From Haloterrigena sp. KLK7 (GTDB lineage: Archaea > Halobacteriota > Halobacteria > Halobacteriales > Natrialbaceae), in the NCBI RefSeq assembly GCF_037914945.1, contig NZ_CP149787.1:434001-498000 (forward strand): DNA of 64,000 nucleotides, in the 5' to 3' direction. Position numbers and translations under genes: made by a program. The notes beneath the pieces are model-generated. The model had not been told where the DNA came from. It made no database searches and saw only the letters and a list, made by a program, of their open reading frames with translations. Below are positions 1-64,000 of this stretch, in pieces (within the stretch, counting starts at the first letter, position 1; the number at the start of each line of letters is the position of its first letter).

Positions 1-109
1 TATACACCGTCGGAATCGGTGTGGGGAACCCACGGACTGAGCGTTCGGACGCATGTCTGTTTCATCCGTGAGTCAGCCGAAAAGTGCTGTCCGCGGCGAA
101 GTCGCGGGA

Positions 110-230
110 TGCGCGGACCGGGATTTGAACCCGACTGCGAGACGGTCGCTCACTACGTTCGCGCTGCGACTCGCGTGCTTCAAATCCCTCTTCCGATTTC
201 TGCCGCTCGCGGTCTTGCTCGCAGCAGAAA
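110..230 (-). repeat. Module downstream of tRNA-Gly with partial tRNA copy
   Basis: Positions 110-132 repeat exactly, over 23 bases, the last part of tRNA-Gly (231-253: discriminator, acceptor strand and part of the T arm). Going towards the tRNA there follow CGAGACGGTCGC (138-149), then TTCAAATCC (179-187), an inverted T-loop sequence pairing with GGATTTGAA at 120-128, then a hairpin next to the tRNA. The same order and spacing recurs behind tRNA-Arg at 41132-41258. The short copy lacks D and anticodon arms, so it is not a tRNA gene. It looks like a target duplication left by a small element inserted at a tRNA 3' end. Confidence 0.7.
197..230 (-). terminator. Hairpin and T-run after tRNA-Gly
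   Basis: TTTCTGC (197-203) and GCAGAAA (224-230) form an inverted repeat that directly abuts the tRNA discriminator base. On the transcribed strand the tRNA is followed at once by TTT and then the hairpin, as expected for a tRNA trailer and termination site. An equivalent hairpin (TTTTCAC with GTGAAAA) lies at the same place behind tRNA-Arg. Confidence 0.45.
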
Positions 231-301
231 TGCGCGGACCGGGATTTGAACCCGGGCCATGAGCTTGGAAGGCTCAGGTCCTACCACTAGACCATCCGCG
301 C
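231..301 (-). tRNA. tRNA-Gly (anticodon TCC)
   Basis: The minus strand folds as a 71-base tRNA. The seven-base acceptor strand GCGCGGA (5' end at 301) pairs with TCCGCGC. The anticodon stem TGAGC/GCTCA encloses loop CTTCCAA with anticodon TCC, and the T loop is TTCAAAT closed by GGG/CCC. The discriminator is A at 231; CCA is not encoded. No intron is seen. The gene reads Gly codons GGA and GGG. Confidence 0.95.
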
Positions 302-324
302 GCAGTCTCCCATTCCGGCGCCTC

Positions 325-331
325 GTTTATG
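325..331 (-). promoter_or_regulatory. TATA box of tRNA-Gly
   Basis: On the minus strand CATAAAC lies 24-30 bases before the tRNA 5' end at 301, the usual archaeal TATA distance. It is the only AT-rich stretch there. Confidence 0.5.
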
Positions 332-500
332 ACTCTTCCTTTTTCCTCGTCTCGTGGTGGTGACTGGCAGGCCACCGAACGAGGGCCTACTCGCTCGAGC
401 GATCGAGAACTCGGACAGCGCAGGTCTAAAAGGAGGACCGACAGTGAAAACGAAATCGAGGGAATCGAGGGAGCAGTCGGAAGCGTGGGGACGAAGCGGA

Positions 501-1550
501 CTACCGCTCGAGGACGGTCCCGCCGGAACCGACGGCGATGGCGACGGAACCGTCGGCCACGGCCTGCAGGTTCTCGCCGACGGGCGTCTGGTTCAGGGTC
601 CATTCACCGCCAGACAGTTCGAAGATGACGCCGCCGCTACCGACGGTGTAGCCGGTATCTCCGTCGGTCTCGACGTCGACGAGGTCGGCGTCGCCGAGGC
701 TCTCGGGGACCCACTGCCCACCGTCGGACTCGGTGCCCTCGTCCGACGAGGTTCCGCTCGCGTCGCTCGCGGAACTACCGTCGTACTCGAAGATCGAGGC
801 GTTACCGCCGCTGACGGTGACATCGTCGGCGGCGTCGCTGTCGAGGCCGTAGAACGTGGCGTCGGCGTCCTCGATACCGATGGGGTTCCAGGTGACGCCG
901 TCGTCGGTGGCGAACACGCGGCCGTTGGTATCGATGGCGTGACCCGCGCGGTCGTCGAAGAACTCGATGGCCTTGAGGCCGGAGCCGCTGCCGGGGACGA
1001 CATACTCCCAGGTGCCTTCCTCGCCGTTCTGGAAGCTGTAGTGGATCGAGCCGGAGTCGTCGGCGACGTAGACGTCCGCGTCGCCCGCGGGGCCGGTGAC
1101 GGCGATATCGTTGAAGTTGGCCGTGTAGTCGTTCGGCGCGGAGCGATCGACGAGGTTGCCGGTGGTGACGTCGTACTCGCCGATCGCGCCGCTGGCGCCG
1201 ACGATCCAGAGCCGCTCGCCGCCGTCGGACTCGTCCGACGAGCCTCCGCTCGCGTCGCTCGCGGAGACGCCGTCCGTGACGGCGACTCCGTAAAGGTCGT
1301 TCCCGTTGCCGGTCGGACCGCCCTGCAGGACGACCTCCCAGCCGGTCTCGGTCCGCTCGAGCACAGTGCCGCCCTCCGCGACCGCGTGGGCGTTCGTCAC
1401 CGTGTACGCGACGTCGTGGAGAGTGCTGTCGACGGGGGTCTCGACGGCCGTCCAGCCGTCTTCGGATGCCGACGCGGCCGCGGGGACGGTAGCTGCGACG
1501 AGCGATGCGCCTGCGAGCTGCAGCGTCGAGCGTCGCGTGAGTCGCGTCAT
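501..1550 (-). CDS. Exported beta-propeller protein (YCF48/BNR-like)
   Basis: The protein has 349 residues. A twin-arginine signal peptide (RR at 6-7, hydrophobic stretch 10-26, cleavage near ASA-SE) sends it out of the cell folded. The mature part repeats short blades with the pattern AVAxGGTVLE and VGSGGxIFE, as in YCF48 or photosystem-stability-like propellers, so a binding or scaffold role is likely; no catalytic residues are recognised. Two Ser/Asp/Gly-rich stretches (about residues 96-111 and 258-276) interrupt blades and coincide with palindromic DNA repeats. A TATA element at 1579-1586 leaves almost no leader. No operon partner: it is flanked by tRNA-Gly and a methyltransferase gene. 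Family assignment is moderate and the ligand unknown. Confidence 0.8.
   Translation of the reverse strand: MTRLTRRSTLQLAGASLVAATVPAAASASEDGWTAVETPVDSTLHDVAYTVTNAHAVAEGGTVLERTETGWEVVLQGGPTGNGNDLYGVAVTDGVSASDASGGSSDESDGGERLWIVGASGAIGEYDVTTGNLVDRSAPNDYTANFNDIAVTGPAGDADVYVADDSGSIHYSFQNGEEGTWEYVVPGSGSGLKAIEFFDDRAGHAIDTNGRVFATDDGVTWNPIGIEDADATFYGLDSDAADDVTVSGGNASIFEYDGSSASDASGTSSDEGTESDGGQWVPESLGDADLVDVETDGDTGYTVGSGGVIFELSGGEWTLNQTPVGENLQAVADGSVAIAVGSGGTVLER
739..773. repeat. Palindromic repeat inside coding sequence, copy 1
   Basis: TCGTCCGACGAG (739-750), itself a perfect palindrome, is followed by a 21-base imperfect palindrome that begins TCCGC and ends GCGGA (753-773). The same pair recurs at 1231-1265 in the same gene. 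It is translated in frame as a Ser-Ala-Ser-Asp-Ala-Ser-Gly linker. Confidence 0.6.
1231..1265. repeat. Palindromic repeat inside coding sequence, copy 2
   Basis: This is the second copy of the element at 739-773: TCGTCCGACGAG at 1231-1242 and the identical 21-base TCCGC...GCGGA segment at 1245-1265. The encoded linkers of the two copies are nearly the same although the flanking propeller blades differ, which points to DNA insertion rather than blade duplication. Confidence 0.6.
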
Positions 1551-1854
1551 AGCGCGTCCGGGGCTGGGGACGAAGGCCGTATAAAGCCAAACGGCGATTC
1601 ACGGAATTACGGATCGAGCCACAGTTTCGTTCGCTCCAAATTTTACACAGACGACGTTCAATGAAACCGTAATCTCTACCGTGCTGTCGGGAACGGCCCG
1701 ATTTTCCGGATTCCATGAGGAGTATTCACAATCGATTTCGAGCGGCGATAACTACTGGCGTTCCGCCGAAAACCGGACCAGAGATAGTTCATCGACCGAC
1801 CATAAACGGACGATCGGCGGCCGTACCGGCCGCTCTCGGCCGATCGTGTTCGGG
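1551..1854. other. Intergenic region with propeller promoter and a terminator-like hairpin
   Basis: It holds the TATA box for the gene at 501-1550 (CTTTATAC on the minus strand, 1579-1586). AT-rich sequence with no convincing reading frame lies at 1600-1800. Beside the methyltransferase stop there is an inverted repeat. An open frame at 1681-1863 has no haloarchaeal-like composition and is not called. Confidence 0.5.
1810..1847 (-). terminator. Inverted repeat after methyltransferase gene
   Basis: ACGATCGGC (1810-1818) and GCCGATCGT (1839-1847) are inverted copies with a nested GGCC/GGCC pair. The structure begins 8 bases past the stop codon of the minus-strand methyltransferase gene. A T-run is weak, so termination is inferred from position. 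Confidence 0.35.
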
Positions 1855-2574
1855 CTACGGTGATTCGGCGGCGGCCGTCACCGTCGCGTAACAGTTTCCG
1901 CTCGAGAGCTCCCAGTCGACGACCTCGAGCGCGCTCGCCTCGAGGGCGGCCTCGAACTCGTCCGGAGCGTAGATGTGGTAGAAGCGGTCGACGGTCTCGC
2001 CGCCGGGAAGCGTCCACTCGACGGTCGTGTCGAACCCCTCGTCGGCGTCGAAGCGGTCGTGGGCGGTCGACCACGCGCTGACGAGGGCGCGGCCGCCCGG
2101 CGCGAGGACCCGCGCGAGTTCGTCGAGGCTGTCGCGACGAGCGCGCCGGGTCGGCAGGTGGTGCAGCGTCGCGACGTAGACCGCGACGTCGATGCGATCG
2201 TCGGCCAGCGGCAGCCGCCCGGCGTCGCCCTGGCAGAGCGCGACCGCGAACGCGCGCTCGCGAGCGCGTTCGCGACCGGTCTCGAGGAGGCCCCGGCTGG
2301 CGTCCAGGCCGACGACGGTCCCGCAGTGGCCGGCCAGCAGTTCGGCGTGCCGACAGTTGCCACAGCCGAGGTCGAGGCCGACCGCGGAACCGCTCCCGTC
2401 CGTCTCTGCCTCGAGGTCGTCGGCGACCGTCTCGACGAACGCCTCGACTTCGGGCCAGGCGTACTCTCGAGTGGACGCGAAGTGGTCGGCGATGCGGTCG
2501 TAGGTGTCGCGGACGGCCGCGCGTCGCGGCGCGTCGTCGGCACCCTCGAGTTCGGACTCCCGTTCCTCGGCCAT
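1855..2574 (-). CDS. Class I SAM-dependent methyltransferase, Trm9-like
   Basis: The protein has 239 residues. Motif I, VGLDLGCGNCRH (about 65-76), binds S-adenosylmethionine; an acidic residue in GLDAS (91) should contact the ribose. The segment DVAVYVATLHHLPT matches the post-IV motif seen in Trm9/ABH8-type tRNA wobble-uridine methyltransferases. The start was taken at ATG 2574 (MAEERE) because nine upstream codons are basic and unlike the acidic protein. In eukaryotes and in Haloferax such enzymes are activated by the small zinc protein Trm112, and a Trm112 gene lies at 15304-15504. A function in tRNA modification is therefore plausible but not shown; other small-molecule substrates remain possible. 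Confidence 0.85.
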   Translation of the reverse strand: MAEERESELEGADDAPRRAAVRDTYDRIADHFASTREYAWPEVEAFVETVADDLEAETDGSGSAVGLDLGCGNCRHAELLAGHCGTVVGLDASRGLLETGRERARERAFAVALCQGDAGRLPLADDRIDVAVYVATLHHLPTRRARRDSLDELARVLAPGGRALVSAWSTAHDRFDADEGFDTTVEWTLPGGETVDRFYHIYAPDEFEAALEASALEVVDWELSSGNCYATVTAAAESP

Positions 2575-2626
2575 CGTCGGCTTTCGTCGGGGAACGCGCA
2601 AAAACCGTTCGCAACACGAACGCCCC

Positions 2627-2733
2627 TGCCACGCTCGACCGTTCAGGATCGAGCGTGGCAGCCCCTTTCAGTCCCACCGAAAGCCCTGAGCCGCTGGCGC
2701 CGGCGCCAGCGGCTCGCCCCTTTCAGTCCCGCC
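2627..2733 (-). repeat. Two 18-base repeats each joined to a palindrome
   Basis: GCCCCTTTCAGTCCCACC (2661-2678) and GCCCCTTTCAGTCCCGCC (2716-2733) differ at one base and start 55 bases apart. Read on the minus strand, each is followed directly by a palindrome: a 28-base perfect one at 2688-2715, and a stem of 12 (TGCCACGCTCGA at 2627-2638 with its complement at 2649-2660) with a 10-base loop. The two palindromes are unrelated in sequence. The block lies between the TadC stop and the methyltransferase start. It is not a CRISPR array: spacers are palindromic and there are only two units. Confidence 0.75.
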
Positions 2734-2838
2734 CGTGCCGGCTGACTGGTCTGGCCACCGCGGACGGGCCCGAAGCGGCCGCCGTTGGGCGAGAGCAACG
2801 CTTCTGCGAGGACAACGAGACGCCGTCTCGTCAGAATT

Positions 2839-4938
2839 TCAGACCACGACGGCGAAGAGGAGGATCGACAGGCCGACCATGACGGCGGCGTGTTTCGCTC
2901 CGCTCCCGATATCGCCGGTGCTCAACTGGCCGGCGATCAGCCCCGAGAACAGGCCCTGAACGAGCGTCGCGTGGTAGAACACCGCGTCGTAGGTCGCGCG
3001 GTCGGACGCCGAGAACCCACCGAGTCCGTCGACGGTGGACCTGCCGGTGTCCGTCGCGGCGTCGGCCCCCTCGGCGGGCAGGTTCGGCAGGAGGAACGCC
3101 GTGAGCACCGTGATGATAAACAGGAACACCAGATACGAGACGTAGACGACGATGGTGTACTCGACCATCGTCTGCCTGCGCTCGCGCTCGAGGCGCCGGT
3201 CGGCCGCGGCCTGCCGGGCGGCGATCCGGAGGACGGTCGCGAGGTTCCCGCTCGCGTTCATCGCCTCGGTGAGCAGGGTCACGACGCGGGCGGTCGTCCG
3301 GGTTCGCACCCGCCGCTCGAGTCGGGCGAACGCGGTCTGGAGGTCGGCGCCCCACTGGACGTCCGCCCAGACGCGGTCGACTTCGATCCCGAGCGGCCCC
3401 AACTCCGAGCCGCGGACGTGGTCGACCGCCGAGACCAGCGACGCCCCGGCCTCGTTGACGCTCGCGAGCCGGTCGAGCAGGTCCGGGACGGCCGCCTCGA
3501 CGGCGTCGATCCGGCGGCGGCGGAACTCGTACGGGATCGCGAAGCCGACCAGGACGACCAGCAGCCCGACCGCGATGGCGTCGTCGACCGCCGCGACGTC
3601 GACGCCGTCCTCGAGCGCCGCCGGCAACTGCCAGAGCGCTCCCGCGAGGGCGATCGGGACGGTGATCGCGAGCGACAGCGCCGGGCGCTCGCGGATCGTT
3701 CGGATCGGGTTCCCGAACCGCTCGCGGAGGCCGCGGAGCCGGCGGTAGTACCGAAGCCGTTCGACGTTCGGGTGAACGTCGGAACCGGCGCTGCCGGAGC
3801 CGACGGTCCCGCCGTCGGCCCGCGCCCCGCGACCGACGTCTCCCGGAAACGCCGGTGACGGAGCGTCGCTCGAGTCCGTCGCCGTCGAGTCGGGCGTCAG
3901 TTTCTCCGTGACGACGCCCAGGTAGATCACGAACGCGAGGTTCCCGAACGGCAGGACGAGGTAGATCAGCGCCCGCAGCGGCTCGAGCGTGTCGCCGACG
4001 GCGATTCCGATGACGACGAGGATCGTGATGAGGAAGAGCGGGCCCGCGACCAGCACCGTCACGTAGGCCTCGGCGAGCGTCGAGAGCAGTCCGAGCGTCC
4101 GTTCCTGCTGGGATTGGGCGTCCTCCTGATAGGCGCGGTACTGGCGCTCGAGGAACGCCGAGAGGCTGTGGCCGCTCCGGAGGACGCTGACCAGGTTCTC
4201 GGTGAACTCGCGGAACTGGGGACTCGGCGACCGCCGGCCCATCGTCTGGAGGGCGGTGACGACGTCCACGCCGAAGGTGTCCATGTCGCGAACCGCGACG
4301 TCGAACTCCGCGGCGGCCTCACCGTAGGTCGCCTCGTGGGCGGCGACGATCCGGATCGCCTTCGGGAACGCCATGCCGCTGCGCGAGAGGGCGTAGAGGA
4401 AGGCGACCGTCGAGGGCAGCGCCGTCTCGATCCGTCGGGCGCGCTCGTCGGCGACGTAGCGCGGGTACCACCAGCGGGCCCAGTACGTTCCGCCGGCGGC
4501 GACCGCCCCGAGCGTGAGACAGGAGGCCAGCAACAGGCCGAACAGTTCGGCCGGCGACAGCGTCGGGAGGCCGCCGAGGTTCGCGAGGAACGCGAGGGCG
4601 CTCGGCAACGCCGTCCGGAGCGTCTCGGGGTCGACCGAGAGCGCGAGCAGCAGTCCCCAGCCGACGTAGATGCCCAGTACCGAGCCCAGAATCGCGAACA
4701 GCCCGGCGTACAGAACCGTCTTCGCACCGTACTCGCGGTAGGTCACCGGCACGTGGGCGGCCCGGAGCGCCGCCTGCCTATCGGGGTGTTCGTCGCGGAA
4801 CTCGTCGACGTAGCCGCCGAACAGGCCGATCGCGGCCCGCGTCAGCCGACGGTCGACGCCGTCGTGGCATCCGGCGGCGAGGATCGGCGCACAACAGAGC
4901 GCGGCGACCGCGAGCGGCAGGAAGTTCGACGGAATCAC
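2839..4938 (-). CDS. Type IV pilus/secretion assembly membrane protein, TadC/PilC-like
   Basis: The protein has 699 residues and carries two GspF/TadC-type domains (about 165-340 and 490-620), each followed by hydrophobic helices, with further membrane segments near 55-85, 110-145, 310-350, 430-450 and at the C terminus. It is the inner-membrane platform on which the neighbouring ATPase acts to assemble pili or archaella-like filaments. The start is GTG at 4938, five bases after the stop of the ATPase gene, so the two are co-transcribed. Between the halves is an acidic, Ser-rich cytoplasmic linker (about 350-395). A duplicated GspF arrangement in one chain is usual for haloarchaeal TadC/PilC proteins. 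No pilin gene is seen within the window. Confidence 0.9.
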   Translation of the reverse strand: MIPSNFLPLAVAALCCAPILAAGCHDGVDRRLTRAAIGLFGGYVDEFRDEHPDRQAALRAAHVPVTYREYGAKTVLYAGLFAILGSVLGIYVGWGLLLALSVDPETLRTALPSALAFLANLGGLPTLSPAELFGLLLASCLTLGAVAAGGTYWARWWYPRYVADERARRIETALPSTVAFLYALSRSGMAFPKAIRIVAAHEATYGEAAAEFDVAVRDMDTFGVDVVTALQTMGRRSPSPQFREFTENLVSVLRSGHSLSAFLERQYRAYQEDAQSQQERTLGLLSTLAEAYVTVLVAGPLFLITILVVIGIAVGDTLEPLRALIYLVLPFGNLAFVIYLGVVTEKLTPDSTATDSSDAPSPAFPGDVGRGARADGGTVGSGSAGSDVHPNVERLRYYRRLRGLRERFGNPIRTIRERPALSLAITVPIALAGALWQLPAALEDGVDVAAVDDAIAVGLLVVLVGFAIPYEFRRRRIDAVEAAVPDLLDRLASVNEAGASLVSAVDHVRGSELGPLGIEVDRVWADVQWGADLQTAFARLERRVRTRTTARVVTLLTEAMNASGNLATVLRIAARQAAADRRLERERRQTMVEYTIVVYVSYLVFLFIITVLTAFLLPNLPAEGADAATDTGRSTVDGLGGFSASDRATYDAVFYHATLVQGLFSGLIAGQLSTGDIGSGAKHAAVMVGLSILLFAVVV

Positions 4939-4943
4939 GGTAG

Positions 4944-6803
4944 TCAGGGCCCGTCGGTCTCGATCGGTCGGTCGGTATCGGGCCCGGACAGCCGGCCCGC
5001 GTCGATTCGAGACGGTCGATCGGTATCGAGTCCGGACGGCCGGTCGGAGTCGGTCTCTGTTTCGACATCGACGTCCGCCGCGTCGATCCGCTCGAGGATC
5101 CCCTCTCGGTCGGCGTAGTACTCGTTGACCAGCGCGGTAAAGCGCCGGTAGTCGGTGATCCCGTTCGCCTGCAGGTACTCGAGGAAGCGTTCGCGGCGCT
5201 CGAGTTCTGCGAGGAGCTCTCGTTGGCTCCAGCCGCGGTCGTCCCGGATCTCCTCGAGAACGGTGCTGCCCGACGACCGGAACGTGTCGGTGTCGCCCTC
5301 CCAGGTGAAGGCCGTCGAGTAGTCGAGTTCGCCCGTCCGCTGGTCGACGCCGTCGATCTCGGCGAGCACCTTGTTCCGGCGGACGCGGCCGTCGTCGAGG
5401 CGAGTCAGCGTCTGGACCGAGAGGATGTCGAGGCTGCCGACCATCGGGCGCGGGACGCCGATCGGCTCGTTCTCGAGGCGATTGATCGCCGTCTGGACCG
5501 AGTCGGCGTGCATCGTCGAGTAGGTGGTGTGGCCGGTGTTCATCGCCTGAAAGAGGGTGATCGCCTCGTCACCGCGGACCTCGCCGACGACGATGTACTC
5601 GGGGCGGTGGCGCAGGGCCGATCGCAACAGGTCGTACATCGTGACGTCCGTCCCCTCGTGGAGCCGCTCGCGAGTGACCGAGGAGAGCCAGTTGTCGTGG
5701 GAGAGCTGGAGTTCGCGAGTGTCCTCGATAGTCAGTATCTTCGCGCGCGGCGGGACGAACATCGAGACGGCGTTCATGCTCGTCGTCTTCCCCGAGGCCG
5801 TCCCGCCGGCGAAGATCAGGCTCTTGTTGTGTTCGATCGCCAGCCAGAGGTAGGCCATCTGTTCGACGCTGAAGGTGCCGTACTCGAGCAGATCGATCGG
5901 CGTGAACGGCTCGTCGGCGTACTTCCGGACGGTGAAGGCCGAGCCGCGCGGGGTCACCTCCCGGCCGAGCGCCAGTTCCGCGCGCGAGCCGTCGGGCAGC
6001 GTCGTCTCGACCATCGGGTCGCCGATGGAGATGTGCCGCCCCGAGTGCTGGGCGAGGCGCACGACGAAGTCGTCGAGTTCGTCCGCCCCGAAGGAGACGT
6101 TCGTCTCGACGTCGGTGTGCTCGTCGTGGTAGACGAAGATCGGGAGGTCGTAGCCGTCACACGAGATATCCTCGACGTGGGGGTCGTGCATGATCGGCTC
6201 GAGTCGCCCGTACCCCCGGAAGTCGCGGTGGACGTAGTAGAAGAGCCGATAGAAGGTCGCCGTATCGATCTCGGCGCCGTAGCGCTCGAGGTACTCGCGG
6301 ATCGTCTCCCGTAGGAGCGTCTCGACGTCGTTTTCTCGGGTCGCGTTCCGCGTCCCGCTCGCGTGATCGGCGCCACTAGCACAGCCGACTCGTCGCTTCG
6401 CGGCTCCGCTCCGTTCGTCCTCGCGGTAGATCAGGGGGTCGCGAACGTCCTCGAACAGCGTCTCGAGCAGGCTCGCCTCGTCGTCCCGCAACGCGGGCTC
6501 GACGGTGTGGTAGCGGTGCTGGTTCGCGTCCGGATCGTGGCCGATGGTGACGAACGAAAACGGCGCGTCGACCCAGTACCGGTCGACCTCCTCGAGGCCG
6601 TCGATTCCGTCGAAGGCGACCAGCGGGCCGTGCACCGACGGGTCGTAGTTCGTCAGCCTGATCTCCGAGCCCTGCAGCGTCTCGCGGAGTCGACGGAGCG
6701 TTCGGCGCGCGCTCGCGAGCGTCGACTCGAGGCGACCGCCGCCGCCGTCGCTCCCGTCGGATGCGGTCGGATCGAGCGGATCGGTATCGCGCTGGTCGGA
6801 CAT
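4944..6803 (-). CDS. Type II/IV secretion system ATPase, TadA/PilB-like
   Basis: The protein has 619 residues. The C-terminal half is a VirB11/CpaF-type motor: Walker A GGTASGKTT (about 330), Walker B-like region YIVVGEVRG, and the His-box segment TGHTTYSTMHADS. It powers filament assembly through the TadC partner at 2839-4938. The start was taken at ATG 6803 (MSDQRD); the 86 codons upstream lack haloarchaeal composition. Residues about 132-156 form an odd basic stretch containing a Cys, unlike the surrounding acidic sequence, and coincide with GCG/CGC-rich repeat-like DNA (6336-6412), so an in-frame insertion is suspected. The gene is divergent from the gene at 7047. Confidence 0.92.
   Translation of the reverse strand: MSDQRDTDPLDPTASDGSDGGGGRLESTLASARRTLRRLRETLQGSEIRLTNYDPSVHGPLVAFDGIDGLEEVDRYWVDAPFSFVTIGHDPDANQHRYHTVEPALRDDEASLLETLFEDVRDPLIYREDERSGAAKRRVGCASGADHASGTRNATRENDVETLLRETIREYLERYGAEIDTATFYRLFYYVHRDFRGYGRLEPIMHDPHVEDISCDGYDLPIFVYHDEHTDVETNVSFGADELDDFVVRLAQHSGRHISIGDPMVETTLPDGSRAELALGREVTPRGSAFTVRKYADEPFTPIDLLEYGTFSVEQMAYLWLAIEHNKSLIFAGGTASGKTTSMNAVSMFVPPRAKILTIEDTRELQLSHDNWLSSVTRERLHEGTDVTMYDLLRSALRHRPEYIVVGEVRGDEAITLFQAMNTGHTTYSTMHADSVQTAINRLENEPIGVPRPMVGSLDILSVQTLTRLDDGRVRRNKVLAEIDGVDQRTGELDYSTAFTWEGDTDTFRSSGSTVLEEIRDDRGWSQRELLAELERRERFLEYLQANGITDYRRFTALVNEYYADREGILERIDAADVDVETETDSDRPSGLDTDRPSRIDAGRLSGPDTDRPIETDGP
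6336..6412. repeat. Repeat-like in-frame insertion in the TadA gene
   Basis: This GC-rich stretch contains CGCTTCGCGG and CCCGCTCGCGTGATC, similar in style to the palindromic repeats in the gene at 501-1550. It encodes a basic peptide, KRRVGCASGADHAS being its core, between REDERSG and RENDVETLL. Removing it would join two acidic segments typical of the family. This is inference from composition; no alignment could be run. Confidence 0.35.
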
Positions 6804-7046
6804 GCTGTCTGCTGTGTTCGACTCGCGAGCGGGCTCGGGGATCACGCGTCGACGCGGCTCGCGAGCGGGGTCGTTCTCGTGGCATGTCGCGCGGCGAGTG
6901 GCATAAGTGAGACGGCCGTTCGATCCGCGCTCGAGCGACCCGGTGGCGGCACGCTCACCGCTGCCGTCACGGGATCGATCCGGACGAATGGTCGACCAGT
7001 CGTGCGTTACGTTGATACGGTGTGAGTGCGAAGCGACGGGTACGGA

Positions 7047-7517
7047 ATGAGGCGCGAGCATTTCACGTTAAACGTTAGCAATATCGACTGGGTCGAAACC
7101 GACGGTGAGCCGAGCAAACCCTCGGTGTCGATCGACTTTACCGGCCCGGAGACGATGCTTCGCGAGCGCCTTACCGGCCCCGACGGCGACGTTCTCGAGG
7201 CGAGGGAGACCGACGTCGCACTCCGACTGCAGGAACCGCTGGGTACCGATACCGCGGGCGTCGTCAGCGTGACCAACCGGGTCACCGGCGAGTTCATCCT
7301 CGAACTCAACGAGGACGCCGACGACGTCCTCCAGTTCATTCGTGCGGCCCGGGGCTACGGGGAGGACGCGACCGAGGACGACGGCCGCTACGAGGTCGAA
7401 ATCACGCTGGACGGCGACAGCTTCGTTACCTACGACAAACGGACCTTTCTCGTCTACGACGACGAAGGCAACCTGCTCCGCCAACACAGCCTGATCCCCA
7501 GCGGCGTCGAACTCTAG
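7047..7517 (+). CDS. Conserved haloarchaeal protein, possibly DUF5793
   Basis: The protein has 156 residues, is acidic and has no signal peptide or membrane segment. It is rich in predicted beta strands (for example HFTLNVSNIDW, SVSIDFTG, RYEVEITLDGDSFVTYDKRTFLVYD). The start ATG 7047 was chosen over one 21 bases earlier because the first residues MRREHFTLNV resemble a typical start. From memory it resembles the haloarchaeal DUF5793 family; I cannot verify this. Function is unknown. It stands alone between the TadA promoter region and an iron-box-controlled ABC ATPase gene. Confidence 0.8.
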   Translation: MRREHFTLNVSNIDWVETDGEPSKPSVSIDFTGPETMLRERLTGPDGDVLEARETDVALRLQEPLGTDTAGVVSVTNRVTGEFILELNEDADDVLQFIRAARGYGEDATEDDGRYEVEITLDGDSFVTYDKRTFLVYDDEGNLLRQHSLIPSGVEL

Positions 7518-7554
7518 CGGTCGGGAGTTCCGATCGCTCGGAACTGACCGGCAG

Positions 7555-7580
7555 CTATAAGTGTTTTAGGGACGCCTAAA
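7555..7580 (+). promoter_or_regulatory. TATA box with DtxR/IdeR-like iron operator
   Basis: CTATAA (7555-7560) is followed at once by TTTAGG-GACG-CCTAAA (7565-7580), a 16-base dyad. The half sites TTTAGG/CCTAAA match the operator class bound by DtxR/IdeR/SirR-type metal repressors, including those described in haloarchaea. A start of transcription 25-28 bases after the TATA would fall at about 7583, so the operator sits between TATA and the start site, a position suited to repression under iron-replete conditions. A good Shine-Dalgarno, GGAGGG, lies at 7604-7609. Confidence 0.7.
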
Positions 7581-7616
7581 CCGAACAGACACCGGCGAAC
7601 GCCGGAGGGTCGAACT

Positions 7617-8807
7617 ATGGCGAACGGACACCTTCTCACGACGGCGGCCGGAGAACAGCGATCGGATCCCGCGATCAACGACGCGGTGCTCGAACTCGAC
7701 GGCGTCGCCAAGCGCTACGGCACCGAGGAGGTCATCGCTGACCTCTCGCTGTCGGTCCGCGAGGGCGAGATCCTGACGCTGCTCGGCCCGTCCGGCTGTG
7801 GGAAGACGACGACGCTCCGTCTCATCGCCGGCCTCGAGAAGCCCGACGCCGGCCGGATCGATCTCCAGCGCGATCGCGTCGCGGGAAGCGATCGGTTCGT
7901 CCCCCCCGAAGAGCGCGACGTCGGCGTCGTCTTCCAGGAGTTCGCGCTGTTTCCCCATCTGACCGCCCGCGAGAACGTCGCCTTCGGTCTCCGGGACTGG
8001 GACGAGCGAGAACGCGACGACCGCGTCGACGAACTGCTCGAACTCGTCGGCCTCGAGGCCCAGGGCGACGCCTATCCGGACGAGCTGTCCGGCGGCCAGC
8101 AACAGCGGATCGCGCTGGCCCGCTCGCTGGCGCCCGAACCGGAGCTGCTGTTGCTCGACGAACCGTTCTCGAACTTAGACGTCGACCTGCGCGTCGAGAT
8201 GCGCGAAGAAGTCCGTCGGATCATCACGGAGACCGGCGTTACCGCGATCTCCGTGACCCACGACCAGGAGGAAGCGCTGTCGATCTCCGACCGCGTCGCC
8301 GTGATGAACGACGGCGACATCGAACAGGTCGACACGCCACAGGCGGTCTTCCAGCGGCCCGAATCCCGCTTCGTCGCCGGCTTCCTCGGTCACGCCAGCT
8401 TCCTCGCGGGCGAGGTCCGCGGCGACGGCGTCGACACCGCTATCGGCCGCGTCCGCCGCGACGACGTCAACGGGCTCGCCCACCAGTACGACGACACCAC
8501 CGTCGACCTGCTCGTCCGTCCCGACGACGTAACGGCCTCTCCGGCCGCCGACGGGGAGGCCGACGGGCGCGTCGTCTACCGGCGGTATCTCGGGCCGACC
8601 GTGCTCTACCGCGTCGAACTCGACTCGGGCGAGACCATCGAGTGTATGCACAACCACGCCGACCGGATCGACCTCGACGAACGCGTCGCCGTCCGCGTCA
8701 CCGCCGACCACGCCCTCGCCTGGTTCCCCGCGGATCACCGCGACGGCGCGGCCGAGGCCACCGACGCGGCCGGTTCGGGGGAGTCGACCGACGCCGCCGC
8801 GGACTGA
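7617..8807 (+). CDS. ABC transporter ATP-binding protein, probably ferric iron type
   Basis: The protein has 396 residues. Walker A GPSGCGKTT (57-65), Q-loop Gln 107, signature LSGGQQQR (157-164), Walker B LLLLDEP (177-183) and switch His in VTHDQ are all intact, so it should hydrolyse ATP. The C-terminal ~110 residues form a TOBE-type regulatory region as in MalK/PotA/FbpC subunits; the last ~25 are Ala/Asp-rich. Such subunits drive permeases at the inner face of the membrane. No permease or binding protein is adjacent, so substrate cannot be read from neighbours. The iron-box dyad in its promoter favours an FbpC-like ferric transporter; a polyamine or sugar importer is the alternative. It has a ribosome binding site, unlike many neighbours. 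Confidence 0.9.
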   Translation: MANGHLLTTAAGEQRSDPAINDAVLELDGVAKRYGTEEVIADLSLSVREGEILTLLGPSGCGKTTTLRLIAGLEKPDAGRIDLQRDRVAGSDRFVPPEERDVGVVFQEFALFPHLTARENVAFGLRDWDERERDDRVDELLELVGLEAQGDAYPDELSGGQQQRIALARSLAPEPELLLLDEPFSNLDVDLRVEMREEVRRIITETGVTAISVTHDQEEALSISDRVAVMNDGDIEQVDTPQAVFQRPESRFVAGFLGHASFLAGEVRGDGVDTAIGRVRRDDVNGLAHQYDDTTVDLLVRPDDVTASPAADGEADGRVVYRRYLGPTVLYRVELDSGETIECMHNHADRIDLDERVAVRVTADHALAWFPADHRDGAAEATDAAGSGESTDAAAD

Positions 8808-8934
8808 GCCGCGACCGCCGCTACCGTCGATCGACGCACCGTCGTTTCTCGCCGCCCTCCCTCGAGTCGGAATCGCCCCGCCGATTCCGTCTGCGAGGGA
8901 CAGTTTGATGTCCGTCTCCCGTAATCCCGAAACG

Positions 8935-9585
8935 ATGGAGGCGCCATCTCGGCGACGGGTCGCGACGGCGTGCGGGCTCGCCGCGCCCGTCGTCGCCCTC
9001 GGTGCGATCGCGCTCGCGACGCTGCTGGCACCGCCGCAGACGTTCACCTGGCGCGCTCGAGCCCTCTCGGACATGGGTCGCTACGGCACCCGGACCTTCC
9101 CGCTGTTCAACGGCGGGCTGATCCTCGGCGGCCTGCTCGGCGTCCCCTTCGGCTGGCGGCTCTGGTCGGCGGCCCGGAACGGCCTCGAGCGCCTCGGCGT
9201 CGCCCTGTTGTGGACGGCCACCGCCGCGCTGGTCGGTGTCGGCGTCTTCTTCCTCGGTCACGACGCGTTCTACCTCGGCACCGAACTCCACACACCGGTC
9301 GCCCTGCTGTTCTTCGGACTCGCGCCGTTCGCACAGTGGACCTACGGGAGCGGACTCGTCCTCGAGGGCGACGCCCGGCTCGGGCTCGTCTCCGTCTGGC
9401 TCGGCATCGCCCATCCGCTCTGTTGGCTCGGCTGGCTCGCGAGTCGGGCCGGCGCCGCGGACCCGTCGGCGTGGTTCGCCGTCCCCGAGTTCGTCGCGGC
9501 CGTCGCCTTCGGCGGCTGGGTGTTCGCGCTGGCCGCGCGGCGGTATCGACGCGACGCCCGTAATCGGGAGAAATCGACGGACTGA
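8935..9585 (+). CDS. DUF998 family membrane protein
   Basis: The protein has 216 residues with about six hydrophobic segments (starting near 12, 56, 88, 118, 150 and 185) alternating with short loops. The pattern RALSDMGRYGTRTFPLFNGG after the first helix is typical of DUF998 proteins, a poorly characterised membrane family. ATG 8935 (MEAPSRRR) was preferred; ATG 8908 would add nine residues and cannot be excluded. It follows the ABC gene by 127 bases on the same strand, but no substrate link is evident. Confidence 0.8.
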   Translation: MEAPSRRRVATACGLAAPVVALGAIALATLLAPPQTFTWRARALSDMGRYGTRTFPLFNGGLILGGLLGVPFGWRLWSAARNGLERLGVALLWTATAALVGVGVFFLGHDAFYLGTELHTPVALLFFGLAPFAQWTYGSGLVLEGDARLGLVSVWLGIAHPLCWLGWLASRAGAADPSAWFAVPEFVAAVAFGGWVFALAARRYRRDARNREKSTD

Positions 9586-9624
9586 GCGCTCCGTTCGGGT
9601 ATTGTACCTGTCTCGCACACAACG

Positions 9625-9630
9625 CTTAAG
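9625..9630 (+). promoter_or_regulatory. TATA-like box of UPF0058 gene
   Basis: CTTAAG lies 25-30 bases before the ATG at 9655, so the transcript would be essentially leaderless. Confidence 0.4.
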
Positions 9631-9654
9631 CCCGAACCCTTCCTATACGCGACC

Positions 9655-9933
9655 ATGCATAAAGACGAACTCCTCGAGCTACACGAAGAACTCGTCGTCA
9701 TCATGGAGTACTTCGCCCAGCGGGAGGACGTCGATGAAGAGCTGTTCGAGCCGTACCGCCAGCTGGACGTCGATCCCTCCCACGTCCACAAATCGAAGAG
9801 CGAGCACAAACACGCCGTCTTCGTGCTCGGTAACGCGCTGGCGAAGGGGATGAGCGAGGACGAGTTCTCGAGCGCCGGCCGGATCGGCAAGCGCATGAAG
9901 GAGCTCGCCGAGGACGCCGAGTCCAAAATCTGA
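9655..9933 (+). CDS. UPF0058 family protein
   Basis: The protein has 92 residues. The opening MHKDELLELHEELVVIMEYF and the segment DPSHVHKSKSEHKHAVFVLG match UPF0058, a small soluble helical family found throughout Euryarchaeota with no assigned function. The regularly spaced His and Lys residues (SHVHKSKSEHKHA) are the conserved core. It is monocistronic with its own TATA element; the next gene starts 96 bases on. Confidence 0.9.
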   Translation: MHKDELLELHEELVVIMEYFAQREDVDEELFEPYRQLDVDPSHVHKSKSEHKHAVFVLGNALAKGMSEDEFSSAGRIGKRMKELAEDAESKI

Positions 9934-10029
9934 GTGCGAATCCGCCGCGGTCGAGACGCGGCGAACATCGAAGAAAAATAAACACTCTCTAGGCGAAACG
10001 TATTTGGTGCGGTTCCCGCTTGTTGTGGT

Positions 10030-12855
10030 ATGGAACCGCGCACGCAAGAGCGCGTCGAACGATGGGATTCCCGCCCGTTCAGTGGCGGCTACGACGGTCT
10101 CTCCGATCTCGCTGACGCCGACTTCTCCGGAGCCGTCGCCGCCGCCGGGACGTGGCTGTTCATGCTAAACGGCCGCGTCGTCGGGGTCGTCGATGGCGCT
10201 ATCGAGGACTTCGAGGCCGCGTCGGGCACCCGCTACGAGGCACCGGATCCCGCGCTCCCGCTGCTCTGTACGATGGAAGAGCACGGCGGCGAGACGCGAG
10301 CGAAGTATTACACCAACGAGACGCCGCTCCGGGAGGTCGACGAGACCCTCCAGAGCGGCTCGTTTACGGGCTACGTGGAACTGAGCGAGAACGTCCTCAG
10401 CGGCGACTACTACGCCGTCTACTACGGCGGTCGCCGGATGGCGGCCGCCTACATCGGGAACGCCGACCGCCTCCTCACCGGCGACGAGGCGTTCGAACGG
10501 GCCGCCGACGAGGTCGGGATCTACGAGGTCCGCGACGTCGAGATCGAGGTGACCGACGTTCCGGGGACGGGAGCCGACTCGAGCGACGCCGGCGGCACGA
10601 CCGACACCGCCGCCGACGGCTCGAGTCCCGCGACGGAACCGGACCCCGCCACCGCGGACGGGACGCGGGCCGAGCCGAGCACCGATCCGACCGAATCGGC
10701 TATCGACTCGATCGATATCACGGAGTCGAAGTCGGATTCCGGCTCCGCCGAGACGGAGATCGAGGCTGACGGAACCGCGAGCGCACCGCTCGAGGACGTC
10801 GCGATCGGCGACGCGTCGATCGACGACATCGCGACGGACGCGGCCGACGGCGAGGCGTCGACCGACCCGTCCGGTATCACCGCGACCGACGAGGGAACGC
10901 TCGACTCGGATCCGGCCTCGAACGGGATCACCGACGCGGAGCCGACCGAGGCGGCCGAGTCGGTCGGTGCCGTCGACGATCGATCGACCGCGGAGCCAGC
11001 GGACGCGGGCGTCGGCGAGGAGCAGACGGACGCGACTGAGCTGGTCCACTCGGAGCGAACCGATTCGACCGATGCGACCGATTCGGGTGACGAACCCGAT
11101 CCGGTCGACGCGGCCACTGCAGCCGATCCGGTCGGGTCGACGGAGCGACCGGCCGCCGAGCCGGACCGGCCGTCGTCGGACGATCGCACCCAGCCGTCGG
11201 CGACCGAAGCTCGAGGCGAGACCGTCGAATACGACGAGCGGACGTCGACGTCCGACGACGAGTCAGAGACCGATACCGACTCCGAGGCGGGGAGCACCGC
11301 CGGCTCCGGACCCGACCTCGCCGAGGTCGAAGCCGCCGCACAGCAACTCGAGCAGAACGACATCTCCTGGACCGAAGAGGACGTCGCGGAGTCCGCTGCC
11401 GACGGCGACTCGGCGGCGGCCGACGCCGGAGCGACGGCGGACGCACCGACGGCGGCGGATACGGCCGAACCCGCGACTTCGGGCCCGGAGCCGACGGGAG
11501 CGACGGCGGCAGCGACCTCGGAATCGGAACCCGACGGCTCGGAAGCGACCGACGAACGGTTCGACCAGGAAGCGCAGTGGCGCGAGACGCGCAGCATCCC
11601 GTCGATCGATCCGGACAACAGCCAGTCCGCCGACTCGAGTCGGGCGTCCGGTCGTTCCGAGACGACCCAACAGGCGCGCACGCGCCGCGAAGCGGAGGCC
11701 GACACGGACCGGAACGGACAGCGGCGACAGGCGTCCGGAGAGTCGACGCGACAACAGTCGACCCGTCGGCAGCGAGAGACCGACGCTGCCCGGCAACGCC
11801 GGCCGCAGCGGGCGGAGCGATCCGACGCCGCCGGCGCCGGGTCCGGCAGCGACGCCGGACCGGCGTCCGGCGAACCGAGCGGCGCCGGCGCCAGTGACGA
11901 CCGAGTGGCCGAACTCGAGGCGCGCGTCGAGACGCTCGAGGAGCAACGGGACGAACTCGTCGCCGCGGCCGAGGAACTCGAGGCCGAACGCGACCGGCTG
12001 CAGTCGGAAAACGAGGAGCTCTCCTCGACGATCGATCGGCTCCGATCGCGGATCGAGGAACTCGAGGCCGAACTGGAGCGGGCCCGCGAGGCCGACGCCG
12101 GCGACGCCGAATCGACGCCGTCGGCGAGCACGCAGCTCTCGCCCGACCGAGCGCTGGCCGAGACGAACCTCTTCGTCCGATACGCCTCGAAGAGCCAGCC
12201 GACCCTCGAGTCGGCCCACGGCGGCGAGAGCGACCGTTCGGACGTCGCCGCGAACCTGCGACTCGAGCATCACACCGGGTTCGACGCGGCCGACGCCGCC
12301 GTCGACGGCCGGCCCTACGAGGAGTTCCTGGCCGGGACGATGGAACACCGGTTCGTCGACTGGCTCACCGACACGGTCCTCTTCGAGATCCGCGACACCG
12401 GCAACGCCGACGGACTGGGCGACCTCTACGACGCGATCCCGCAGATCGACCGCGCCGAACTGGACGCGACGATCTCGCTGCGGGACGACGAGACCGAGGA
12501 CGTCCCCGATCAGGTCCGCTTCGACGTCGTCGCCTTCGACAAGATGGGGAATCCGCTGCTGGTCGCGAACCTGAACGACTCGCGCGAGCCCGCGACCCAG
12601 GACATGCTCGAGGAGATGGAGGAGGCCGCTTCGGCGGTCAAGGCGAACTATCCGGACCTGGCGGCGGCGGTCGTCGTCACCTCGAGCTACTTCGAGCCCG
12701 GTGCGCTCGAGGTAGCCGAGCGGGCGACCAGCGGGGGCCTGCTGAGCCGCGGCTCGAAGCTGAGCTACGTCAACCTCTCGCGGAAACAGGGGTATCACCT
12801 CTGTCTGGTGGAGTCCCGTTCCGAAGGATTCCACGTGAACGTTCCCGAGCTATAG
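10030..12855 (+). CDS. Large haloarchaeal protein: N-domain, disordered linker, coiled coil, nuclease-like C-domain
   Basis: The protein has 941 residues with four regions. Residues 1-175 form a folded domain (FSGAVAAAGTWLFMLNGRVVGV near 30-53; an AAAYIGN turn later). Residues ~176-600 are a low-complexity Asp/Ser/Thr/Ala linker. Residues ~622-695 are a heptad coiled coil (LEARVETLEEQRDELVAAAE onward). Residues ~700-941 form a mixed alpha/beta domain. In the last, FDVVAFDKMGNPLLVANLN resembles the D...ExK region of PD-(D/E)XK nucleases, with the catalytic Glu and Lys replaced. No membrane helix or signal is seen. A DUF7527-like name comes to mind but is unverified. A structural or partition role is possible; function is unknown. 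It is monocistronic and convergent with the next gene. Confidence 0.85.
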   Translation: MEPRTQERVERWDSRPFSGGYDGLSDLADADFSGAVAAAGTWLFMLNGRVVGVVDGAIEDFEAASGTRYEAPDPALPLLCTMEEHGGETRAKYYTNETPLREVDETLQSGSFTGYVELSENVLSGDYYAVYYGGRRMAAAYIGNADRLLTGDEAFERAADEVGIYEVRDVEIEVTDVPGTGADSSDAGGTTDTAADGSSPATEPDPATADGTRAEPSTDPTESAIDSIDITESKSDSGSAETEIEADGTASAPLEDVAIGDASIDDIATDAADGEASTDPSGITATDEGTLDSDPASNGITDAEPTEAAESVGAVDDRSTAEPADAGVGEEQTDATELVHSERTDSTDATDSGDEPDPVDAATAADPVGSTERPAAEPDRPSSDDRTQPSATEARGETVEYDERTSTSDDESETDTDSEAGSTAGSGPDLAEVEAAAQQLEQNDISWTEEDVAESAADGDSAAADAGATADAPTAADTAEPATSGPEPTGATAAATSESEPDGSEATDERFDQEAQWRETRSIPSIDPDNSQSADSSRASGRSETTQQARTRREAEADTDRNGQRRQASGESTRQQSTRRQRETDAARQRRPQRAERSDAAGAGSGSDAGPASGEPSGAGASDDRVAELEARVETLEEQRDELVAAAEELEAERDRLQSENEELSSTIDRLRSRIEELEAELERAREADAGDAESTPSASTQLSPDRALAETNLFVRYASKSQPTLESAHGGESDRSDVAANLRLEHHTGFDAADAAVDGRPYEEFLAGTMEHRFVDWLTDTVLFEIRDTGNADGLGDLYDAIPQIDRAELDATISLRDDETEDVPDQVRFDVVAFDKMGNPLLVANLNDSREPATQDMLEEMEEAASAVKANYPDLAAAVVVTSSYFEPGALEVAERATSGGLLSRGSKLSYVNLSRKQGYHLCLVESRSEGFHVNVPEL

Positions 12856-13178
12856 GCGAGTCGCCGCGACGCGTCGCCGTTTTCACACTCCGTGTGCTCC
12901 GTCACCCGTCAGGCGCGTATCGACGGCAGTCTCGATCAGTCCGGTAGTACTCTGTACCGACCGGTCCGGCGGTGCTGCTGACGGACGACGGCGTGACTCC
13001 TCGCGGCGCGAGACTGCGCGGAAAAGGAGGGCAGCCGATCGGTCCGGACCGGTCGGTCCGTCGCGGCCGGCGTACCGTGGTAGTCAGACGGCGACTCGCG
13101 TCGCGAGACGCGGTTCTCCGGAACCCTCGAGGCGACTCGAACGGTTCGGGCGGCGCGTATCGAGAGCGTGGAGAGAGA
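12856..13178. other. Convergent intergenic region
   Basis: This 323-base gap separates two genes that point towards each other. A CCGTTTTCACACTCCGTGTG stretch soon after the large gene could terminate it. No gene, tRNA or repeat with support was found in the rest. Confidence 0.4.
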
Positions 13179-13484
13179 CTAGCCTTCGATTTCGGCGACG
13201 TCTTCGATCTTCATGCCGTCGAGCTTGTCCATGATGTCGTCGAGCTTGTCGTCGAGCTCGTCGACGAATTCCGCGGTGCGCTCGGTCTTGATCGCACCCT
13301 GGCTGGAGGGCTCGATGAGGTTCTCCTCCTCGAGGACGCGCAGGGAGTAGCGGACCTTGTGGTGGGGGTAGCCCGTCTCGTTGGACATCTTCACGATCCC
13401 GATCGGCTCGTTCTCGATGACCATCTTCAGGACCTGAAGATGTCGTTCCAGCATATCAACTTCCTTCTCAAGTCGGTCTATCAT
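13179..13484 (-). CDS. Small winged-helix transcriptional regulator
   Basis: The protein has 101 residues. Residues 1-20 form a short coiled helix (MIDRLEKEVDMLERHLQVLK). Residues ~22-65 are a winged helix-turn-helix: recognition helix in ETGYPHHKVRYSLRVLEEENL, then a wing EPSSQGAIKT. The C terminus (70-101) is an acidic helix likely used for dimerisation. It should bind DNA in the cytoplasm. A TATA box (13511-13519) lies 27-35 bases before its ATG. It is divergent from purA across 356 bases, so control of purA is possible but not shown; similar small regulators are widespread in haloarchaea. Confidence 0.85.
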   Translation of the reverse strand: MIDRLEKEVDMLERHLQVLKMVIENEPIGIVKMSNETGYPHHKVRYSLRVLEEENLIEPSSQGAIKTERTAEFVDELDDKLDDIMDKLDGMKIEDVAEIEG

Positions 13485-13840
13485 GGCATTTGTTAACTTG
13501 TCTTTGGACCTTTTAAAAGTTACTCTCGGCGACTGTCAGGCCACTCTCAACTGAACGATCGTTCCTGTCAGTAGTTAACGCTTCGGGTTCCGGTGGGGGT
13601 CTGCGCTCGAAACCCCGAAATCGTTAATGACTGTTCGCAACGCGTCCGGATTCGAATCGGACGTCGATCCCCCGATCGGGCGCGACCGGCTACGAGGTGT
13701 GGTCTCGTGGCCACCGGGAAGAGCGTATCGTTCGAACTCAGATCGTCGCCGCGTCCGTCCTCACGGCCGTGTATATCCCACCGCGCAGCCCTGCCAATAC
13801 CGTAATCTGTTTATCGGCCCGGCAAGAACCCGCCGCTGTT
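13485..13840. promoter_or_regulatory. Divergent promoter region of HTH gene and purA
   Basis: TTTTAAAAG (13511-13519) serves the HTH gene on the minus strand. TTTATCGG (13810-13817) lies 24-31 bases before purA on the plus strand, giving a nearly leaderless purA. A 12-base perfect palindrome, GAACGATCGTTC, lies in the middle near 13554-13565, followed by CTGTCAG, which also occurs shortly before it. These could be regulator sites; binding is inference. Confidence 0.5.
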
Positions 13841-15220
13841 ATGACCGTCACTATCGTCGGGTCGCAACTCGGCGACGAAGGCAAGGGCGGAGTCGTCGAC
13901 GTCTACGGCGACCCCGCTGACGTCGTCGCCCGGTATCAGGGCGGCGACAACGCAGGCCACACCGTCGTTCACGACGGTGAGGAGTACAAGCTATCGCTCG
14001 TGCCGTCGGGCGCCGTCCGGGGCAAGGTCGGCGTCCTCGGCAACGGCTGCGTCGTCAATCTGCGAACGCTGTTCGACGAACTGAACACGCTTCGAGAGAA
14101 GGGGCTCGATCCCGACGTCCGCATCGCGGAGCGCGCCCACGCCATCCTGCCGTTCCACCGCGTCCTCGACGGCCTCGAGGAGGACGTGAAGAGCGAGTCC
14201 GACCAGGAGGTCGGGACGACCGGTCGCGGCATCGGACCGACCTACGAGGACAAGGCCGGGCGCCGCGGCGTCCGTATCGGGGACCTGCTGGACCCCGACG
14301 TGCTCCGCGAGCGACTCGAGTACGTCGTCCCGCAGAAGCGCGCGCTCGTCGAGGAGGTCTACGACATCGACGTCGACGACCTCGACGACCCCGACGCGTT
14401 CGACGTGGACGCACTCTTCGAGGAGTTCCGCGACTTCGGCCGCCGCCTCGAGGAGGAGAACATGACCGTCAACGCCGGCGCGTTCCTCTCGGACGCCATC
14501 GCCGACGGACAGAACGTCATGTTCGAGGGCGCACAGGGGACGCTCATCGACATCGACCACGGCAACTACCCGTACGTCACGTCGTCGAACCCGACGGCGG
14601 GCGGCGCCGCGACGGGGACGGGACTCGGTCCCGGCGTCGTCGGCGACGGGGAGATTATCGGAATCGTCAAGGCCTACCTCACGCGCGTCGGGAGCGGTCC
14701 GCTGCCGACCGAACTCGGCGGCGTCGTCGGTGACACGCCCGGCTACGACGAGGAGACCGAGGGCCGAAACGAGGACCTCGCGACGTACATCCGCGACGAG
14801 GGCGGCGAGTACGGAACCGTCACCGGCCGTCCCCGCCGCGTCGGCTGGCTCGACCTCCCGATGCTCCGCCACTCTACCCGCGCGAACGGCTTCACCGGTC
14901 TCGCGGTCAACCACATCGACGTGCTCGCGGGGCTCGACGAGGTTCAGGTCGGCCACGCCTACGAACTCGACGGCGAGGAGGTCCGGACGATCCCCTCGAC
15001 GACCGAGGAGTGGGGTCGGTGCGAGGCGAAATTCGAGTCCTTCGACGGCTGGCCCGAGGTCGACTGGAGCGAGGTCGCCGACGAGGGATACGACGCCATC
15101 CCCGAGAACGCCCAGACCTACCTCGAGTACATCAGCGACGAACTCGACGTCCCCATCTACGCCGTCGGCGTCGGTCCCGGCCGCGAGGAGACCGTCGTCG
15201 TCGAGGACCCCTACGAGTAG
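13841..15220 (+). CDS. purA: Adenylosuccinate synthetase
   Basis: The protein has 459 residues, the usual length. It joins IMP and aspartate using GTP in the first committed step from IMP to AMP, in the cytoplasm. Seen: the GTP/Mg loop GDEGKGG (10-16), GGDNAGHTV (33-41) with the catalytic His, the GTTGRGIGPTYEDK IMP-binding segment, and VGVGPGREET near the C terminus. In most homologues the first loop reads GDEGKGK; Gly at the last position is common in archaea. ATG 13841 was chosen because it places the loop at residue 10 and follows a TATA box at leaderless distance. Trm112 follows 83 bases later. Confidence 0.97.
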   Translation: MTVTIVGSQLGDEGKGGVVDVYGDPADVVARYQGGDNAGHTVVHDGEEYKLSLVPSGAVRGKVGVLGNGCVVNLRTLFDELNTLREKGLDPDVRIAERAHAILPFHRVLDGLEEDVKSESDQEVGTTGRGIGPTYEDKAGRRGVRIGDLLDPDVLRERLEYVVPQKRALVEEVYDIDVDDLDDPDAFDVDALFEEFRDFGRRLEEENMTVNAGAFLSDAIADGQNVMFEGAQGTLIDIDHGNYPYVTSSNPTAGGAATGTGLGPGVVGDGEIIGIVKAYLTRVGSGPLPTELGGVVGDTPGYDEETEGRNEDLATYIRDEGGEYGTVTGRPRRVGWLDLPMLRHSTRANGFTGLAVNHIDVLAGLDEVQVGHAYELDGEEVRTIPSTTEEWGRCEAKFESFDGWPEVDWSEVADEGYDAIPENAQTYLEYISDELDVPIYAVGVGPGREETVVVEDPYE

Positions 15221-15303
15221 CGCGACGGAGACCCGGAGCTCGGTCGCCGGGCTACGCGTCGCGTTTCCGAAACCTTTTGCTGGAGGCGGCCGCCGTTCGT
15301 ACT

Positions 15304-15504
15304 ATGCAAGAGTCGTTGCTGGAGATCCTCTGTTGTCCGCTGGACAAGCACGATCTGGAACTCGAGGACGCCGACCGCGACGATGACGACGACGAGATCA
15401 TCGGCGGCGACCTCGTCTGTACCGAGTGTGGCGAGCGCTATCCGATCGAAGACGGCATTCCGAACCTGCTGCCGCCGGACATGCGCGAAGAGACGCCGGC
15501 CTGA
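15304..15504 (+). CDS. Trm112-family zinc protein, methyltransferase activator
   Basis: The protein has 66 residues. It shows the Trm112 pattern: LLEILCCPLDKHDLEL at the start, an acidic loop, then LVCTECGERYPIEDGIPNLL. Cys 10, 11, 39 and 42 can bind zinc, and the hydrophobic tail IPNLLPP is the usual partner-binding strand. In Haloferax volcanii, Trm112 is known to bind and stabilise several SAM methyltransferases acting on tRNA, release factor or rRNA. A candidate partner is the Trm9-like enzyme at 1855-2574. It lies just downstream of purA and 16 bases upstream of the next gene. Confidence 0.92.
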   Translation: MQESLLEILCCPLDKHDLELEDADRDDDDDEIIGGDLVCTECGERYPIEDGIPNLLPPDMREETPA

Positions 15505-15520
15505 TCGGTCAGATTCACCC

Positions 15521-16102
15521 GTGTCTCAGGAAGTCACCGTCCACGTCAACCGCGGCTCGACCGACTCGCTCGAACCGAGCGTCGACAGCGTCGCGACGCG
15601 CGGCTCGTTCGACTTGCGTCTGGTGAGTCACGGCTCCCCCGCGCACGTCCACTGCCGGCTGGACGGCGACCTCCAGCGAATCGCCGCGCTCGAGACGCCG
15701 AACTACTACGTCGAGGGGGGCGGCGAGACGATCGTTCCCGTCAGCGTCTCCGCCGAGGCGATCGACGAGCCGATCGACGGCGCGCTCGAGGTGCTGATCG
15801 GATACGGGTCCGAATCCGTCGCCGTTCCCGTCACCGTCGCCCCCGTCCCGGCCGCGGTCGACGTCGACGAATCACTCGCCGAACCCGGACGCGGGGACTC
15901 GAGTCCGTCACCGACGGCCCTCGACCGGGTTCTGGCCACGAGCGGACTCGATCCGGGGACGCTCGCGATCGGCGTCCTCGGCCTCGTCGCCGTCGGAATC
16001 GGCACGCTGACCGCGGCCGCGATCGGCGGTCCCGTGGCCACCGCCGGCGCCGTGATCGTCGTCGCGGGCGTCGTCGCGGCGCTGTTGCTGTTAGCGCGGT
16101 AG
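15521..16102 (+). CDS. Conserved haloarchaeal protein with C-terminal membrane hairpin
   Basis: The protein has 193 residues. The first ~110 residues are beta-rich (VTVHVNRG, FDLRLVSHGSPAHVHCRLDG), resembling an Ig-like or arrestin-like sandwich. After an acidic Ser/Pro linker the last ~55 residues form two membrane helices (TLAIGVLGLVAVGIGTLTAA and AGAVIVVAGVVAALLLLA). The start is GTG 15521, 16 bases after the Trm112 stop, so the two are likely co-transcribed. From memory it resembles DUF7524; unverified. No enzymatic motif is seen. Confidence 0.75.
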   Translation: MSQEVTVHVNRGSTDSLEPSVDSVATRGSFDLRLVSHGSPAHVHCRLDGDLQRIAALETPNYYVEGGGETIVPVSVSAEAIDEPIDGALEVLIGYGSESVAVPVTVAPVPAAVDVDESLAEPGRGDSSPSPTALDRVLATSGLDPGTLAIGVLGLVAVGIGTLTAAAIGGPVATAGAVIVVAGVVAALLLLAR

Positions 16103-16147
16103 GACGGTTCTCGTCGATCGGAACTCACTCGCGGACTCGAAACCCCG

Positions 16148-16464
16148 TTACTCGACGGTCACCCGCGAGCGATAGATCGTATCGTCGTACCGACTCGGCG
16201 TCTCGAACGTGGTCTCGCGAGCGACCGTCGGATCGCGGCCGACGTGGCGAGCGATCAGCTGGATCACCATCCGGAACCCTATCGTGATTCACGTCCGGCT
16301 CGGCAGGGAGTCCCAGGTGACGCCCGCCTCACTGTACGATTCCGTCCGGATCGCCTCCTCGTCGATCGCTTTCTGACTCCGCGGCAGTCCCGACAGCTCG
16401 TACTCCAGTATCTCCGCCGTGGTTCGATACGACTCGAGTATCGCCGTTCGGTTCGCAACGACGC
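16148..16464 (-). pseudogene. Degenerate reading frame, no start and an internal stop
   Basis: On the minus strand one frame reads as haloarchaeal-style protein: ANRTAILESYRTTAEIL, then LEYELSGLPRSQKAIDEEA, a TGA after DSLPSRT, and after it LIARHVGRDPTVARETTF followed by DDTIYRSRVTVE and a TAA at 16148-16150. Codon third positions are GC-rich on both sides of the TGA. No start codon precedes it before the DR2241 gene's stop at 16465. It is probably the relic of a gene that once followed DR2241. I do not recognise the family. Confidence 0.45.
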
Positions 16465-17631
16465 TCAGTCGTCGACCCGTCGCGCCTCGAGGTCACCCTC
16501 CTCGTCGAACCGCTTGGCCCGCAGGTAGCGCGCCCGGAAGCGGTTCGCGCCGTCGTTGACGTCGGCCTCGCGGATCTCGTCGGTCCGTCCCTCGGCGACG
16601 GCGTCGATCAGCTCCGCGAGCTGGTTGTACTCGCTGGTGGTCAACTCGAGTTCGTAGGTGTGTTCGTCCTCGGACTCGAGGATGGTCCACTTGCGGGCGG
16701 CGGCGACGACCAGCGAACAGGGCTCCCGGCAGGGGAACGGTCCGTCGCCGCCGTCGACGTCGAGCGCCTCGTCCTCGTCGAACTCCCACTCGCGTCGGCG
16801 CAGACACTGCGAGTCGACGCAGCAGGCCTCGGCCATCCACTCGACGGCCTCGCGGGGCATCTCGTCTAAGACGTCGTAGATGCCCGTCTGGCGCTCGGCG
16901 GTCTCGCTCCAGTGGTCGACGTCCAGCGTCCCTCGCAGTTCGCGGTGCCAGTTGGCGACCGTCGCAGGATAGAAGAACTCGACCGTCTCGACGAGCTCTC
17001 CGCCGGAGAGACCGGTGAAGGCCCATCCCGAGGGGAGCGTCGGTGCCGTCTTCAGCGGCCGATAGCGACCGTCCTCGTCGTAGGTCGAGATCTCGCGGGC
17101 GTCGCGCGGGTCGTCGTAGACCTCGAGCTGGGTGAGGTCGCTGTCGGCGTCGTCGACGTGCCACAGGTCGTAGACGCGCTCGCCGGCGGGATCGTCGTCG
17201 GCGTCGTCGACGAGTCGGGCGGTGAGACACAGCTGGCCCCACTCGCGGTCGAGCCCTTCACGCAGGGCCGCGTAGCGCTCGGGGACGGACAGCGGTTCAT
17301 CGACCGACGGGTGAGCGCCGGTCTCCGCGTCACCGTCATCGCCGTCGACGTCCGCGAGCGGCGCCCGTTCGCACCACCGGAGGAACGCCCGGCGGGCGGT
17401 CCCCTCGCCGCCGACGGCCCGCTGCCAGTAGCGCCAGTTCGTGACGTAGTCGGAAAGCGGCTCGAGGGCGTCCGCGAGGTCGTCGGCGTCGAGACCGGTC
17501 CACTCCTCGTCGGGCGTCTCGAGCGCGTAGCCGTCCTCGGCGCGCTCGATCCGGAGGCCGTCGAAGGCGACTGCGCCGCCGTCGTCGACCGCCTCGAGCA
17601 GCGCCTCGACGTGGTTCGGTGCCGTCGTCAC
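16465..17631 (-). CDS. DR2241-family iron-sulfur protein linked to CbiX
   Basis: The protein has 388 residues. A Cys-rich block, ACCVDSQC followed ~32 residues later by FPCREPCSLVV, would hold a 4Fe-4S cluster, as in the DR2241 family that is often encoded next to or fused with CbiX chelatases. The N-terminal half is acidic and helical with a conserved YWQRAVGGEGTARRAFLRWCE segment. The start is GTG 17631, two bases after the cbiX stop, so translation is coupled. A role with cobaltochelatase in tetrapyrrole synthesis is inferred from this pairing. The chemistry is unknown. Confidence 0.9.
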   Translation of the reverse strand: MTTAPNHVEALLEAVDDGGAVAFDGLRIERAEDGYALETPDEEWTGLDADDLADALEPLSDYVTNWRYWQRAVGGEGTARRAFLRWCERAPLADVDGDDGDAETGAHPSVDEPLSVPERYAALREGLDREWGQLCLTARLVDDADDDPAGERVYDLWHVDDADSDLTQLEVYDDPRDAREISTYDEDGRYRPLKTAPTLPSGWAFTGLSGGELVETVEFFYPATVANWHRELRGTLDVDHWSETAERQTGIYDVLDEMPREAVEWMAEACCVDSQCLRRREWEFDEDEALDVDGGDGPFPCREPCSLVVAAARKWTILESEDEHTYELELTTSEYNQLAELIDAVAEGRTDEIREADVNDGANRFRARYLRAKRFDEEGDLEARRVDD

Positions 17632-17633
17632 GA

Positions 17634-18533
17634 TCAGTCACCCGGCTCCGCGCTCGGTTCGAGGTCGGCCCCGGTCTCGAGGCTGAGTTCCTCGCGGACG
17701 GCCGCCACCGCGTCGCCGATATCGGCGCCGGCGTCGGCCGCGCGCTCTAAGATGACGTCGGCCATCAGCCCCTCCGTGCCGACGGCGCCGGCGTACCAGA
17801 TCCGGTGGCCGTCGACATCGGCCGGGACCTCCCAGCCGAGGCGGTAGTCCTCGGTCAGCCCCATGTCCTCGGGGATGTCCTCCTGGGTGTGATAGCCGTC
17901 GGCGATGAACAGCGGCACGACGACGATGTCCTCGGTCTCGAAATAGTCGGTGACGTCGTCGACCTCGGGCTCCTCGTCCATGAACAGCGCCTTCGCCTCG
18001 TCGAACCGGTCCATCTCGCGGATGCGCTCGGTGTGGTACTCGATGGCCTTCGCGGAGTTCTCGTTGCGCTCGGTGCCGTGGCCGACGACCGCGAGGCCGA
18101 ACCCGTCGCCGACGTTCGGGTCTTCGGTGACGGACTCGGCGCGCTGGACGATCACGTCCGTCATCGCGTCGTGGGTGCCGACGGGACCGCAGTAGTGGAT
18201 CGTCTTGCCGACGTCCTCGGCCTCGAGGGTGACCTGCGAGGCGCTCGTTCCGTCGGAGTCCCACTTGTCGGGGTCCCACTCCTCGAGGCGGAGCTCTCGG
18301 GGGATGACCTGCTCGGTGAAGTAGCCCTCGCTGATGAAGAGCGGGACGACGAACACTTCGTCGGACTCGAGGGTCCGGATCACCTCGCGGAAGTGCGGTT
18401 CCTCCTTCCAGAACGCCTCGCGGACCTCGTCGAACGCGCCCGTCTCGCGGACGGTGTCCGCGTGGGCGTAGGTGGGGTCCGAGGCGTCGGGGTTCAGGTG
18501 CGAGCCGTGCGCCGCGATGACCAGCGCTTGCAT
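17634..18533 (-). CDS. cbiX: Sirohydrochlorin cobaltochelatase, two-domain CbiX
   Basis: The protein has 299 residues. It consists of two related ~140-residue halves, each with a chelatase core: LVIAAHGSHLN (3-13) with metal-binding His, and LAVVGHGTERN in the second half; both carry FVVPLFISEGYFT / VVVPLFIADGYHT with a second His. It inserts cobalt into sirohydrochlorin at the start of the oxygen-independent cobalamin pathway. ATG 18533 was chosen because MQALVIAAHGS is the family start and TATAAA (18558-18563) lies 25-30 bases before it. The gene leads an operon with DR2241. A CobN-type chelatase is also encoded at 57129, so two cobalt-insertion systems may coexist. Confidence 0.93.
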   Translation of the reverse strand: MQALVIAAHGSHLNPDASDPTYAHADTVRETGAFDEVREAFWKEEPHFREVIRTLESDEVFVVPLFISEGYFTEQVIPRELRLEEWDPDKWDSDGTSASQVTLEAEDVGKTIHYCGPVGTHDAMTDVIVQRAESVTEDPNVGDGFGLAVVGHGTERNENSAKAIEYHTERIREMDRFDEAKALFMDEEPEVDDVTDYFETEDIVVVPLFIADGYHTQEDIPEDMGLTEDYRLGWEVPADVDGHRIWYAGAVGTEGLMADVILERAADAGADIGDAVAAVREELSLETGADLEPSAEPGD

Positions 18534-18557
18534 GGGCGACCGTTCGGACGGAACCGA

Positions 18558-18563
18558 TTTATA
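18558..18563 (-). promoter_or_regulatory. TATA box of cbiX operon
   Basis: TATAAA on the minus strand, 25-30 bases before the cbiX ATG, implies a leaderless message. No B12 riboswitch-like structure was recognised, and the short leader leaves no room for one. Confidence 0.6.
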
Positions 18564-18666
18564 CCCTATGGAGAAGGCCAATAGTTCTACTCCGAAACGC
18601 GAACGAGAGTTGCATAGTTGGGAAAACTGATTTCAGAAAGAAGAAGCCAGTCGAGGGAGCGATCGA

Positions 18667-19026
18667 TCACTCCGGGACGACGATCGACGTTCGCGCCTCG
18701 CAGGAGGCCTCTCGCGCTCGCAGCTCGGCGGTGACGGTGTACTCGCCCGCCCGCGGCCGCTCCCACTCGGCCTGGTAGGTCGACGACTCGGCGGGCGCGA
18801 GCGCGTCCCGACTGAGCATCTGGGCGAACATCCGCCCCTCAGTAAAGCGCCACACCTCCCGGTCGCCGTCGCGAACGACGAACTCCGCCTTGCACATGTC
18901 TGAGAACTGCAGTTCGACAGGCACGGAGCCCGCGTTGGTGACGGTGAACGCGAACGCGACGGCGTCCGGTCTCGAGCCGTCGTCGCCCGTCGATACGTCC
19001 GCTTCGAGCGTCCCCTCGAGTGTCAT
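18667..19026 (-). CDS. BsuPI-domain protein (intracellular proteinase inhibitor-like)
   Basis: The protein has 119 residues, nearly all one Ig-like beta sandwich. The pattern FAFTVTNAGSVPVELQFSDMCKAEFVV followed by GDREVWRFTEGRMFAQ and a final beta-strand pair is the BsuPI domain named for a Bacillus proteinase inhibitor. No signal peptide is seen, so it should be cytoplasmic. ATG 19026 was preferred to GTG 19032. It stands alone after phoD on the same strand with 127 bases between them. An inhibitor function in archaea is unproven. Confidence 0.85.
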   Translation of the reverse strand: MTLEGTLEADVSTGDDGSRPDAVAFAFTVTNAGSVPVELQFSDMCKAEFVVRDGDREVWRFTEGRMFAQMLSRDALAPAESSTYQAEWERPRAGEYTVTAELRAREASCEARTSIVVPE

Positions 19027-19153
19027 ACCCACTGATTAGGGGGTGGGCGGGATAGCTCTTCGCTCGCGACGCGGCCGGTCACCGGTCGCGTCGAGGAATC
19101 GACCGACTCGAAGCCGGCTGTGTCGACGAGCGACTCGAGGCCGGTCGAGTGGC

Positions 19154-21337
19154 CTACTTCGTCAGGACGACGTTGTCGAGGTAACTGGTGTCGTCGCCGG
19201 AGCGGTACTCGCCGCGGATGCGAAGCACCTCGAGGTCGGCGAGGACCTCGCGGAACCGCTCCTCGGTGGCCAGCGGCTCCGAACTCGTCACGTCGATCCA
19301 CGTCGCGTCGGCCGACAGCGGCACCTCGTAGGACGTCCACTCCTCGCCGGGGTTGTCGTCGACGCCGCGGAACTCGTAGACGAGTTTCAGGTCGCCGCTC
19401 TGCAGCAGGACGTCGCCGCCCTCGACGGGCTCGGCGTCGAACTGCCGGTCGGTCGGCTCCTGTCGGAGGTCGAACGAGAGCGTCCCGCCGTAGAACGCTT
19501 CGCGATCGCCGAGGTACTCGAACGGCGCCTGATAGTACCAGGCGACGCCGCCCTGGTTCTCCGCGTCGCCGATGTGGCCGCCGGAGTTGCCGCCGCTCCC
19601 GTAGTAGACCGGTCGGTTGCTCCCGCCGTTCTGGGAGACGAGCCACCCCTCGGCGTCATCGTCGAAGGCGCTCTCGATGCGGTCCGGTCGCTCGGGATCC
19701 GCCGCGGCGTCGATATCGTCCGTGCGAATCGTCTTCTCGAACTGCTCGGTCCCGTGCTCGTCGTAGACGCCGATCGTCAGCGTCTCGCCCGACTCGTCGA
19801 CGTCGACGGTGGCGAAGTTCCGGTACTCGCCCTTCGCGAAGAACTCCGTCGGGTTGAGCGCCGGGTAGAGGTCGTCGGGTTCGCCCGCGGGTGCACCCAG
19901 CGGACCGGCGACGGCCTCGAAGAACTCGAACTCGCCGTCGTCGTCCGGGTCGTACGCGCTCACGACCGACTTGTGGACGTCGCCCGCGACGACGACCAGG
20001 TTCGAGATCGGCTCCGTCTGGACGTGTTCGACGACCTCGAGCAGTTCGGCCTCGTAGCCGGTCCGATCCGCCTCGGTCGCCCACGAGTCGGAGGGGTAGC
20101 CCAGCGGCGCCGGCGAGGCGAGGAGCTTCCACGTCGCGTCGGAGTCGGCGAGCGCTCCCTTCAGCCACTCGAGTTGCTCCCGCCCGAGCAGCGTCTTCGA
20201 GTCGAGGTCGACGTTCGGGTCGCGGTACTGGCGCGTGTCGAGGACGAACAGCTCGACGTGTTTCCCCCAGCGGAAGGAGTCGTAGAACCGGTTCGACTCG
20301 CCGGGTTCGGCGTCGTCGTCGCGGTCGAGCGGCCAGTACTCGCGGAAGGCCCGCCGGCCCTCGGGCATCAGCGGCTCGATCGGTCCCGCGAAGTTGTTGA
20401 TGACCTCGTGGTCGTCCCAGACGGTGTACACCGACGTGGTCTCGAGCAGTTCCAGCAAATTGGTTCGCTCGGCGACCTCGGACGGCGGATCGCGCATCTC
20501 CTTGTACTTCCCGCGGTAGATCTCGAGGGCCTCGTCGATCGGGGTGTCCTCGGTGATCTTGCCGGCCGGCGTCAGCGCGTCGGCGTAGATCGTGTCACCG
20601 TGGTAGAGGAAGAAGTCCGGATCGCGCTCGGCGATCGTCTCGAGGCCCGGAAACGGCGGTTCGACGGGATCGTCACCGTACCCCCACGTGTCGCCGCTCC
20701 AGGCGAAGGAGACGGCCGCCTCGTCGTCGGGCGCCGGCGCCGTGACGAACGTTCCGCTCTCGACCGCCTCGGGGATCGCGTCGTCGATCGAACCGCCGTC
20801 GTCGCGATCGCCCTCGCCCGGTCGCTTCCGCGGCCCGCGGCCCTTCCCGGGGTGGTCGTCGTCCCGATCGGACCGTTTCGGTCCGCGTCCCTTCGAGTCG
20901 CCCCGCCGATCGTCCTGCAGCCGGTAGGCGGTCTCCCCCGCCGTGGCCCAGACGTGATACCGGTAGCGGGTGTTCGACTCGAGTCCCTCGAGTCGGAGCT
21001 GGCCGGTGTTGTCGGTCTCGGCGTCGACGGTCGTCCGATCGTATCCGACGCGGTCGAACGACTGATCGGGACTGTACGCGACGTGGATCGTCGCCTCGTC
21101 GGCCGCTCGCGCCCAGACGACCGCCGTCGTGGCGGTGACGTCGCCGACCGCGACGCCGTGCGAGATCGATACGAGGTCCGCGTCGCTTCCGTCGGTCGTC
21201 GATTCGTCCGAATCCGATTCCCCCGCCGCGGTTCCCACCAGTCCGGTCGCGGTCGCCGCCAGCCCGATCGTCTGCAGAAACGTCCGTCGATTGTCCGTCG
21301 CCGTTTCGGCCCGCATATCAGCGTGTGTGTCCGTCAT
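19154..21337 (-). CDS. phoD: PhoD-type alkaline phosphatase with laminin-IV-like C-terminal domain
   Basis: The protein has 727 residues. A Tat signal (RRTFLQTIGLAATATGLVG) exports it folded. A fibronectin-like N domain (about 60-130) precedes the PhoD phosphodiesterase/phosphatase core: FLYHGDTIYAD, TVWDDHEVINN, FVLDTRQYRD, LLASPAPLG and VVVAGDVHKS supply the metal ligands and catalytic residues. It would release phosphate from organic esters outside the cell. Residues ~560-727 are an added beta-sandwich (DDDAEGWLVSQNGG start, SYLDNVVLTK end) like laminin domain IV, perhaps for surface or glycan binding. A low-complexity Arg/Asp/Gly insert lies at about 185-225. ATG 21337 was chosen; 21316 is possible. 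Confidence 0.92.
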   Translation of the reverse strand: MTDTHADMRAETATDNRRTFLQTIGLAATATGLVGTAAGESDSDESTTDGSDADLVSISHGVAVGDVTATTAVVWARAADEATIHVAYSPDQSFDRVGYDRTTVDAETDNTGQLRLEGLESNTRYRYHVWATAGETAYRLQDDRRGDSKGRGPKRSDRDDDHPGKGRGPRKRPGEGDRDDGGSIDDAIPEAVESGTFVTAPAPDDEAAVSFAWSGDTWGYGDDPVEPPFPGLETIAERDPDFFLYHGDTIYADALTPAGKITEDTPIDEALEIYRGKYKEMRDPPSEVAERTNLLELLETTSVYTVWDDHEVINNFAGPIEPLMPEGRRAFREYWPLDRDDDAEPGESNRFYDSFRWGKHVELFVLDTRQYRDPNVDLDSKTLLGREQLEWLKGALADSDATWKLLASPAPLGYPSDSWATEADRTGYEAELLEVVEHVQTEPISNLVVVAGDVHKSVVSAYDPDDDGEFEFFEAVAGPLGAPAGEPDDLYPALNPTEFFAKGEYRNFATVDVDESGETLTIGVYDEHGTEQFEKTIRTDDIDAAADPERPDRIESAFDDDAEGWLVSQNGGSNRPVYYGSGGNSGGHIGDAENQGGVAWYYQAPFEYLGDREAFYGGTLSFDLRQEPTDRQFDAEPVEGGDVLLQSGDLKLVYEFRGVDDNPGEEWTSYEVPLSADATWIDVTSSEPLATEERFREVLADLEVLRIRGEYRSGDDTSYLDNVVLTK

Positions 21338-21375
21338 GACTGCGATAGAGTCCGCATCGAATGAAGGTAATAGCC

Positions 21376-21402
21376 TATATATTTCGTATAAATTAGCGTA
21401 TG
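21376..21402 (-). promoter_or_regulatory. AT-rich promoter of phoD
   Basis: CTATATATTTCG and GTATAAATTAG lie 39-65 bases before the phoD start. They are the only AT-rich sequence in the phoD-DUF2797 intergenic space. The TATA nearest phoD is at about 21374-21381. Confidence 0.4.
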
Positions 21403-21608
21403 TGTGGTCCGAACGAGAGGGGTCAGTGCCGTACCCGTACGTAGTCAGCGCGTGTCCCACGAACCCGTATAGAGCGACACCGACTGCGGTCGCGACCGGG
21501 AGACTTCGGGACAGATCAGCGACAAATCCGCTCGGCGACGAGCGCGAACGGGATTCGCTCGAGGCCGGGAGCGCTACGCCTATTTGCGCCCGGCCCGAAC
21601 CCGCGGGC

Positions 21609-22364
21609 GTGCAACTGGTCGGCTACGAACCGAGCGGCCGCGGATCGATGCTGCTGGTGAGCGACGGCGACGCCGTCGAGGGACGGTCGCTCGAGGCCGG
21701 CACCGACCTCGCCTACGCGCTCGGCGACCGCCACTGCGCCGGGACGATCGACGAGGAGGGCGACCACGTCGCCTGCGACCGTCCGCGGGCACCGTACTGC
21801 GAATTTCACACGAGCACGTGGGTCTGCGCCCGCTGTACGGGCACCTGTCTGAAGGACGAGATGGACTGTTACGAGGAGCACGCCGTCTATATCGCCGCCT
21901 TCGCGCCGGACACGTTCAAGGTCGGCGTCACGAAGTCCAGACGGCTCGAGACCCGTCTCCGGGAGCAGGGCGCCGACCGGGCGGCCCACGTCCACACCGT
22001 CTCGAACGGCCGGATCGCCCGCGAGCTCGAGGCCGACATCGCCGAGCGGCTGGTCGATCGCGTTCGGACGCCGACGAAGGTGGCCTCGCTGGCCGCGACT
22101 GTCGACGACGCGGCGTGGGAGGGCGTGCTGGACGAGTTCGACGTCATCCAGCGGTTCGAGTTCGATTACGGACTGGGCCTCGAGACCCAACCAGTTCGCG
22201 AGACGATCGCCTCCGGCACCGTCGTCGGCGTGAAGGGGCGACTACTGGTACTCGAGACCGGCGGGACGACCTACGCCGTCGACATGCGCGATCTGGTGGG
22301 CCACGATATGACGGTCGGGGGGACGAGTCGGAACCTGCAGTCCTCGCTCGGCTCGTTCGACTAG
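21609..22364 (+). CDS. DUF2797 family zinc-binding protein
   Basis: The protein has 251 residues. A Cys/His array, HCAGTIDEEGDHVACDRPRA then PYCEFHTSTWVCARCTGTCLKDEMDC, should bind two metal ions. The following EEHAVYIAAFAPDTFKVGVTKSRR segment resembles a GIY-YIG-type fold (VYIAAF...KVGVTK), which matches DUF2797. Whether it cuts nucleic acid is unknown. GTG 21609 starts the conserved part (VQLVGYEPSG); the ~160 codons upstream lack coding character. It is divergent from phoD and monocistronic. Confidence 0.88.
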   Translation: MQLVGYEPSGRGSMLLVSDGDAVEGRSLEAGTDLAYALGDRHCAGTIDEEGDHVACDRPRAPYCEFHTSTWVCARCTGTCLKDEMDCYEEHAVYIAAFAPDTFKVGVTKSRRLETRLREQGADRAAHVHTVSNGRIARELEADIAERLVDRVRTPTKVASLAATVDDAAWEGVLDEFDVIQRFEFDYGLGLETQPVRETIASGTVVGVKGRLLVLETGGTTYAVDMRDLVGHDMTVGGTSRNLQSSLGSFD

Positions 22365-22721
22365 TCGGTTCGTCCGACGTGTTCACCGTGGCTGTTCTCG
22401 AGGTCGCTTCGAGATCGGACTGCGCTCGGATCCAACGCGGAACGAACCGGACTCGAGTTCACTGAGACCGAATCGCTCTCGAGTCCGCTGCCGCTCGTGG
22501 CAACAGGGAGTGCCACACCCTCCCCAGCCGATTCGCTCGCTACGCTCACGGTTCCCGCCGGTCACCGTTCGCTTCCGAGGGATTCACTTCGTTCATCCCT
22601 CGCCCCGCTCGCTCATCCCTCGCGCGTTTCGGACCGCGCCTCGCTATCGCTCGTCGCGGTCCAGCACGCGCCACTGCACGCCGAGAAGTAGTCTGCCGGC
22701 GAAGAACTCGAGGACGCTCGT
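22365..22721. other. Convergent intergenic region with small palindromes
   Basis: No gene is supported here. GAGGGAT-TCACTTCGTTC-ATCCCTC (about 22576-22600) is a stem of 7 with a loop reading GAACGAAGTGA on the other strand. Nearby are further CGCTCGCTACGCTC-type stretches (22538-22552 and 22600-22620). This is the style of dispersed haloarchaeal palindromic repeats and may be repeat debris. Confidence 0.4.
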
Positions 22722-23357
22722 CTAGTAGACCAGTTTCACGTCGCCGGTGTCGCCCCAGCGCTCGAGTCGGTCGTCGTCGACCCCGTACTCGATGCTGTAG
22801 GGCGTCTCCGTCTCCCACCCCTCCCCGGCGAGGTGAGCGGCGGCTTCGGCGGCCGCGTCGCCGTAGCGGTCGCCCCGGTGGAAGTGCGAGGCGGTGAGAT
22901 CGACGACGTCCAGGTGGCTGTGGATCGCGACCCGGTCGTCGTCGACTTCCCAGACGTGGACGTGGTTCCACCCGTCGCCCAGTCGCGGGTGCCGAAACGA
23001 GTGGTCCGGCTGGACGAGTTCCTCCTGTTCGCTGTCCCACGCCCGTGCGGTCGCGTCGGGGAAGACGCGCGTCCACTCGAGGTTCCCGAGTCCGGTGAAG
23101 CCGTCCTCGACCGTCGACAGCGCCGCGCCGTCGCTCGCGTCGCGGGCGTGGATATTGATCGGCAACACGGGGTTCCATCCCCCGTCGCCGTCGGGCTGGT
23201 AGAGACAGCGCGGATAGTCGGTATCGCCGTCGCGCTCGAGGTCGATGACCGCGTCGGCGGGCGAGTCCGATGCGCTCGCGAGGCCGGTCGCGCTCCCGAC
23301 GGCGACCGCACTGCCGATTCCGGCCACCGCCTCGCGTCTGGTCAGTTTCGGTGTCAC
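22722..23357 (-). CDS. Exported protein with Tat signal, unknown family
   Basis: The protein has 211 residues. Residues 1-30 form a Tat signal (TRREAVAGIGSAVAVGSATG). The mature part has many aromatic and His residues (NHVHVWEVDDDRVAIHSHLD; ASHFHRGDRYGDAAAE) and the sequence PINIHARD. The three His clusters might bind a metal, but no known catalytic motif is recognised. The start is GTG 23357. It is separated from its minus-strand neighbour by 182 bases. Function is unknown. Confidence 0.75.
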   Translation of the reverse strand: MTPKLTRREAVAGIGSAVAVGSATGLASASDSPADAVIDLERDGDTDYPRCLYQPDGDGGWNPVLPINIHARDASDGAALSTVEDGFTGLGNLEWTRVFPDATARAWDSEQEELVQPDHSFRHPRLGDGWNHVHVWEVDDDRVAIHSHLDVVDLTASHFHRGDRYGDAAAEAAAHLAGEGWETETPYSIEYGVDDDRLERWGDTGDVKLVY

Positions 23358-23539
23358 GGTCGCTCACCGACGGGGGCGGCGTCGACCGCGGTTCCGTCCA
23401 GCGATTTCGGAGCAGTCACGACGGTCCGTTGGGCCACACCCGCTACAAGCGTTCGGCCTTGATACTCGTGGTCCGACCGCCGGCGGTGTGCCTCGTGCAG
23501 CGGACACGCGACTCCCGTACGCCGCTCGCAGCGGCGTCG

Positions 23540-23890
23540 TTACGGGCCGATCCCCTCCACCGGGACCTCGGTCTCGCAGTTCGGGCAGGCCGCGTGCTCG
23601 TCGCCCCCCGTGTAGGTCCACGTCTCGCCGCAGTCGTGGCAGGTCAGTTCGGTGCCGTCGCCCGACGCCGTTTCCGTCCCCGTCCCCTCGGGATCGGTCC
23701 GCATGTTTCGAGCCCGCGAGAGGACGGTCGCGGCGTCGTGAAGCGTCGCGTCCTCGAGCGGAACCGCGTGGCCGCCGTCGTCGGTGACGAACCAGTAGTC
23801 GGCCGCCTCGGCGTCGTCGGCGGCGACGACCGCGTACCGCCCTTCGCTGACGATCGGCTCTCGGTCGGCGATGGCGTCGTCCGGGGCCAT
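23540..23890 (-). CDS. Small protein with C-terminal zinc ribbon
   Basis: The protein has 116 residues. The N-terminal part (EGRYAVVAADDAEAADYWFVTDDGGHAVPLEDA) looks like a small beta domain. After a Gly/Thr-rich linker the last ~30 residues are a zinc ribbon: LTCHDCGETW, then HAACPNCETEVP, giving two CxxC pairs. It probably mediates protein or nucleic-acid contacts in the cytoplasm. ATG 23890 was chosen since upstream codons are basic. It is divergent from the gene at 24017. Confidence 0.75.
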   Translation of the reverse strand: MAPDDAIADREPIVSEGRYAVVAADDAEAADYWFVTDDGGHAVPLEDATLHDAATVLSRARNMRTDPEGTGTETASGDGTELTCHDCGETWTYTGGDEHAACPNCETEVPVEGIGP

Positions 23891-24016
23891 AGGCAACGTC
23901 CGACACTGTACCGGTTCCCTCTTGTGCACGCACCAGCCGACCGCGGTCGATCGATCGGCGACGTCGAAGTCGAAAACATGGCAATCCTTTTCCCCGGCGG
24001 ACCTGAATCCGAGGGT

Positions 24017-24391
24017 ATGTCCGACGAAAACGAACCCGACGCCGATGGCGACGAGGGCGAGGAGAAGTCCTTCCGGGAGCGAGTCGAGGAAATCCGCGAG
24101 AAACGCGCCGAAGAGGGCGAGGGTGAGGGCGACGCACCCGAGAGCCCGTTCGGGGGAGGCGGCGGTCCCGGCGGCATGGGCGGCGGCGGCAACCCCTTCG
24201 CGCAGATGATGGGCGGAATGATGGGCGGCGGTCCCGGCGGCCCCGGCGGTATGGGCGGCGGCCCCGGCGGTCGCGAGGAGGAGAGCGTCGGCAACGAGGA
24301 ACTCGTCCGCGAAGTCCGCCAGCTCCGCGACGAGATGCGCGACCAGACCCGCGCGCTCAAGCGGATCGCCGACGCGCTCGAGGACGACTGA
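24017..24391 (+). CDS. Gly/Met-rich small acidic protein
   Basis: The protein has 124 residues in three parts: an acidic charged helix (KSFRERVEEIREKRAEEGEG), a Gly/Met/Pro-rich middle (GGGGPGGMGGGGNPF; AQMMGGMMGGG), and a C-terminal heptad helix (NEELVREVRQLRDEMRDQTR). It has no signal or membrane helix. The form suggests an oligomerising adaptor with a flexible centre. I do not recognise the family. It is followed by a T-run (TTGTTTTTGG at about 24425) that could end transcription. Confidence 0.7.
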   Translation: MSDENEPDADGDEGEEKSFRERVEEIREKRAEEGEGEGDAPESPFGGGGGPGGMGGGGNPFAQMMGGMMGGGPGGPGGMGGGPGGREEESVGNEELVREVRQLRDEMRDQTRALKRIADALEDD

Positions 24392-24536
24392 GCCGACGCC
24401 CGACTATCGACTCGAGACGCTCCGGTTGTTTTTGGCGCCGACTGCGGTGCCGATCAGTCCGCTACGTTCACCAGCGACGCATCGGACGGTAGGCCACAGC
24501 GCCATCGCTATCCGGCTTCGCAGTGTTCAGAGGAAA

Positions 24537-25385
24537 TCAGCGTCCCAACCGGTCGGAGATCGCGTCCAGCGAGTCCTCGTTCAGGCGGTCGCGGAGGTCC
24601 GCCAGCGACCAGCGGCCGACGAGCATGTTAGCGAGGGTGACACAGACCACCGCGAGGAGCAACCCGAAGAAGACGTCGGTCGCCCAGTGGATCGCCAGGT
24701 ACATCGTCGAGATGATGACGCTGACCGCGATGAGGACGGCGACGGGGAACCACTTCGGATACTCCTCGCGCGTGTAGTAGGCGAAGATGCCGACCGTCGC
24801 GGAGAGCGAGGTGTGCAGCGACGGGAAGACGTTGGTGTTGCGGTTGACCTCCCCGGTGAGGTACTGGTACTTCGGATTGTTGTCGTACAGCATCGTCTCG
24901 GAGACGAACTCGGGGAGGATGTTCCGCGGCCCGTACGCGATGACCAGCACGTACAGGACGACGCCGAGCGCGTAGTTCAACGAGTAGGCCGTCAGCAGCC
25001 GGCGGAACATCGTGGTATCCGAGAGCGCGAAGTACGCCACCGGCGGGAAGAGCAGCAGGAACGTGTAGCCGTAGATGTAGCTCGCCGTGAAGTACTCGTT
25101 GAGCAGCGGCGTGGCGATGTCCTGGAAGATCAGGACGAACTCGCCCTCGATCGAGCGGATCGTCCCGGTCATATAGAAGCCGAGATTCGTCTCGTTTTGC
25201 CGCATATACCGGTTGAACAGCAACACGGCCCCGAGGACGACGAGGACCGGCGCCGACCTCCGAAGCCGCGGGCGAAACTCCGAGACCGTCCGTGACAGTC
25301 GCTCGCGGCCGATGAATACTCCGGCCGCAATCGGGAGGACGAGCCCGACGACGATCGCCACTTGCGTCAGTACCTCGGCTAACAT
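24537..25385 (-). CDS. PAP2-superfamily membrane phosphatase/transferase, Aur1-like
   Basis: The protein has 282 residues with about six membrane helices. The PAP2 active site is present: FPSLHTS (187-193, His 191) and HWATDVFFG (233-241, His 233 and Asp 237). The spacing and the asymmetry of the motifs are like inositol-phosphorylceramide synthase (Aur1)-type transferases. It would dephosphorylate or transfer a lipid headgroup at the outer membrane face. Its ATG shares one base with the TGA of the upstream binding-protein gene, so translation is coupled. Substrate is unknown. Confidence 0.88.
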   Translation of the reverse strand: MLAEVLTQVAIVVGLVLPIAAGVFIGRERLSRTVSEFRPRLRRSAPVLVVLGAVLLFNRYMRQNETNLGFYMTGTIRSIEGEFVLIFQDIATPLLNEYFTASYIYGYTFLLLFPPVAYFALSDTTMFRRLLTAYSLNYALGVVLYVLVIAYGPRNILPEFVSETMLYDNNPKYQYLTGEVNRNTNVFPSLHTSLSATVGIFAYYTREEYPKWFPVAVLIAVSVIISTMYLAIHWATDVFFGLLLAVVCVTLANMLVGRWSLADLRDRLNEDSLDAISDRLGR

Positions 25386-27211
25386 CAGTATCGCCCCTGC
25401 AGTCGATTCTCGTCGTCAGTGTAGTAGCCGGCCGCCTGGAACGCGTCGCGCGCCGCGTTGACGTTGAGCGTCCCGTCAGTGCCGGCGAACGGCGTCTCTG
25501 GGTCCGCACCGTCCCACGCGAGGTCGTCGGGCGTCCACTCCTCGGTCACCGGCGCCACGAGCGGGTCCGCGTGACCGCCGAAGACCTCGCTGGCGACCCA
25601 CTCCTTGTCGATCAGCCGACAGACCGCGCGTCGGAAGTGGAGGTTGCTACACGGCGGCACCCGCGCGTTGAACCCGATATGGTAGAACGTCCACGAGGGC
25701 GACTCGAGGCGCTCGACGTCGGGGTCGTCCTCGGGAATGTCACCGAGCGAGTACGCCGCGAGCATCGACGACGTGACGTCCGCGTTGCCGCTCGCGACTC
25801 GCGAGATCGAGGACGGACTGCCGGGATCGACGATAAACCGGAGTTCCTCGACGAGCGGTGCGAGGAGGTGGTCCCCCTCGACGTCCTCGCGCAGCGTGAA
25901 GTGATCGTCGAACCGCTCGAGGGTGAGGTGGTTTCGTTCGGACTGGCTCTTGAACTGGTAGGGGCCGCTCCCGGTCGGGTCGACCGAGTCGCTGGTAACC
26001 AGGCCCCACTCCCCCTGTGGTGCCGTGAACTCCTGAGAGTCGCCGAGACGGTCCTCGAGTTCCGCTCGCCAGATGTGCCGGGGGAGGATCGGCACGGTGA
26101 ACGCGCGTTTGCAGACGTCCTCGCCTGCGCCAGCGGTGATCCGGAGCGTGTACTCGTCCTCGGTCTCGATCTCGTCGATCGCGCTCGCGTGGCCGCGGTA
26201 GCGGGGCGGCGGCGACGGAAACGCCGCGTGGCCGAGCACGGTGTCCTGGAAGAACTGATAGGTGAACTCGACGTCGTCCGCGGTAACGGGTTCGCCGTCG
26301 TGGAACCGACAGTTCTCGCGGAGCGAGACTCGTGCGGTCGTCGTCTCCCGGGTCGGTTCGGCGGTCTTCTCGCTTTTCGTCTCGCCCGTCTCGGCGTCGG
26401 TCACCCACTCCCACGACTCCGCGAGCCACGGCAGGACCTCGCCGTCGACGACGGTACCCAGCGAGTCGTACAGCAGGTCGATGACCGTCCCCCGCTCCCG
26501 GACCGTCGCCGAGATCGGATTGATGTTTTCCGACGGCCGAGCGTCGGTCACGAGCGCCTTTAATCGCTCGACGCCGGTGTCCGGTTCGAGGCCGAGATAG
26601 CCGCGTCGAGTCGCGAGGTGGCCCTCGCCCCAGCCGTCGAAGCGGGTGGTGTTAGCGACCCGGTACTCGGCGGGGCGACAGATCGGATCGAACGGCTTCT
26701 CGTCCGCGAGCGCCCGAAGAACGTTCGTCATGCGTTGCCTTCGCTGCTCACCGTCGGCCCGGCGCTGATCCTCCAGGAGGGTGTCGAAGGCCATACTGTC
26801 GAACCCGAAGGGGTTCTGCCAGCCGGCCTCGTTGGCGTACGTGGAGTGGAGGGCTTCGTAGAGGAAGTCCGGATCGTAATCGGCGGGATGCTGACCGACG
26901 TAGATGTCGAAATCGTGGTCGATCAGGATCGCTTTGAGGAAGTCGGAGCGCGAACGCACCTTGAGGGAGACGTCGACGCCCATCGCCTCGAGGTGCGACT
27001 CGAGGTGATAGGCGATCCGGATGCTTTCCCGATTGGCGTCTGCGGGGACCGTCACGATGGAGAGCGACAATTGGTCGTTACCGTCCCGATCGACGACGCG
27101 TCGGACCGTATCGATACATCCGCTCAGGGAGAGCGAGACCCCGGCTGCGCCCGCAGCCAGGACGGAGCGTCGGTCGACGCCGTCGACGGAATCGGTTGGA
27201 TTACGATTCAT
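25385..27211 (-). CDS. Peptide/nickel-type ABC substrate-binding lipoprotein
   Basis: The protein has 608 residues, the size of SBP family 5 proteins (DppA/OppA/NikA). The signal DRRSVLAAGAAGVSLSLSGC is Tat-type and ends in a lipobox, with Cys 32 as the likely lipid anchor, so it sits on the outer cell surface. Two lobes are recognisable; the second half carries YRVANTTRFDGWGEG-like and DDVEFTYQFFQD-like segments of the family. No permease or ATPase is adjacent. The gene overlaps the PAP2 gene by one base. The ligand could be peptide, nickel or another solute. Confidence 0.92.
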   Translation of the reverse strand: MNRNPTDSVDGVDRRSVLAAGAAGVSLSLSGCIDTVRRVVDRDGNDQLSLSIVTVPADANRESIRIAYHLESHLEAMGVDVSLKVRSRSDFLKAILIDHDFDIYVGQHPADYDPDFLYEALHSTYANEAGWQNPFGFDSMAFDTLLEDQRRADGEQRRQRMTNVLRALADEKPFDPICRPAEYRVANTTRFDGWGEGHLATRRGYLGLEPDTGVERLKALVTDARPSENINPISATVRERGTVIDLLYDSLGTVVDGEVLPWLAESWEWVTDAETGETKSEKTAEPTRETTTARVSLRENCRFHDGEPVTADDVEFTYQFFQDTVLGHAAFPSPPPRYRGHASAIDEIETEDEYTLRITAGAGEDVCKRAFTVPILPRHIWRAELEDRLGDSQEFTAPQGEWGLVTSDSVDPTGSGPYQFKSQSERNHLTLERFDDHFTLREDVEGDHLLAPLVEELRFIVDPGSPSSISRVASGNADVTSSMLAAYSLGDIPEDDPDVERLESPSWTFYHIGFNARVPPCSNLHFRRAVCRLIDKEWVASEVFGGHADPLVAPVTEEWTPDDLAWDGADPETPFAGTDGTLNVNAARDAFQAAGYYTDDENRLQGRY

Positions 27212-27237
27212 TCAGTCTATTACACCTCTTTGCTGTT

Positions 27238-27246
27238 GATATATAA
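27238..27246 (-). promoter_or_regulatory. TATA box of the binding-protein/PAP2 operon
   Basis: TATATA (27240-27245) lies 29-34 bases before the ATG, inside a notably AT-rich 130-base stretch (27205-27340). The leader is very short. Confidence 0.6.
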
Positions 27247-27472
27247 CAATATTGCGTACTACAATCGGCTATGGGGCACGGTCAAAAACTTTTCCAATCG
27301 GCCGTATTTCCGGCTGAACGATGCGTTGTGTGGCAATTTATGACGCAGTATGCGCTCAGAGCGACGGATCGAGTTCGGGCCGACGACGCGAACCCGGACG
27401 GCGGTCGCGGTCGTCCGGGACCGCCGACTGCGAGAACGCAACATCAATAGGCGAACCGCCGAAAGAGACGGT

Positions 27473-27751
27473 ATGGACGTCGCCGCCGAACGGATCGAGC
27501 GCCTCCACGAACTGGCTCGAGCGGCGGCCACCGACGACGAACACGACCGGGCCCGCTACTACGTCCGCCTCGCGCGCCGCGTGGCGGAACGGAACCGGCT
27601 CGCGCTGCCGCGGGAGTTCCGACGCTTCACCTGCGATCGCTGCGACGCGTATCTCCGGCCCGGACGGAACGCTCGCGTTCGACTGCGGGACGGTCACGTC
27701 GCGATCACCTGCGACTGCGGGGCTCACACGCGGTATCCGTACGGAGAGTGA
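27473..27751 (+). CDS. rnp4: Ribonuclease P protein component 4
   Basis: The protein has 92 residues. It has the Rpr2/Rnp4 form: an N-terminal helical pair (ERIERLHELARAA; RARYYVRLARRVAERNRLALP) and a zinc ribbon with Cys 54, 57, 80 and 82 (FTCDRCDAYLRPG...ITCDCGAHTRYPY). It is a subunit of the RNase P enzyme that trims tRNA 5' leaders. ATG 27473 gives the standard length. It lies 112 bases before a YhbY-type gene, a pairing also seen in other archaea. Confidence 0.94.
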   Translation: MDVAAERIERLHELARAAATDDEHDRARYYVRLARRVAERNRLALPREFRRFTCDRCDAYLRPGRNARVRLRDGHVAITCDCGAHTRYPYGE

Positions 27752-27863
27752 TCCCCCGCAGAAGTCGACACCGCGTCGCGTTCGGTCGGAGTTCGAGAGT
27801 GTCCACAGCCCGTGGAGTTCCGATTCGAGAAGATTCAAACGGCTCGGATGGTTACGGAGGGTT

Positions 27864-28112
27864 ATGGATACACAAGAGCTCAAACAGCAGGCACACGATC
27901 TCGACGTCACCGTCTGGGTCGGGAAGAGCGGCATCGACTCGGTCGTCGACGAACTCGACGACCAGCTCACCGATCGCGATCTCGTGAAAGTCAAGCTCCT
28001 CCGCGCGGCCCGCGCCGGCAGTTCGACCGACGAGAAGGCGGCGGACCTCGCCGACCGCGTCGACGCCGAACTAATCGAGACGCGCGGGCACACCGCAGTG
28101 TTCTATCGATGA
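27864..28112 (+). CDS. YhbY/CRS1-type RNA-binding protein
   Basis: The protein has 82 residues and is a complete CRM (YhbY) domain. DVTVWVGKSGIDSVVDELDDQL and the GxxG-like loop RAARAGSS are diagnostic, followed by the ELIETRGHTAVFYR ending. CRM domains bind structured RNA, in bacteria on pre-50S ribosomes. Its stop overlaps the next gene's start (ATGA). Confidence 0.92.
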   Translation: MDTQELKQQAHDLDVTVWVGKSGIDSVVDELDDQLTDRDLVKVKLLRAARAGSSTDEKAADLADRVDAELIETRGHTAVFYR

Positions 28113-29038
28113 GTCCCGCGATCGGTCTCACCCCTGTTCCCGGCCAGAACGGGCTGGGTCCGATCGGTCGCACGCTCGAGGAGACGGGAATCGCCAACGG
28201 GGCCGTGGCGGCGAGCGCGGCGAGCGTTCTCCGGTTCGCGGTCGCCATCGTCGCTATCTGGCTCGTCGGTCGCACGGTCGTCTTGCCGCTGATCCGACGG
28301 GCCCTCGACAGGCGGGGCCTCGACGAACACGCCAAGAACCCGCTGTTGATGCTGTCGCGGTTCGGCGTGCTCTTTTTCGGACTCGCCGTCGCCTTCGGCT
28401 TCGCCGGTTTCGGCAACTTCCTCGTGTCGATGGCCGGCATCGCGGCGGCCGGGGCGCTCGCGATCGGCCTCGCGATGCAGAACGTGATCTCGAACTTCGT
28501 CGCGGGCGTGTTCATCTACACCGACAGGCCGTTCCGGATCGGCGACTGGATCGAGTGGGACAACGGCGACTACGCCGGCGTCGTCGAGGACATCAGCCTC
28601 CGCGTGACTCGCGTGCGGACGTTCGATAACGAACTGCTGACGGTGCCGAACTCGGCGCTCACCGACGACGTGCTCAAGAACCCGGTCGACGCCGACAAGC
28701 TCCGACTGAAGTTCGTCTTCGGGATCGGCTACGACGACGACATCGAACGGGCGACCGAGATCATCGTCGACGAGGCCGAACGTCACCCCGACATCATGGA
28801 CGACCCCGCGCCCTCCGTCCGACTGACGGAGCTGGGCGACTCCGACGTCGGCCTCCAGTCGCGGTTCTGGATCGCGAACCCGTCTCGAGCGGACTTCGTT
28901 CGAACGCGCGGCGAGTACGTCACCGCGGTCAAGCGGCGCTTCGACGAGGAGGGGATCGACATCCCCTACCCGGTCCGCACGCTCGAGGGCGGCCTCCGAC
29001 TCGAGGAACGGCAAAGCATCGGTCAGCCGGCCGAGTAG
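28109..29038 (+). CDS. MscS-family mechanosensitive channel
   Basis: The protein has 309 residues. Three membrane helices (about 35-60, 80-105 and 105-130) end in the pore-lining TM3 segment AAAGALAIGLAMQNVISNF. The MscS beta domain follows (DRPFRIGDWIEWDNGDYAGVVEDI) and then a C-terminal alpha/beta domain. It should open under membrane tension and release solutes in osmotic downshock. It overlaps the YhbY stop by four bases, so it is translated with an RNA-binding gene, although their functions appear unrelated. Confidence 0.93.
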   Translation: MSPAIGLTPVPGQNGLGPIGRTLEETGIANGAVAASAASVLRFAVAIVAIWLVGRTVVLPLIRRALDRRGLDEHAKNPLLMLSRFGVLFFGLAVAFGFAGFGNFLVSMAGIAAAGALAIGLAMQNVISNFVAGVFIYTDRPFRIGDWIEWDNGDYAGVVEDISLRVTRVRTFDNELLTVPNSALTDDVLKNPVDADKLRLKFVFGIGYDDDIERATEIIVDEAERHPDIMDDPAPSVRLTELGDSDVGLQSRFWIANPSRADFVRTRGEYVTAVKRRFDEEGIDIPYPVRTLEGGLRLEERQSIGQPAE

Positions 29039-29065
29039 GCGAACCGGCTCGAAAACGGACTGACG

Positions 29066-29854
29066 CTACTCCGACGGGAGTTCCTGGACGACGGCGTCTT
29101 CCGGCGGCTCGAACGTGAACGTCTCGTCCTCGAGCCCCTCGTTGAACGAGACCGTTTCGTACTGGTGGACCAACTCGTGGCGCTCACCGTTCGGGCCCTC
29201 GTAGACCAGTCGTTCCTTCAGCGGGTAGTCGTACTCGGTGTCGATCCAGATCTTCTGCTCGACGATAGTGAGATCGTCGGGCGACTCCACCGTCTCGACC
29301 GCGTAGACGTATTCGGTATCGCCGACGAGAAGCGAGATGCCGCGTTCGACGGCCTCCGCTTTCGCCTCGACGTCGAGCACGTGGGCCTCGCGGTCGGCGA
29401 TCTCCTCGGTCCCCTGATACTCGAGATCGTACCACTGGAGGTACTCGTCGGCTCGCTCGGCGCGATCGGCGCGCACCGCGTCGCTGTCGAAGGGTTCGTC
29501 CTGCTCGACGTACTGTGCCATCCCCGACTGCGGGTAGTACCACCACGTCATCGACGCGTTCGAGACGTACTGGTCGCCCACTCGGCCGGGGGTCGTCGAC
29601 TCGAGGACCTCGTCCCGGTAATCGACGTACGGTCGTTCGGCGACGCGAAGCCGCTCGGTACTCGTGCCGTTGGTGCCGTTCACCGTCACCGTGACCTCTC
29701 CGGTGACGTCCTCGAGGTCCTCGCCGTAGACGAACGCCGATTCGAAGAGGGCCTCGGGCTCGGGGTCGTTCGTGGGCGGTGCGACGGCGACGCAGCCGCT
29801 CGTGAGGACCAGCACGAGCACACCGAGAACGGCCGCGGCTCGACGGGATTCCAT
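29066..29854 (-). CDS. Outer-surface lipoprotein, LolA-like fold
   Basis: The protein has 262 residues. The signal AAAVLGVLVLVLTSGC ends in a lipobox, here of Sec rather than Tat type (ESRR precedes it). The mature part is beta-rich with repeated W/Y-containing strands (SMTWWYYPQSGMAQYVEQDE; TIVEQKIWIDTEYDYPLKE) typical of the LolA/DUF4367-like outer-surface lipoproteins common in haloarchaea. It likely binds a hydrophobic ligand. It is convergent with MscS and divergent from the MaoC gene. Confidence 0.8.
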   Translation of the reverse strand: MESRRAAAVLGVLVLVLTSGCVAVAPPTNDPEPEALFESAFVYGEDLEDVTGEVTVTVNGTNGTSTERLRVAERPYVDYRDEVLESTTPGRVGDQYVSNASMTWWYYPQSGMAQYVEQDEPFDSDAVRADRAERADEYLQWYDLEYQGTEEIADREAHVLDVEAKAEAVERGISLLVGDTEYVYAVETVESPDDLTIVEQKIWIDTEYDYPLKERLVYEGPNGERHELVHQYETVSFNEGLEDETFTFEPPEDAVVQELPSE

Positions 29855-30154
29855 GTGATCAGTCACTCCCAAGCACGGGCCTAAGCTTTTCCATCCGGTC
29901 GGAGGCGAGCGGCGGCCGTCCGGCGGCGGAGTCGGTAGCGGACGAATCGGTAGCGACCGAACCGTTAGCTATCGCGCTCCGGCCGCGGAATCGACGACCG
30001 GCCGCGAAACGATCCGGTTTCGCGACTGTCAGCGCCCGCGTACAATACGTCCGAGACCCCCAATGTGATTTGGCGATGCTGCAAAGAGTCAGCAGTCAGA
30101 ACAACCGACTGGGCCGAGCCGATACGCCGACTGGACCCATACATTCGAGAACCT
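29855..30154. other. Divergent intergenic region, lipoprotein and MaoC promoters
   Basis: A hairpin CGCGAAAC-GATCCG-GTTTCGCG lies at about 30004-30025. CCATACATT shortly before the MaoC start may be its TATA element. GCTTTTCC near 29883-29891 may serve the lipoprotein gene. No small gene with support was found. Confidence 0.35.
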
Positions 30155-30820
30155 ATGAGCAGTAACTGTCCGGACTCCGACGCCACCGATAGCACGGTAA
30201 CGGGAACGCCGAACCAGCAGTGGTCGAGCGTTTCGAAACACGTCGTCAACAGCTACGTCGAGGCGAACAACGCCGTCCTCGCCGCGATGGGCCTGACCTC
30301 GTCGTCGGACGCCGAGGGGCCGACCGCGGACGGCGAGCCGGGGACCGGCGAGGCACCGGTCGTCGAAGTCGCGTACAGCGACGACGCGTGGGTCATGGAG
30401 CGATCGACCGACAGCTACGGCGACCTCGGCGTCGGCGACTACGTCCGGTTCACGAAACCGATCGACGAGACGGACGTCTCCGCGTTCGCACAGGTCTCGG
30501 GCGACACGAACCGCCTGCACCTCGCTGACGAGTTCGCCTCCCAGACCCAGTTCGGCGGCCGGATCGCCCACGGCACGCTCGTCGCCGGGACGATCAGCGC
30601 CGCCCTGGCCCGGTTCCCCGGACTGACGGTCTACCTCTCGCAGGACCTCGAGTTCCAGGCCCCCGTCGAGATCGGTGAGACCGTCACCGCCGCCTGCGAG
30701 ATCGTCGAGGAACTGGGCGATACCCGCTACCGCCTGCACACGACCGTCGAGAACGCCGACGGAACGACGGTCATCGACGGCGAGGCGGTCGTCGTCATCG
30801 ACGAGCAGCCCGACGCCTGA
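30155..30820 (+). CDS. MaoC-type (R)-enoyl-CoA hydratase
   Basis: The protein has 221 residues. The hot-dog domain occupies about 85-221. The hydratase motif VSGDTNRLHLADEFA has the catalytic Asp and His, and GGRIAHGTLVAGTIS completes it, as in PhaJ enzymes that hydrate enoyl-CoA to (R)-3-hydroxyacyl-CoA for fatty-acid or polyhydroxyalkanoate metabolism. An N-terminal ~75-residue acidic extension includes an early helix (SVSKHVVNSYVEANNAVLA) that may make protein contacts. ATG 30155 was chosen; upstream codons are non-acidic. No PHA synthase is next to it, so the pathway is open. Confidence 0.9.
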   Translation: MSSNCPDSDATDSTVTGTPNQQWSSVSKHVVNSYVEANNAVLAAMGLTSSSDAEGPTADGEPGTGEAPVVEVAYSDDAWVMERSTDSYGDLGVGDYVRFTKPIDETDVSAFAQVSGDTNRLHLADEFASQTQFGGRIAHGTLVAGTISAALARFPGLTVYLSQDLEFQAPVEIGETVTAACEIVEELGDTRYRLHTTVENADGTTVIDGEAVVVIDEQPDA

Positions 30821-31161
30821 GCCGTTCTCGCGTTCGACTCGTTCGACACACGGGACCGTCGCGGCAGCGGTACCGCCGCGTAGCCCCGGAGCCGGCACCA
30901 CTTCGAGGAACCGGCGGCGACTCCGGACGCGAGCGGCGACGGGAGCATCCAGCGGTGGCACCGGAGACCGGTAGCGACGGGATCTACAACGTTCCGGAGC
31001 GATACCTGTTCTCGTCGCGACGCCCCAGCTATCTGATTTTCCGATATCGCCTCGAGAGTTCGTCTCGATCCCTCTTTCGGCCGCTTCGAGTCTCCGATGT
31101 CGGACAGAGCCAAAATAACTTGGAGCAATGATGATGCACCACCGGCCCGTTTTCGTACTCG
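30821..31161. other. Intergenic region, nothing recognised
   Basis: Only a weak AT-rich stretch (AAAATAAC, about 31117-31124) before the next small gene stands out. No gene or repeat is supported. Confidence 0.4.
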
Positions 31162-31359
31162 ATGAGCAGGTCAGAATCCGGGACGAGAATCGTCGCAGTG
31201 TGTCGGTCCTGTGAATCGGTGTTCGTCTCCGAACAGCAGCCGGACGGCACGATCAGACCGATCGGTGTCTCGGAAGAGTGCACCTGCGGTGACGGCGACT
31301 TCCGTCGGATCGCACCGTCGGAGGACACCGCGCCGACGGCCGCCCCGCCGTCGGACTGA
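31162..31359 (+). CDS. Small zinc-finger protein
   Basis: The protein has 65 residues. AVCRSCESVFVSEQQPD and EECTCGDGDFRRI provide a CxxC and a CxC pair, enough for one zinc. The remainder is an acidic, Ala/Pro-rich tail. Many haloarchaeal genomes encode such tiny zinc proteins with regulatory roles. No partner is evident from neighbours. Confidence 0.65.
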   Translation: MSRSESGTRIVAVCRSCESVFVSEQQPDGTIRPIGVSEECTCGDGDFRRIAPSEDTAPTAAPPSD

Positions 31360-31559
31360 ACCGATCCGAACTGGAACGGAAAACGGTACCGCGCGGACGA
31401 CGGATCACGACGGTAGCGGATCGCCCGCAGTGACCGGTTTTTCGCGAGGAGACGGTCCACATCGAGAGCGTATCGATAGTCGCGACCGCGTTGAGACCCT
31501 CGTCTCTCCCGTCCGTCGCAGCCGAAGCCCTTTCGCCCGTCGCTCCGTGAGAATCGGGC

Positions 31560-32705
31560 GTGTCTCGACGCGGCCGGCGCTCGACGGACTCGCTGTCGGT
31601 GACCGTCTCCGGCGGCTCGATGGGCGGGCTCTTCGCCGCCCTCGCCCTCGAGGAGGCGGGCCACGAGCCGACGGTCTACGAGCGGTCGACGGGCGACCTC
31701 CGCGGACGCGGGGCCGGGATCGTCGCCCAGGAGAACGTGCGCCGGTTCCTCGAGCGTCGCGATATCGCCGATCCCGAAGCGATCACGACGGCCTCGAGCG
31801 AGCGACGGTTTCTCGCGCGTGACGGCGACGTCGAAACGTCGCGTCCCGACTCGATGGTGTTCGCGTCGTGGGACGCCGTGTATCGGCGGCTGCGAGACGC
31901 GTTTCCCGACGACCGGTATCGGATGGGACGGGAAGTCGTCGGCGTCGATCCCGGGACGGCGACCGCGGAGTTCGCGGACGGGACGGACCGCGACGCCGAC
32001 CTGCTGGTCGTCGCCGAGGGCGGCCAGTCCGCGACGCGTCGACAACTGTTCCCCGGCGTCGGCCCCGAGTTCGCGAGCTACGTGGCCTGGCGCGGCGTGA
32101 TCGACGAGTCCGATCTGGCATCCGACGTGGCGGACCGATTCGACGACGCCTTCGTCTTCTTTCAGGGACCCCGCCTGTTGATGCTGGCCTACTTCATCCC
32201 CGGCGACGACGGCGGAACCGCGCCCGGCGAGCGGCGGCTCAACTGGGTCTGGTACGACACGCTCGAGGGTCGGGATCGATCCGCCGTCTTCACCGACGCG
32301 ACGGGCACCGTGCGGGAGATCACGGTCCCGCCCGGTTCGCTTCGCGGTCCGGTCTGGGATCGACAACTCGAGCGCGCGCGAGACGTCCTGCCGCCCGTGT
32401 TCGCGACCGTCGTGGAAGCGACGCCGGCGCCGTTCGTCCAGGCGATCTTCGACCTGACGAGCCCCGAGATGGTCGTCGACCGCGTCTGCTTGCTCGGCGA
32501 CGCCGCGTTCGTGGCTCGACCGCACACCGCCGCCGGGACCGCGAAGGCCGCCGGCGACGCCGTCGCGCTCGAGCGGGACCTCGAGCGCCGCGACTCGCTG
32601 GAGTCGGCGCTGTCGACGTGGAACGACGCCCGCACCGAGTACGGGGAGCGACTCGTGGCTCGCGGGCGACGGATGGGCGACGAGCGGTTGAACCTCGCGC
32701 GCTGA
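31560..32705 (+). CDS. FAD-dependent monooxygenase, 2,6-dihydroxypyridine hydroxylase-like
   Basis: The protein has 381 residues. A Rossmann nucleotide motif VSGGSMGGLFAALALEEAG (about 16-34) binds the ADP of FAD; the second FAD motif CLLGDAAFVARPHTAAG and following GTAKAAGDA (about 320-345) match 2,6-dihydroxypyridine-3-hydroxylase-type flavoproteins. It would hydroxylate an aromatic or heteroaromatic ring using NADH and oxygen. The start is GTG 31560. It faces the formate cluster end-on (56 bases apart) and has no obvious metabolic neighbour. Confidence 0.85.
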   Translation: MSRRGRRSTDSLSVTVSGGSMGGLFAALALEEAGHEPTVYERSTGDLRGRGAGIVAQENVRRFLERRDIADPEAITTASSERRFLARDGDVETSRPDSMVFASWDAVYRRLRDAFPDDRYRMGREVVGVDPGTATAEFADGTDRDADLLVVAEGGQSATRRQLFPGVGPEFASYVAWRGVIDESDLASDVADRFDDAFVFFQGPRLLMLAYFIPGDDGGTAPGERRLNWVWYDTLEGRDRSAVFTDATGTVREITVPPGSLRGPVWDRQLERARDVLPPVFATVVEATPAPFVQAIFDLTSPEMVVDRVCLLGDAAFVARPHTAAGTAKAAGDAVALERDLERRDSLESALSTWNDARTEYGERLVARGRRMGDERLNLAR

Positions 32706-32761
32706 GCGGCGGTGCTCGTCCTCGAGTCACCGCCCGCGGTCGCTACCCTCGAGTCGCCGCC

Positions 32762-35700
32762 TCAGTCGTCGGCCTGCCGACCGCCGACGTCCTCGGGGTC
32801 ACCGCCCTGCCCCTCGAGTTGGCCCGGCGTCGGGTGAACGTCCGCGCTCACCTCCTCCGGATCCTTCTCGAGCGGCGAGATACGGACGCTCGTCACCTTG
32901 TACTGCGGGATGAACGACGTCGGGTCGAGTTCGTGCTGGGTGAGCTTGTTGATCGCCCCCTGCGGGAAGTGCATCGGGATGAAGACGACGCCGGGATCGG
33001 AGGTGTCTTCGACGGTGGCCCTCACGACGATTTCCCCCTGTCGCGACTCGACGCGGACGTACTCCCCGTCCTCGACGCCCAACTGATCGGCCATCTCGGG
33101 GTGGATCGTCACGAAGCTCTCGGGGACGTGATTCATCAGCGTCCCGACCCGGCGGGTCATCGTGCCGGTGTGCCAGTGGTAGAGCACCCGGCCCGAGGAG
33201 AGCGTGATCGGATACTCCTCGTCCGGCATGTCCGGCGGCTGGGCGTAGTCGGCGGGGACGAAGCGGGCCTTCCCGTCCTCGAAGTTGAACTCGTCCTCGT
33301 AGAGGTAGGGGGTGCCGGGGTGGTCCTCGTCGAAGCAGGGCCACTGGATGCCCTTGGTCTCCTCCTCGAGTCGCTCGTAGGTGACGCCGCCGTAGATGGG
33401 GACGAGGTCGTTGATCTCGTCCATCACGTCGGCCGGACCGTCGTAGTCCCAGTCGTAGCCGAACCGGCGGGCGAGCTGGATGAGGATCTCCTGGTCCGGT
33501 TTCGCCTTTCCGGGCGAGTCGACCGCGGGACGAACGCGCTGGATGCGCCGTTCGGTGTTCGTGAACGTGCCCGACTTCTCGGCGGCGGAGGCGGCCGGGA
33601 GGACGACGTCGGCGTACTCGGCCGACTCGGTCAGGAAGATGTCCTGTATGGCGAGGAAGTCGATATTCTCGAGCCCCTCCTCGGCGTTGTCGACGTCCGG
33701 TTCCGAGAGGACGGGATTCTCGCCCATGATGAACATGCCGCGGAGCTCGTCGTCGTTGATCGCGTGGAACATCTCCGGGAGCCGGAGCCCGATCTCGTTG
33801 GGCGGACGCTCCCCCCACGCGTCGGCGAACTTGTCCAGCACCTCCTCGTCGCCGAGGTCCTGGTATCCCGGGAGCGTGTGCGGGGCCGGTCCCATGTCGC
33901 CCCCGCCGCCCTGGACGTTGTTCTGTCCGCGGAACGCCGAGAGGCCGGCCCCGGGCTTGCCGAGGTTGCCCGTCAGCAGCGCGAGGTTGGCGATCGACAT
34001 CACGTTCCGCGTGCCGGTGTTGTGCTGGGTCAGCCCCATCGCCCAGCCGAAGATGCAGGTGTCCGCGGTGGCGATCGTCTCCGCGGCCTGCTTCAGTTCC
34101 TCGGCGGGGACGGCCGTCAGCTCCTCGACCTTCTCGGGCGTGAACGGCTCGACCTTCTCCTTCAGTTCGTCGAAGTGCTTCGTCCGCTCCTCGATGAACT
34201 CCTCGTCGTGGAGGTCGTTCTCGATGATGTACCGCATCATCCCGTTCATCCAGGCAACGTCCTCGCCGGGCGTCGTCCGGATGTACTGGTCGGCGTGCTC
34301 GGCCAGCCCCATCTCGCGGGGATCGATGACGATGAGGTCCGCACCGTCGCGGACGTTCTGCTTGATCCGCGTCGCGAGCACGGGGTGGGACTCGGTCGTG
34401 TTCGAGCCGGTGATGAGATAGCAGTCGGTCTCCGCGATGTCCTCGTTGATTCGGTTGGTCATCGCGCCGTAGCCGACCGTCTGCTGCAGCGCGGCCACGG
34501 TCGAGGAGTGACAGAGCCGCGCGCAGTTGTCGACGTGGGGCGTCCCGAGAATCTGCCGAGCGAACTTCTGACAGAGGAAGTTCTCCTCGTTGGTCGTCTT
34601 CGAGGAGGAGATCACCGAGAGCGCCTCGCTGCCGTGTTCCTCGCGGACCTCCGAGAGCCCCTCGTAGACGCGCTCGAGGGCTTCCTTCCACGTGGCCTCG
34701 CGGAAGCCCTCGCGTCCGACCGGGCCGTCCGGCGCGTCCTCCTTCCGGATCAGCGGTTTCTCGAGTCGGTCGTCGGCGTCGACGTAGTCGTAGCCGAACT
34801 TGCCCTTGACGCAGGTCGAGAAGTCGTTCGCCGGCGCCGAGTCGGGCTCGGCGGGGCGGACGCCCAGCACCTCGCCGTCCTTGCCGTAGAGCTCGAATCG
34901 GCAGCCGACCGCGCAGTAGTTACAGGTGGTCTCGGCCTTCTCGATCCGCGAGAGGCGCGCGTCGCCGATGGTCGTCGCGACGTTGAACAGCTGGCCGGCC
35001 GGCATCGCCTCGCTGGCGATCCCCTCGGAGAAGTGCTCGAACTCCTCGAGCGCGCGGTCGCCGACCTCCTTTAAGGTGTGTCTCATCTGGCGCTTCGAGT
35101 CCCCGGCGCGCGCTCTCGCGATCGACATGAAGCGGGCGACGCCGGACAGGTCCTCCTCGGGCTCCCCTCGCCCGTCCACGTCGTAGGGGAGGTCCCGGTT
35201 CGGCGCCTCGGTCTGATCGGCCGTCTCGGCCTTCGGGCTCTCGAGGACCTTCCCGATGGAGTTCTCCTGGGTGAAGCCGGGCAGGGGAATCGTCGCGGCG
35301 TCGGTCAGCCCCTGCTCGACCAGCGCGCCGGTCGGGCAGACGGTCGCGCAGTGGCCACAGGAAACGCAGGTCGACTCGTCGAAGGTCTCCTCGCCGTTCT
35401 GGAAGGCGATGCGGGTGTCCTGGCCGTTGCCCTCCATCCGGAGGACGCCCTCGACCTGCACGTCGTTACAGGCCTCGACGCAGCGGTTACAGAGGATACA
35501 CTTGTTGCGGTCGATCTGAATGGCCGGCGAGGTGTCGTCGAGCGGTTCGTACTGGTCGCGGTCCTCGAAGACGCCCCAGCGGGGCTCCTCGACGCCCTGC
35601 TCGATGGAAGTGTCCTGGAGTTCGCAACGGCCGTTCTGACCACAGGTCGTACAGCGGAGGTTGTGGTCGGAGAGTTGGAGGTCGAGGTTGACCTCGCGCG

Positions 35701-36160
35701 CTTCGGCCGCGTCGTCCTCGTCAGTTCGGACCGTCATCCCCTCCTCGACGGGCTGTGAGCAGGACGTCACGAGTCCGTGCTCTTCCGTGTGGACGGTGCA
35801 GGTCCGACACTCGCCGCGCGGACCGATCGCGTCGGCCTGTTCGGTGTCGCGGTCGTAGTAACAGAGCGCGGCCAACTCGTCGGCCGGTTCGACGGACTCG
35901 ATCGCGTCGATGATCGTCGAGCCCGGCGGCACCGAGACGGGCGTCCCGTCGACCGTAAGCCGGGTCATTCCGTCCTCGCCGTCTCCGGAGCGCACGTCCG
36001 GATCGTTGGCGGTGCCGGTCTCGAACTGCTCCGTGAGGGGCGTGCTCGGCCGCGGATCGGTGACGGCCGGCACCGAGGGGAGTCGCTCGACCGCGGTCGG
36101 CCGCCGTTCGGCCTCCACGTCGTCGACGTGACTCGCCACGTCGTCGCGCTCGCTGCTCAT
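32762..36160 (-). CDS. fdhA: Formate dehydrogenase alpha subunit (molybdopterin, NuoG-like N terminus)
   Basis: The protein has 1132 residues. N-terminal to C-terminal: a [2Fe-2S] domain (Cys 100, 118, 121, 134), a His-Cys cluster (DHNLRCTTCGQNGRCELQ), two 4Fe-4S ferredoxin motifs (CILCNRCVEAC and CVSCGHCATVC), the catalytic-subunit 4Fe-4S cluster (TTCNYCAVGC), then bis-MGD domains. The metal ligand is Cys 550 in ARLCHSSTVAALQQTVGYG, where selenocysteine occurs in some homologues. It oxidises formate to CO2 in the cytoplasm. Start ATG 36160 overlaps fdhB's stop by four bases. The first ~65 residues are a poorly conserved acidic stretch; an ATG at residue 65 is an alternative. Confidence 0.94.
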   Translation of the reverse strand: MSSERDDVASHVDDVEAERRPTAVERLPSVPAVTDPRPSTPLTEQFETGTANDPDVRSGDGEDGMTRLTVDGTPVSVPPGSTIIDAIESVEPADELAALCYYDRDTEQADAIGPRGECRTCTVHTEEHGLVTSCSQPVEEGMTVRTDEDDAAEAREVNLDLQLSDHNLRCTTCGQNGRCELQDTSIEQGVEEPRWGVFEDRDQYEPLDDTSPAIQIDRNKCILCNRCVEACNDVQVEGVLRMEGNGQDTRIAFQNGEETFDESTCVSCGHCATVCPTGALVEQGLTDAATIPLPGFTQENSIGKVLESPKAETADQTEAPNRDLPYDVDGRGEPEEDLSGVARFMSIARARAGDSKRQMRHTLKEVGDRALEEFEHFSEGIASEAMPAGQLFNVATTIGDARLSRIEKAETTCNYCAVGCRFELYGKDGEVLGVRPAEPDSAPANDFSTCVKGKFGYDYVDADDRLEKPLIRKEDAPDGPVGREGFREATWKEALERVYEGLSEVREEHGSEALSVISSSKTTNEENFLCQKFARQILGTPHVDNCARLCHSSTVAALQQTVGYGAMTNRINEDIAETDCYLITGSNTTESHPVLATRIKQNVRDGADLIVIDPREMGLAEHADQYIRTTPGEDVAWMNGMMRYIIENDLHDEEFIEERTKHFDELKEKVEPFTPEKVEELTAVPAEELKQAAETIATADTCIFGWAMGLTQHNTGTRNVMSIANLALLTGNLGKPGAGLSAFRGQNNVQGGGGDMGPAPHTLPGYQDLGDEEVLDKFADAWGERPPNEIGLRLPEMFHAINDDELRGMFIMGENPVLSEPDVDNAEEGLENIDFLAIQDIFLTESAEYADVVLPAASAAEKSGTFTNTERRIQRVRPAVDSPGKAKPDQEILIQLARRFGYDWDYDGPADVMDEINDLVPIYGGVTYERLEEETKGIQWPCFDEDHPGTPYLYEDEFNFEDGKARFVPADYAQPPDMPDEEYPITLSSGRVLYHWHTGTMTRRVGTLMNHVPESFVTIHPEMADQLGVEDGEYVRVESRQGEIVVRATVEDTSDPGVVFIPMHFPQGAINKLTQHELDPTSFIPQYKVTSVRISPLEKDPEEVSADVHPTPGQLEGQGGDPEDVGGRQADD

Positions 36161-37782
36161 CGTTCTCCCCCGCGATGGCCGGCGGTCTGGGTCATCGCGG
36201 CCTCGCACTCGCCGCTGGGACAGCGCCCCTCCGCGTGCGCGGCCACTTCGCGCTCGAACTCGCGCATCCCCGTGACGGCCGGCCGGATCGCCGTCCGGCC
36301 GAAGTGGCAGATGCTCGTCTCGCCCATCACCCGCGTCAGTTCGCGTATCTTCGCGTCTCGGTACTGACCGTCGTAGATGTCTCGAAGCATGTTCGTGAGT
36401 TCCTGGCTTCCCTCGCGACAGGTGACACAGCGCCCGCAGTTCTCCTCCATCGCGAAGTTCGCGCGCCGCCCGGCCGTCGCGAGCACGCAGTTGTCCTCGT
36501 CGAGCAGTTCGACCACGCCCTCCGTTCCGAGCCCCGCGCCCTCGAGGGCGGGCGCCGACGGGGACCGGGAGAGCGACCGCGTGAACCCGCCGAACTGGCC
36601 GCCGACGCAGGCCATCTTGAACCGGCCCTCGAGGGTGACGGCCTCGCGGGCGTCGGACAGGTCCCCGCCGGTCGGCAGCTCCACGGTCGCCGCCGCGTCG
36701 ACGTCGCCCGTCACGGTCACGAGGCGAGTTCCGGGATCGGCGTCGTCGGCGTCGAACTCGTCGGGGCGGAGCATCGCGCGGCGGACCTGCGCCATCGTCC
36801 GCGGCGTGTGAATGACGGTCGGCCGCCCGTAGAGCCCGTGTTCGGCCGGCGACGGCGGTCGGAGACGCGCCTCGAGGCGGTCGTTGCCCTCCATGGCCTC
36901 GAGGGCCATCGTCGGCTCGCCGGCGATGTACCGATCCGGCCCGACGACGACCTCGGGCCCGCTCTCCAGATCGAGTCGTTCGGCGAACCGCTCCTCGGCG
37001 TTTCGGGCGGCCTCGTGGACGCGCTCGCGGGCTCGGTCGTCGTTCTCGTTGCAGTAGACGACGACGTCGTCGGCGCCGACCAGCTCGGCGACGGCGAGGG
37101 CCCCGTCGAGCACCTCGCCCGGCGCGGCCTCGAGCAGCGTCCGGTCGGTCGCGTTGCGGTCGTCGCTCTCGTTGGCGTTGACGACGACGACGGGTTTCTC
37201 GTCCTCGTCCTCGGACTCGTCCCGACTCTCGGCGGCTGCCGTATACGCCAGTTCCCACTCCTCCGCGACGGGATCGTCGACGCTCCAGTCTCCCCGACCG
37301 CGGCCGAGCAGCCCCACGTCGCGGACCCGCGAGAGGGCCTCCTCGGGGTCGTCGTCGGCCAGCTCGGCCGCCGAATCGTCGGGAACCGACGCGGGATCGA
37401 TCCAGCCACAGCGGCCGAGGACGCGGCGCCGACCCACCGCGAGCGGCCCGTCCTCGGGCGTCGGGAGCGACGACGGCGCCGGCTCGTGCTCGACGACCGC
37501 CATCGCGTCGTCGGTCGGGAGGTCCCCGCGCTCGAACGTCTCTACCAGCGACCCGAGTCGGCCCGTGACCGAGCCCGGGTAGAACGCCGTCCGGTCCTCG
37601 CGGGTGAGGAGGACGAGCGGCTCGAGAGCCCTGACGCCGGTCGGTCCCGTCTCGACGACGGGCGTGTCCGTGGCCACCGAGCGGATCTCCTCGAGGGCGC
37701 GGCGTTTCCGCCGTCGGCTCCGCGATCCGGCGGCGACCCGGATCACCGTCTCTTCGCCGGTCGGAACACTCCGTTCAGCCAT
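36157..37782 (-). CDS. fdhB: NuoF-like FdhB subunit with altered FMN loop
   Basis: The protein has 541 residues. Residues ~40-125 may be a NuoE-like thioredoxin fold remnant. From ~155 it follows NuoF: VVNANESDD (200-208), YIAGEPTMALEAMEG (285-299), LRPPSPAEHGLYGRPTVIHT, and the 4Fe-4S site with Cys 449, 452, 455 and 492 (ENCGRCVTCREGSQ; SICHFGRT). The glycine-rich loop that normally reads GRGGAGFPTG is replaced by GRGRGDWSVDD (160-170), so FMN/NADH binding is doubtful. It should pass electrons from FdhA to an acceptor. It lies within the one-strand formate cluster. Confidence 0.88.
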   Translation of the reverse strand: MAERSVPTGEETVIRVAAGSRSRRRKRRALEEIRSVATDTPVVETGPTGVRALEPLVLLTREDRTAFYPGSVTGRLGSLVETFERGDLPTDDAMAVVEHEPAPSSLPTPEDGPLAVGRRRVLGRCGWIDPASVPDDSAAELADDDPEEALSRVRDVGLLGRGRGDWSVDDPVAEEWELAYTAAAESRDESEDEDEKPVVVVNANESDDRNATDRTLLEAAPGEVLDGALAVAELVGADDVVVYCNENDDRARERVHEAARNAEERFAERLDLESGPEVVVGPDRYIAGEPTMALEAMEGNDRLEARLRPPSPAEHGLYGRPTVIHTPRTMAQVRRAMLRPDEFDADDADPGTRLVTVTGDVDAAATVELPTGGDLSDAREAVTLEGRFKMACVGGQFGGFTRSLSRSPSAPALEGAGLGTEGVVELLDEDNCVLATAGRRANFAMEENCGRCVTCREGSQELTNMLRDIYDGQYRDAKIRELTRVMGETSICHFGRTAIRPAVTGMREFEREVAAHAEGRCPSGECEAAMTQTAGHRGGER

Positions 37783-37953
37783 TACCCCCGACGACGACAC
37801 CCCGGTCCGAAAAGGCACGGCCTGAAAGGGTATGGAACGGTTCGCCGGTACGTCGGCCGTTCGATGGGATCCGACGCGCGAATCGGCGGCCGAACCGTGG
37901 TCCCGATACTCGAGTCGATGCGAGCGCCGCGTTCCGGCGACGCTCGTCGCCGC

Positions 37954-38118
37954 TCAGAACGGCGGTTCCAGCTTCGGCGCGGCGGTGCGACGGCGCCAGA
38001 GAACCAGTCCCGCGAGCGTGATCGCGATCGCGACGAGGGTCAGAAACACTGGTCGGGTGCGTCGACCGCGCTCCGATTGCGACTGGGACGCTTCGGACGG
38101 TGTTCGATCGTCGAACAT
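37954..38118 (-). CDS. 54-residue single-span membrane protein in formate cluster
   Basis: The reading frame from ATG 38118 to TGA 37954 encodes an acidic/polar N terminus (MFDDRTPSEASQSQSERGRR), one membrane helix (VFLTLVAIAITLAGLVLW) and a basic C-terminal tail (RRRTAAPKLEPPF). It lies on the same strand between the OFA transporter and FdhB genes, 78 bases after the former and 171 bases before the latter, so it is probably part of the formate transcript. It may anchor or regulate the complex. No homologue is recognised, and coding is inferred from composition and position. Confidence 0.6.
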   Translation of the reverse strand: MFDDRTPSEASQSQSERGRRTRPVFLTLVAIAITLAGLVLWRRRTAAPKLEPPF

Positions 38119-38196
38119 GGGTCAGCGTTCGCCGGCGCGCCGGATAGACCTTCGGCCGGTGACGGCCGCGAACGCGGCCCGCGGCCGAATCGCTGA

Positions 38197-39498
38197 TCAG
38201 TCGGTCGCCTGTTCGGAGGGGCGCCGACTCGGTTCGCCGCGCTCGTCACGGACGGCCTCGATCCGGTAGTAGAGGACGGCCACGGCGGCCAGTCCGACCA
38301 CCAGCGCGCCGACGATGATGTAGAACGCCATGACGTAGCTGTTGGTCCGCTCGACGATCTCGGAGACGAGCATCGGTCCGGCGACACCGGCCGCGCCCCA
38401 CGCCGTCAGGGTGTAGCCGTGGATGGCGCTGAGTTCCTTCGTCCCGAACAGGTCGCCCAAGTACGCCGGCAGACAGGCGAATCCGCCACCGTACGCAGTG
38501 ATGATGAGAAACATCAGGCCCGAGAACAGCCAGAGGTGGCTGAGCTGGGGCATCAGTAGGAACGCGGCGATCTGAAGGCCGAAGAACACGCCGTAGGTGC
38601 TCGTCCGGCCGATGTAGTCGGAGGCGGTCGCCCAGAAGATTCGGCCGCCGCCGTTGAAAACGCCGATCAGCCCGACGACCGACGCGGCGGTGGCCGCGTT
38701 AACGTCGGCGATGGCCTGAGTCATCGGCGACGCGACCGACAGCAGCATGATCCCGGCCGAGATGTTGATGAACATGATCAGCCACACGAGGTAGAACCGC
38801 GGCGTCCGCAGGGCCTCGCTGCCGGTGAGTTCCGCGAGGTCGGTGTTTACCGAGACGCCCTTCGCGTTGTCCGAGGTGTCGATCTCGCTCTCGTCGGTTC
38901 CCTCCGGGACCCAATCGACCGGCGGCTTCTTCAGATAGCTCGCGCCGGCGGCCATCAGGAGGAAGTAGCCGATGCCGAGTGCATAGAACGTGACCGGAAT
39001 ATTCACGGTCTCAATGATGTAGTTCGCGACCGGACCGGTCACGAGCGCGCCGGCGCCGAAACCCATCACCGCCATTCCGGTGGCCATCCCGCGGCGGTCG
39101 GGGAACCACTGGACGAGCGTCGAAATCGGCGTGATGTATCCCAGCCCGATGCCGATCCCGCTGATCACGCCGAACGTCAGGACGAACGCGGCGTAGCTCT
39201 CGAGTTGGACGCTCACGCCGGCGCCGATGATCCCGAGGCCGAACGTTCCGGCGGCGATCAGTCCCGAGGTCCGCGGTCCGTGGTTTTCGACGAATCCCCC
39301 GAGGAACGCCGCCGAGAGCGCGAGGAAGACGATCGCGACGGTAAAGGCCAGCGAGACGTCGGATATCGCCCACCCTAACTCGTCTCGAAGCGGGTTCTGA
39401 TAGACACTGTACGCGTAAATCGATCCGATGGAGAGGTGGATCGCGACCGCCGAGAGCGCGATCAACCAGCGATTTCTGTTGGCTTCGGTTCGGACCAT
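38197..39498 (-). CDS. OFA-type MFS transporter, oxalate/formate family
   Basis: The protein has 433 residues and about 12 membrane helices. IGSIYAYSVYQNPLRDELGW near the start, RRGMATGMAVMGFGAGAL in the centre and YGGGFACLPAYLGDLFGTKE in the second half are hallmarks of the oxalate:formate antiporter (OFA) family. Start ATG 39498 was chosen; a TATA-like TTTAC lies at ~39524-39530. It heads the one-strand set that continues into fdhB and fdhA, so formate or another monocarboxylate is the likely substrate. A predicted cytoplasmic loop (about 200-230) is acidic. Confidence 0.92.
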   Translation of the reverse strand: MVRTEANRNRWLIALSAVAIHLSIGSIYAYSVYQNPLRDELGWAISDVSLAFTVAIVFLALSAAFLGGFVENHGPRTSGLIAAGTFGLGIIGAGVSVQLESYAAFVLTFGVISGIGIGLGYITPISTLVQWFPDRRGMATGMAVMGFGAGALVTGPVANYIIETVNIPVTFYALGIGYFLLMAAGASYLKKPPVDWVPEGTDESEIDTSDNAKGVSVNTDLAELTGSEALRTPRFYLVWLIMFINISAGIMLLSVASPMTQAIADVNAATAASVVGLIGVFNGGGRIFWATASDYIGRTSTYGVFFGLQIAAFLLMPQLSHLWLFSGLMFLIITAYGGGFACLPAYLGDLFGTKELSAIHGYTLTAWGAAGVAGPMLVSEIVERTNSYVMAFYIIVGALVVGLAAVAVLYYRIEAVRDERGEPSRRPSEQATD

Positions 39499-39652
39499 CA
39501 CCGCTGAGTACCGGATTAGCGGGTAAATGCTCGTGGCGCGCGTTTGCACGGTGGGCCCGCCGAGCCGCCGTTAGCGCAGGATAACATCACTCATTTGACT
39601 TGTATTGGTGGATCGTCCGTCGCCGAACGAACCCGAAGTCGAGCGCGGTCGG

Positions 39653-40768
39653 TCACAGCGGGACTACGAGCCCGCCCCCGTCTCGTTCGTACGTCGTCTC
39701 GAACGGCGCGGACCGAGCGCGCATCGTCTCCCTGAGCCACGCCGCCGCCTCCTCGCTGGCGCGGGAGACGCCGTCGTCGATTCCGATCGGAACGAGCCGT
39801 ATCTCTCGGAGGTCTCCGTCCTCGAGCGTCACTTCGAAGAGGTAGCTGCGGTCGTTCCGGAGGTCGCCTTTCACCCCGAAATCGTCGACGAAATCGCCGG
39901 TGTCGTGGAGCACGACGCCGTCGCCGTATCGCTCGATCCCCTGGACGACGTGGGCGCTGTGACCGTGAACGAGGTCGACGCCCCGGTCGACGAGCCAGTG
40001 ATTGAACGCGACGAGCCGTTCGCTGGGCCGCTCGACCCAGTTCGGCCCCAGATGAACGGAGGCGACGAGGAGATCCGGATCGGTCGCCTTCGCGCGCTCG
40101 ATCGCGTCGCCGACGACCCGCCGGGTTTCGGCGTCTGACGGATCCGGAGCGATGTGGGCGATTCCCGGCCCGTCGTCGGTCACGGCGTAGCCCACGTATC
40201 GGTCCGCGAACGAGACGACGGCGACGTCGACGTCGCCGACGGAAAACGTGGTCGGCGCGCGGGCCGCCGCCGGCGTCTCGCCGGCGCCCGCGACGGCGAT
40301 TCCCGCCTCGGTGAGCGCGTCTATCGTGTCGGTCAGTGCAACCGATCCGAAATCCATCGCGTGATTGTTCGCCAGCGATGCGAACCGAACGTTCCCCGCG
40401 CTCAGCGCGGGGACCGCCCACTCCGGATCGCCGCGAAAGTGATACGTCCGTCCGGGGGCCGGTTCGCCGCGGGTCGACAGACAGCACTCGAGGTTACAAC
40501 AGACGCCGTCGAGGGACTCGAGCCGGGGGTGGAGATCGCCCCAGATCGCCGCCGGGTCGACGTCGGACCGCCCGTACTGCCGGTTGAGCTCCCGCCCGAC
40601 CATCGTATCGCCGGCGAAGCCGATCGTCGTTTCGGTGCGCCCGCTGCCGTCGCGATCGGCAGTGGAATCGCGGTCGTCGGTGACGGTCGGATCGGCTCTG
40701 GGGACGGCGCAGCCGGCGACTGCGACCGCTCCGGCGGCCGCGAGGAACGTTCGCCGGTATCGGCTCAT
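39653..40768 (-). CDS. CapA/PgsA-type lipoprotein (PGA_cap family)
   Basis: The protein has 371 residues. A Tat signal with lipobox (YRRTFLAAAGAVAVAGC) anchors it outside the cell. The metallophosphatase-like CapA core is intact: IGFAGDTMVGR, GVCCNLECCLS, ASLANNHAMDFG, ASVHLGPNW and HGHSAHVVQGIE. In bacteria such proteins take part in poly-gamma-glutamate or capsule handling; in haloarchaea the substrate is unknown. ATG 40768 is chosen for the signal peptide. It is convergent with nothing close and its promoter lies in the 490-base gap upstream. Confidence 0.88.
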   Translation of the reverse strand: MSRYRRTFLAAAGAVAVAGCAVPRADPTVTDDRDSTADRDGSGRTETTIGFAGDTMVGRELNRQYGRSDVDPAAIWGDLHPRLESLDGVCCNLECCLSTRGEPAPGRTYHFRGDPEWAVPALSAGNVRFASLANNHAMDFGSVALTDTIDALTEAGIAVAGAGETPAAARAPTTFSVGDVDVAVVSFADRYVGYAVTDDGPGIAHIAPDPSDAETRRVVGDAIERAKATDPDLLVASVHLGPNWVERPSERLVAFNHWLVDRGVDLVHGHSAHVVQGIERYGDGVVLHDTGDFVDDFGVKGDLRNDRSYLFEVTLEDGDLREIRLVPIGIDDGVSRASEEAAAWLRETMRARSAPFETTYERDGGGLVVPL

Positions 40769-41131
40769 TGGCTCGCTGGCGTCGGGTGTGCGAGTCGGTT
40801 GCGCCCCCGGATCGCAACTGTTCGGGTCCACTGTGATCGCCACATAGGCCAGTTGTCGAATGGCCCGATCAAAAGTTTGCTCTTATCCTGCCGATGACGA
40901 CGAACGAATCCTTGCCGCGAAAACGGACCACTCGACCGGTCTGCCGTCGGCGACACTTGCGGGCCGTCGTTTTCGTCCCGATCAGCTCTTTTAGGGAAAT
41001 GGCAGTTCTTGACCTCGAACGACAGCACAGTTCAGTACGCCCGGACTTCGCTGTCCGGACACGAGATGGGACTGGATAGCTCCTGCCTGTCGAATGCAGT
41101 TCACTGAGTACTCGGTATCGTCGCAGAGAAG
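40769..41131. other. Intergenic region upstream of capA
   Basis: It contains a small palindrome, CCGGAC-TTCGCT-GTCCGG (41041-41058), in the same stem-loop style as the one at 22576-22600. A longer, imperfect inverted pair lies around GCGAAAACGG (~40916) and CGTCGTTTTCG (~40966). Several open frames have no coding character. The capA promoter should lie in the part next to 40769. Confidence 0.35.
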
Positions 41132-41258
41132 TGGGTGCTGCAGGAGTATGAACCACGCCGAGACGGTCGCCTCGCGTTGCTCGGCGCTGCGTCTCGTCTC
41201 GTTCAAATCCTTCGCGGTTCAGTTTTCACTCCTCACGGAGTTGTTCGTCGTGAAAACA
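41132..41258 (-). repeat. Module downstream of tRNA-Arg with degenerate tRNA copy
   Basis: Positions 41133-41157 resemble, imperfectly, the tRNA-Arg 3' end at 41260-41284: GGGTGCTGCAGGA compared with GGGCGCTGCAGGA, then a copy of GAACC. There follow CGAGACGGTCGC (41159-41170), GCGCTGCG, TTCAAATCC (41202-41210), and a hairpin TTTTCAC (41223-41229) with GTGAAAA (41250-41256) next to the tRNA. Order and offsets match the module behind tRNA-Gly at 110-230 within a base or two. Confidence 0.6.
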
Positions 41259-41333
41259 TGGGCGCTGCAGGATTTGAACCCGCGACAGCTTGGTCCGAAG
41301 CCAAGTACTCTGTCCAGACTGAGCTAAGCGCCC
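41259..41333 (-). tRNA. tRNA-Arg (anticodon TCG)
   Basis: The minus strand folds as a 75-base tRNA. The acceptor GGGCGCT (5' end at 41333) pairs with AGCGCCC. The anticodon stem CTTGG/CCAAG encloses loop CTTCGGA with anticodon TCG. The T arm is GCGGG-TTCAAAT-CCTGC and the discriminator is A (41259). CCA is not encoded and no intron is seen. It reads CGA and probably other CGN codons. Confidence 0.93.
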
Positions 41334-41358
41334 TCACCACTGAATTTCCGGCGGCCCC

Positions 41359-41365
41359 GTATAAG
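41359..41365 (-). promoter_or_regulatory. TATA box of tRNA-Arg
   Basis: CTTATAC on the minus strand lies 26-32 bases before the tRNA 5' end. Confidence 0.55.
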
Positions 41366-41499
41366 TCACTCGATTTGCACCGGTTTCGACAGCCACCACC
41401 ACACACACCTCGAGTCGATCGCCCTCGCCCCGAACTTCTCAGTCGATGAAAATTGGCTCAGGGGGTCTTTGTCGTAGACAGTCAACGATCACGTGTCCA

Positions 41500-41682
41500 A
41501 TGACGGTAAACGAGACCCCCATTTCCGACGACGCCCAGGCCGCAGCGACGCCGCTCGAGCTGCTCACCGACGAGGAGGACGTCTGGACGGCCGTCCCCGC
41601 GGATGCCACCGGTGACGAGCGCGTGACCAAGTGGCTCTCGGTCGACGTCGACACGCTGTGCGATCTCGAGGAGTGGCAGTGA
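41500..41682 (+). CDS. Small acidic haloarchaeal protein
   Basis: The protein has 60 residues and is strongly acidic. It contains TPLELLTDEEDVWTAVPADA and TKWLSVDVDTLCDLEEWQ, a pattern I associate, without verification, with the DUF7511 family. It has no signal, helix bundle or metal motif. It stands alone between tRNA-Arg and the DGGGP synthase gene. Function is unknown. Confidence 0.65.
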   Translation: MTVNETPISDDAQAAATPLELLTDEEDVWTAVPADATGDERVTKWLSVDVDTLCDLEEWQ

Positions 41683-41840
41683 CGGGCCGCGCCGGCCCCA
41701 CAAGACGAATCCGCTCCGCGTCACGGACCGACGCTTACCCACGCTCTCGTCCTCGATTGCTGTAGTCGCCCGCCACAGTGGAGACCGGGGGACTCGAGAC
41801 GATCTCCGACACCGTCGCACGGCGACGGCGGATCGCACGC

Positions 41841-41847
41841 TTTATCC
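41841..41847 (+). promoter_or_regulatory. TATA box of DGGGP synthase gene
   Basis: TTTATCC lies 24-30 bases before the ATG at 41871, giving a leaderless message. Confidence 0.5.
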
Positions 41848-41870
41848 ACCAGTATTGAACAATCCAGCCT

Positions 41871-42725
41871 ATGACAGCAGGCGAGACGGGCCGCGGTCTC
41901 CTCGAGTTGACGCGGCCGGTGAACGTGATCGCGGCGAGCGTCCTGCCGTTCATCGGCGCGTTCGTCGCGGGCGGGGTCGTCGACCGGCCGCTGCAGGTCG
42001 CGACGGCGGTCGCCGCCACGGCGCTGGCAGTCGGTGCCGGAAACGCGATCAACGACTACTTCGATCGGGAGATCGACCGGATCAACCAGCCCGACAGGCC
42101 GATTCCCCGCGGCGCGGTGAGCCCGCGGGGTGCGCTCGCGTTCAGTCTCGTCTGCTTCGCCGGGGCCGTCGCCCTCGCGGTGACGCTCCCCCCTGCGGCG
42201 CTGGCTATCGCGGGGATCAATCTCGTCGCGCTGGTTGCTTACACGGAGGTCTTCAAGGGGCTGCCCGGACTCGGAAACGCCCTGGTCGCCTACCTCGTCG
42301 GGAGCACGTTCCTCTTCGGGGCCGCCGCGGTGGGCGATATGGCGCCCGCGGTCATCCTCTTCCTGCTCTCGGCGATCACGACGCTGACTCGAGAGATCAT
42401 CAAGGACGTCGAGGACGTCGAGGGCGACCGCGAAGAGGACCTGAACACGCTCCCGATCGCGATCGGCGAGCGCCGCGCGCTGTACGTCGCCGCGGGGCTG
42501 CTCGCGATCGGCGCCGCGGCGAGTCCGCTCCCGTACGTCCTCCTCGAGGACTTCGGCATCGCGTACCTGGTCGTGGTGGTTCCGGCCGTCGCGATCATGT
42601 GTTACGCGGCCTACGAGAGTTTCTCGGATCCGACGGCCGGACAGGGACATCTCAAGTACGGGATGTTCCTCGCGGCGCTGGCGTTTATCGTCGGACGGGT
42701 GGCAGCGATGCCGACCGCGCTGTGA
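41871..42725 (+). CDS. Digeranylgeranylglyceryl phosphate synthase (UbiA family)
   Basis: The protein has 284 residues with about eight membrane helices. The prenyl-diphosphate-binding motif NDYFDREIDRINQPDRPIPR (61-80) and the second Asp-rich motif KDVEDVEGDREEDLNTLP (about 178-195) are those of archaeal DGGGP synthase, which adds the second geranylgeranyl chain to build the ether lipid core. It acts in the membrane. The close motif match favours this over other UbiA prenyltransferases. Confidence 0.93.
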   Translation: MTAGETGRGLLELTRPVNVIAASVLPFIGAFVAGGVVDRPLQVATAVAATALAVGAGNAINDYFDREIDRINQPDRPIPRGAVSPRGALAFSLVCFAGAVALAVTLPPAALAIAGINLVALVAYTEVFKGLPGLGNALVAYLVGSTFLFGAAAVGDMAPAVILFLLSAITTLTREIIKDVEDVEGDREEDLNTLPIAIGERRALYVAAGLLAIGAAASPLPYVLLEDFGIAYLVVVVPAVAIMCYAAYESFSDPTAGQGHLKYGMFLAALAFIVGRVAAMPTAL

Positions 42726-42891
42726 GCGTTCTCGCGCTGTCGTTCACCCAGATCGGGATCAAAACCAATAGAGATTACTAGCGGTTGTGGCCGTACAATC
42801 AAAAGTAATATAAGCTGGATACCGCATTCTCATATCACACGCCGGAGTAGCCAGCGACCCCGCTACGGCTGTATGGATGTGAGCATTTGGC

Positions 42892-43524
42892 ATGTATGAC
42901 CTCGCAGACGCCCTCCCGGACGCCGAAATCGATCCCGGGACGAACCTGCTTATCGCGGGCCCGCCACTGACGGGAAAGCGCGAGATCGCCTTCGACATCC
43001 TCGCGAGCGGCGCCAACCGCGGCAACGGGTCGATCGTCGTCACGACCAAGGACAGCGCCGATAAGGTCCTCGAGACGTTCACCGACTCGCTCGATGCGGG
43101 CGTCGAGCCGGACATCGGGGTCGTCGACTGCGTGACGAAACAGCGCGGGATCGGCACCGTCGACGACGATCCGCGGATCAAGTACGCCTCCTCGCCGGTC
43201 GACATGACCGGGATCGGGATCAAGCTCTCCGAGTTCCTCCAGGAGTTCTACGAGGGCCACGGACTGACCGAGAACCGCGTGCTGTTGCACTCGGTGTCGA
43301 CGCTGCTCATGTACTCCGACCTCCAGACCGTGTTCCGATTCCTCCACGTCTTCACGGGGCGCATCCAGAGCGCCGACGCCATGGGACTGTACGTCATCGA
43401 CTCGACGGCCCACGACGACCAGACCATGAACACGCTCAAACAGCTGTTCGACGCCGTCATCGAACTCGAGGAGCCGACCGACGGCGAGGAGCCCGAGATT
43501 CGGACGGCCGGCCTCTCGAGTTGA
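42892..43524 (+). CDS. RecA/KaiC-superfamily ATPase, haloarchaeal (possibly DUF7504)
   Basis: The protein has 210 residues, a single RecA-like domain. Walker A is GPPLTGKR (23-30); a Walker B-like hydrophobic strand ends in LYVIDST. It lacks KaiC autophosphorylation repeats. Related stand-alone proteins occur near chemotaxis, archaellum or regulatory genes in haloarchaea, but none lies here. A TATA-like TAATATAAG stretch lies near 42808-42816, leaving a leader of about 50 bases. Function is unknown; nucleotide-dependent signalling is a guess. Confidence 0.8.
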   Translation: MYDLADALPDAEIDPGTNLLIAGPPLTGKREIAFDILASGANRGNGSIVVTTKDSADKVLETFTDSLDAGVEPDIGVVDCVTKQRGIGTVDDDPRIKYASSPVDMTGIGIKLSEFLQEFYEGHGLTENRVLLHSVSTLLMYSDLQTVFRFLHVFTGRIQSADAMGLYVIDSTAHDDQTMNTLKQLFDAVIELEEPTDGEEPEIRTAGLSS

Positions 43525-43744
43525 ACCGCGCGGTATTGGTTCGCTCGCGGCCGCTGGGTACCGCTTTTCGTTTTTCCGACTCATCGCCGTGAGCAGCGGG
43601 AGTCGTTGCTGCGACGGCATCGATCGCAGCCGCTCTGGCGACTGGGATTGCCAATCCAGATCACGCGGCGTCGGAACTCGAGTTGCTCCCCCGTGATAAG
43701 CGACCCCGAAACGTTTCAGCGCCGAGCGCGTATGTTCGCGTACC

Positions 43745-44155
43745 ATGCCAGTCGACACCGCGGAGGAGATCGCGGAGATCCTCGAGTACGAGACGATCGC
43801 CGTCGTCGGCTGCTCGAGCACGCCGGGGAAGGCGGCCCACGACGTGCCGAAGTACCTGCTCGAGCGCGGCTACGACGTGATTCCGGTCAATCCCTACGCC
43901 GACGAGATCTTCGACCGGGAGGTCTACGACTCGCTGGACGACGTCGAGGAAGCGATCGACGTCGTCTGTATCTTCCGGCCGAGCGAGGAGGTGAGCGGGA
44001 TCGTCGACGCGGCCCTCGAGCGCGACGACGTCGAGGTCGTCTGGACCCAGCAGGGGATCCGCGACGACGAGGCCGCGGCTCGTGCCGAGGACGATGGCCG
44101 ACGTGTCGTTCAGGACCGGTGTATGAAGGTCGAACACCGGCGGACCACCGCCTGA
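43745..44155 (+). CDS. CoA-binding domain protein (YccU-like)
   Basis: The protein has 136 residues, a complete Rossmann-type CoA-binding domain. AVVGCSSTPGKAAHDVPKYL forms the first strand-loop-helix, and GYDVIPVNPYADEIFDREVYDSL, then IDVVCIFRPSEEV, then EVVWTQQGIRDDEAA complete it. Such proteins bind CoA or a similar nucleotide; a sensing role is assumed but not known. It is monocistronic. Confidence 0.9.
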   Translation: MPVDTAEEIAEILEYETIAVVGCSSTPGKAAHDVPKYLLERGYDVIPVNPYADEIFDREVYDSLDDVEEAIDVVCIFRPSEEVSGIVDAALERDDVEVVWTQQGIRDDEAAARAEDDGRRVVQDRCMKVEHRRTTA

Positions 44156-44336
44156 GGCGAGTCCAGAGGGACGACGAGCGATCACGACCGCGGCGCGACC
44201 GCGCCGCTCGAGGCCGTCGAGCGCGTCCGACGGCGACGCGCTCAGCACGCTGTCATCGATCGTCGCGACGTGCGTGTCCGTGACGCGAGTCGTGTACTCA
44301 GTGACCTGACCGCTGTCGGTCGATCCGGGATCGACG

Positions 44337-45317
44337 TCAGCCCTCCCACTCCTCGAACGATCGGTAGATTCCCTTCGAGAGGTAGCGCTCGCTCGAGTCC
44401 GGAAACACCGTCACGACGGTCTCGTGGGGCGCGTCGATCTCGCCCGTCGAAATCTCCCGTGCCACCCGCTTCGCGGCGACGCTCGCCGCACCGGCGCTCG
44501 AGGCGACGAGGTGGCCCTCCTCGCGGGCCAGTCGCCGGAGTTCGTCGTGGGCGTCGCGGTCCGAGATCGCGTAGACGGCGTCGACGAGGTCGGGATCGAA
44601 CAGTTCGTTGGTCTTGAGGTCGTGGGTGCCGATCCCCTCGATCTTGTACTCGTCCTCCGCGCGGTCGTCGCCCAGCGCCTCGCCGTAGATCGAGCCCTCG
44701 GGTTCGACGGCCGCGACGTAGGTCGAGTCGTCCCGCTCGAGGGCGTACTCCGCGATACCCATCAGCGTCCCTGCGGTGCCACAGCCGGCGACGACGGCCC
44801 CGACCTCGCCGTCCAGCGCATCGTAGATCTCGGGCGCGGTGGTCTCGGAGTGGGCCTCGACGTTGAGGGGATTCGAGAACTGCTGGGGGACGACGGCGTC
44901 GTCGAGTTCCGCGGCCAGTTCGTGGGCGCGCTCGATCGCCCCGCCCATCCCCGCGTCCGTCGGCGTGTTGATGATCTCGGCGCCCAGGGCGGCCATCAAC
45001 TGCTGTTTCTCCACGCTGAAGCGCTCCGGGACGACGAAGATCGCCTCGAGACCCAGCTGTTCGGCGGCGATCGCGAACCCGATCCCCGTGTTTCCCGCGG
45101 TCGGCTCGATGATCGTTCCGCCCTCGGAGACGTCCCCGCGCTCGAGCATCGCTTCGAGCATGTACCGGCCGATTCGATCCTTGACGCTGGCCCCTGGGTT
45201 GAACGTCTCGAGTTTCGCGTACAGATCGACGTCCGCCGGCCCGTCCTGCAGGGCGACCAGCGGCGTCCGACCGATCGTCTCGAGCACCGAGTCGACCGGC
45301 TGCTCGTGGCTCGTCAT
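44337..45317 (-). CDS. cysK: Cysteine synthase (O-acetylserine sulfhydrylase)
   Basis: The protein has 326 residues. The PLP lysine is in NPGASVKDRIG (Lys 46), the substrate loop is EPTAGNTGIGFA, and a Gly-rich phosphate-binding loop GCGTAGTLMG follows. It makes cysteine from activated serine and sulfide. Closely related cystathionine beta-synthases or cysteate synthases cannot be fully excluded. ATG 45317 was preferred to one 54 bases upstream. The C-terminal end SKGIYRSFEEWEG is family-like. It is a lone gene. Confidence 0.92.
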   Translation of the reverse strand: MTSHEQPVDSVLETIGRTPLVALQDGPADVDLYAKLETFNPGASVKDRIGRYMLEAMLERGDVSEGGTIIEPTAGNTGIGFAIAAEQLGLEAIFVVPERFSVEKQQLMAALGAEIINTPTDAGMGGAIERAHELAAELDDAVVPQQFSNPLNVEAHSETTAPEIYDALDGEVGAVVAGCGTAGTLMGIAEYALERDDSTYVAAVEPEGSIYGEALGDDRAEDEYKIEGIGTHDLKTNELFDPDLVDAVYAISDRDAHDELRRLAREEGHLVASSAGAASVAAKRVAREISTGEIDAPHETVVTVFPDSSERYLSKGIYRSFEEWEG

Positions 45318-45509
45318 CGACTCGAGAAAGGGCCGCCGTCGCCGTATGGCTTTCCCCGACGGTCCTGCCACGGCTCGTCACCTGCGGCAGTCCCCCTTCG
45401 GCCCCGCCGACGGGGAATAACCGCTCGGCCGACACAGGGAGAACTGAAGAGGAGTGGAGAGTTTCCTCTCTGTAAACTCGATCCGGGCCAGAAACCGGTC
45501 TCGAGCGGA

Positions 45510-45845
45510 TTACTCGGCCGTCGCGTCGCTGGCTTCGGTGTCCGTCGATTCGCCGGTCGTCCCGTCCGCCGTGTCTTCGCTCGCGTCGCCCTCGAGTTCG
45601 GCCTCGTCGATGGCCGCGTCGGCGAGGATCTGCTCGCCGTCGATGCCCTGCTCTTCGGCGATGGCCAACAGGAGGGCGCGCTGTTCGGTCAGCTGGTGGT
45701 CCATCCGGTTGACCGTGTCGTGCGTCTCGTCCATCTCCTCTTCCAGCGAGATGATCCGCTTCTGGAGTTTCTGAACCTGCTTGTACATCGCCTCGGCTCG
45801 CTCCGAGAGGCTCTGAATCTTCTTTGCGGTGCTGCCAAGTCCCAT
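45510..45845 (-). CDS. Coiled-coil protein, DUF5798-like
   Basis: The protein has 111 residues. Residues ~5-70 are heptad helix (SLSERAEAMYKQVQKLQKRI; RIISLEEEMDETHDTVNRMD) and the last ~40 are acidic, Asp/Thr/Glu-rich and probably disordered. It resembles the haloarchaeal DUF5798 family. No signal or membrane part is seen. It is divergent from the Hsp20 gene; function is unknown. Confidence 0.75.
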   Translation of the reverse strand: MGLGSTAKKIQSLSERAEAMYKQVQKLQKRIISLEEEMDETHDTVNRMDHQLTEQRALLLAIAEEQGIDGEQILADAAIDEAELEGDASEDTADGTTGESTDTEASDATAE

Positions 45846-45990
45846 AGCTACTAGAGGTGTCGGGGAACTAATGGGCCTTTTCCTCTGTCGTACGCGTCCG
45901 GAGCTACCGGTCGCGGATCATGGTTAATGATAGCATACACCATGAACCGACAGATTTTTTCCGAACCGCGCACAATCATCTACTGAACTC

Positions 45991-45997
45991 GAGGTGA
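45991..45997 (+). promoter_or_regulatory. Ribosome binding site of hsp20
   Basis: GAGGTGA lies six bases before the ATG at 46004, matching the 16S rRNA tail. This supports the ATG over a later Met codon. Most nearby genes lack such a site. Confidence 0.6.
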
Positions 45998-46003
45998 ACA
46001 GCG

Positions 46004-46372
46004 ATGGTGCTCCGACCGACGCCAAGCACCTGGACGCAGAGCCTCGACATGCCGTCCCAGCTGTTCGGTGATCGAGGGGGCAACGACTACGAACTGTACG
46101 AGGAGGACGACGAGTTCGTCCTGACGATCGACATGCCGGGCTTCGAGACCGACGAGATCGGGCTCTCGTGGGACGACGGCGTCCTCAACGTCGCCGCCGA
46201 ACACGTCGACGACGAGCGCGGCCGCAAGAAGACCTACCACCGGCGGTTCCGATTCCCCAAGACCATCGACGAGGACGCCATCAACGCCGAGTACACTAAC
46301 GGCGTCCTCGAGGTCGAACTGCCGGTGGCCGACGCCGTCACCCGCGGGAAGGAGATCCCGCTCGAAGGGTGA
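46004..46372 (+). CDS. Hsp20/alpha-crystallin small heat-shock protein
   Basis: The protein has 122 residues. The alpha-crystallin domain covers about 28-115: NDYELYEEDDEFVLTIDMPG, FETDEIGLSWDDGVLNVAAE, and a closing AEYTNGVLEVELP strand with the conserved GVL. It forms oligomers that hold unfolding proteins. The N-terminal arm is short (~25 residues). The upstream 150 bases are AT-rich, consistent with a regulated promoter. Confidence 0.93.
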   Translation: MVLRPTPSTWTQSLDMPSQLFGDRGGNDYELYEEDDEFVLTIDMPGFETDEIGLSWDDGVLNVAAEHVDDERGRKKTYHRRFRFPKTIDEDAINAEYTNGVLEVELPVADAVTRGKEIPLEG

Positions 46373-46575
46373 GCGTCGGTCCCGCCTGCGGTCGCCGCTC
46401 GCGTTCGAATTCCGCCCCCGTCGGCGAACCGACTCCCGGCATCGGCCGGTGAACCGACCGCCGCCGACGCGTGTCCGTCTCGGATCGCGTCGGCCGGGTC
46501 GTCCGCCGGTCGCGATCCCGTCGTTTTCCGCGCGCGTCGGCGCCACGCCCGACGTTCGAGTTCGAACACAGGACC

Positions 46576-48849
46576 ATGCGACTCCGCGTCCGACCGCTCA
46601 AACGGAAAGACGCAGGCAGTGGCCTCGCCGCGATCGATCGCGACGCGCTCGAGGAGCTCGGCGTCTCGAGCGGCGAGTTCGTCGCGATCGAGGGTCGCGA
46701 CGGTCGGGTGATCGCCCGCGTCTGGCCCGGCCGTTCCGAAGACCGAGGTCGGGGTATCGTCCGCATCGACGGCCAGCTCCGGCAGGCCGCCGGTGTTCGA
46801 ATCGACGACCGCGTGACCGTCGAACCCGCCGAGGTCGAGCCCGCGGAGCGCGTCACGATCGCGCTCCCCGAGAACGTCCGCATTCAGGGCGATCTCGGCT
46901 CCTATCTCGGCGACAAACTCTCGGAGCGAGCCGTCAGCGCCGGCGATCAGTACTCGCTCTCGCTGGGCTTCGGCCTGCTGTCGAGTCGCTCGGGTCGACG
47001 GCTCCCGGTGACCGTCGTCGACACCGAACCCGACGGGCCGGTCGTCGTCGACGCGAGCACCGACATCGAGGTCGCCGAGCGCGAGCCCGATCGGCTCTCC
47101 GTCGAGGCCGAGGGACCGCTCGAGGAGGGCGGTGCCGCCGGTCCCGGTGCCGCCGACGCCGAGTCCCCGAACGTTACCTACGAAGACGTCGGCGGGCTCG
47201 ACGACGAACTCGAGCGGGTCCGCGAGATGATCGAGCTGCCGATGCGCCACCCCGAGCTCTTCCGCGCGCTCGGCATCGAGCCGCCGAAGGGCGTCCTCCT
47301 GCACGGCCCGCCGGGCACCGGGAAGACGCTGATCGCCCGCGCGGTGGCCAACGAGGTCGACGCCCACTTCCTGACGATCTCCGGCCCGGAGATCATGTCG
47401 AAGTACTACGGCGAGAGCGAGGAACAGCTCCGCGAGGTGTTCGAGGAGGCCGCCGAGAACGAGCCGGCGATCGTCTTCATCGACGAACTCGACTCCATCG
47501 CGCCCAAGCGCGAGGAGGTCCAGGGCGACACCGAGCGCCGCGTCGTCGCCCAGCTCCTCTCGCTGATGGACGGGCTCGAGCAGCGCGGCGAGATCACCGT
47601 TATCGGCACCACGAACCGCGTCGACGACATCGATCCCGCGCTGCGCCGTCCGGGCCGGTTCGACCGCGAGATCGAGATCGGCGTCCCCGACGCCGCGGGC
47701 CGCGAGGAGATCCTCCAGATTCACACCCGCGGCATGCCGTTGGCCGACGACGTCGACCTCGAGCGCTACGCCGAGAACACCCACGGCTTCGTCGGGGCCG
47801 ACCTCGAGAACCTCGCCAAGGAGGCCGCGATGACGGCCATGCGCCGCGTCCGGCCCGAACTCGACCTCGAGGAGGCGGAGATCCCCGCGACCGTCTTAGA
47901 CGAGATCGAGGTCACCACCGAGGACTTCAAGTCCGCGCTGCGGGGGATCGAGCCCTCCGCGATGCGCGAGGTCTTCGTCGAGGTCCCCGACGTCACCTGG
48001 GACGACGTCGGCGGCCTCGAGGACGCGAAGGAACGACTCCGCGAGAGCGTCCAGTGGCCGATGGAACACGCCGACGCCTACGAGCGGGTGGGCCTCGAAC
48101 CCGCGAAGGGCGTCCTGCTGCACGGCCCGCCGGGAACCGGCAAGACGCTGCTCGCGAAGGCCGTCGCCAACGAGTCACAGTCGAACTTCATCTCGGTCAA
48201 GGGGCCCGAACTGTTCGACAAGTACGTCGGGGAGAGCGAGAAGGGCGTCCGCGAGATCTTCAGCAAGGCCCGCGAGAACGCGCCGACGATCGTCTTCTTC
48301 GACGAGATCGACGCCATCGCGAGCGAGCGGGGCAGCGGCGTCGGCGACTCCAACGTCGGCGAGCGGGTCGTCTCCCAGCTGCTGACCGAGCTCGACGGCC
48401 TCGAGGAGCTCGAGGACGTCGTCGTGATCGCGGCCTCGAACCGCCCCGAACTGATCGACGACGCGCTGCTCCGTCCGGGTCGACTCGACCGCCACGTCGC
48501 GGTCGGCGAACCGGACGAGGACGCCCGTCGGGAGATCTTCGCGATCCACACCGACGGGCGGCCGCTGGCCGACGACGTCGACCTCGACGACCTCGCGGCC
48601 GAGACCGAGGGCTACACCGGCGCGGACATCGAGGCCGTCTGCCGCGAGGCCGCGACGATCGCGGTCCGCGAACACGTCCGGGCCGAAGCCGAGGGCGAGG
48701 ACCGCGACGTCGAAGCCATGGAGTTGACGGCCGAGCACTTCGAGCGGGCGCTCGAGGAGATCTCGCCCGACGGCACTGACGAGTTCGAGAGCGGCCCCAG
48801 CGCGGGCGAGTTCGACGAGGTCCTCGAGGGCAGCGAGAGCGAGGCCTGA
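46576..48849 (+). CDS. Cdc48/VAT-type AAA+ ATPase
   Basis: The protein has 757 residues. Residues 1-180 are the N domain (double-psi barrel start [18 protein letters not shown]). Two AAA modules follow: D1 with Walker A GPPGTGKT (244-251) and D2 with the same motif at about 517-524, each with Walker B ([20 protein letters not shown]) and Arg-finger segments. It unfolds proteins, probably feeding the proteasome, in the cytoplasm. ATG 46576 is the family start; a longer frame upstream is basic and rejected. The C-terminal tail is acidic, without a clear HbYX motif. Confidence 0.96.
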
Positions 48850-49175
48850 GCGTCTCGCGACTCGAGGACACGGCGGACCGCCCCGGTCCCGTCGGCCCCA
48901 GTCGGCGATCGCTCCGGTCGGAATCGCCCGGTCCCGTCCTCGGATCGGAACCGTTCCGGCCCGATAGCGCGGTCAGCCGAGACGGAGCAAAGCGGTACGC
49001 CTCCGCGCGGACCCCCACGTTCGTCCCGCTTCCGACCGAGGCAGATCTGGCGGTCGCCGAACCGAGCGACGACGCCCTCGAAGAACTCACGGACCAGGAC
49101 GGCGAGCGGCGCGACGCCCCGTGGAACATGACGGGCAAACGGAGTTGGTCTCGACGGTTTTACCGCCGCATATGA
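48850..49175 (+). pseudogene. Coding-like frame without start codon
   Basis: Between cdc48 and DUF2270 one plus-strand frame stays open to the TGA at 49173. Its last ~55 codons look coding: TPTFVPLPTEADLAVAEP, then SDDALEELTDQDGERRDAPW, GC-rich at codon third positions and acidic. No ATG or GTG lies in frame at a suitable place. It may be the C-terminal relic of a lost gene, or chance; the composition is the only argument. Confidence 0.3.
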
Positions 49176-49876
49176 GTGACGGAGATTCCGAGTTCGACCC
49201 CGAGGCGAAGGACCAGCGCGAGATCGGTCGCGAAATGGTCGACCAGAGCACCGGCCTCGGCTCGGTCGCGGCCCACCTCTACCGGGGCGAGGTCGAACGG
49301 GCCGTCAGCTGGCGCGGTCGGCTCGACACCACGACCAACTGGGCCGTGACGGTCATGTCGGCGATCGTCGCCTACGCCTTCTCCGGCGACGTCTCGCACG
49401 CGATCATCCTCGCGGGCGTTCTCATGGGCACCGCGTTCCTGTTCATCGAGGGGCGGCGGTTCCAGCAGTACGACATCTGGCGCTCTCGGGTCCGCGTGTT
49501 GCAGGAGAACCTCTTCGCCAACGCGCTCGACCCCTCCGCCGGCGTCGAGCGGCGGGCGTGGCGCAGGGAACTGAGCGAAGACTACCGGGATCCGACGACC
49601 AACATCGGCTACCGGGGCGCGTTCAGCCACCGACTTCGCCGGGTCTACCTCCCGCTGATCACCGCGATGCTGGTCGGCTGGCTGTTCCACCTCCGAGCGT
49701 TCGGCCCGGACGAATCGTTCCCCGCCAGCGCCGCGGTTCCCGGTATCGACGGCTGGCTGGTCGCCGCGGCTGTCGGCGTCTACTACCTCGTTCTACTCGT
49801 GCTGGCCGTCCCGCTCTCTGACAAGGAACGCGGCGAGTCCGGCGCGGCCGATCACGGCAACCTCGAGGAGGAGTGA
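49172..49876 (+). CDS. DUF2270 integral membrane protein
   Basis: The protein has 234 residues. Four membrane helices lie near 55-75, 75-95, 160-180 and 200-225. The conserved EGRRFQQYDIWRSRVRVLQE cytoplasmic segment after the second helix and the RRELSEDYRDP loop are typical of DUF2270, a haloarchaeal and bacterial family with no known function. ATG 49172 was chosen; it lies in the TGA-containing overlap with the frame before it. Confidence 0.85.
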   Translation: MSDGDSEFDPEAKDQREIGREMVDQSTGLGSVAAHLYRGEVERAVSWRGRLDTTTNWAVTVMSAIVAYAFSGDVSHAIILAGVLMGTAFLFIEGRRFQQYDIWRSRVRVLQENLFANALDPSAGVERRAWRRELSEDYRDPTTNIGYRGAFSHRLRRVYLPLITAMLVGWLFHLRAFGPDESFPASAAVPGIDGWLVAAAVGVYYLVLLVLAVPLSDKERGESGAADHGNLEEE

Positions 49877-49938
49877 CGCCGGTCCGGAGACGGATACCGC
49901 CCTCGACTCCGACGACCGACGCCAGCGGAATCACCTAC

Positions 49939-49963
49939 CTATATATTCTCTCAGTATATATTC
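49939..49963 (+). promoter_or_regulatory. Twin TATA-like elements before the PQQ propeller gene
   Basis: TATATATTC occurs twice, at 49940-49948 and 49955-49963. The first is at the right distance (22-30 bases) for a leaderless start at 49970. The second would lie across the start site and may serve another promoter or a regulator. Confidence 0.5.
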
Positions 49964-49969
49964 GAGATA

Positions 49970-51298
49970 ATGAAATTCACTAAAGAAACAAGAAACGCCG
50001 GTCGCGGCCGCCGCGATCTGCTCTCCGTAGCGGGGGCGGCGTTGGCGACCGGACTGGCGGGCTGTTCCGGCGCGCTCGAGCGGGACGGTGACGGGAACGG
50101 AAATGAAAACGAGGACGGGAACGACGGAGACAGCGACTCCGGATCCGACGGGGATTCGACCGATGCGGCCGAACTGCGGGAGACGCTGGCCGCCGCCGAT
50201 CCGTACCGGATGCACCAGTACGGGCCGAGCCACGTCGGGAACGCCGGCGGCGCCGGACCGACTTCCGACGTCGACGCCGTCTGGACGTTCCGCGAGGGTG
50301 CCGACGACTCACACTACGAGATCGGAACGCCGGCGGTGGTCGACGGGACGGTCTACGTCCCCGAGAATCACTCCGTCGGCGACGACGGCGCGGAGACGGT
50401 CGTCTACGCGTTAGACGGCGCGACCGGTGAGATCGAGTGGGAGTGGACCTATCCCCGCGGCACCGCTTTCGGATCGACCGTCGTCGCCGAGGGTGCGGTC
50501 GTCCTCGGCCTCGGCGGGTCGGTCGTCGCGCTCGAGGCCGACGCGGGAACCGAACGCTGGCGACTCGAGCGGGACTTCTCCGACGCGGTCACGGTCGCCG
50601 ACGGAACGGTCTACGCGATCAACACCACGTACGCCGATCCGCCGACGCTGGTGGCGATCGATCTCGAGACCGGACGCGAGCGCTGGACGGAACCCCTCGC
50701 CGACGAGCGGATGTTCTGGCCGACGCCGCCGGCAGTTGCCGACGGGACCGTCTATCAGGGCGGCGTGGAACTCACCGCGCTCTCGACCGCGGACGGCGAG
50801 CGGCTGTGGTCGAAGGACTTCGGGAACGCGGTGACCGGACCGCCGACCGTCACCGACGACGCCTGCTACGTTCCGCTCGGCGACGGTACCGTCGCGGCGC
50901 TCGAGAGCGACGGCACGCTCCGCTGGCGCCAGTCGGTCGAACGCGGCGGCCGCGGCTCGGGGCTGCACCCCGTCTCGTCGCCGGCGGTCGCCGACGGAAC
51001 GCTGTACGTCACGAGCGCGTGGCGACTGACCGCGCTCGACGCCGATGACGGCGCGCAGCGCTGGACGACCGAAACGGCCGGCGACCGACCGCCGGTCGTC
51101 GCCGACGGCGTCGTCTACGCCAGCGGGCTGAACGTGATGGAAGCGTACGACGGCGCCGAGGGCGATCGCCTGTGGCGGTACGAGACCGATGCCTCGAGCA
51201 GCAGCGGCGACAAGGTCGCGCCCGTCGTCGGCGAAACCGCGTTCTTCCCCAGCGCGGGACTGCACGCGTTGCGCGGGGCGGACGCGACGTCGGACTGA
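49970..51298 (+). CDS. PQQ/BamB-like beta-propeller lipoprotein
   Basis: The protein has 442 residues. A Tat signal with lipobox (GRRDLLSVAGAALATGLAGC) places it on the outer surface. After an Asp/Gly/Asn-rich linker (about 35-65) there are about seven repeats of the form VVDGTVYV...LDGATGEIEW, the PQQ-propeller (WD40-like) pattern of BamB or quinoprotein dehydrogenases. No quinone-binding residues were recognised, so a scaffold or binding role is more likely. It is a lone gene with its own TATA element. Confidence 0.9.
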   Translation: MKFTKETRNAGRGRRDLLSVAGAALATGLAGCSGALERDGDGNGNENEDGNDGDSDSGSDGDSTDAAELRETLAAADPYRMHQYGPSHVGNAGGAGPTSDVDAVWTFREGADDSHYEIGTPAVVDGTVYVPENHSVGDDGAETVVYALDGATGEIEWEWTYPRGTAFGSTVVAEGAVVLGLGGSVVALEADAGTERWRLERDFSDAVTVADGTVYAINTTYADPPTLVAIDLETGRERWTEPLADERMFWPTPPAVADGTVYQGGVELTALSTADGERLWSKDFGNAVTGPPTVTDDACYVPLGDGTVAALESDGTLRWRQSVERGGRGSGLHPVSSPAVADGTLYVTSAWRLTALDADDGAQRWTTETAGDRPPVVADGVVYASGLNVMEAYDGAEGDRLWRYETDASSSSGDKVAPVVGETAFFPSAGLHALRGADATSD

Positions 51299-51376
51299 TC
51301 GGACGCTCGAGTCGCGTATCGGACGGATTGCCTCTCCGATCCCCGCGCTGTCGGGCGATCGGAGAGACGAAAGGTC

Positions 51377-51382
51377 CTTAAG
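51377..51382 (+). promoter_or_regulatory. TATA-like box of SRP RNA gene
   Basis: CTTAAG lies 26-31 bases before the likely 5' end at 51408, with a purine-rich GAAAGG element (BRE-like) just upstream. Confidence 0.5.
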
Positions 51383-51406
51383 TCACCTTCCCCTACGAGG
51401 AAATGG

Positions 51407-51724
51407 ATAGGTCGGGCAGTTAGGCCCTGCTCATTACCCGCGATATGGCCTTTAGCGGGGACCAAACACCGCGGGCGTCCGGTCAGACCGGCCGGGGCCC
51501 CGGGAGCCAACGCAGAAGCCTCGTCCGTCGGGGACAGCGGTCCGCGATGGCCGTCCGCAGGGACGTCCCATTGCGGTTAGTCGGCGACAGCCCATCAGGC
51601 GCGGAAGCGAGCAGTGGACCGCCGGACACCTGTCGCTCGACGGGTCGCGGGGTGGAGGAGGCAACCGGGATTCCCCCGGCCGGAACGCCGGGCAATCGCG
51701 GCTTCCACATTCATACCGACCTTT
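51407..51724 (+). ncRNA. 7S RNA of the signal recognition particle
   Basis: The start TAGGTCGGGCAGTTAGGCCC and the internal GGAGCCAACGCAGAAGCC and GGTGGAGGAGGCAACCGGG elements match haloarchaeal 7S RNA. The 5' AGGTCGG (51409-51415) pairs with CCGACCT (51716-51722), closing the molecule. Length is about 315 bases. It binds SRP19 and SRP54 and carries signal-peptide-bearing ribosomes to the membrane. Ends are estimated from pairing. Confidence 0.93.
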
Positions 51725-51772
51725 TACCGAGTGAGCAGCGGCGCTACGGGCCGCTCACTCGGTAAAAGGTCG
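51717..51772. terminator. Bidirectional terminator-like inverted repeat
   Basis: CGACCTTTTACCGAGTGAGC (51717-51736) is repeated inverted at 51753-51772, giving a perfect 20-base stem with a GC-rich loop. TTTT occurs at equivalent places on both strands. It overlaps the SRP RNA 3' end and lies between convergent transcripts (SRP RNA and the hydrolase), so it can serve both. Confidence 0.6.
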
Positions 51773-51954
51773 ATCAAAAGCACTCCTCCTTCCGTTACGG
51801 CCCCTTCGGGGCCTTCACATCAGTCGTCGGCCCGCTCGCTCAGCCGGTCTCACGGCCTACGGCCGTTCGACGTATCGCTGCGCGTAGCGCCGCGCACGGC
51901 TTCGCTCGCGGTCGATTACGGTGACTCGACTAGCCCTAACCCAGCCGGTCGGGC

Positions 51955-52782
51955 CTACGCAGCGCTCGCCGTCTCGAGGAACGTCTCGCTTGCGGTGTTA
52001 AAGGCGTTCGGGCGGTCGAGGTTGACGAGATGGCCCGAATCGGGCAGTTCCAGCCGTTCGGCGCCGCCGACCTCCGAGACGAGTTGCCGACCCTGTCGTT
52101 TGACCAGCGGTACTTCCTGTTCGCCGTGGACGACCAGCGTCGGCGTCTCGACGTGCGAGAGATTCGACGGCTCGTACCGGTAGAGCGCGTCGAACACCTT
52201 GCGGAACTCGTCGCGACCGATCTCGTCGACGGCGTCGATCGCCTGCGACTGAATCTCGGGGTTCACCGTCAGCCAGCGCTCGCCGGTCGTCGCCCGGATC
52301 GAACACAGCATCGACCGGAACGTCGTCTTCGATCCCGTCAGCGACAGCGACGTCGTCAACGCGGGCAGCGGCGACATGAAGGGCTTTAGCCCCGACGGCA
52401 TATCCAGCGGCGGCATCGAGCGCACCGCGCCGCCGAGGATCGCTCCCGCAGCGCGGTCGGGGTGGCGGTCCATGAACTCCTGGACGACCATCGAGCCCAG
52501 CGAGAGGCCACAGAGGATCGGCGCCTCGAGGTCGAGGTGTGCGAGCAGCGCCTCGAGGTCGTCGGTGAAGAGTTCGACCGAGTACTGCTCCGGCTCGGTC
52601 GCCCCCGTCTGGCCGTGGCCGCGAACGTCGAAGGTGACGACCTCGTAGTCGTCGGCGAAGCGGTCGACCTGCGGGCGCCACGCCTGTCCGTTCATCCACC
52701 CGCCGTGAATGAACACCAGCGGGTGACCGTCGCCGCGCGTCTCGTACCAGAGCGTACCGTCCTCGAGGGGGAGTTCTGCCAT
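51955..52782 (-). CDS. Alpha/beta hydrolase
   Basis: The protein has 275 residues. The oxyanion strand VFIHGGWMNG, the nucleophile elbow CGLSLGSM (Ser 94) and the late His in DSGHLVNLDRP (about 253) are clear. The acidic position in HGEQEVPLVK reads Glu where Asp is usual. It resembles haloperoxidase or 3-oxoadipate enol-lactonase-type hydrolases; the substrate is unknown. ATG 52782 was chosen. It converges on SRP RNA. Confidence 0.9.
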   Translation of the reverse strand: MAELPLEDGTLWYETRGDGHPLVFIHGGWMNGQAWRPQVDRFADDYEVVTFDVRGHGQTGATEPEQYSVELFTDDLEALLAHLDLEAPILCGLSLGSMVVQEFMDRHPDRAAGAILGGAVRSMPPLDMPSGLKPFMSPLPALTTSLSLTGSKTTFRSMLCSIRATTGERWLTVNPEIQSQAIDAVDEIGRDEFRKVFDALYRYEPSNLSHVETPTLVVHGEQEVPLVKRQGRQLVSEVGGAERLELPDSGHLVNLDRPNAFNTASETFLETASAA

Positions 52783-52858
52783 CACGGTTACTGTAGGCTC
52801 CCGCACACATAGGTCGCCGGGTTGCACTGTGGCCCGCGAGAAATCGAGTGGACGCCGC

Positions 52859-54466
52859 TCAGTCCTGGCGTTCCGCGCTGACCGCGGCGTTGTCGTCGGC
52901 CCCGAGCCAGCGGTCCCAGAAGGTCTCGAACTCGGACTCGTCTTCCGTGATCCGGTCCCAGTGGGCGAGGCCGCGCTCCTCGCGGCTGCCCGGAATCGTG
53001 TTGTCCAGTACCAGCGCCGCGAGGCCGCCGACGGCCATGCCGGTCGAGCCGATGATGTAGACGGTGTCGGCGACGGCCTGGACGGCGGCCTCGGCCCAGA
53101 CCGGGAGCGATGCGAGCGTCGCCTCGAGGCCGATCGCCTCGCGGAACGCGATCGTGCTCTCGAAGTTCCCCATGTAGGCCGGAATCGACAGCCCGACGAA
53201 CAGCGCGAAGCCGACGACGAAGGTGTTCCTCGAGGAGTTCAGATCGACGTGGCGGAGATTCGAGACGCCGACGGCGACGATCTGGGCGAACATGGCGATG
53301 AACAGCCCGCCGACGATCGGGTCCGGAATGGTCGCGACCAGTTGCCCGAAGTACCCGATGAAGCCGAAGACGATCATAACGACGGCGCCGAACTGGACGA
53401 CGTACCGCGAGGCGACGCCGGTCAGTCCGATGGCGCCAATGTTCTCGGAGTAGGAGGTCGAGCCGCCGGTCCCCATGATCCCGGAGAAGACGTTCATCAG
53501 GCCCTCCATCCCGATACCGTGGTTGATTCGCTTCTCGCTCGGTGCTGCCGAGCCGGTGATGTTGGCGACGGCGTAGTAGTCGCCGATGCTCTCGACGATC
53601 GACGCGAGCACGCCCGCGAACATCCCGACGACGAACGCGGTCGTGATCTGGGGCGTCCCCCACTGGAACGGGTAGATCGGCAGGAGCGGCTGCGTGTCGG
53701 TGACGTCGCCGAGCGGGACGTAGCCGGGGTGTGCGTCGGTGATGACGCCGCCCGCGGAGAGCGCCGCGGCGACGACCCACGCGATCACCAGCGCCAGAAT
53801 AACGGGATAGAGCCGGAACGCGCGGGATTTGACGTCGAGATACTGCGAGAACAGCAGGATCAGGCCGAGCGTCAGCCCGAGCAGCGGCCAGCTCTGATCC
53901 GAACCGGTGATCTGACCCGCGTTGAACAGCGCGAGGCCGATGAGCATGATCGTCGGCGCGACGACGACCGGCGAGAGGAAGCGCCGGAGTTTGCCGACGA
54001 GGCCGAGATAGCCCATCGCGACCTGCACCGTCGCGGCGACGATGATCGCGCCCTGTAACTGGAGTAACGCGGCTTGCCAGTCGGAGCCGCCGCCGACGCC
54101 GCCGGCGGTCACGACGGTGATGATCGCCAGCGCCGGCGCGAGCATCGAGAACGGCGCTCCCTGCACGATGGGGTAGCGGTTCCCGAAGGTCGTCTGGGCC
54201 AGCGTCGCGATCCCCGAGACGACGAAGAAGGTGCCGATGAACCGGGCGGTCACGTCGGGTGGCATCTCCATGGCGCCCGCCAGAATCAGCGGCACCGCGA
54301 TGTTCGCCCCGACCATCGTCAGGTAGTGCTGGATCCCGAGGACGAACGATTCGCCCAGCGGCGGTTTGTCGTCGATCCCGTACTCGATATCCTCGCTGAC
54401 GGTGACGTCGGCGCCGGCGTCGGCCCCGCCACCCCCGTCAGCTACGTGGTCCCCCTGTTCGGTCAT
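52859..54466 (-). CDS. NCS2-family nucleobase (uracil/xanthine) permease
   Basis: The protein has 535 residues with about 12-14 membrane helices. The NCS2 signatures QGAPFSMLAPALAI and STSYSENIGAIGLTGVASR are present, and the motif ESIGDYYA carries a conserved acid. It imports uracil, xanthine or a related base with a cation. The N terminus (about 1-45) is an acidic, Gly-rich extension. ATG 54466 was chosen. It lies beside the hydrolase gene on the same strand, 76 bases apart. Confidence 0.9.
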   Translation of the reverse strand: MTEQGDHVADGGGGADAGADVTVSEDIEYGIDDKPPLGESFVLGIQHYLTMVGANIAVPLILAGAMEMPPDVTARFIGTFFVVSGIATLAQTTFGNRYPIVQGAPFSMLAPALAIITVVTAGGVGGGSDWQAALLQLQGAIIVAATVQVAMGYLGLVGKLRRFLSPVVVAPTIMLIGLALFNAGQITGSDQSWPLLGLTLGLILLFSQYLDVKSRAFRLYPVILALVIAWVVAAALSAGGVITDAHPGYVPLGDVTDTQPLLPIYPFQWGTPQITTAFVVGMFAGVLASIVESIGDYYAVANITGSAAPSEKRINHGIGMEGLMNVFSGIMGTGGSTSYSENIGAIGLTGVASRYVVQFGAVVMIVFGFIGYFGQLVATIPDPIVGGLFIAMFAQIVAVGVSNLRHVDLNSSRNTFVVGFALFVGLSIPAYMGNFESTIAFREAIGLEATLASLPVWAEAAVQAVADTVYIIGSTGMAVGGLAALVLDNTIPGSREERGLAHWDRITEDESEFETFWDRWLGADDNAAVSAERQD

Positions 54467-54613
54467 CTCGTCGGATAACGAGCGAGGGGGCTCATATCGA
54501 TGTTGATCCGTCGTCACCGATTCCCTCGAGGCGACGCGAACGCGACTCGAGTCGAGTCGGCGCCGGGGACCGATTTCGGTCCGGATCAGGGGCCGGTCCC
54601 GGACCGAACCCGC

Positions 54614-54745
54614 TCAGAAAACGACGTTCCAGACGTGTCCGCAGTCCTCGCACTCGAAGGTGCGCTTCGGTCCGATCTCGAGCGATTCCCGGCCGGTTTC
54701 GGTGCCGCCGTCGGTCAGACACGATGGACACGCGATTTCCCGCAT
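54614..54745 (-). CDS. 43-residue zinc-ribbon protein
   Basis: The frame from ATG 54745 to TGA 54614 encodes IACPSCLTDGG near the start and FECEDCGHVWNVVF at the end: two CxxC pairs, spaced as a zinc ribbon. A GTG at 54754 would add three residues. Such micro-proteins are common in haloarchaea. It sits between the NCS2 permease and chlID genes on the same strand. Confidence 0.65.
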   Translation of the reverse strand: MREIACPSCLTDGGTETGRESLEIGPKRTFECEDCGHVWNVVF

Positions 54746-54817
54746 TCCGTTCACTGCTGTTCGGTAGGTGCCGGGGGTACCTATCGCGATCGCCCACCTA
54801 GTTCGGTAACGGTGATG

Positions 54818-57094
54818 TCACTGCCCCTCCGACGCGGCGCGATCGGCCGCCGCGCGGACCGTTTCGGGCGACAGCGCCGAGAGGGGGACCACGTCGCCCC
54901 CCGTCTCGCCGGCGACCAGTTCCGAGAGTCCGGCGCGGGAGTCGTCGCCCGCGTCGACGACGATCACGGTCGCGTCGTCGTCTGCGAGCCCCCGAGCCGC
55001 CCGTCGCGTCGCCTCGGTCGGACTCCCGTCGGCGACGTTCGCCCGGCCGTCGGTCACGAGGACGACGACCGAGGCGTCCGTCTCCGCGCGCTCTATGACC
55101 CGTCGCGAGGTCTCGAGGCCGGCCGGGAGGGGCGTCCGGTCGCCCGAGGGCAGTTCCTTGAGGTGGCGCGCGGCCAGCGAGACGCTGTCGGTCGGCGGCA
55201 GCAGTACCTCGGCGTCCTCGCCGGCGAAGGCGACGAACGCGACCCGATCGCGGTGTTCGTAGCTGTCCCGCAACAGGTCCAGCACGACGCCCTTGGCGGT
55301 GCGCATCGCGGGGCGCATGGAGGCGCTGGCGTCGACCGCGAAGACGATCGTCGCCGAGGCGTCGCCGCGCCGCACCGACTGCCGGAGGTCACGTTTCTGG
55401 ACTCGAGACTCGCCGCGGGCCGCGGCGGAGCGGACCGACGCCGCCGCGTCGATGGGGCCGTCGCCCGACGCGGATTCGGTGCGGACGCGGGCGCCGCGGT
55501 TGTCGACGCTCGGCGCCGTGTTCGTCCGCGAACCGCTCGCCGTCGCCGTCTTACTCTCTGCATCGGGGGTCTCGAGGTCGGGCGCCGTCGCCTCCCCGAC
55601 CGCGGCGACATCGGCGCGTTGCTGGCCGGGAACGAGCGGCTGGGCCGTCTCGTCCTCGCCGCCGCCACCGCTATCGTCTTGCCCGTCACTGTCCGTCGAA
55701 TCGGACTCGCTCGAGTCGCCGTCCGCTGGGTCGCCACCGGCCTCAGCGGGCGACGGCTCGCCGCCGGTCGGATCGTCCGCCCCGTCGGGTCCGCGTTCGG
55801 GACCTGAATCGCCCGGTCCGTCGTCACCGTCGTCGCCGTCACCGTCGTCGCCGTCACCGTCGTCGCCGTCACCGTCGTCGCCGTCACCGTCGTCGCCGTC
55901 ACCGCCGCCGTCGCTCCCCTCTCCGCCGGACTCGGTTCCCGAACCGTCCTCGTCGCGCTCCGTCTCCGGCTCGTCGTCTCCCTCGGTGCTCTCCTCCTCG
56001 TCTTCCCCGTCGCGGTCCCCCTCGCTCTCGTCGGACGATCCCTCGTCGTCGAACCGATCCTCGAGCAGGTCCTCGAGATCGGGTTCGTCTTCGAAGGGCG
56101 TGCTCCGGAGCCGGTGGGGCAGGGTGTAGCTCGCGGCCTCGTAGACGTCGGACTCGATGACCGTCGTCCGGCCCTCGAGCGCCGCGATAGTCATCGCAGT
56201 CCGGGCGGTCGCCACGTCCCCGCGGTGGCCGTCGACGCCGGCCTCGAGGCAGAGGTCGGCGATCTCCGCCTTGAAATCGTCCGGGAGCGCCACCTCGGCG
56301 AGGCGGTCGCGGGCCGCCGCGAGGTCCTCGCGAAGGGTCGATATCTCGTCGGCGTACTCGGTCCACGGGTCCGACCCGTCGGACCCGTCGGCTCCACTGA
56401 CGTCGGTCTCGAGGGCCCGGTCGATGATCTCGACGCGGTCCTCGATCTCCCGACAGCCCTCGACGGTCGCCTGCAGGGCGAAGCGGTCCCGGAGTTGGGG
56501 GCGCAGATCTCCTTCCTCGGGATTCATCGTCCCGATCAGAGTGAAGTCGGCGGGGTGGGAGACGCTGATTCCGTCGCGCTCGACCGTGTTGACGCCGCTG
56601 GCGGCCGCGTCGAGGATGACGTCGACGAGGTGGTCGTCCAGCAGGTTGACCTCGTCGACGTAGAGGATGCCCCGGTGGGCGCGGGCGAGCAGGCCGGGGT
56701 CGAAGTCGGCCTCGCCGGCCAGCGCGTCCTCGACCGAGAGCGTACCGACGACGCGGTCTCGAGTCGCCCCCAGCGGGAGCGTTACGAGCGGGACGGGACG
56801 CGTCTCGACCGGTAGCTCATCGCGGTCGCGCTCGCGGCAGTCGTCGCACTGCAGACTCGGGTCGTCGGGCGCACAGCCGTACGGGCAGTCCGCCACGGCC
56901 CGCTGTTCGGGGAGGAGGTCCACGAGTCCTCGCACGGCGGTCGACTTCGCGGTCCCCTTCTCGCCGACGATCAGGGCGCCGTCGAGGCCGTCGTTGGCCG
57001 CGACGGCGAGCAAGACGCGCTTCAGCTCGTCCTGTCCGACGATCGCCGGGAGGGGGAGTGACGACAGCTTTTTGTCCTCGGACTCTGCAACCAT
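54818..57094 (-). CDS. ChlI-ChlD fusion (cobalt/magnesium chelatase ATPase)
   Basis: The protein has 758 residues. The N-terminal ChlI/BchI AAA+ part has GEKGTAKST (44-52), GILYVDEVNLLDD and TLIGTMNPEEGDLRPQLRDRF. A long acidic linker (~370-530) includes five exact DNA repeats. The C-terminal ChlD part is a VWA domain with MIDAS motif DASAS (588-592). Fused I+D subunits would power a CobN-type cobaltochelatase in place of CobS/CobT. It is divergent from cobN with only 34 bases between starts. Magnesium chelatase is less likely in a non-photosynthetic cell. ATG 57094 was chosen. Confidence 0.92.
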   Translation of the reverse strand: MVAESEDKKLSSLPLPAIVGQDELKRVLLAVAANDGLDGALIVGEKGTAKSTAVRGLVDLLPEQRAVADCPYGCAPDDPSLQCDDCRERDRDELPVETRPVPLVTLPLGATRDRVVGTLSVEDALAGEADFDPGLLARAHRGILYVDEVNLLDDHLVDVILDAAASGVNTVERDGISVSHPADFTLIGTMNPEEGDLRPQLRDRFALQATVEGCREIEDRVEIIDRALETDVSGADGSDGSDPWTEYADEISTLREDLAAARDRLAEVALPDDFKAEIADLCLEAGVDGHRGDVATARTAMTIAALEGRTTVIESDVYEAASYTLPHRLRSTPFEDEPDLEDLLEDRFDDEGSSDESEGDRDGEDEEESTEGDDEPETERDEDGSGTESGGEGSDGGGDGDDGDGDDGDGDDGDGDDGDGDDGDDGPGDSGPERGPDGADDPTGGEPSPAEAGGDPADGDSSESDSTDSDGQDDSGGGGEDETAQPLVPGQQRADVAAVGEATAPDLETPDAESKTATASGSRTNTAPSVDNRGARVRTESASGDGPIDAAASVRSAAARGESRVQKRDLRQSVRRGDASATIVFAVDASASMRPAMRTAKGVVLDLLRDSYEHRDRVAFVAFAGEDAEVLLPPTDSVSLAARHLKELPSGDRTPLPAGLETSRRVIERAETDASVVVLVTDGRANVADGSPTEATRRAARGLADDDATVIVVDAGDDSRAGLSELVAGETGGDVVPLSALSPETVRAAADRAASEGQ
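55827..55901 (-). repeat. Five tandem 15-base repeats in chlID linker
   Basis: The 15-base unit CCGTCGTCGCCGTCA (plus strand) occurs five times without a mismatch at 55827-55901, encoding repeated Asp/Gly pentapeptides. Exact copies show recent slippage or conversion; copy number should vary between strains. Confidence 0.85.
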
Positions 57095-57128
57095 AGTTGC
57101 GCTAATACAACAGAGGTTTAAAAACGCG
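57095..57128. promoter_or_regulatory. 34-base divergent promoter of chlID and cobN
   Basis: The start codons face away across 34 bases. CTAATAC (57102-57108) lies 21-27 bases before the cobN ATG. GTTTAAAAA (57117-57125) read on the minus strand lies 23-31 bases before the chlID ATG. Each TATA element thus sits where the other message would begin, so the two promoters are overlapping and both transcripts leaderless. Confidence 0.6.
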
Positions 57129-60100
57129 ATGACTACCATCGGGATCTACACTGCCACGGAGAACGAACTCGGCTCGATCGGCCGGGCCGCCGAGCGACTC
57201 GAGGACGTCGACCTGGTCGTCCGCTCGGAGAGCGATCTGGACGAGGAGGCCGACGTCGAGGAGTTCGTCGAGGAATTGACCGACGCCGCGGCAGCGATCT
57301 TCTGGCTGCACGGCGCCGAGGACAGCATGCCGGGCTACGACTACGCGACGGGCGCCCTCGAGGAGGCGGGCGTGCCGCTGATCGTCAAGTCGACCGGCGA
57401 CGCCTTCGCCTTCGAGGACACGACGGTCACGGAGGAACATCGCGACCTCGCCTACGAATATCTGGAGAAGGGGGGGACGATCAACGTCGCCAACCTGTGT
57501 CGGTTCTTGGTATCGGAGTACGAGGGTCGCGACCTCGCATACGACGAGCCCACCGAACTGCCGACGGAGGGCGTTTACCACCCCGACCACCCGGGGATCG
57601 AGTACGAGGACCTGCTCGAGACCCACGATCCCGACCTGCCGACGGTCGCGATCTGGTTCTACGAGTCCCACTGGACCCACGAGAACACCCGCTACGTCGA
57701 CGCGCAGGTCCGCGCGCTCGAGGAGCAGGGCGCCAACGCCCTCCCGATCTTCTGTAACCCCGCCACGGATACCGACGAGCAGGAGGACGCCGAGTGGGTG
57801 ACCGACAACTGGCTCATCGATGACGCAGGCGAGCCGGTCGTCGACGCCGTGCTCTCCTCCTTTATGTTCTCCCTCTCGATGGACGAGCGCGGCCGCAGCG
57901 CCAGCGACGAGGGCGATTCCGCGGAGGACGTCTTTCTCGACCGCCTCGGCGTCCCGGTCCTGCAGACGGTCACCACGATGCGCTCGCGCTCTCGGTACGA
58001 GTCCAGCGACACGGGCGTGATGGGTTTCGAACTCGCGCTCTCCGTCGCGCTGCCGGAGTTCGACGGCAACGTCATCACCCACCCGATCTCGGGCAAGGAG
58101 CGTACCGACGACGAGGCCGGCATCGGCTCCGCGCCGAAACACCACTTCCCGATCGAGGACCGCATCGACCACGCGACCCGACTGGCGGTCAACTGGGCCG
58201 AACTGCGCCACACGCCCAACGAGGACAAGCGAGTCGCCGTCGTCCTCCACAACTACCCGCCGAGCGACGACGGGATCGGCACCGCGTTCGGCCTCGACAG
58301 CCCCGAGTCGACGGTGAACCTGCTCGAGGAACTCGAGGCCCGCGGCTACGATCTGGGCGACGACATGCCCGACAGCGGACAGTCCCTCGTGGAGAAACTC
58401 ACGTCCCAATTGACCCTCGAGGACCGCTGGGTCGCCCCGGAGGACGTTCGCGACCTTTCGGTCGACGTGGTTTCGCCGGATACGTACGAAGACTGGTTCA
58501 GCAACGCGGACGAACGGTTTCAGGAGAACGTCATCGAGGAATGGGGCGAGGCCCCCGACCGCCCGTTCGCCATTCCGGGCGTCGAGTTCGGTAACGTCCT
58601 CGTCACCGTCCAGCCTCCGCGCGGGTTCGGGATGGACCCCTCGAAGGTCTATCACGATTCGGACCTGCAGCCGCCACACGACTACTACGCCTTCTACGGC
58701 TGGCTGCGCAACACCTTCGAGACCGACGCGGTGGTTCACCTGGGGACCCACGGCAGCCTCGAGTGGCTCCCCGGCAAGACGGTCGGACTGAACGGCGAGA
58801 GCGCGCCGGATCAGTTGATCGACGACATCCCGAACGTCTACCCGTACATCGTCAATAATCCAGGAGAAGGGACGCAAGCGAAGCGCCGCTCCTACGCCGC
58901 CATCGTCGACTACCTCACCCCCGTGATGCGGTCGGCGGGCACCTACGACGAACTCTCGGAACTCGAGGAACTCGCCAACCAGTACCGCGAGGCCGGGATG
59001 GAGGACGCTCGTGCCGACGACGGCGACCACCTCGAGGCCCTCATTCGGGGGAAAGTCGAGGAACTCGACCTCGCGGTGGAGCTGGGAATCGCGGGCACTA
59101 TCGACGAGCAGGCCGACGTCCGCGGTCCCGACGAGGCGGGATCGACCTTGGCTGAGGGCGACGTCGACGGCGACGAGGTCGACATCGACGAACTCGTCGA
59201 ACGCGTCCACGAGTACCTCACCGACGTCAAGACGACCCAGATCCGACTCGGACTCCACACGATGTCCGAGCCGCCGGCCGACGAGCGCCTCGTGGAGTAC
59301 CTCGTCGCGCTGACGCGCCTCGAGAACCCCGGTGCGCCGAGCCTGCGCGAGAGCGTGGCCGGCGCGCTCGGTGTCGACTACGAGAAGATGCTCGACGTGC
59401 CCGGCGAGTACGACGACGATCTCGGGATGACCTACGCCGAGGCCGCCGATGTCGTCCACGAGACCAGCGTCGACCTGATCGAGACGCTCGCGGAACACGA
59501 CTTCGACGTGCCCGAGTCCGAACGCGAAGCGGGACCGGACGACGAGGTCAACATGAATCTGCTCGTGGTCGACCTCGAGACGATCGGCGACGCGCGAGCC
59601 AAATCGCGCGCCCACGACGACCTGCGAGAGGTCCTGGCCTACATCTGCGAGGAGGCCCAGCCCCGCGTGCAGGGCGCCGAGAACGAGATTCCGCGCACCG
59701 CGGACGCGCTCTCTGGCGAGTACGTGCCCCCAGGCGGATCGGGCGCACCGACTCGCGGCGGGGTCGACCTGCTCCCCACGGCGCGGAACTTCTACACGCT
59801 CGATCCGCGGAAAGTACCTGCAAAGGCTGCCTGGCAGGTCGGGAGCGAGGTCGCGGAGGGCGTCCTCGAGCGTCATCACTCCGAAAACGGCGAGTACCCC
59901 GAGGAGATCGGCGTCGTCGCGTGGGGAACCCCCACTGTCCGCACCCGCGGCGAGACAATCGCGCAGGTGCTCGCCATGATGGGCGTCGAACCCCAGTGGA
60001 CCGACGCCGGTCGGATCGACGACGTCGAACCGATCCCGCTCGAGGACCTCGATCGACCCCGAATCGACGTGACGACCCGCGTTTCGGGGCTGTTCCGGGA

Positions 60101-61037
60101 CGCCTTCCCCGCAGCGGCGGGGGTCATCCACGACGCCGTGGACGCGGTCGTCGACCTCGACGAACCCCACGAGATGAACTACGTGAAGAAGCACGTCGAG
60201 GAAGAGCAAGCGGAACTCGAGGACGAGGAAGGTCTCGACGAGTCCGACGCCCGTAAGGCCGCGAAACACCGCGTCTTCACGACCAAACCCGGCGGGTACG
60301 GCGCCGGTACCAATAAGGCCGTAGATGAGGGCAACTGGGACGACCGCTCCGATCTCGCCTCCGTCTACGTCCAGTGGGGCGGCTACGCGATGGGCTCGCG
60401 CGGCCGCGTCTCGGACGCCCACGACGCCTTCGAACGGCGCCTCTCGAGCGTCGACGCGACGGTCAAACTCGAGGACACGATGGAGCAGGACGAGTTCGAC
60501 TCCTCGGACTGGTACGCCTTCCACGGCGGCTTCATCTCCGCGGTATCGGAAATATCGGGCGAGGAACCGGCCTCCTACGTCGGCGACTCCTCGGACCCCG
60601 ACAACGTCGACGTCTACACGAACGAGGAGAAGGTCCGCAAGGCGATGCGCTCGCGCGTGCTCAACCCCGACTGGCTCGAGTCCATGGAGGAACACGGCTA
60701 CAAGGGCGCGGGCGACCTCTCGACGACCGTCGACGTGACGCTGGGCTGGGACGCGACGACCGGCGTCGTCTCGGACACGCTCTGGGCGGAGGTCGCCGAG
60801 AAGTTCGCCTTCGACGAGGACCGACAGGACTGGATGCGCGACGTGAACCCGTGGGCGCTCGAGTCCATCACGGACACGCTGCTCGAGGCGATCGAGCGCG
60901 ATCTCTGGGACGCCGACGAGGAGACCGCCGACCGTCTGCGCGATCTGAACCTGGAGGTCGAGGGCGATCTCGAGGCCCGAACGACCAACGAGGCCGTCGG
61001 TTCGGATACCGATGCGGAGGTGGCTCAGGATGATTAG
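57129..61037 (+). CDS. cobN: CobN-type cobaltochelatase large subunit
   Basis: The protein has 1302 residues, the CobN/BchH length. Regions of the family include SGKERTDDEAGIG, VVLHNYPPSDDGIGTAFGLDSPES, LGTHGSLEWLPGKTVGL and the C-terminal NPDWLESMEEHGYKGAGD. It inserts cobalt into hydrogenobyrinate-like corrins with an ATPase partner, here probably the ChlID fusion next door. Start ATG 57129. The gene is followed by cbiC and cbiE in an apparent operon. Confidence 0.95.
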   Translation: MTTIGIYTATENELGSIGRAAERLEDVDLVVRSESDLDEEADVEEFVEELTDAAAAIFWLHGAEDSMPGYDYATGALEEAGVPLIVKSTGDAFAFEDTTVTEEHRDLAYEYLEKGGTINVANLCRFLVSEYEGRDLAYDEPTELPTEGVYHPDHPGIEYEDLLETHDPDLPTVAIWFYESHWTHENTRYVDAQVRALEEQGANALPIFCNPATDTDEQEDAEWVTDNWLIDDAGEPVVDAVLSSFMFSLSMDERGRSASDEGDSAEDVFLDRLGVPVLQTVTTMRSRSRYESSDTGVMGFELALSVALPEFDGNVITHPISGKERTDDEAGIGSAPKHHFPIEDRIDHATRLAVNWAELRHTPNEDKRVAVVLHNYPPSDDGIGTAFGLDSPESTVNLLEELEARGYDLGDDMPDSGQSLVEKLTSQLTLEDRWVAPEDVRDLSVDVVSPDTYEDWFSNADERFQENVIEEWGEAPDRPFAIPGVEFGNVLVTVQPPRGFGMDPSKVYHDSDLQPPHDYYAFYGWLRNTFETDAVVHLGTHGSLEWLPGKTVGLNGESAPDQLIDDIPNVYPYIVNNPGEGTQAKRRSYAAIVDYLTPVMRSAGTYDELSELEELANQYREAGMEDARADDGDHLEALIRGKVEELDLAVELGIAGTIDEQADVRGPDEAGSTLAEGDVDGDEVDIDELVERVHEYLTDVKTTQIRLGLHTMSEPPADERLVEYLVALTRLENPGAPSLRESVAGALGVDYEKMLDVPGEYDDDLGMTYAEAADVVHETSVDLIETLAEHDFDVPESEREAGPDDEVNMNLLVVDLETIGDARAKSRAHDDLREVLAYICEEAQPRVQGAENEIPRTADALSGEYVPPGGSGAPTRGGVDLLPTARNFYTLDPRKVPAKAAWQVGSEVAEGVLERHHSENGEYPEEIGVVAWGTPTVRTRGETIAQVLAMMGVEPQWTDAGRIDDVEPIPLEDLDRPRIDVTTRVSGLFRDAFPAAAGVIHDAVDAVVDLDEPHEMNYVKKHVEEEQAELEDEEGLDESDARKAAKHRVFTTKPGGYGAGTNKAVDEGNWDDRSDLASVYVQWGGYAMGSRGRVSDAHDAFERRLSSVDATVKLEDTMEQDEFDSSDWYAFHGGFISAVSEISGEEPASYVGDSSDPDNVDVYTNEEKVRKAMRSRVLNPDWLESMEEHGYKGAGDLSTTVDVTLGWDATTGVVSDTLWAEVAEKFAFDEDRQDWMRDVNPWALESITDTLLEAIERDLWDADEETADRLRDLNLEVEGDLEARTTNEAVGSDTDAEVAQDD

Positions 61038-61092
61038 CGAAGACGTTCGGCCGAGTATCGATACGCGAGCCGCGGAGAGTGATGACCGATGA
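61030..61092 (+). CDS. 20-residue mini-ORF bridging cobN and cbiC
   Basis: ATG 61030 overlaps the cobN stop and the TGA at 61090-61092 overlaps the cbiC start (ATGA), so the frame fills the gap exactly. It encodes MISEDVRPSIDTRAAESDDR. It could be a coupling peptide that carries ribosomes to cbiC, or chance. Confidence 0.3.
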   Translation: MISEDVRPSIDTRAAESDDR

Positions 61093-61859
61093 GTGACGGA
61101 CAGCAACGGGACTTCGAGGAGGAGTACGCCGACCTGGGAGCGACGACGCAGAACGCGATGGACATCGCCGAGACGAGCATGGACATCGTCCGGCAGTTCG
61201 TTCCGGACGAGACGCTGGCCGACCGCGTGCGACAGAAGTCCGTCCATTCGATGGGCGACATCGAGTTCCAGCACCTGCTCGAGTTCACCGGAAGCGACGA
61301 CCGCGGCGACGACGAGGACGCCCCCGTCCGCGCCGGCGCTCGAGCGGTGCTCGACGAGGCGACCATCGTCACGGACATCACGATGTCCAAGGCCGGAATC
61401 ACCGGCCGCGGCCACAACTGCGAGAAGCGCAAGGCGATCGGCAACGGCGCCGAACTCGCGGAGGAGACGGGGATGACCCGGACCGCGGCCTCGGTGCTCG
61501 AACTCGACAAGCAGGGGGTCTACGACGGTGCCATCGCGACGATCGGCAACGCGCCGACGGCCGCCTTCGCGCTGGCCGACTGCATCGAGAACGGCACCCG
61601 ACCCGCCGTCATCGTCGCGACGCCGGTCGGCTTCGTCAAGGCCGAGGAGAGCCGCCAGCGCATCCGCGAGGTCAGCGAGGAATACGACGTGCCCGCGATC
61701 ACCAACGTCGGCCGGCGGGGCGGCAGCGGGCTGGCGGCCGCGCTGACGAACGAACTGATCCACGTCGCCAAGGACGTGCGGACCGACGACCTCGAGTTGG
61801 AGTCGACGGCCGAGGCTCGAGCGGCCCAGTCCGCGGGCGAGGACGGCGAGGACGAATGA
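61089..61859 (+). CDS. cbiC: Precorrin-8X methylmutase
   Basis: The protein has 256 residues. VRQKSVHSMGDIEF contains the conserved His region, and VTDITMSKAGITGR and GNAPTAAFALADCIENG are CbiC/CobH hallmarks, as is AITNVGRRGGSGLAAALTNE. It moves a methyl group from C11 to C12 of the corrin ring. It overlaps cbiE by four bases (ATGA). Confidence 0.93.
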   Translation: MSDGQQRDFEEEYADLGATTQNAMDIAETSMDIVRQFVPDETLADRVRQKSVHSMGDIEFQHLLEFTGSDDRGDDEDAPVRAGARAVLDEATIVTDITMSKAGITGRGHNCEKRKAIGNGAELAEETGMTRTAASVLELDKQGVYDGAIATIGNAPTAAFALADCIENGTRPAVIVATPVGFVKAEESRQRIREVSEEYDVPAITNVGRRGGSGLAAALTNELIHVAKDVRTDDLELESTAEARAAQSAGEDGEDE

Positions 61860-62647
61860 GCGACGAGTACGACCTCGAGGCGGGGCCCGACCCGGCGACG
61901 TTCGCGGCCGCGGCAGCGGAACCGGACATCGACGAGGAAACCGACGAGCCCGTCTACGCGGTCGGCGTCGGGCCCGGCAATCAGGAGTATCTCACGCCCC
62001 GCGGCGAGCGCGCGATCCGCGAGGCCGACGTCGTCGTCGGCTTTACCACGGTCGTCGAGTTCGTCGAGGACCTGACGGATGCGGACCTGCTGACCTGTGG
62101 GTACAAGGACGAGGCCGCGGCGCTCGAGGCGTTCGGACGCCGCGTCGCCGACGGCGAGTCGGGAACGGCCGTCGCGATGGGCGATCCGAATCACTCGGGA
62201 TACCAGTTCGTCGGGAAGGTACAGGACGCGGTTGAACGTGAGGACGCCGAAATCCCGGTGCGAGTCGTTCCCGGCATCTCCTCGCTCCAGATGGCCGCAA
62301 GCCGCGCCCGCACGCCGATGGAGGACACCGAGTTCGTCACGCTCCACAAGAGCGGCGACCTCGAGGGCGACATGGACCGCCTCGCGACCGCGGCGACGGT
62401 CGACGAGCGACACCTGCTCGTGCTCCCCCGGCCCTACGATCGGATGCCCGGCGACATCGCCGCGTTCCTGCTCGAGGAGGGCGCCGATCCGGACCTCGAG
62501 GCGCTGGTCCTCGAGAAGCTGACCCACGACGAGGAGGAGATCCACCGGTTCACGCTGGCCGAGTTGTCCGAGCACGCCGGCGGGAACGGACGGGAGGACA
62601 CGCCGTTTTCGGATCTGATCGTGCTGGCGGTCAGACAGCCGGTGTAG
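61856..62647 (+). CDS. cbiE: Cobalt-precorrin-7 C5-methyltransferase (CbiE)
   Basis: The protein has 263 residues. The corrin-methyltransferase start VYAVGVGPGNQEYLTPRGER and the CbiE-like VVPGISSLQMAASR are present. It would methylate C5 of cobalt-precorrin-7 using SAM. An acidic extension (~30 residues) precedes the domain. A neighbouring precorrin methyltransferase role (CbiH or CbiF) is the alternative. It ends the cobN-cbiC-cbiE set; a T-poor gap follows. Confidence 0.82.
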   Translation: MSDEYDLEAGPDPATFAAAAAEPDIDEETDEPVYAVGVGPGNQEYLTPRGERAIREADVVVGFTTVVEFVEDLTDADLLTCGYKDEAAALEAFGRRVADGESGTAVAMGDPNHSGYQFVGKVQDAVEREDAEIPVRVVPGISSLQMAASRARTPMEDTEFVTLHKSGDLEGDMDRLATAATVDERHLLVLPRPYDRMPGDIAAFLLEEGADPDLEALVLEKLTHDEEEIHRFTLAELSEHAGGNGREDTPFSDLIVLAVRQPV

Positions 62648-62776
62648 CGTCCGCGGTCACATCGGTCCCGCGTTTTCAGCGCGAAGCGACGATACGATCG
62701 TCGAGACCCGGAACGTCCGGAGTCGACGGGGAATTCGAGCCGAGTCCGCGATCGTTCTCGAGCGTCGCGGCGACCG

Positions 62777-62998
62777 TCAGTCCTCCACCCAGTAGTACAG
62801 CTCCTCCCGCGGCGCGACGCAGCCGGGACAGGTCTCCGGCAGATCGTCCTCGAGGCGTCCCATCTCGCCGCACGTTCGACAGCGCCACATGGCGGACCCG
62901 CGGCTCTCGGGCTCCCGGGCCTCGCCGATCGGGACTTCGGTCTCGTTCTTGTTGCGAAGTTCGCTGGCGACCGACGGGTGATCGTTTTCGGGCCTCAT
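62777..62998 (-). CDS. Rubredoxin-like zinc protein (possibly DUF7130)
   Basis: The protein has 73 residues. The C-terminal half is a rubredoxin-like ribbon: MWRCRTCGEMGRLEDDLP then ETCPGCVAPREELYYW, two CxxC pairs. The N-terminal half is acidic and disordered. DUF7130 is the name that comes to mind, unverified. It may bind iron or zinc. ATG 62998. Confidence 0.78.
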   Translation of the reverse strand: MRPENDHPSVASELRNKNETEVPIGEAREPESRGSAMWRCRTCGEMGRLEDDLPETCPGCVAPREELYYWVED

Positions 62999-63123
62999 CA
63001 CAGTCGACCCTACGCTCCGTGGTATGTTAAAACACACCTCGGGTCTGGGGGGCCGAAGATCACTCGAGATCGGTCCCGCGAGGGCCGACTCCCGCGGCCG
63101 CCACGACGGATACCCGACCGCGG

Positions 63124-63297
63124 CTACTCGTCTTGCTCGTGTTCCCGCAGTACCGTCGACACGGTGTTTTCGACTTCCTCGAGCGCGACGGCGTTGGTCT
63201 TCCGGAGGTCGTCGGCGTCTCGAGCCTCGCTCAGGTGCCGTAGCGCTTCCCGGAGATGCTGCTCGGTTTCGGTGTCACTCCCGTTTTCCCCACTCAT
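63124..63297 (-). CDS. 57-residue helical protein (DUF7553-like)
   Basis: The frame from ATG 63297 to TAG 63124 encodes MSGENGSDTETEQHLREALR, then HLSEARDADDLRKTNAVALE and EVENTVSTVLREHEQDE: an acidic helical pair resembling DUF7553 (unverified). It lies on the same strand as its neighbours. Function is unknown. Confidence 0.6.
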   Translation of the reverse strand: MSGENGSDTETEQHLREALRHLSEARDADDLRKTNAVALEEVENTVSTVLREHEQDE

Positions 63298-63369
63298 AGT
63301 TCGACCCGGCGGTCGTAACCGACTCGAGCGGTTAAGTTCGTCGGTGGTTCGAACCGACCGCGGGAGGCG

Positions 63370-63927
63370 TCACTCGAGCGCGTCCCGAACCGCGGCCCGC
63401 CGCTCGGCGAAGGCCGCGTCGTCGAGTACCGGGAGCGCTGCCTCGGCATCGACGTCGACGTCGTCCTCGAGGTCGATCCACGCGCGACAGCCGCGATAGC
63501 TGCCGCGCTCCTCGATGAGTTGTGGCGACACGAGCGCCGCCACGCGAAGCAACAGCACGCGCAGGTCGTCGTCGGGGTCGTACTTGTCACGCAGGCCGTC
63601 GGGCGTGTAGACGTAGTGTCGCGAGAGGGCCTCGAGCACGTCGCTCGAGACGGTGTACTCCTCGCGGACCTCGGCGACGGCGCGGATCGGCACGCCGGCG
63701 TCGGGTTTGGCGCTCGAGCGGTGGTAGTAGTGCTCGTACTGCGACTGATACCGCGCGGGGTCCTGATGGCTGTACGCCGGATAGAGCGCGAATTCGCCGT
63801 CGATCGTACCCGGGTCGAGCGTCGGGTGACGCACGAGCACCGTCTGGGCGCCGTCGAGCAGGGCGTTGACGACGCCGGCGCGCTCCTTCAGCGCCGGTAT
63901 CGTCTCGGCGGTCGTCGCGTCGCTCAT
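63370..63927 (-). CDS. DUF1802 family protein
   Basis: The protein has 185 residues. LDGAQTVLVRHPTLDPG and FALYPAYSHQDPARYQSQYE match DUF1802, a family of unknown function in bacteria and haloarchaea, some members of which are annotated near restriction or stress genes. It is soluble with no catalytic motif recognised. It is complete (ATG 63927); the window ends 73 bases upstream. Confidence 0.85.
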   Translation of the reverse strand: MSDATTAETIPALKERAGVVNALLDGAQTVLVRHPTLDPGTIDGEFALYPAYSHQDPARYQSQYEHYYHRSSAKPDAGVPIRAVAEVREEYTVSSDVLEALSRHYVYTPDGLRDKYDPDDDLRVLLLRVAALVSPQLIEERGSYRGCRAWIDLEDDVDVDAEAALPVLDDAAFAERRAAVRDALE

Positions 63928-64000
63928 TGCTGTCGGTCCTCCGAACGCGGACGAGTCCCAATTCGGTTTCGGTCGGCGGCCGCTCTCGAGGCGGGCGCTC

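Follow-up and report, generated by a model that had tools for sequence, protein, structure and literature searches.

A candidate gene-less integrative module at the 3' ends of haloarchaeal tRNA genes

The window considered here, i.e., the whole stretch of 64,000 nucleotides of Haloterrigena sp. KLK7 that was analysed (contig NZ_CP149787.1, positions 434,001 to 498,000), holds the genes of tRNA-Arg(TCG) and tRNA-Gly(TCC), and each of them is followed by the same short series of repeats and hairpins. Read with the tRNA, the layout is the tRNA end, a hairpin A, an inverted segment T', a hairpin B, and finally a direct copy of the last 21 nt of the same tRNA. In this notation T is the T-loop core GTTCRAATC and T' the inverted core; the direct repeats on either side are the two T-acceptor segments. 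The features are the following:

41259-41333, minus strand: tRNA-Arg(TCG), the host gene (ARAGORN and Rfam RF00005)
41259-41279, minus strand: copied tail of tRNA-Arg(TCG), its final 21 nt (from the sequence positions)
41211-41258, minus strand: segment A at tRNA-Arg(TCG), hairpin A (41222-41258) plus the linker TGAACCGCGAA
41202-41210, minus strand: T' at tRNA-Arg, an inverted T-loop/T-stem copy, GGATTTGAA
41154-41201, minus strand: hairpin B at tRNA-Arg, CGAGACGAGACGC...GACCGTCTCGGCGTG (covariance-model match)
41133-41153, minus strand: degenerate direct copy of the tRNA-Arg tail, from T-loop to discriminator
231-301, minus strand: tRNA-Gly(TCC), hosting the second module (ARAGORN and Rfam)
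188-230, minus strand: segment A at tRNA-Gly, hairpin 197-230 plus linker
179-187, minus strand: T' at tRNA-Gly, GGATTTGAA
131-178, minus strand: hairpin B at tRNA-Gly, with beta-type ends (covariance-model match)
110-130, minus strand: direct copy of the tRNA-Gly tail, 21 nt without mismatch

A preliminary description had held that one architecture recurs behind both tRNAs, and the blocks and their spacings are located as it claimed: on the plus strand, CGAGACGGTCGC is found at 41159 (Arg) and 138 (Gly), GCGCTGCG at 41184 and 161, and TTCAAATCC at 41202 and 179; the hairpin comes next, at 41222-41258 and 197-230, respectively. For TTCAAATCC the position stands, while its nature has to be corrected, since in the tRNA direction this block is the inverted T-loop GGATTTGAA, the pairing partner of the direct copy. 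Alignment of the two trailers scores 32, a value that none of 2976 random segments from the window attained, and 24 was the maximum over 2000 dinucleotide shuffles. These shuffles and the tRNA-specific positions exclude a chance similarity of two GC-rich trailers. With regard to hairpin B, the covariance model scores E 1.8e-9 at tRNA-Arg (G000:C1:475143-475211) and E 2.1e-9 at tRNA-Gly, both copies having been in its training set. The linker TGAACCGCGAA is common to the tRNA-Arg(TCG) modules of other genera. The partial copy at 41133-41153 agrees with tRNA-Arg(TCG) in about 15-16 of 21-22 letters, so that it fits this tRNA and is degenerate, as had been noted; the older event proposed for this site is plausible because the local copy has decayed and other species carry intact modules there, with copies of 20-21/21. 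At the gathering score, Rfam reports only tRNAs and SRP RNA in the window (the archaeal SRP RNA gene lies at 51400-51711; RF01857, 194.8 bits), and a search 3' of tRNA-Gly gave no convincing weaker match. The module has no Rfam family match, and its identity with a known structured RNA was rejected on these grounds.

The module is not confined to these two genes. In the same genome, a BLAST search with the Arg trailer retrieved four further places, each directly 3' of a tRNA (Gly-GCC, Val-GAC, Met, and Val-TAC), and inspection of the flanks of the 47 tRNA loci revealed modules at about half of them. Over this unbiased set of the genome's own tRNAs, the 13-nt tRNA-specific tail recurs downstream with at least 11 of 13 matches in 22 of 47 cases, compared with about 0.9% in shuffles. 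Parsing yielded 29 candidate units, distributed over 24 tRNAs; three or more of these units are weak. A covariance model built from 22 cores gave about 30 matches in this genome at E<1e-3, every one 3' of a tRNA, and placed two tandem modules behind the intron-bearing tRNA-Trp.

Additional copies near tRNA genes of other haloarchaea, whose lack would have spoken against the observation, are abundant: the covariance model matches 190 of 194 Halobacteria (G132, G136, G161, and G218 are the four genomes without any match). In a draw across the phylum it matched 14 of 15 Halobacteria and none of the 85 genomes that represented other classes. A DNA pattern scanned over 84,980 species was found in at least 120 stretches, and all 80 among the matches listed belong to Halobacteria. 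A same-strand tRNA lies no more than 600 nt upstream of 78 of the 84 pattern matches in named genomes; the other six comprise three at locus ends, two that follow an integrated element (L258, L298), and one with an inverted B (L309). The exact pattern gave 0 matches in 2.9 million viral contigs, and BLAST of the Arg module with its tRNA against plasmids and phages returned tRNA-like matches only; carriage of the modules on plasmids or phages was rejected on these two results.

Altogether 266 modules were parsed. They measure roughly 70-190 nt, contain no ORF, and have a segment A that is mostly 30-90 nt of hairpin. The direct copy is perfect in 163 of them, and over its eleven most tRNA-specific letters it matches its own tRNA at 10.35 on average, compared with 4.67 for other tRNAs. 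A copy of the local tRNA with at least 16 of 21 matches is present downstream at 211 of 314 loci and upstream at 5 of 253, the loci having been chosen in part for their modules. The inverted segment behaves differently: T' fits its own tRNA across the T-loop and 3-4 letters of the T-stem, and beyond that at chance level, even beside near-perfect direct copies. It is therefore an inverted core and no whole inverted tail. Reverse transcription primed by the tRNA is unlikely, as T' includes neither acceptor nor CCA. T':T and the inner stem of B covary, with 42 double-changed cells against 12.9 in shuffles; slid controls were exceeded as well.

As for tRNA-Arg(CCT), the copies agree with the T-stem variant of their own species (16+8 of 30, p 0.004). 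Here the 5' T-stem of the tRNA itself changes together with its proximal 3' end, which is not predicted by a simple replacement of the tail; because of this co-change, the discordant cases are ambiguous as to whether the proximal tail comes from the element.

The comparison of relatives reveals how erratic the presence of the modules is. At the tRNA-Arg(TCG)/UbiA site, a module or a remnant occurs at 12 of 69 loci of one family, although some of the sites scored as absent hold other elements, so that absence does not always denote a virgin site. On the UbiA tree these 12 occupied loci require 11 state changes, compared with 11.2 for shuffled labels. Between the tRNA-Arg(TCG) loci L073 and L068 the difference amounts to exactly one module and one tail copy; a further precise pair of empty and occupied sites is offered by L066/L072 at the same tRNA, and another by L197/L230 at tRNA-Gln(TTG), within a single genus. 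Across 30 one-to-one tRNAs of three congeners, presence differs at 16. To judge from these sequence comparisons, the units appear to behave as mobile, and the direction of single events, gain or loss, is what we infer. The suggestion of a recurrent, possibly mobile unit is thus supported, and a probably mobile unit matched to each tRNA host is indicated by its occurrence at about half of the genome's tRNAs, its class-wide distribution, and its polymorphic sites. At the tRNA-Arg(TCG) site of G084 (L357) there is another kind of short insertion, in which tail and flank are duplicated (CTCACAGACGG...).

The two hairpins have different histories. A types are largely bound to tRNAs that have the same tail; they are common to several genera, yet differ within a genus. 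One 42-nt B, by contrast, recurs without any difference at the tRNA-Glu, tRNA-Gly, and tRNA-Ser of different species, and at tRNA-Arg(TCT) of two congeners (L146/L145) the A and the flank are constant while B differs. B types are thus exchanged freely between tRNAs and independently of A. As the T and T' cores are near-identical in all tRNAs, exchange at the cores keeps the tRNA-specific parts in place. Tandem modules with identical spacing occur, for example 115 nt in G250 and 122 nt in G131. In the tRNA-Glu module of Halostella pelagica (L309, 500-1100, minus strand), the B that stands between T' and T is in inverted orientation, and the tRNA-Glu is on the opposite strand; this is the sole inversion of B noticed among the parsed modules. 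The idea that beta-type B is an inverted alpha-type was ruled out, the interior having the same orientation. At tRNA-Asp (L175, L180, L028), whole tRNA genes form tandem repeats that are separated by modules, and G085 has as many as three such genes.

Another informative point is the strand of a tandem-GA/GNA-loop motif, GARCGNAGYGAG, which in the modules with the T-loop as core (class 1) occurs 130 times in sense and 3 times in antisense, with 7 occurrences in 61 kb of flank. In a second class, found at tRNA-Ala, Arg-GCG, and Gly-TCC, the core is the acceptor and not the T-loop, and there the motif is antisense only (0:6, few independent cases). Hence the motif tracks the orientation of the element and not the transcript, which favours folding as single-stranded DNA. 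C-GNA-G loops are exceptionally stable in DNA. Hairpin A folds better than shuffles, both as DNA and as RNA, and B alone shows no such advantage over them (median z about -0.4 to -0.7). In the class-2 modules L155, L163, L164, L213, L214, and L327 the acceptor stem is present in inverted and in direct copy, and at L327 such a module stands in tandem with one of class 1.

Integrative elements of ordinary size are encountered beside some modules. In Haloterrigena salina (L258, 1-3330), a decayed 3.1-kb element in tRNA-Val(CAC), with the same 21-nt core, separates the tRNA from its module; it encodes an Orc/Cdc6-like ATPase and possibly integrase debris (a weak match only), and its ends, when examined, had no A/T'/B. 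In Halorhabdus (L298, 1540-2700), an element that encodes an intact tyrosine integrase of 341 aa has a tRNA-acceptor-like end directly before the module. An integron integrase (TIGR02249) was above cut-off in 0 of 59 Halobacteria, and the Haloterrigena genome gave no match to it whatever.

What kind of entity, then, are these modules? The reading that we prefer, with a probability of roughly 45%, is that of a miniature, gene-less integrative cassette that recombines at the tRNA T-loop, probably via a tyrosine recombinase acting in trans. The cassette would sit at the tRNA 3' end in the order T-acceptor / A / T' / B / T-acceptor, and a site-specific recombinase, most likely of the tyrosine type and supplied by haloarchaeal integrative elements and Xer-like enzymes, would exchange strands within the T-loop. 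Such an exchange would leave the tRNA intact with a second tail downstream, its repetition would build tandem arrays, and B hairpins could swap between modules because the T and T' cores are near-identical across tRNAs. The substrate may be a folded single strand, like the attC of integrons, as suggested by the conserved T':B:T stem and by the stabilising motif on one strand. We infer both the recombinase and the folded-strand substrate. Against the cassette stands the fact that a double-stranded circle of 100-130 bp is sterically unfavourable, and we know of no excised form of the module, the exact pattern having found none in the viral contigs. The folding of B alone and the co-change at tRNA-Arg(CCT) likewise count against it. 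A bolder proposal, possible if rather doubtful, is that archaea possess a cassette system of their own, independent of the bacterial one of integrons: tRNA T-loops would be the docks on the chromosome, T'-B-T hairpins the folded single-strand recombination sites, and the enzyme a host recombinase that occurs across the Halobacteria.

The same observations can be read without any recombinase, as inherited quasi-palindromes that are copied and lost when replication slips between the 21-nt repeats; template switching would keep T' matched, and homologous recombination around tRNAs would spread the modules. Repeats of this length at distances of 70-190 nt are indeed easily lost by deletion, deletions mediated by repeats are on record for Haloquadratum (PMC3119063), and the copies at tRNA-Arg(CCT) track their own tRNA variant. 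We nevertheless hold this account unlikely, given the 11 changes required by twelve occupied loci, the A types that are common to several genera and differ within one, and the identical B at different tRNAs in different species. Similarly, the modules could be scars of ordinary integrative elements, i.e., fused attL/attR regions from larger proviruses or plasmids that lost their interior, the hairpins being leftover arm sites. A review of archaeal tyrosine recombinases reports integrases that target the T-loop and the 3' end of archaeal tRNAs, the T-loop being the dyad region used (PMC8371274), and integrase-bearing elements do insert at the same tails and adjoin modules (L298, L258). Yet the modules are far commoner than such elements and nearly uniform in layout, their stems covary, their B types are common to several tRNAs, the ends of the L258 element are devoid of the module's parts, and viral contigs gave no match; an origin as scars is accordingly not probable either.

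A role at the RNA level, suggested in the preliminary description, finds no support here. The module would be transcribed as a tRNA trailer, T' would compete with the T-arm, and the second tail would restore folding and tune tRNA maturation. The sense-strand bias of the class-1 motif, the covarying stems, and the folding of A would agree with this. However, the motif changes strand with the orientation of the element, being antisense in class 2, which counts against a trailer RNA; sister species differ erratically in presence at the same tRNA, and there is no Rfam family, so that we regard such a role as improbable. Least probable, and by our estimate very much so, is other target-duplicating machinery, such as a Cas1/casposase-like or a rolling-hairpin (HUH) enzyme. 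A target-matched 21-nt duplication with array growth at a tRNA would resemble CRISPR or casposon growth, but such an enzyme alone leaves T' and the exchange of B between T' and T unexplained.

Returning to the cassette, its likeness to known systems deserves attention. An integron cassette with its attC has the order core, cargo, inverse core, hairpin, core, the core site being GTTRRRY and the inverse core RYYYAAC. The modules share the succession core, A, inverse core, B, core, form tandem arrays, and possess a conserved stem with an asymmetric internal loop and one structurally preferred strand. Unlike integrons, they have as core the tRNA T-loop GTTCAAATC and not GTTRRRY (the module cores GTTCRAAT / ATTYGAAC carry a C where the integron consensus requires R), they lack a cargo gene, and they exchange B independently of A. 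With no integron integrase above cut-off added to the differing core and the missing cargo, membership among integrons is denied, and a likeness in mode of action is kept as a hypothesis.

Archaeal tRNA-integrating elements of the SSV, pR1SE, and SNJ2 types resemble the modules in their target, from T-loop to 3' end (class 1) or the acceptor (class 2), and in that the tRNA stays intact and gains a distal copy (PMC8371274); the modules differ in being gene-less and about 70-190 nt long, in their inverted core, and in residing at about half of the tRNAs at once. As in att-flanked tRNA elements, the direct repeat is the tRNA 3' end, the tRNA is intact, and the empty site is precise (L197/L230, L073/L068). 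The modules are, like CIMEs and MITEs, non-autonomous, flanked by direct repeats, and associated with precise empty sites; they are far smaller than CIMEs, and unlike in MITEs the inverted repeat is the host's T-loop with no transposase-specific terminus, and the duplication is 21 nt. A MITE in the sense of a DDE transposon derivative was rejected, because element-specific terminal inverted repeats and a short target duplication are missing. Prophage-associated partial tRNA duplications in Haloquadratum are likewise direct copies of tRNA 3' ends, of 22-43 nt, but they bound gene-bearing islands of 6-52 kb (PMC3119063). No published description of such modules was found in the open-access full text searched, and to judge by that literature the module looks like a previously unreported miniature mobile element with tRNA genes as its landing site.

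The modules explain many of the partial tRNA copies in haloarchaeal genomes, and the rapid turnover of sequence just 3' of the tRNA genes. If the cassette reading is true, roughly half of haloarchaeal tRNA genes would be docking sites for a tiny mobile unit, and nature would have provided a test case for three questions: by what route tRNA genes came to be integration targets everywhere, whether integron-like recombination of folded strands arose outside bacteria, and how one parasite can follow dozens of differing tRNA sequences.
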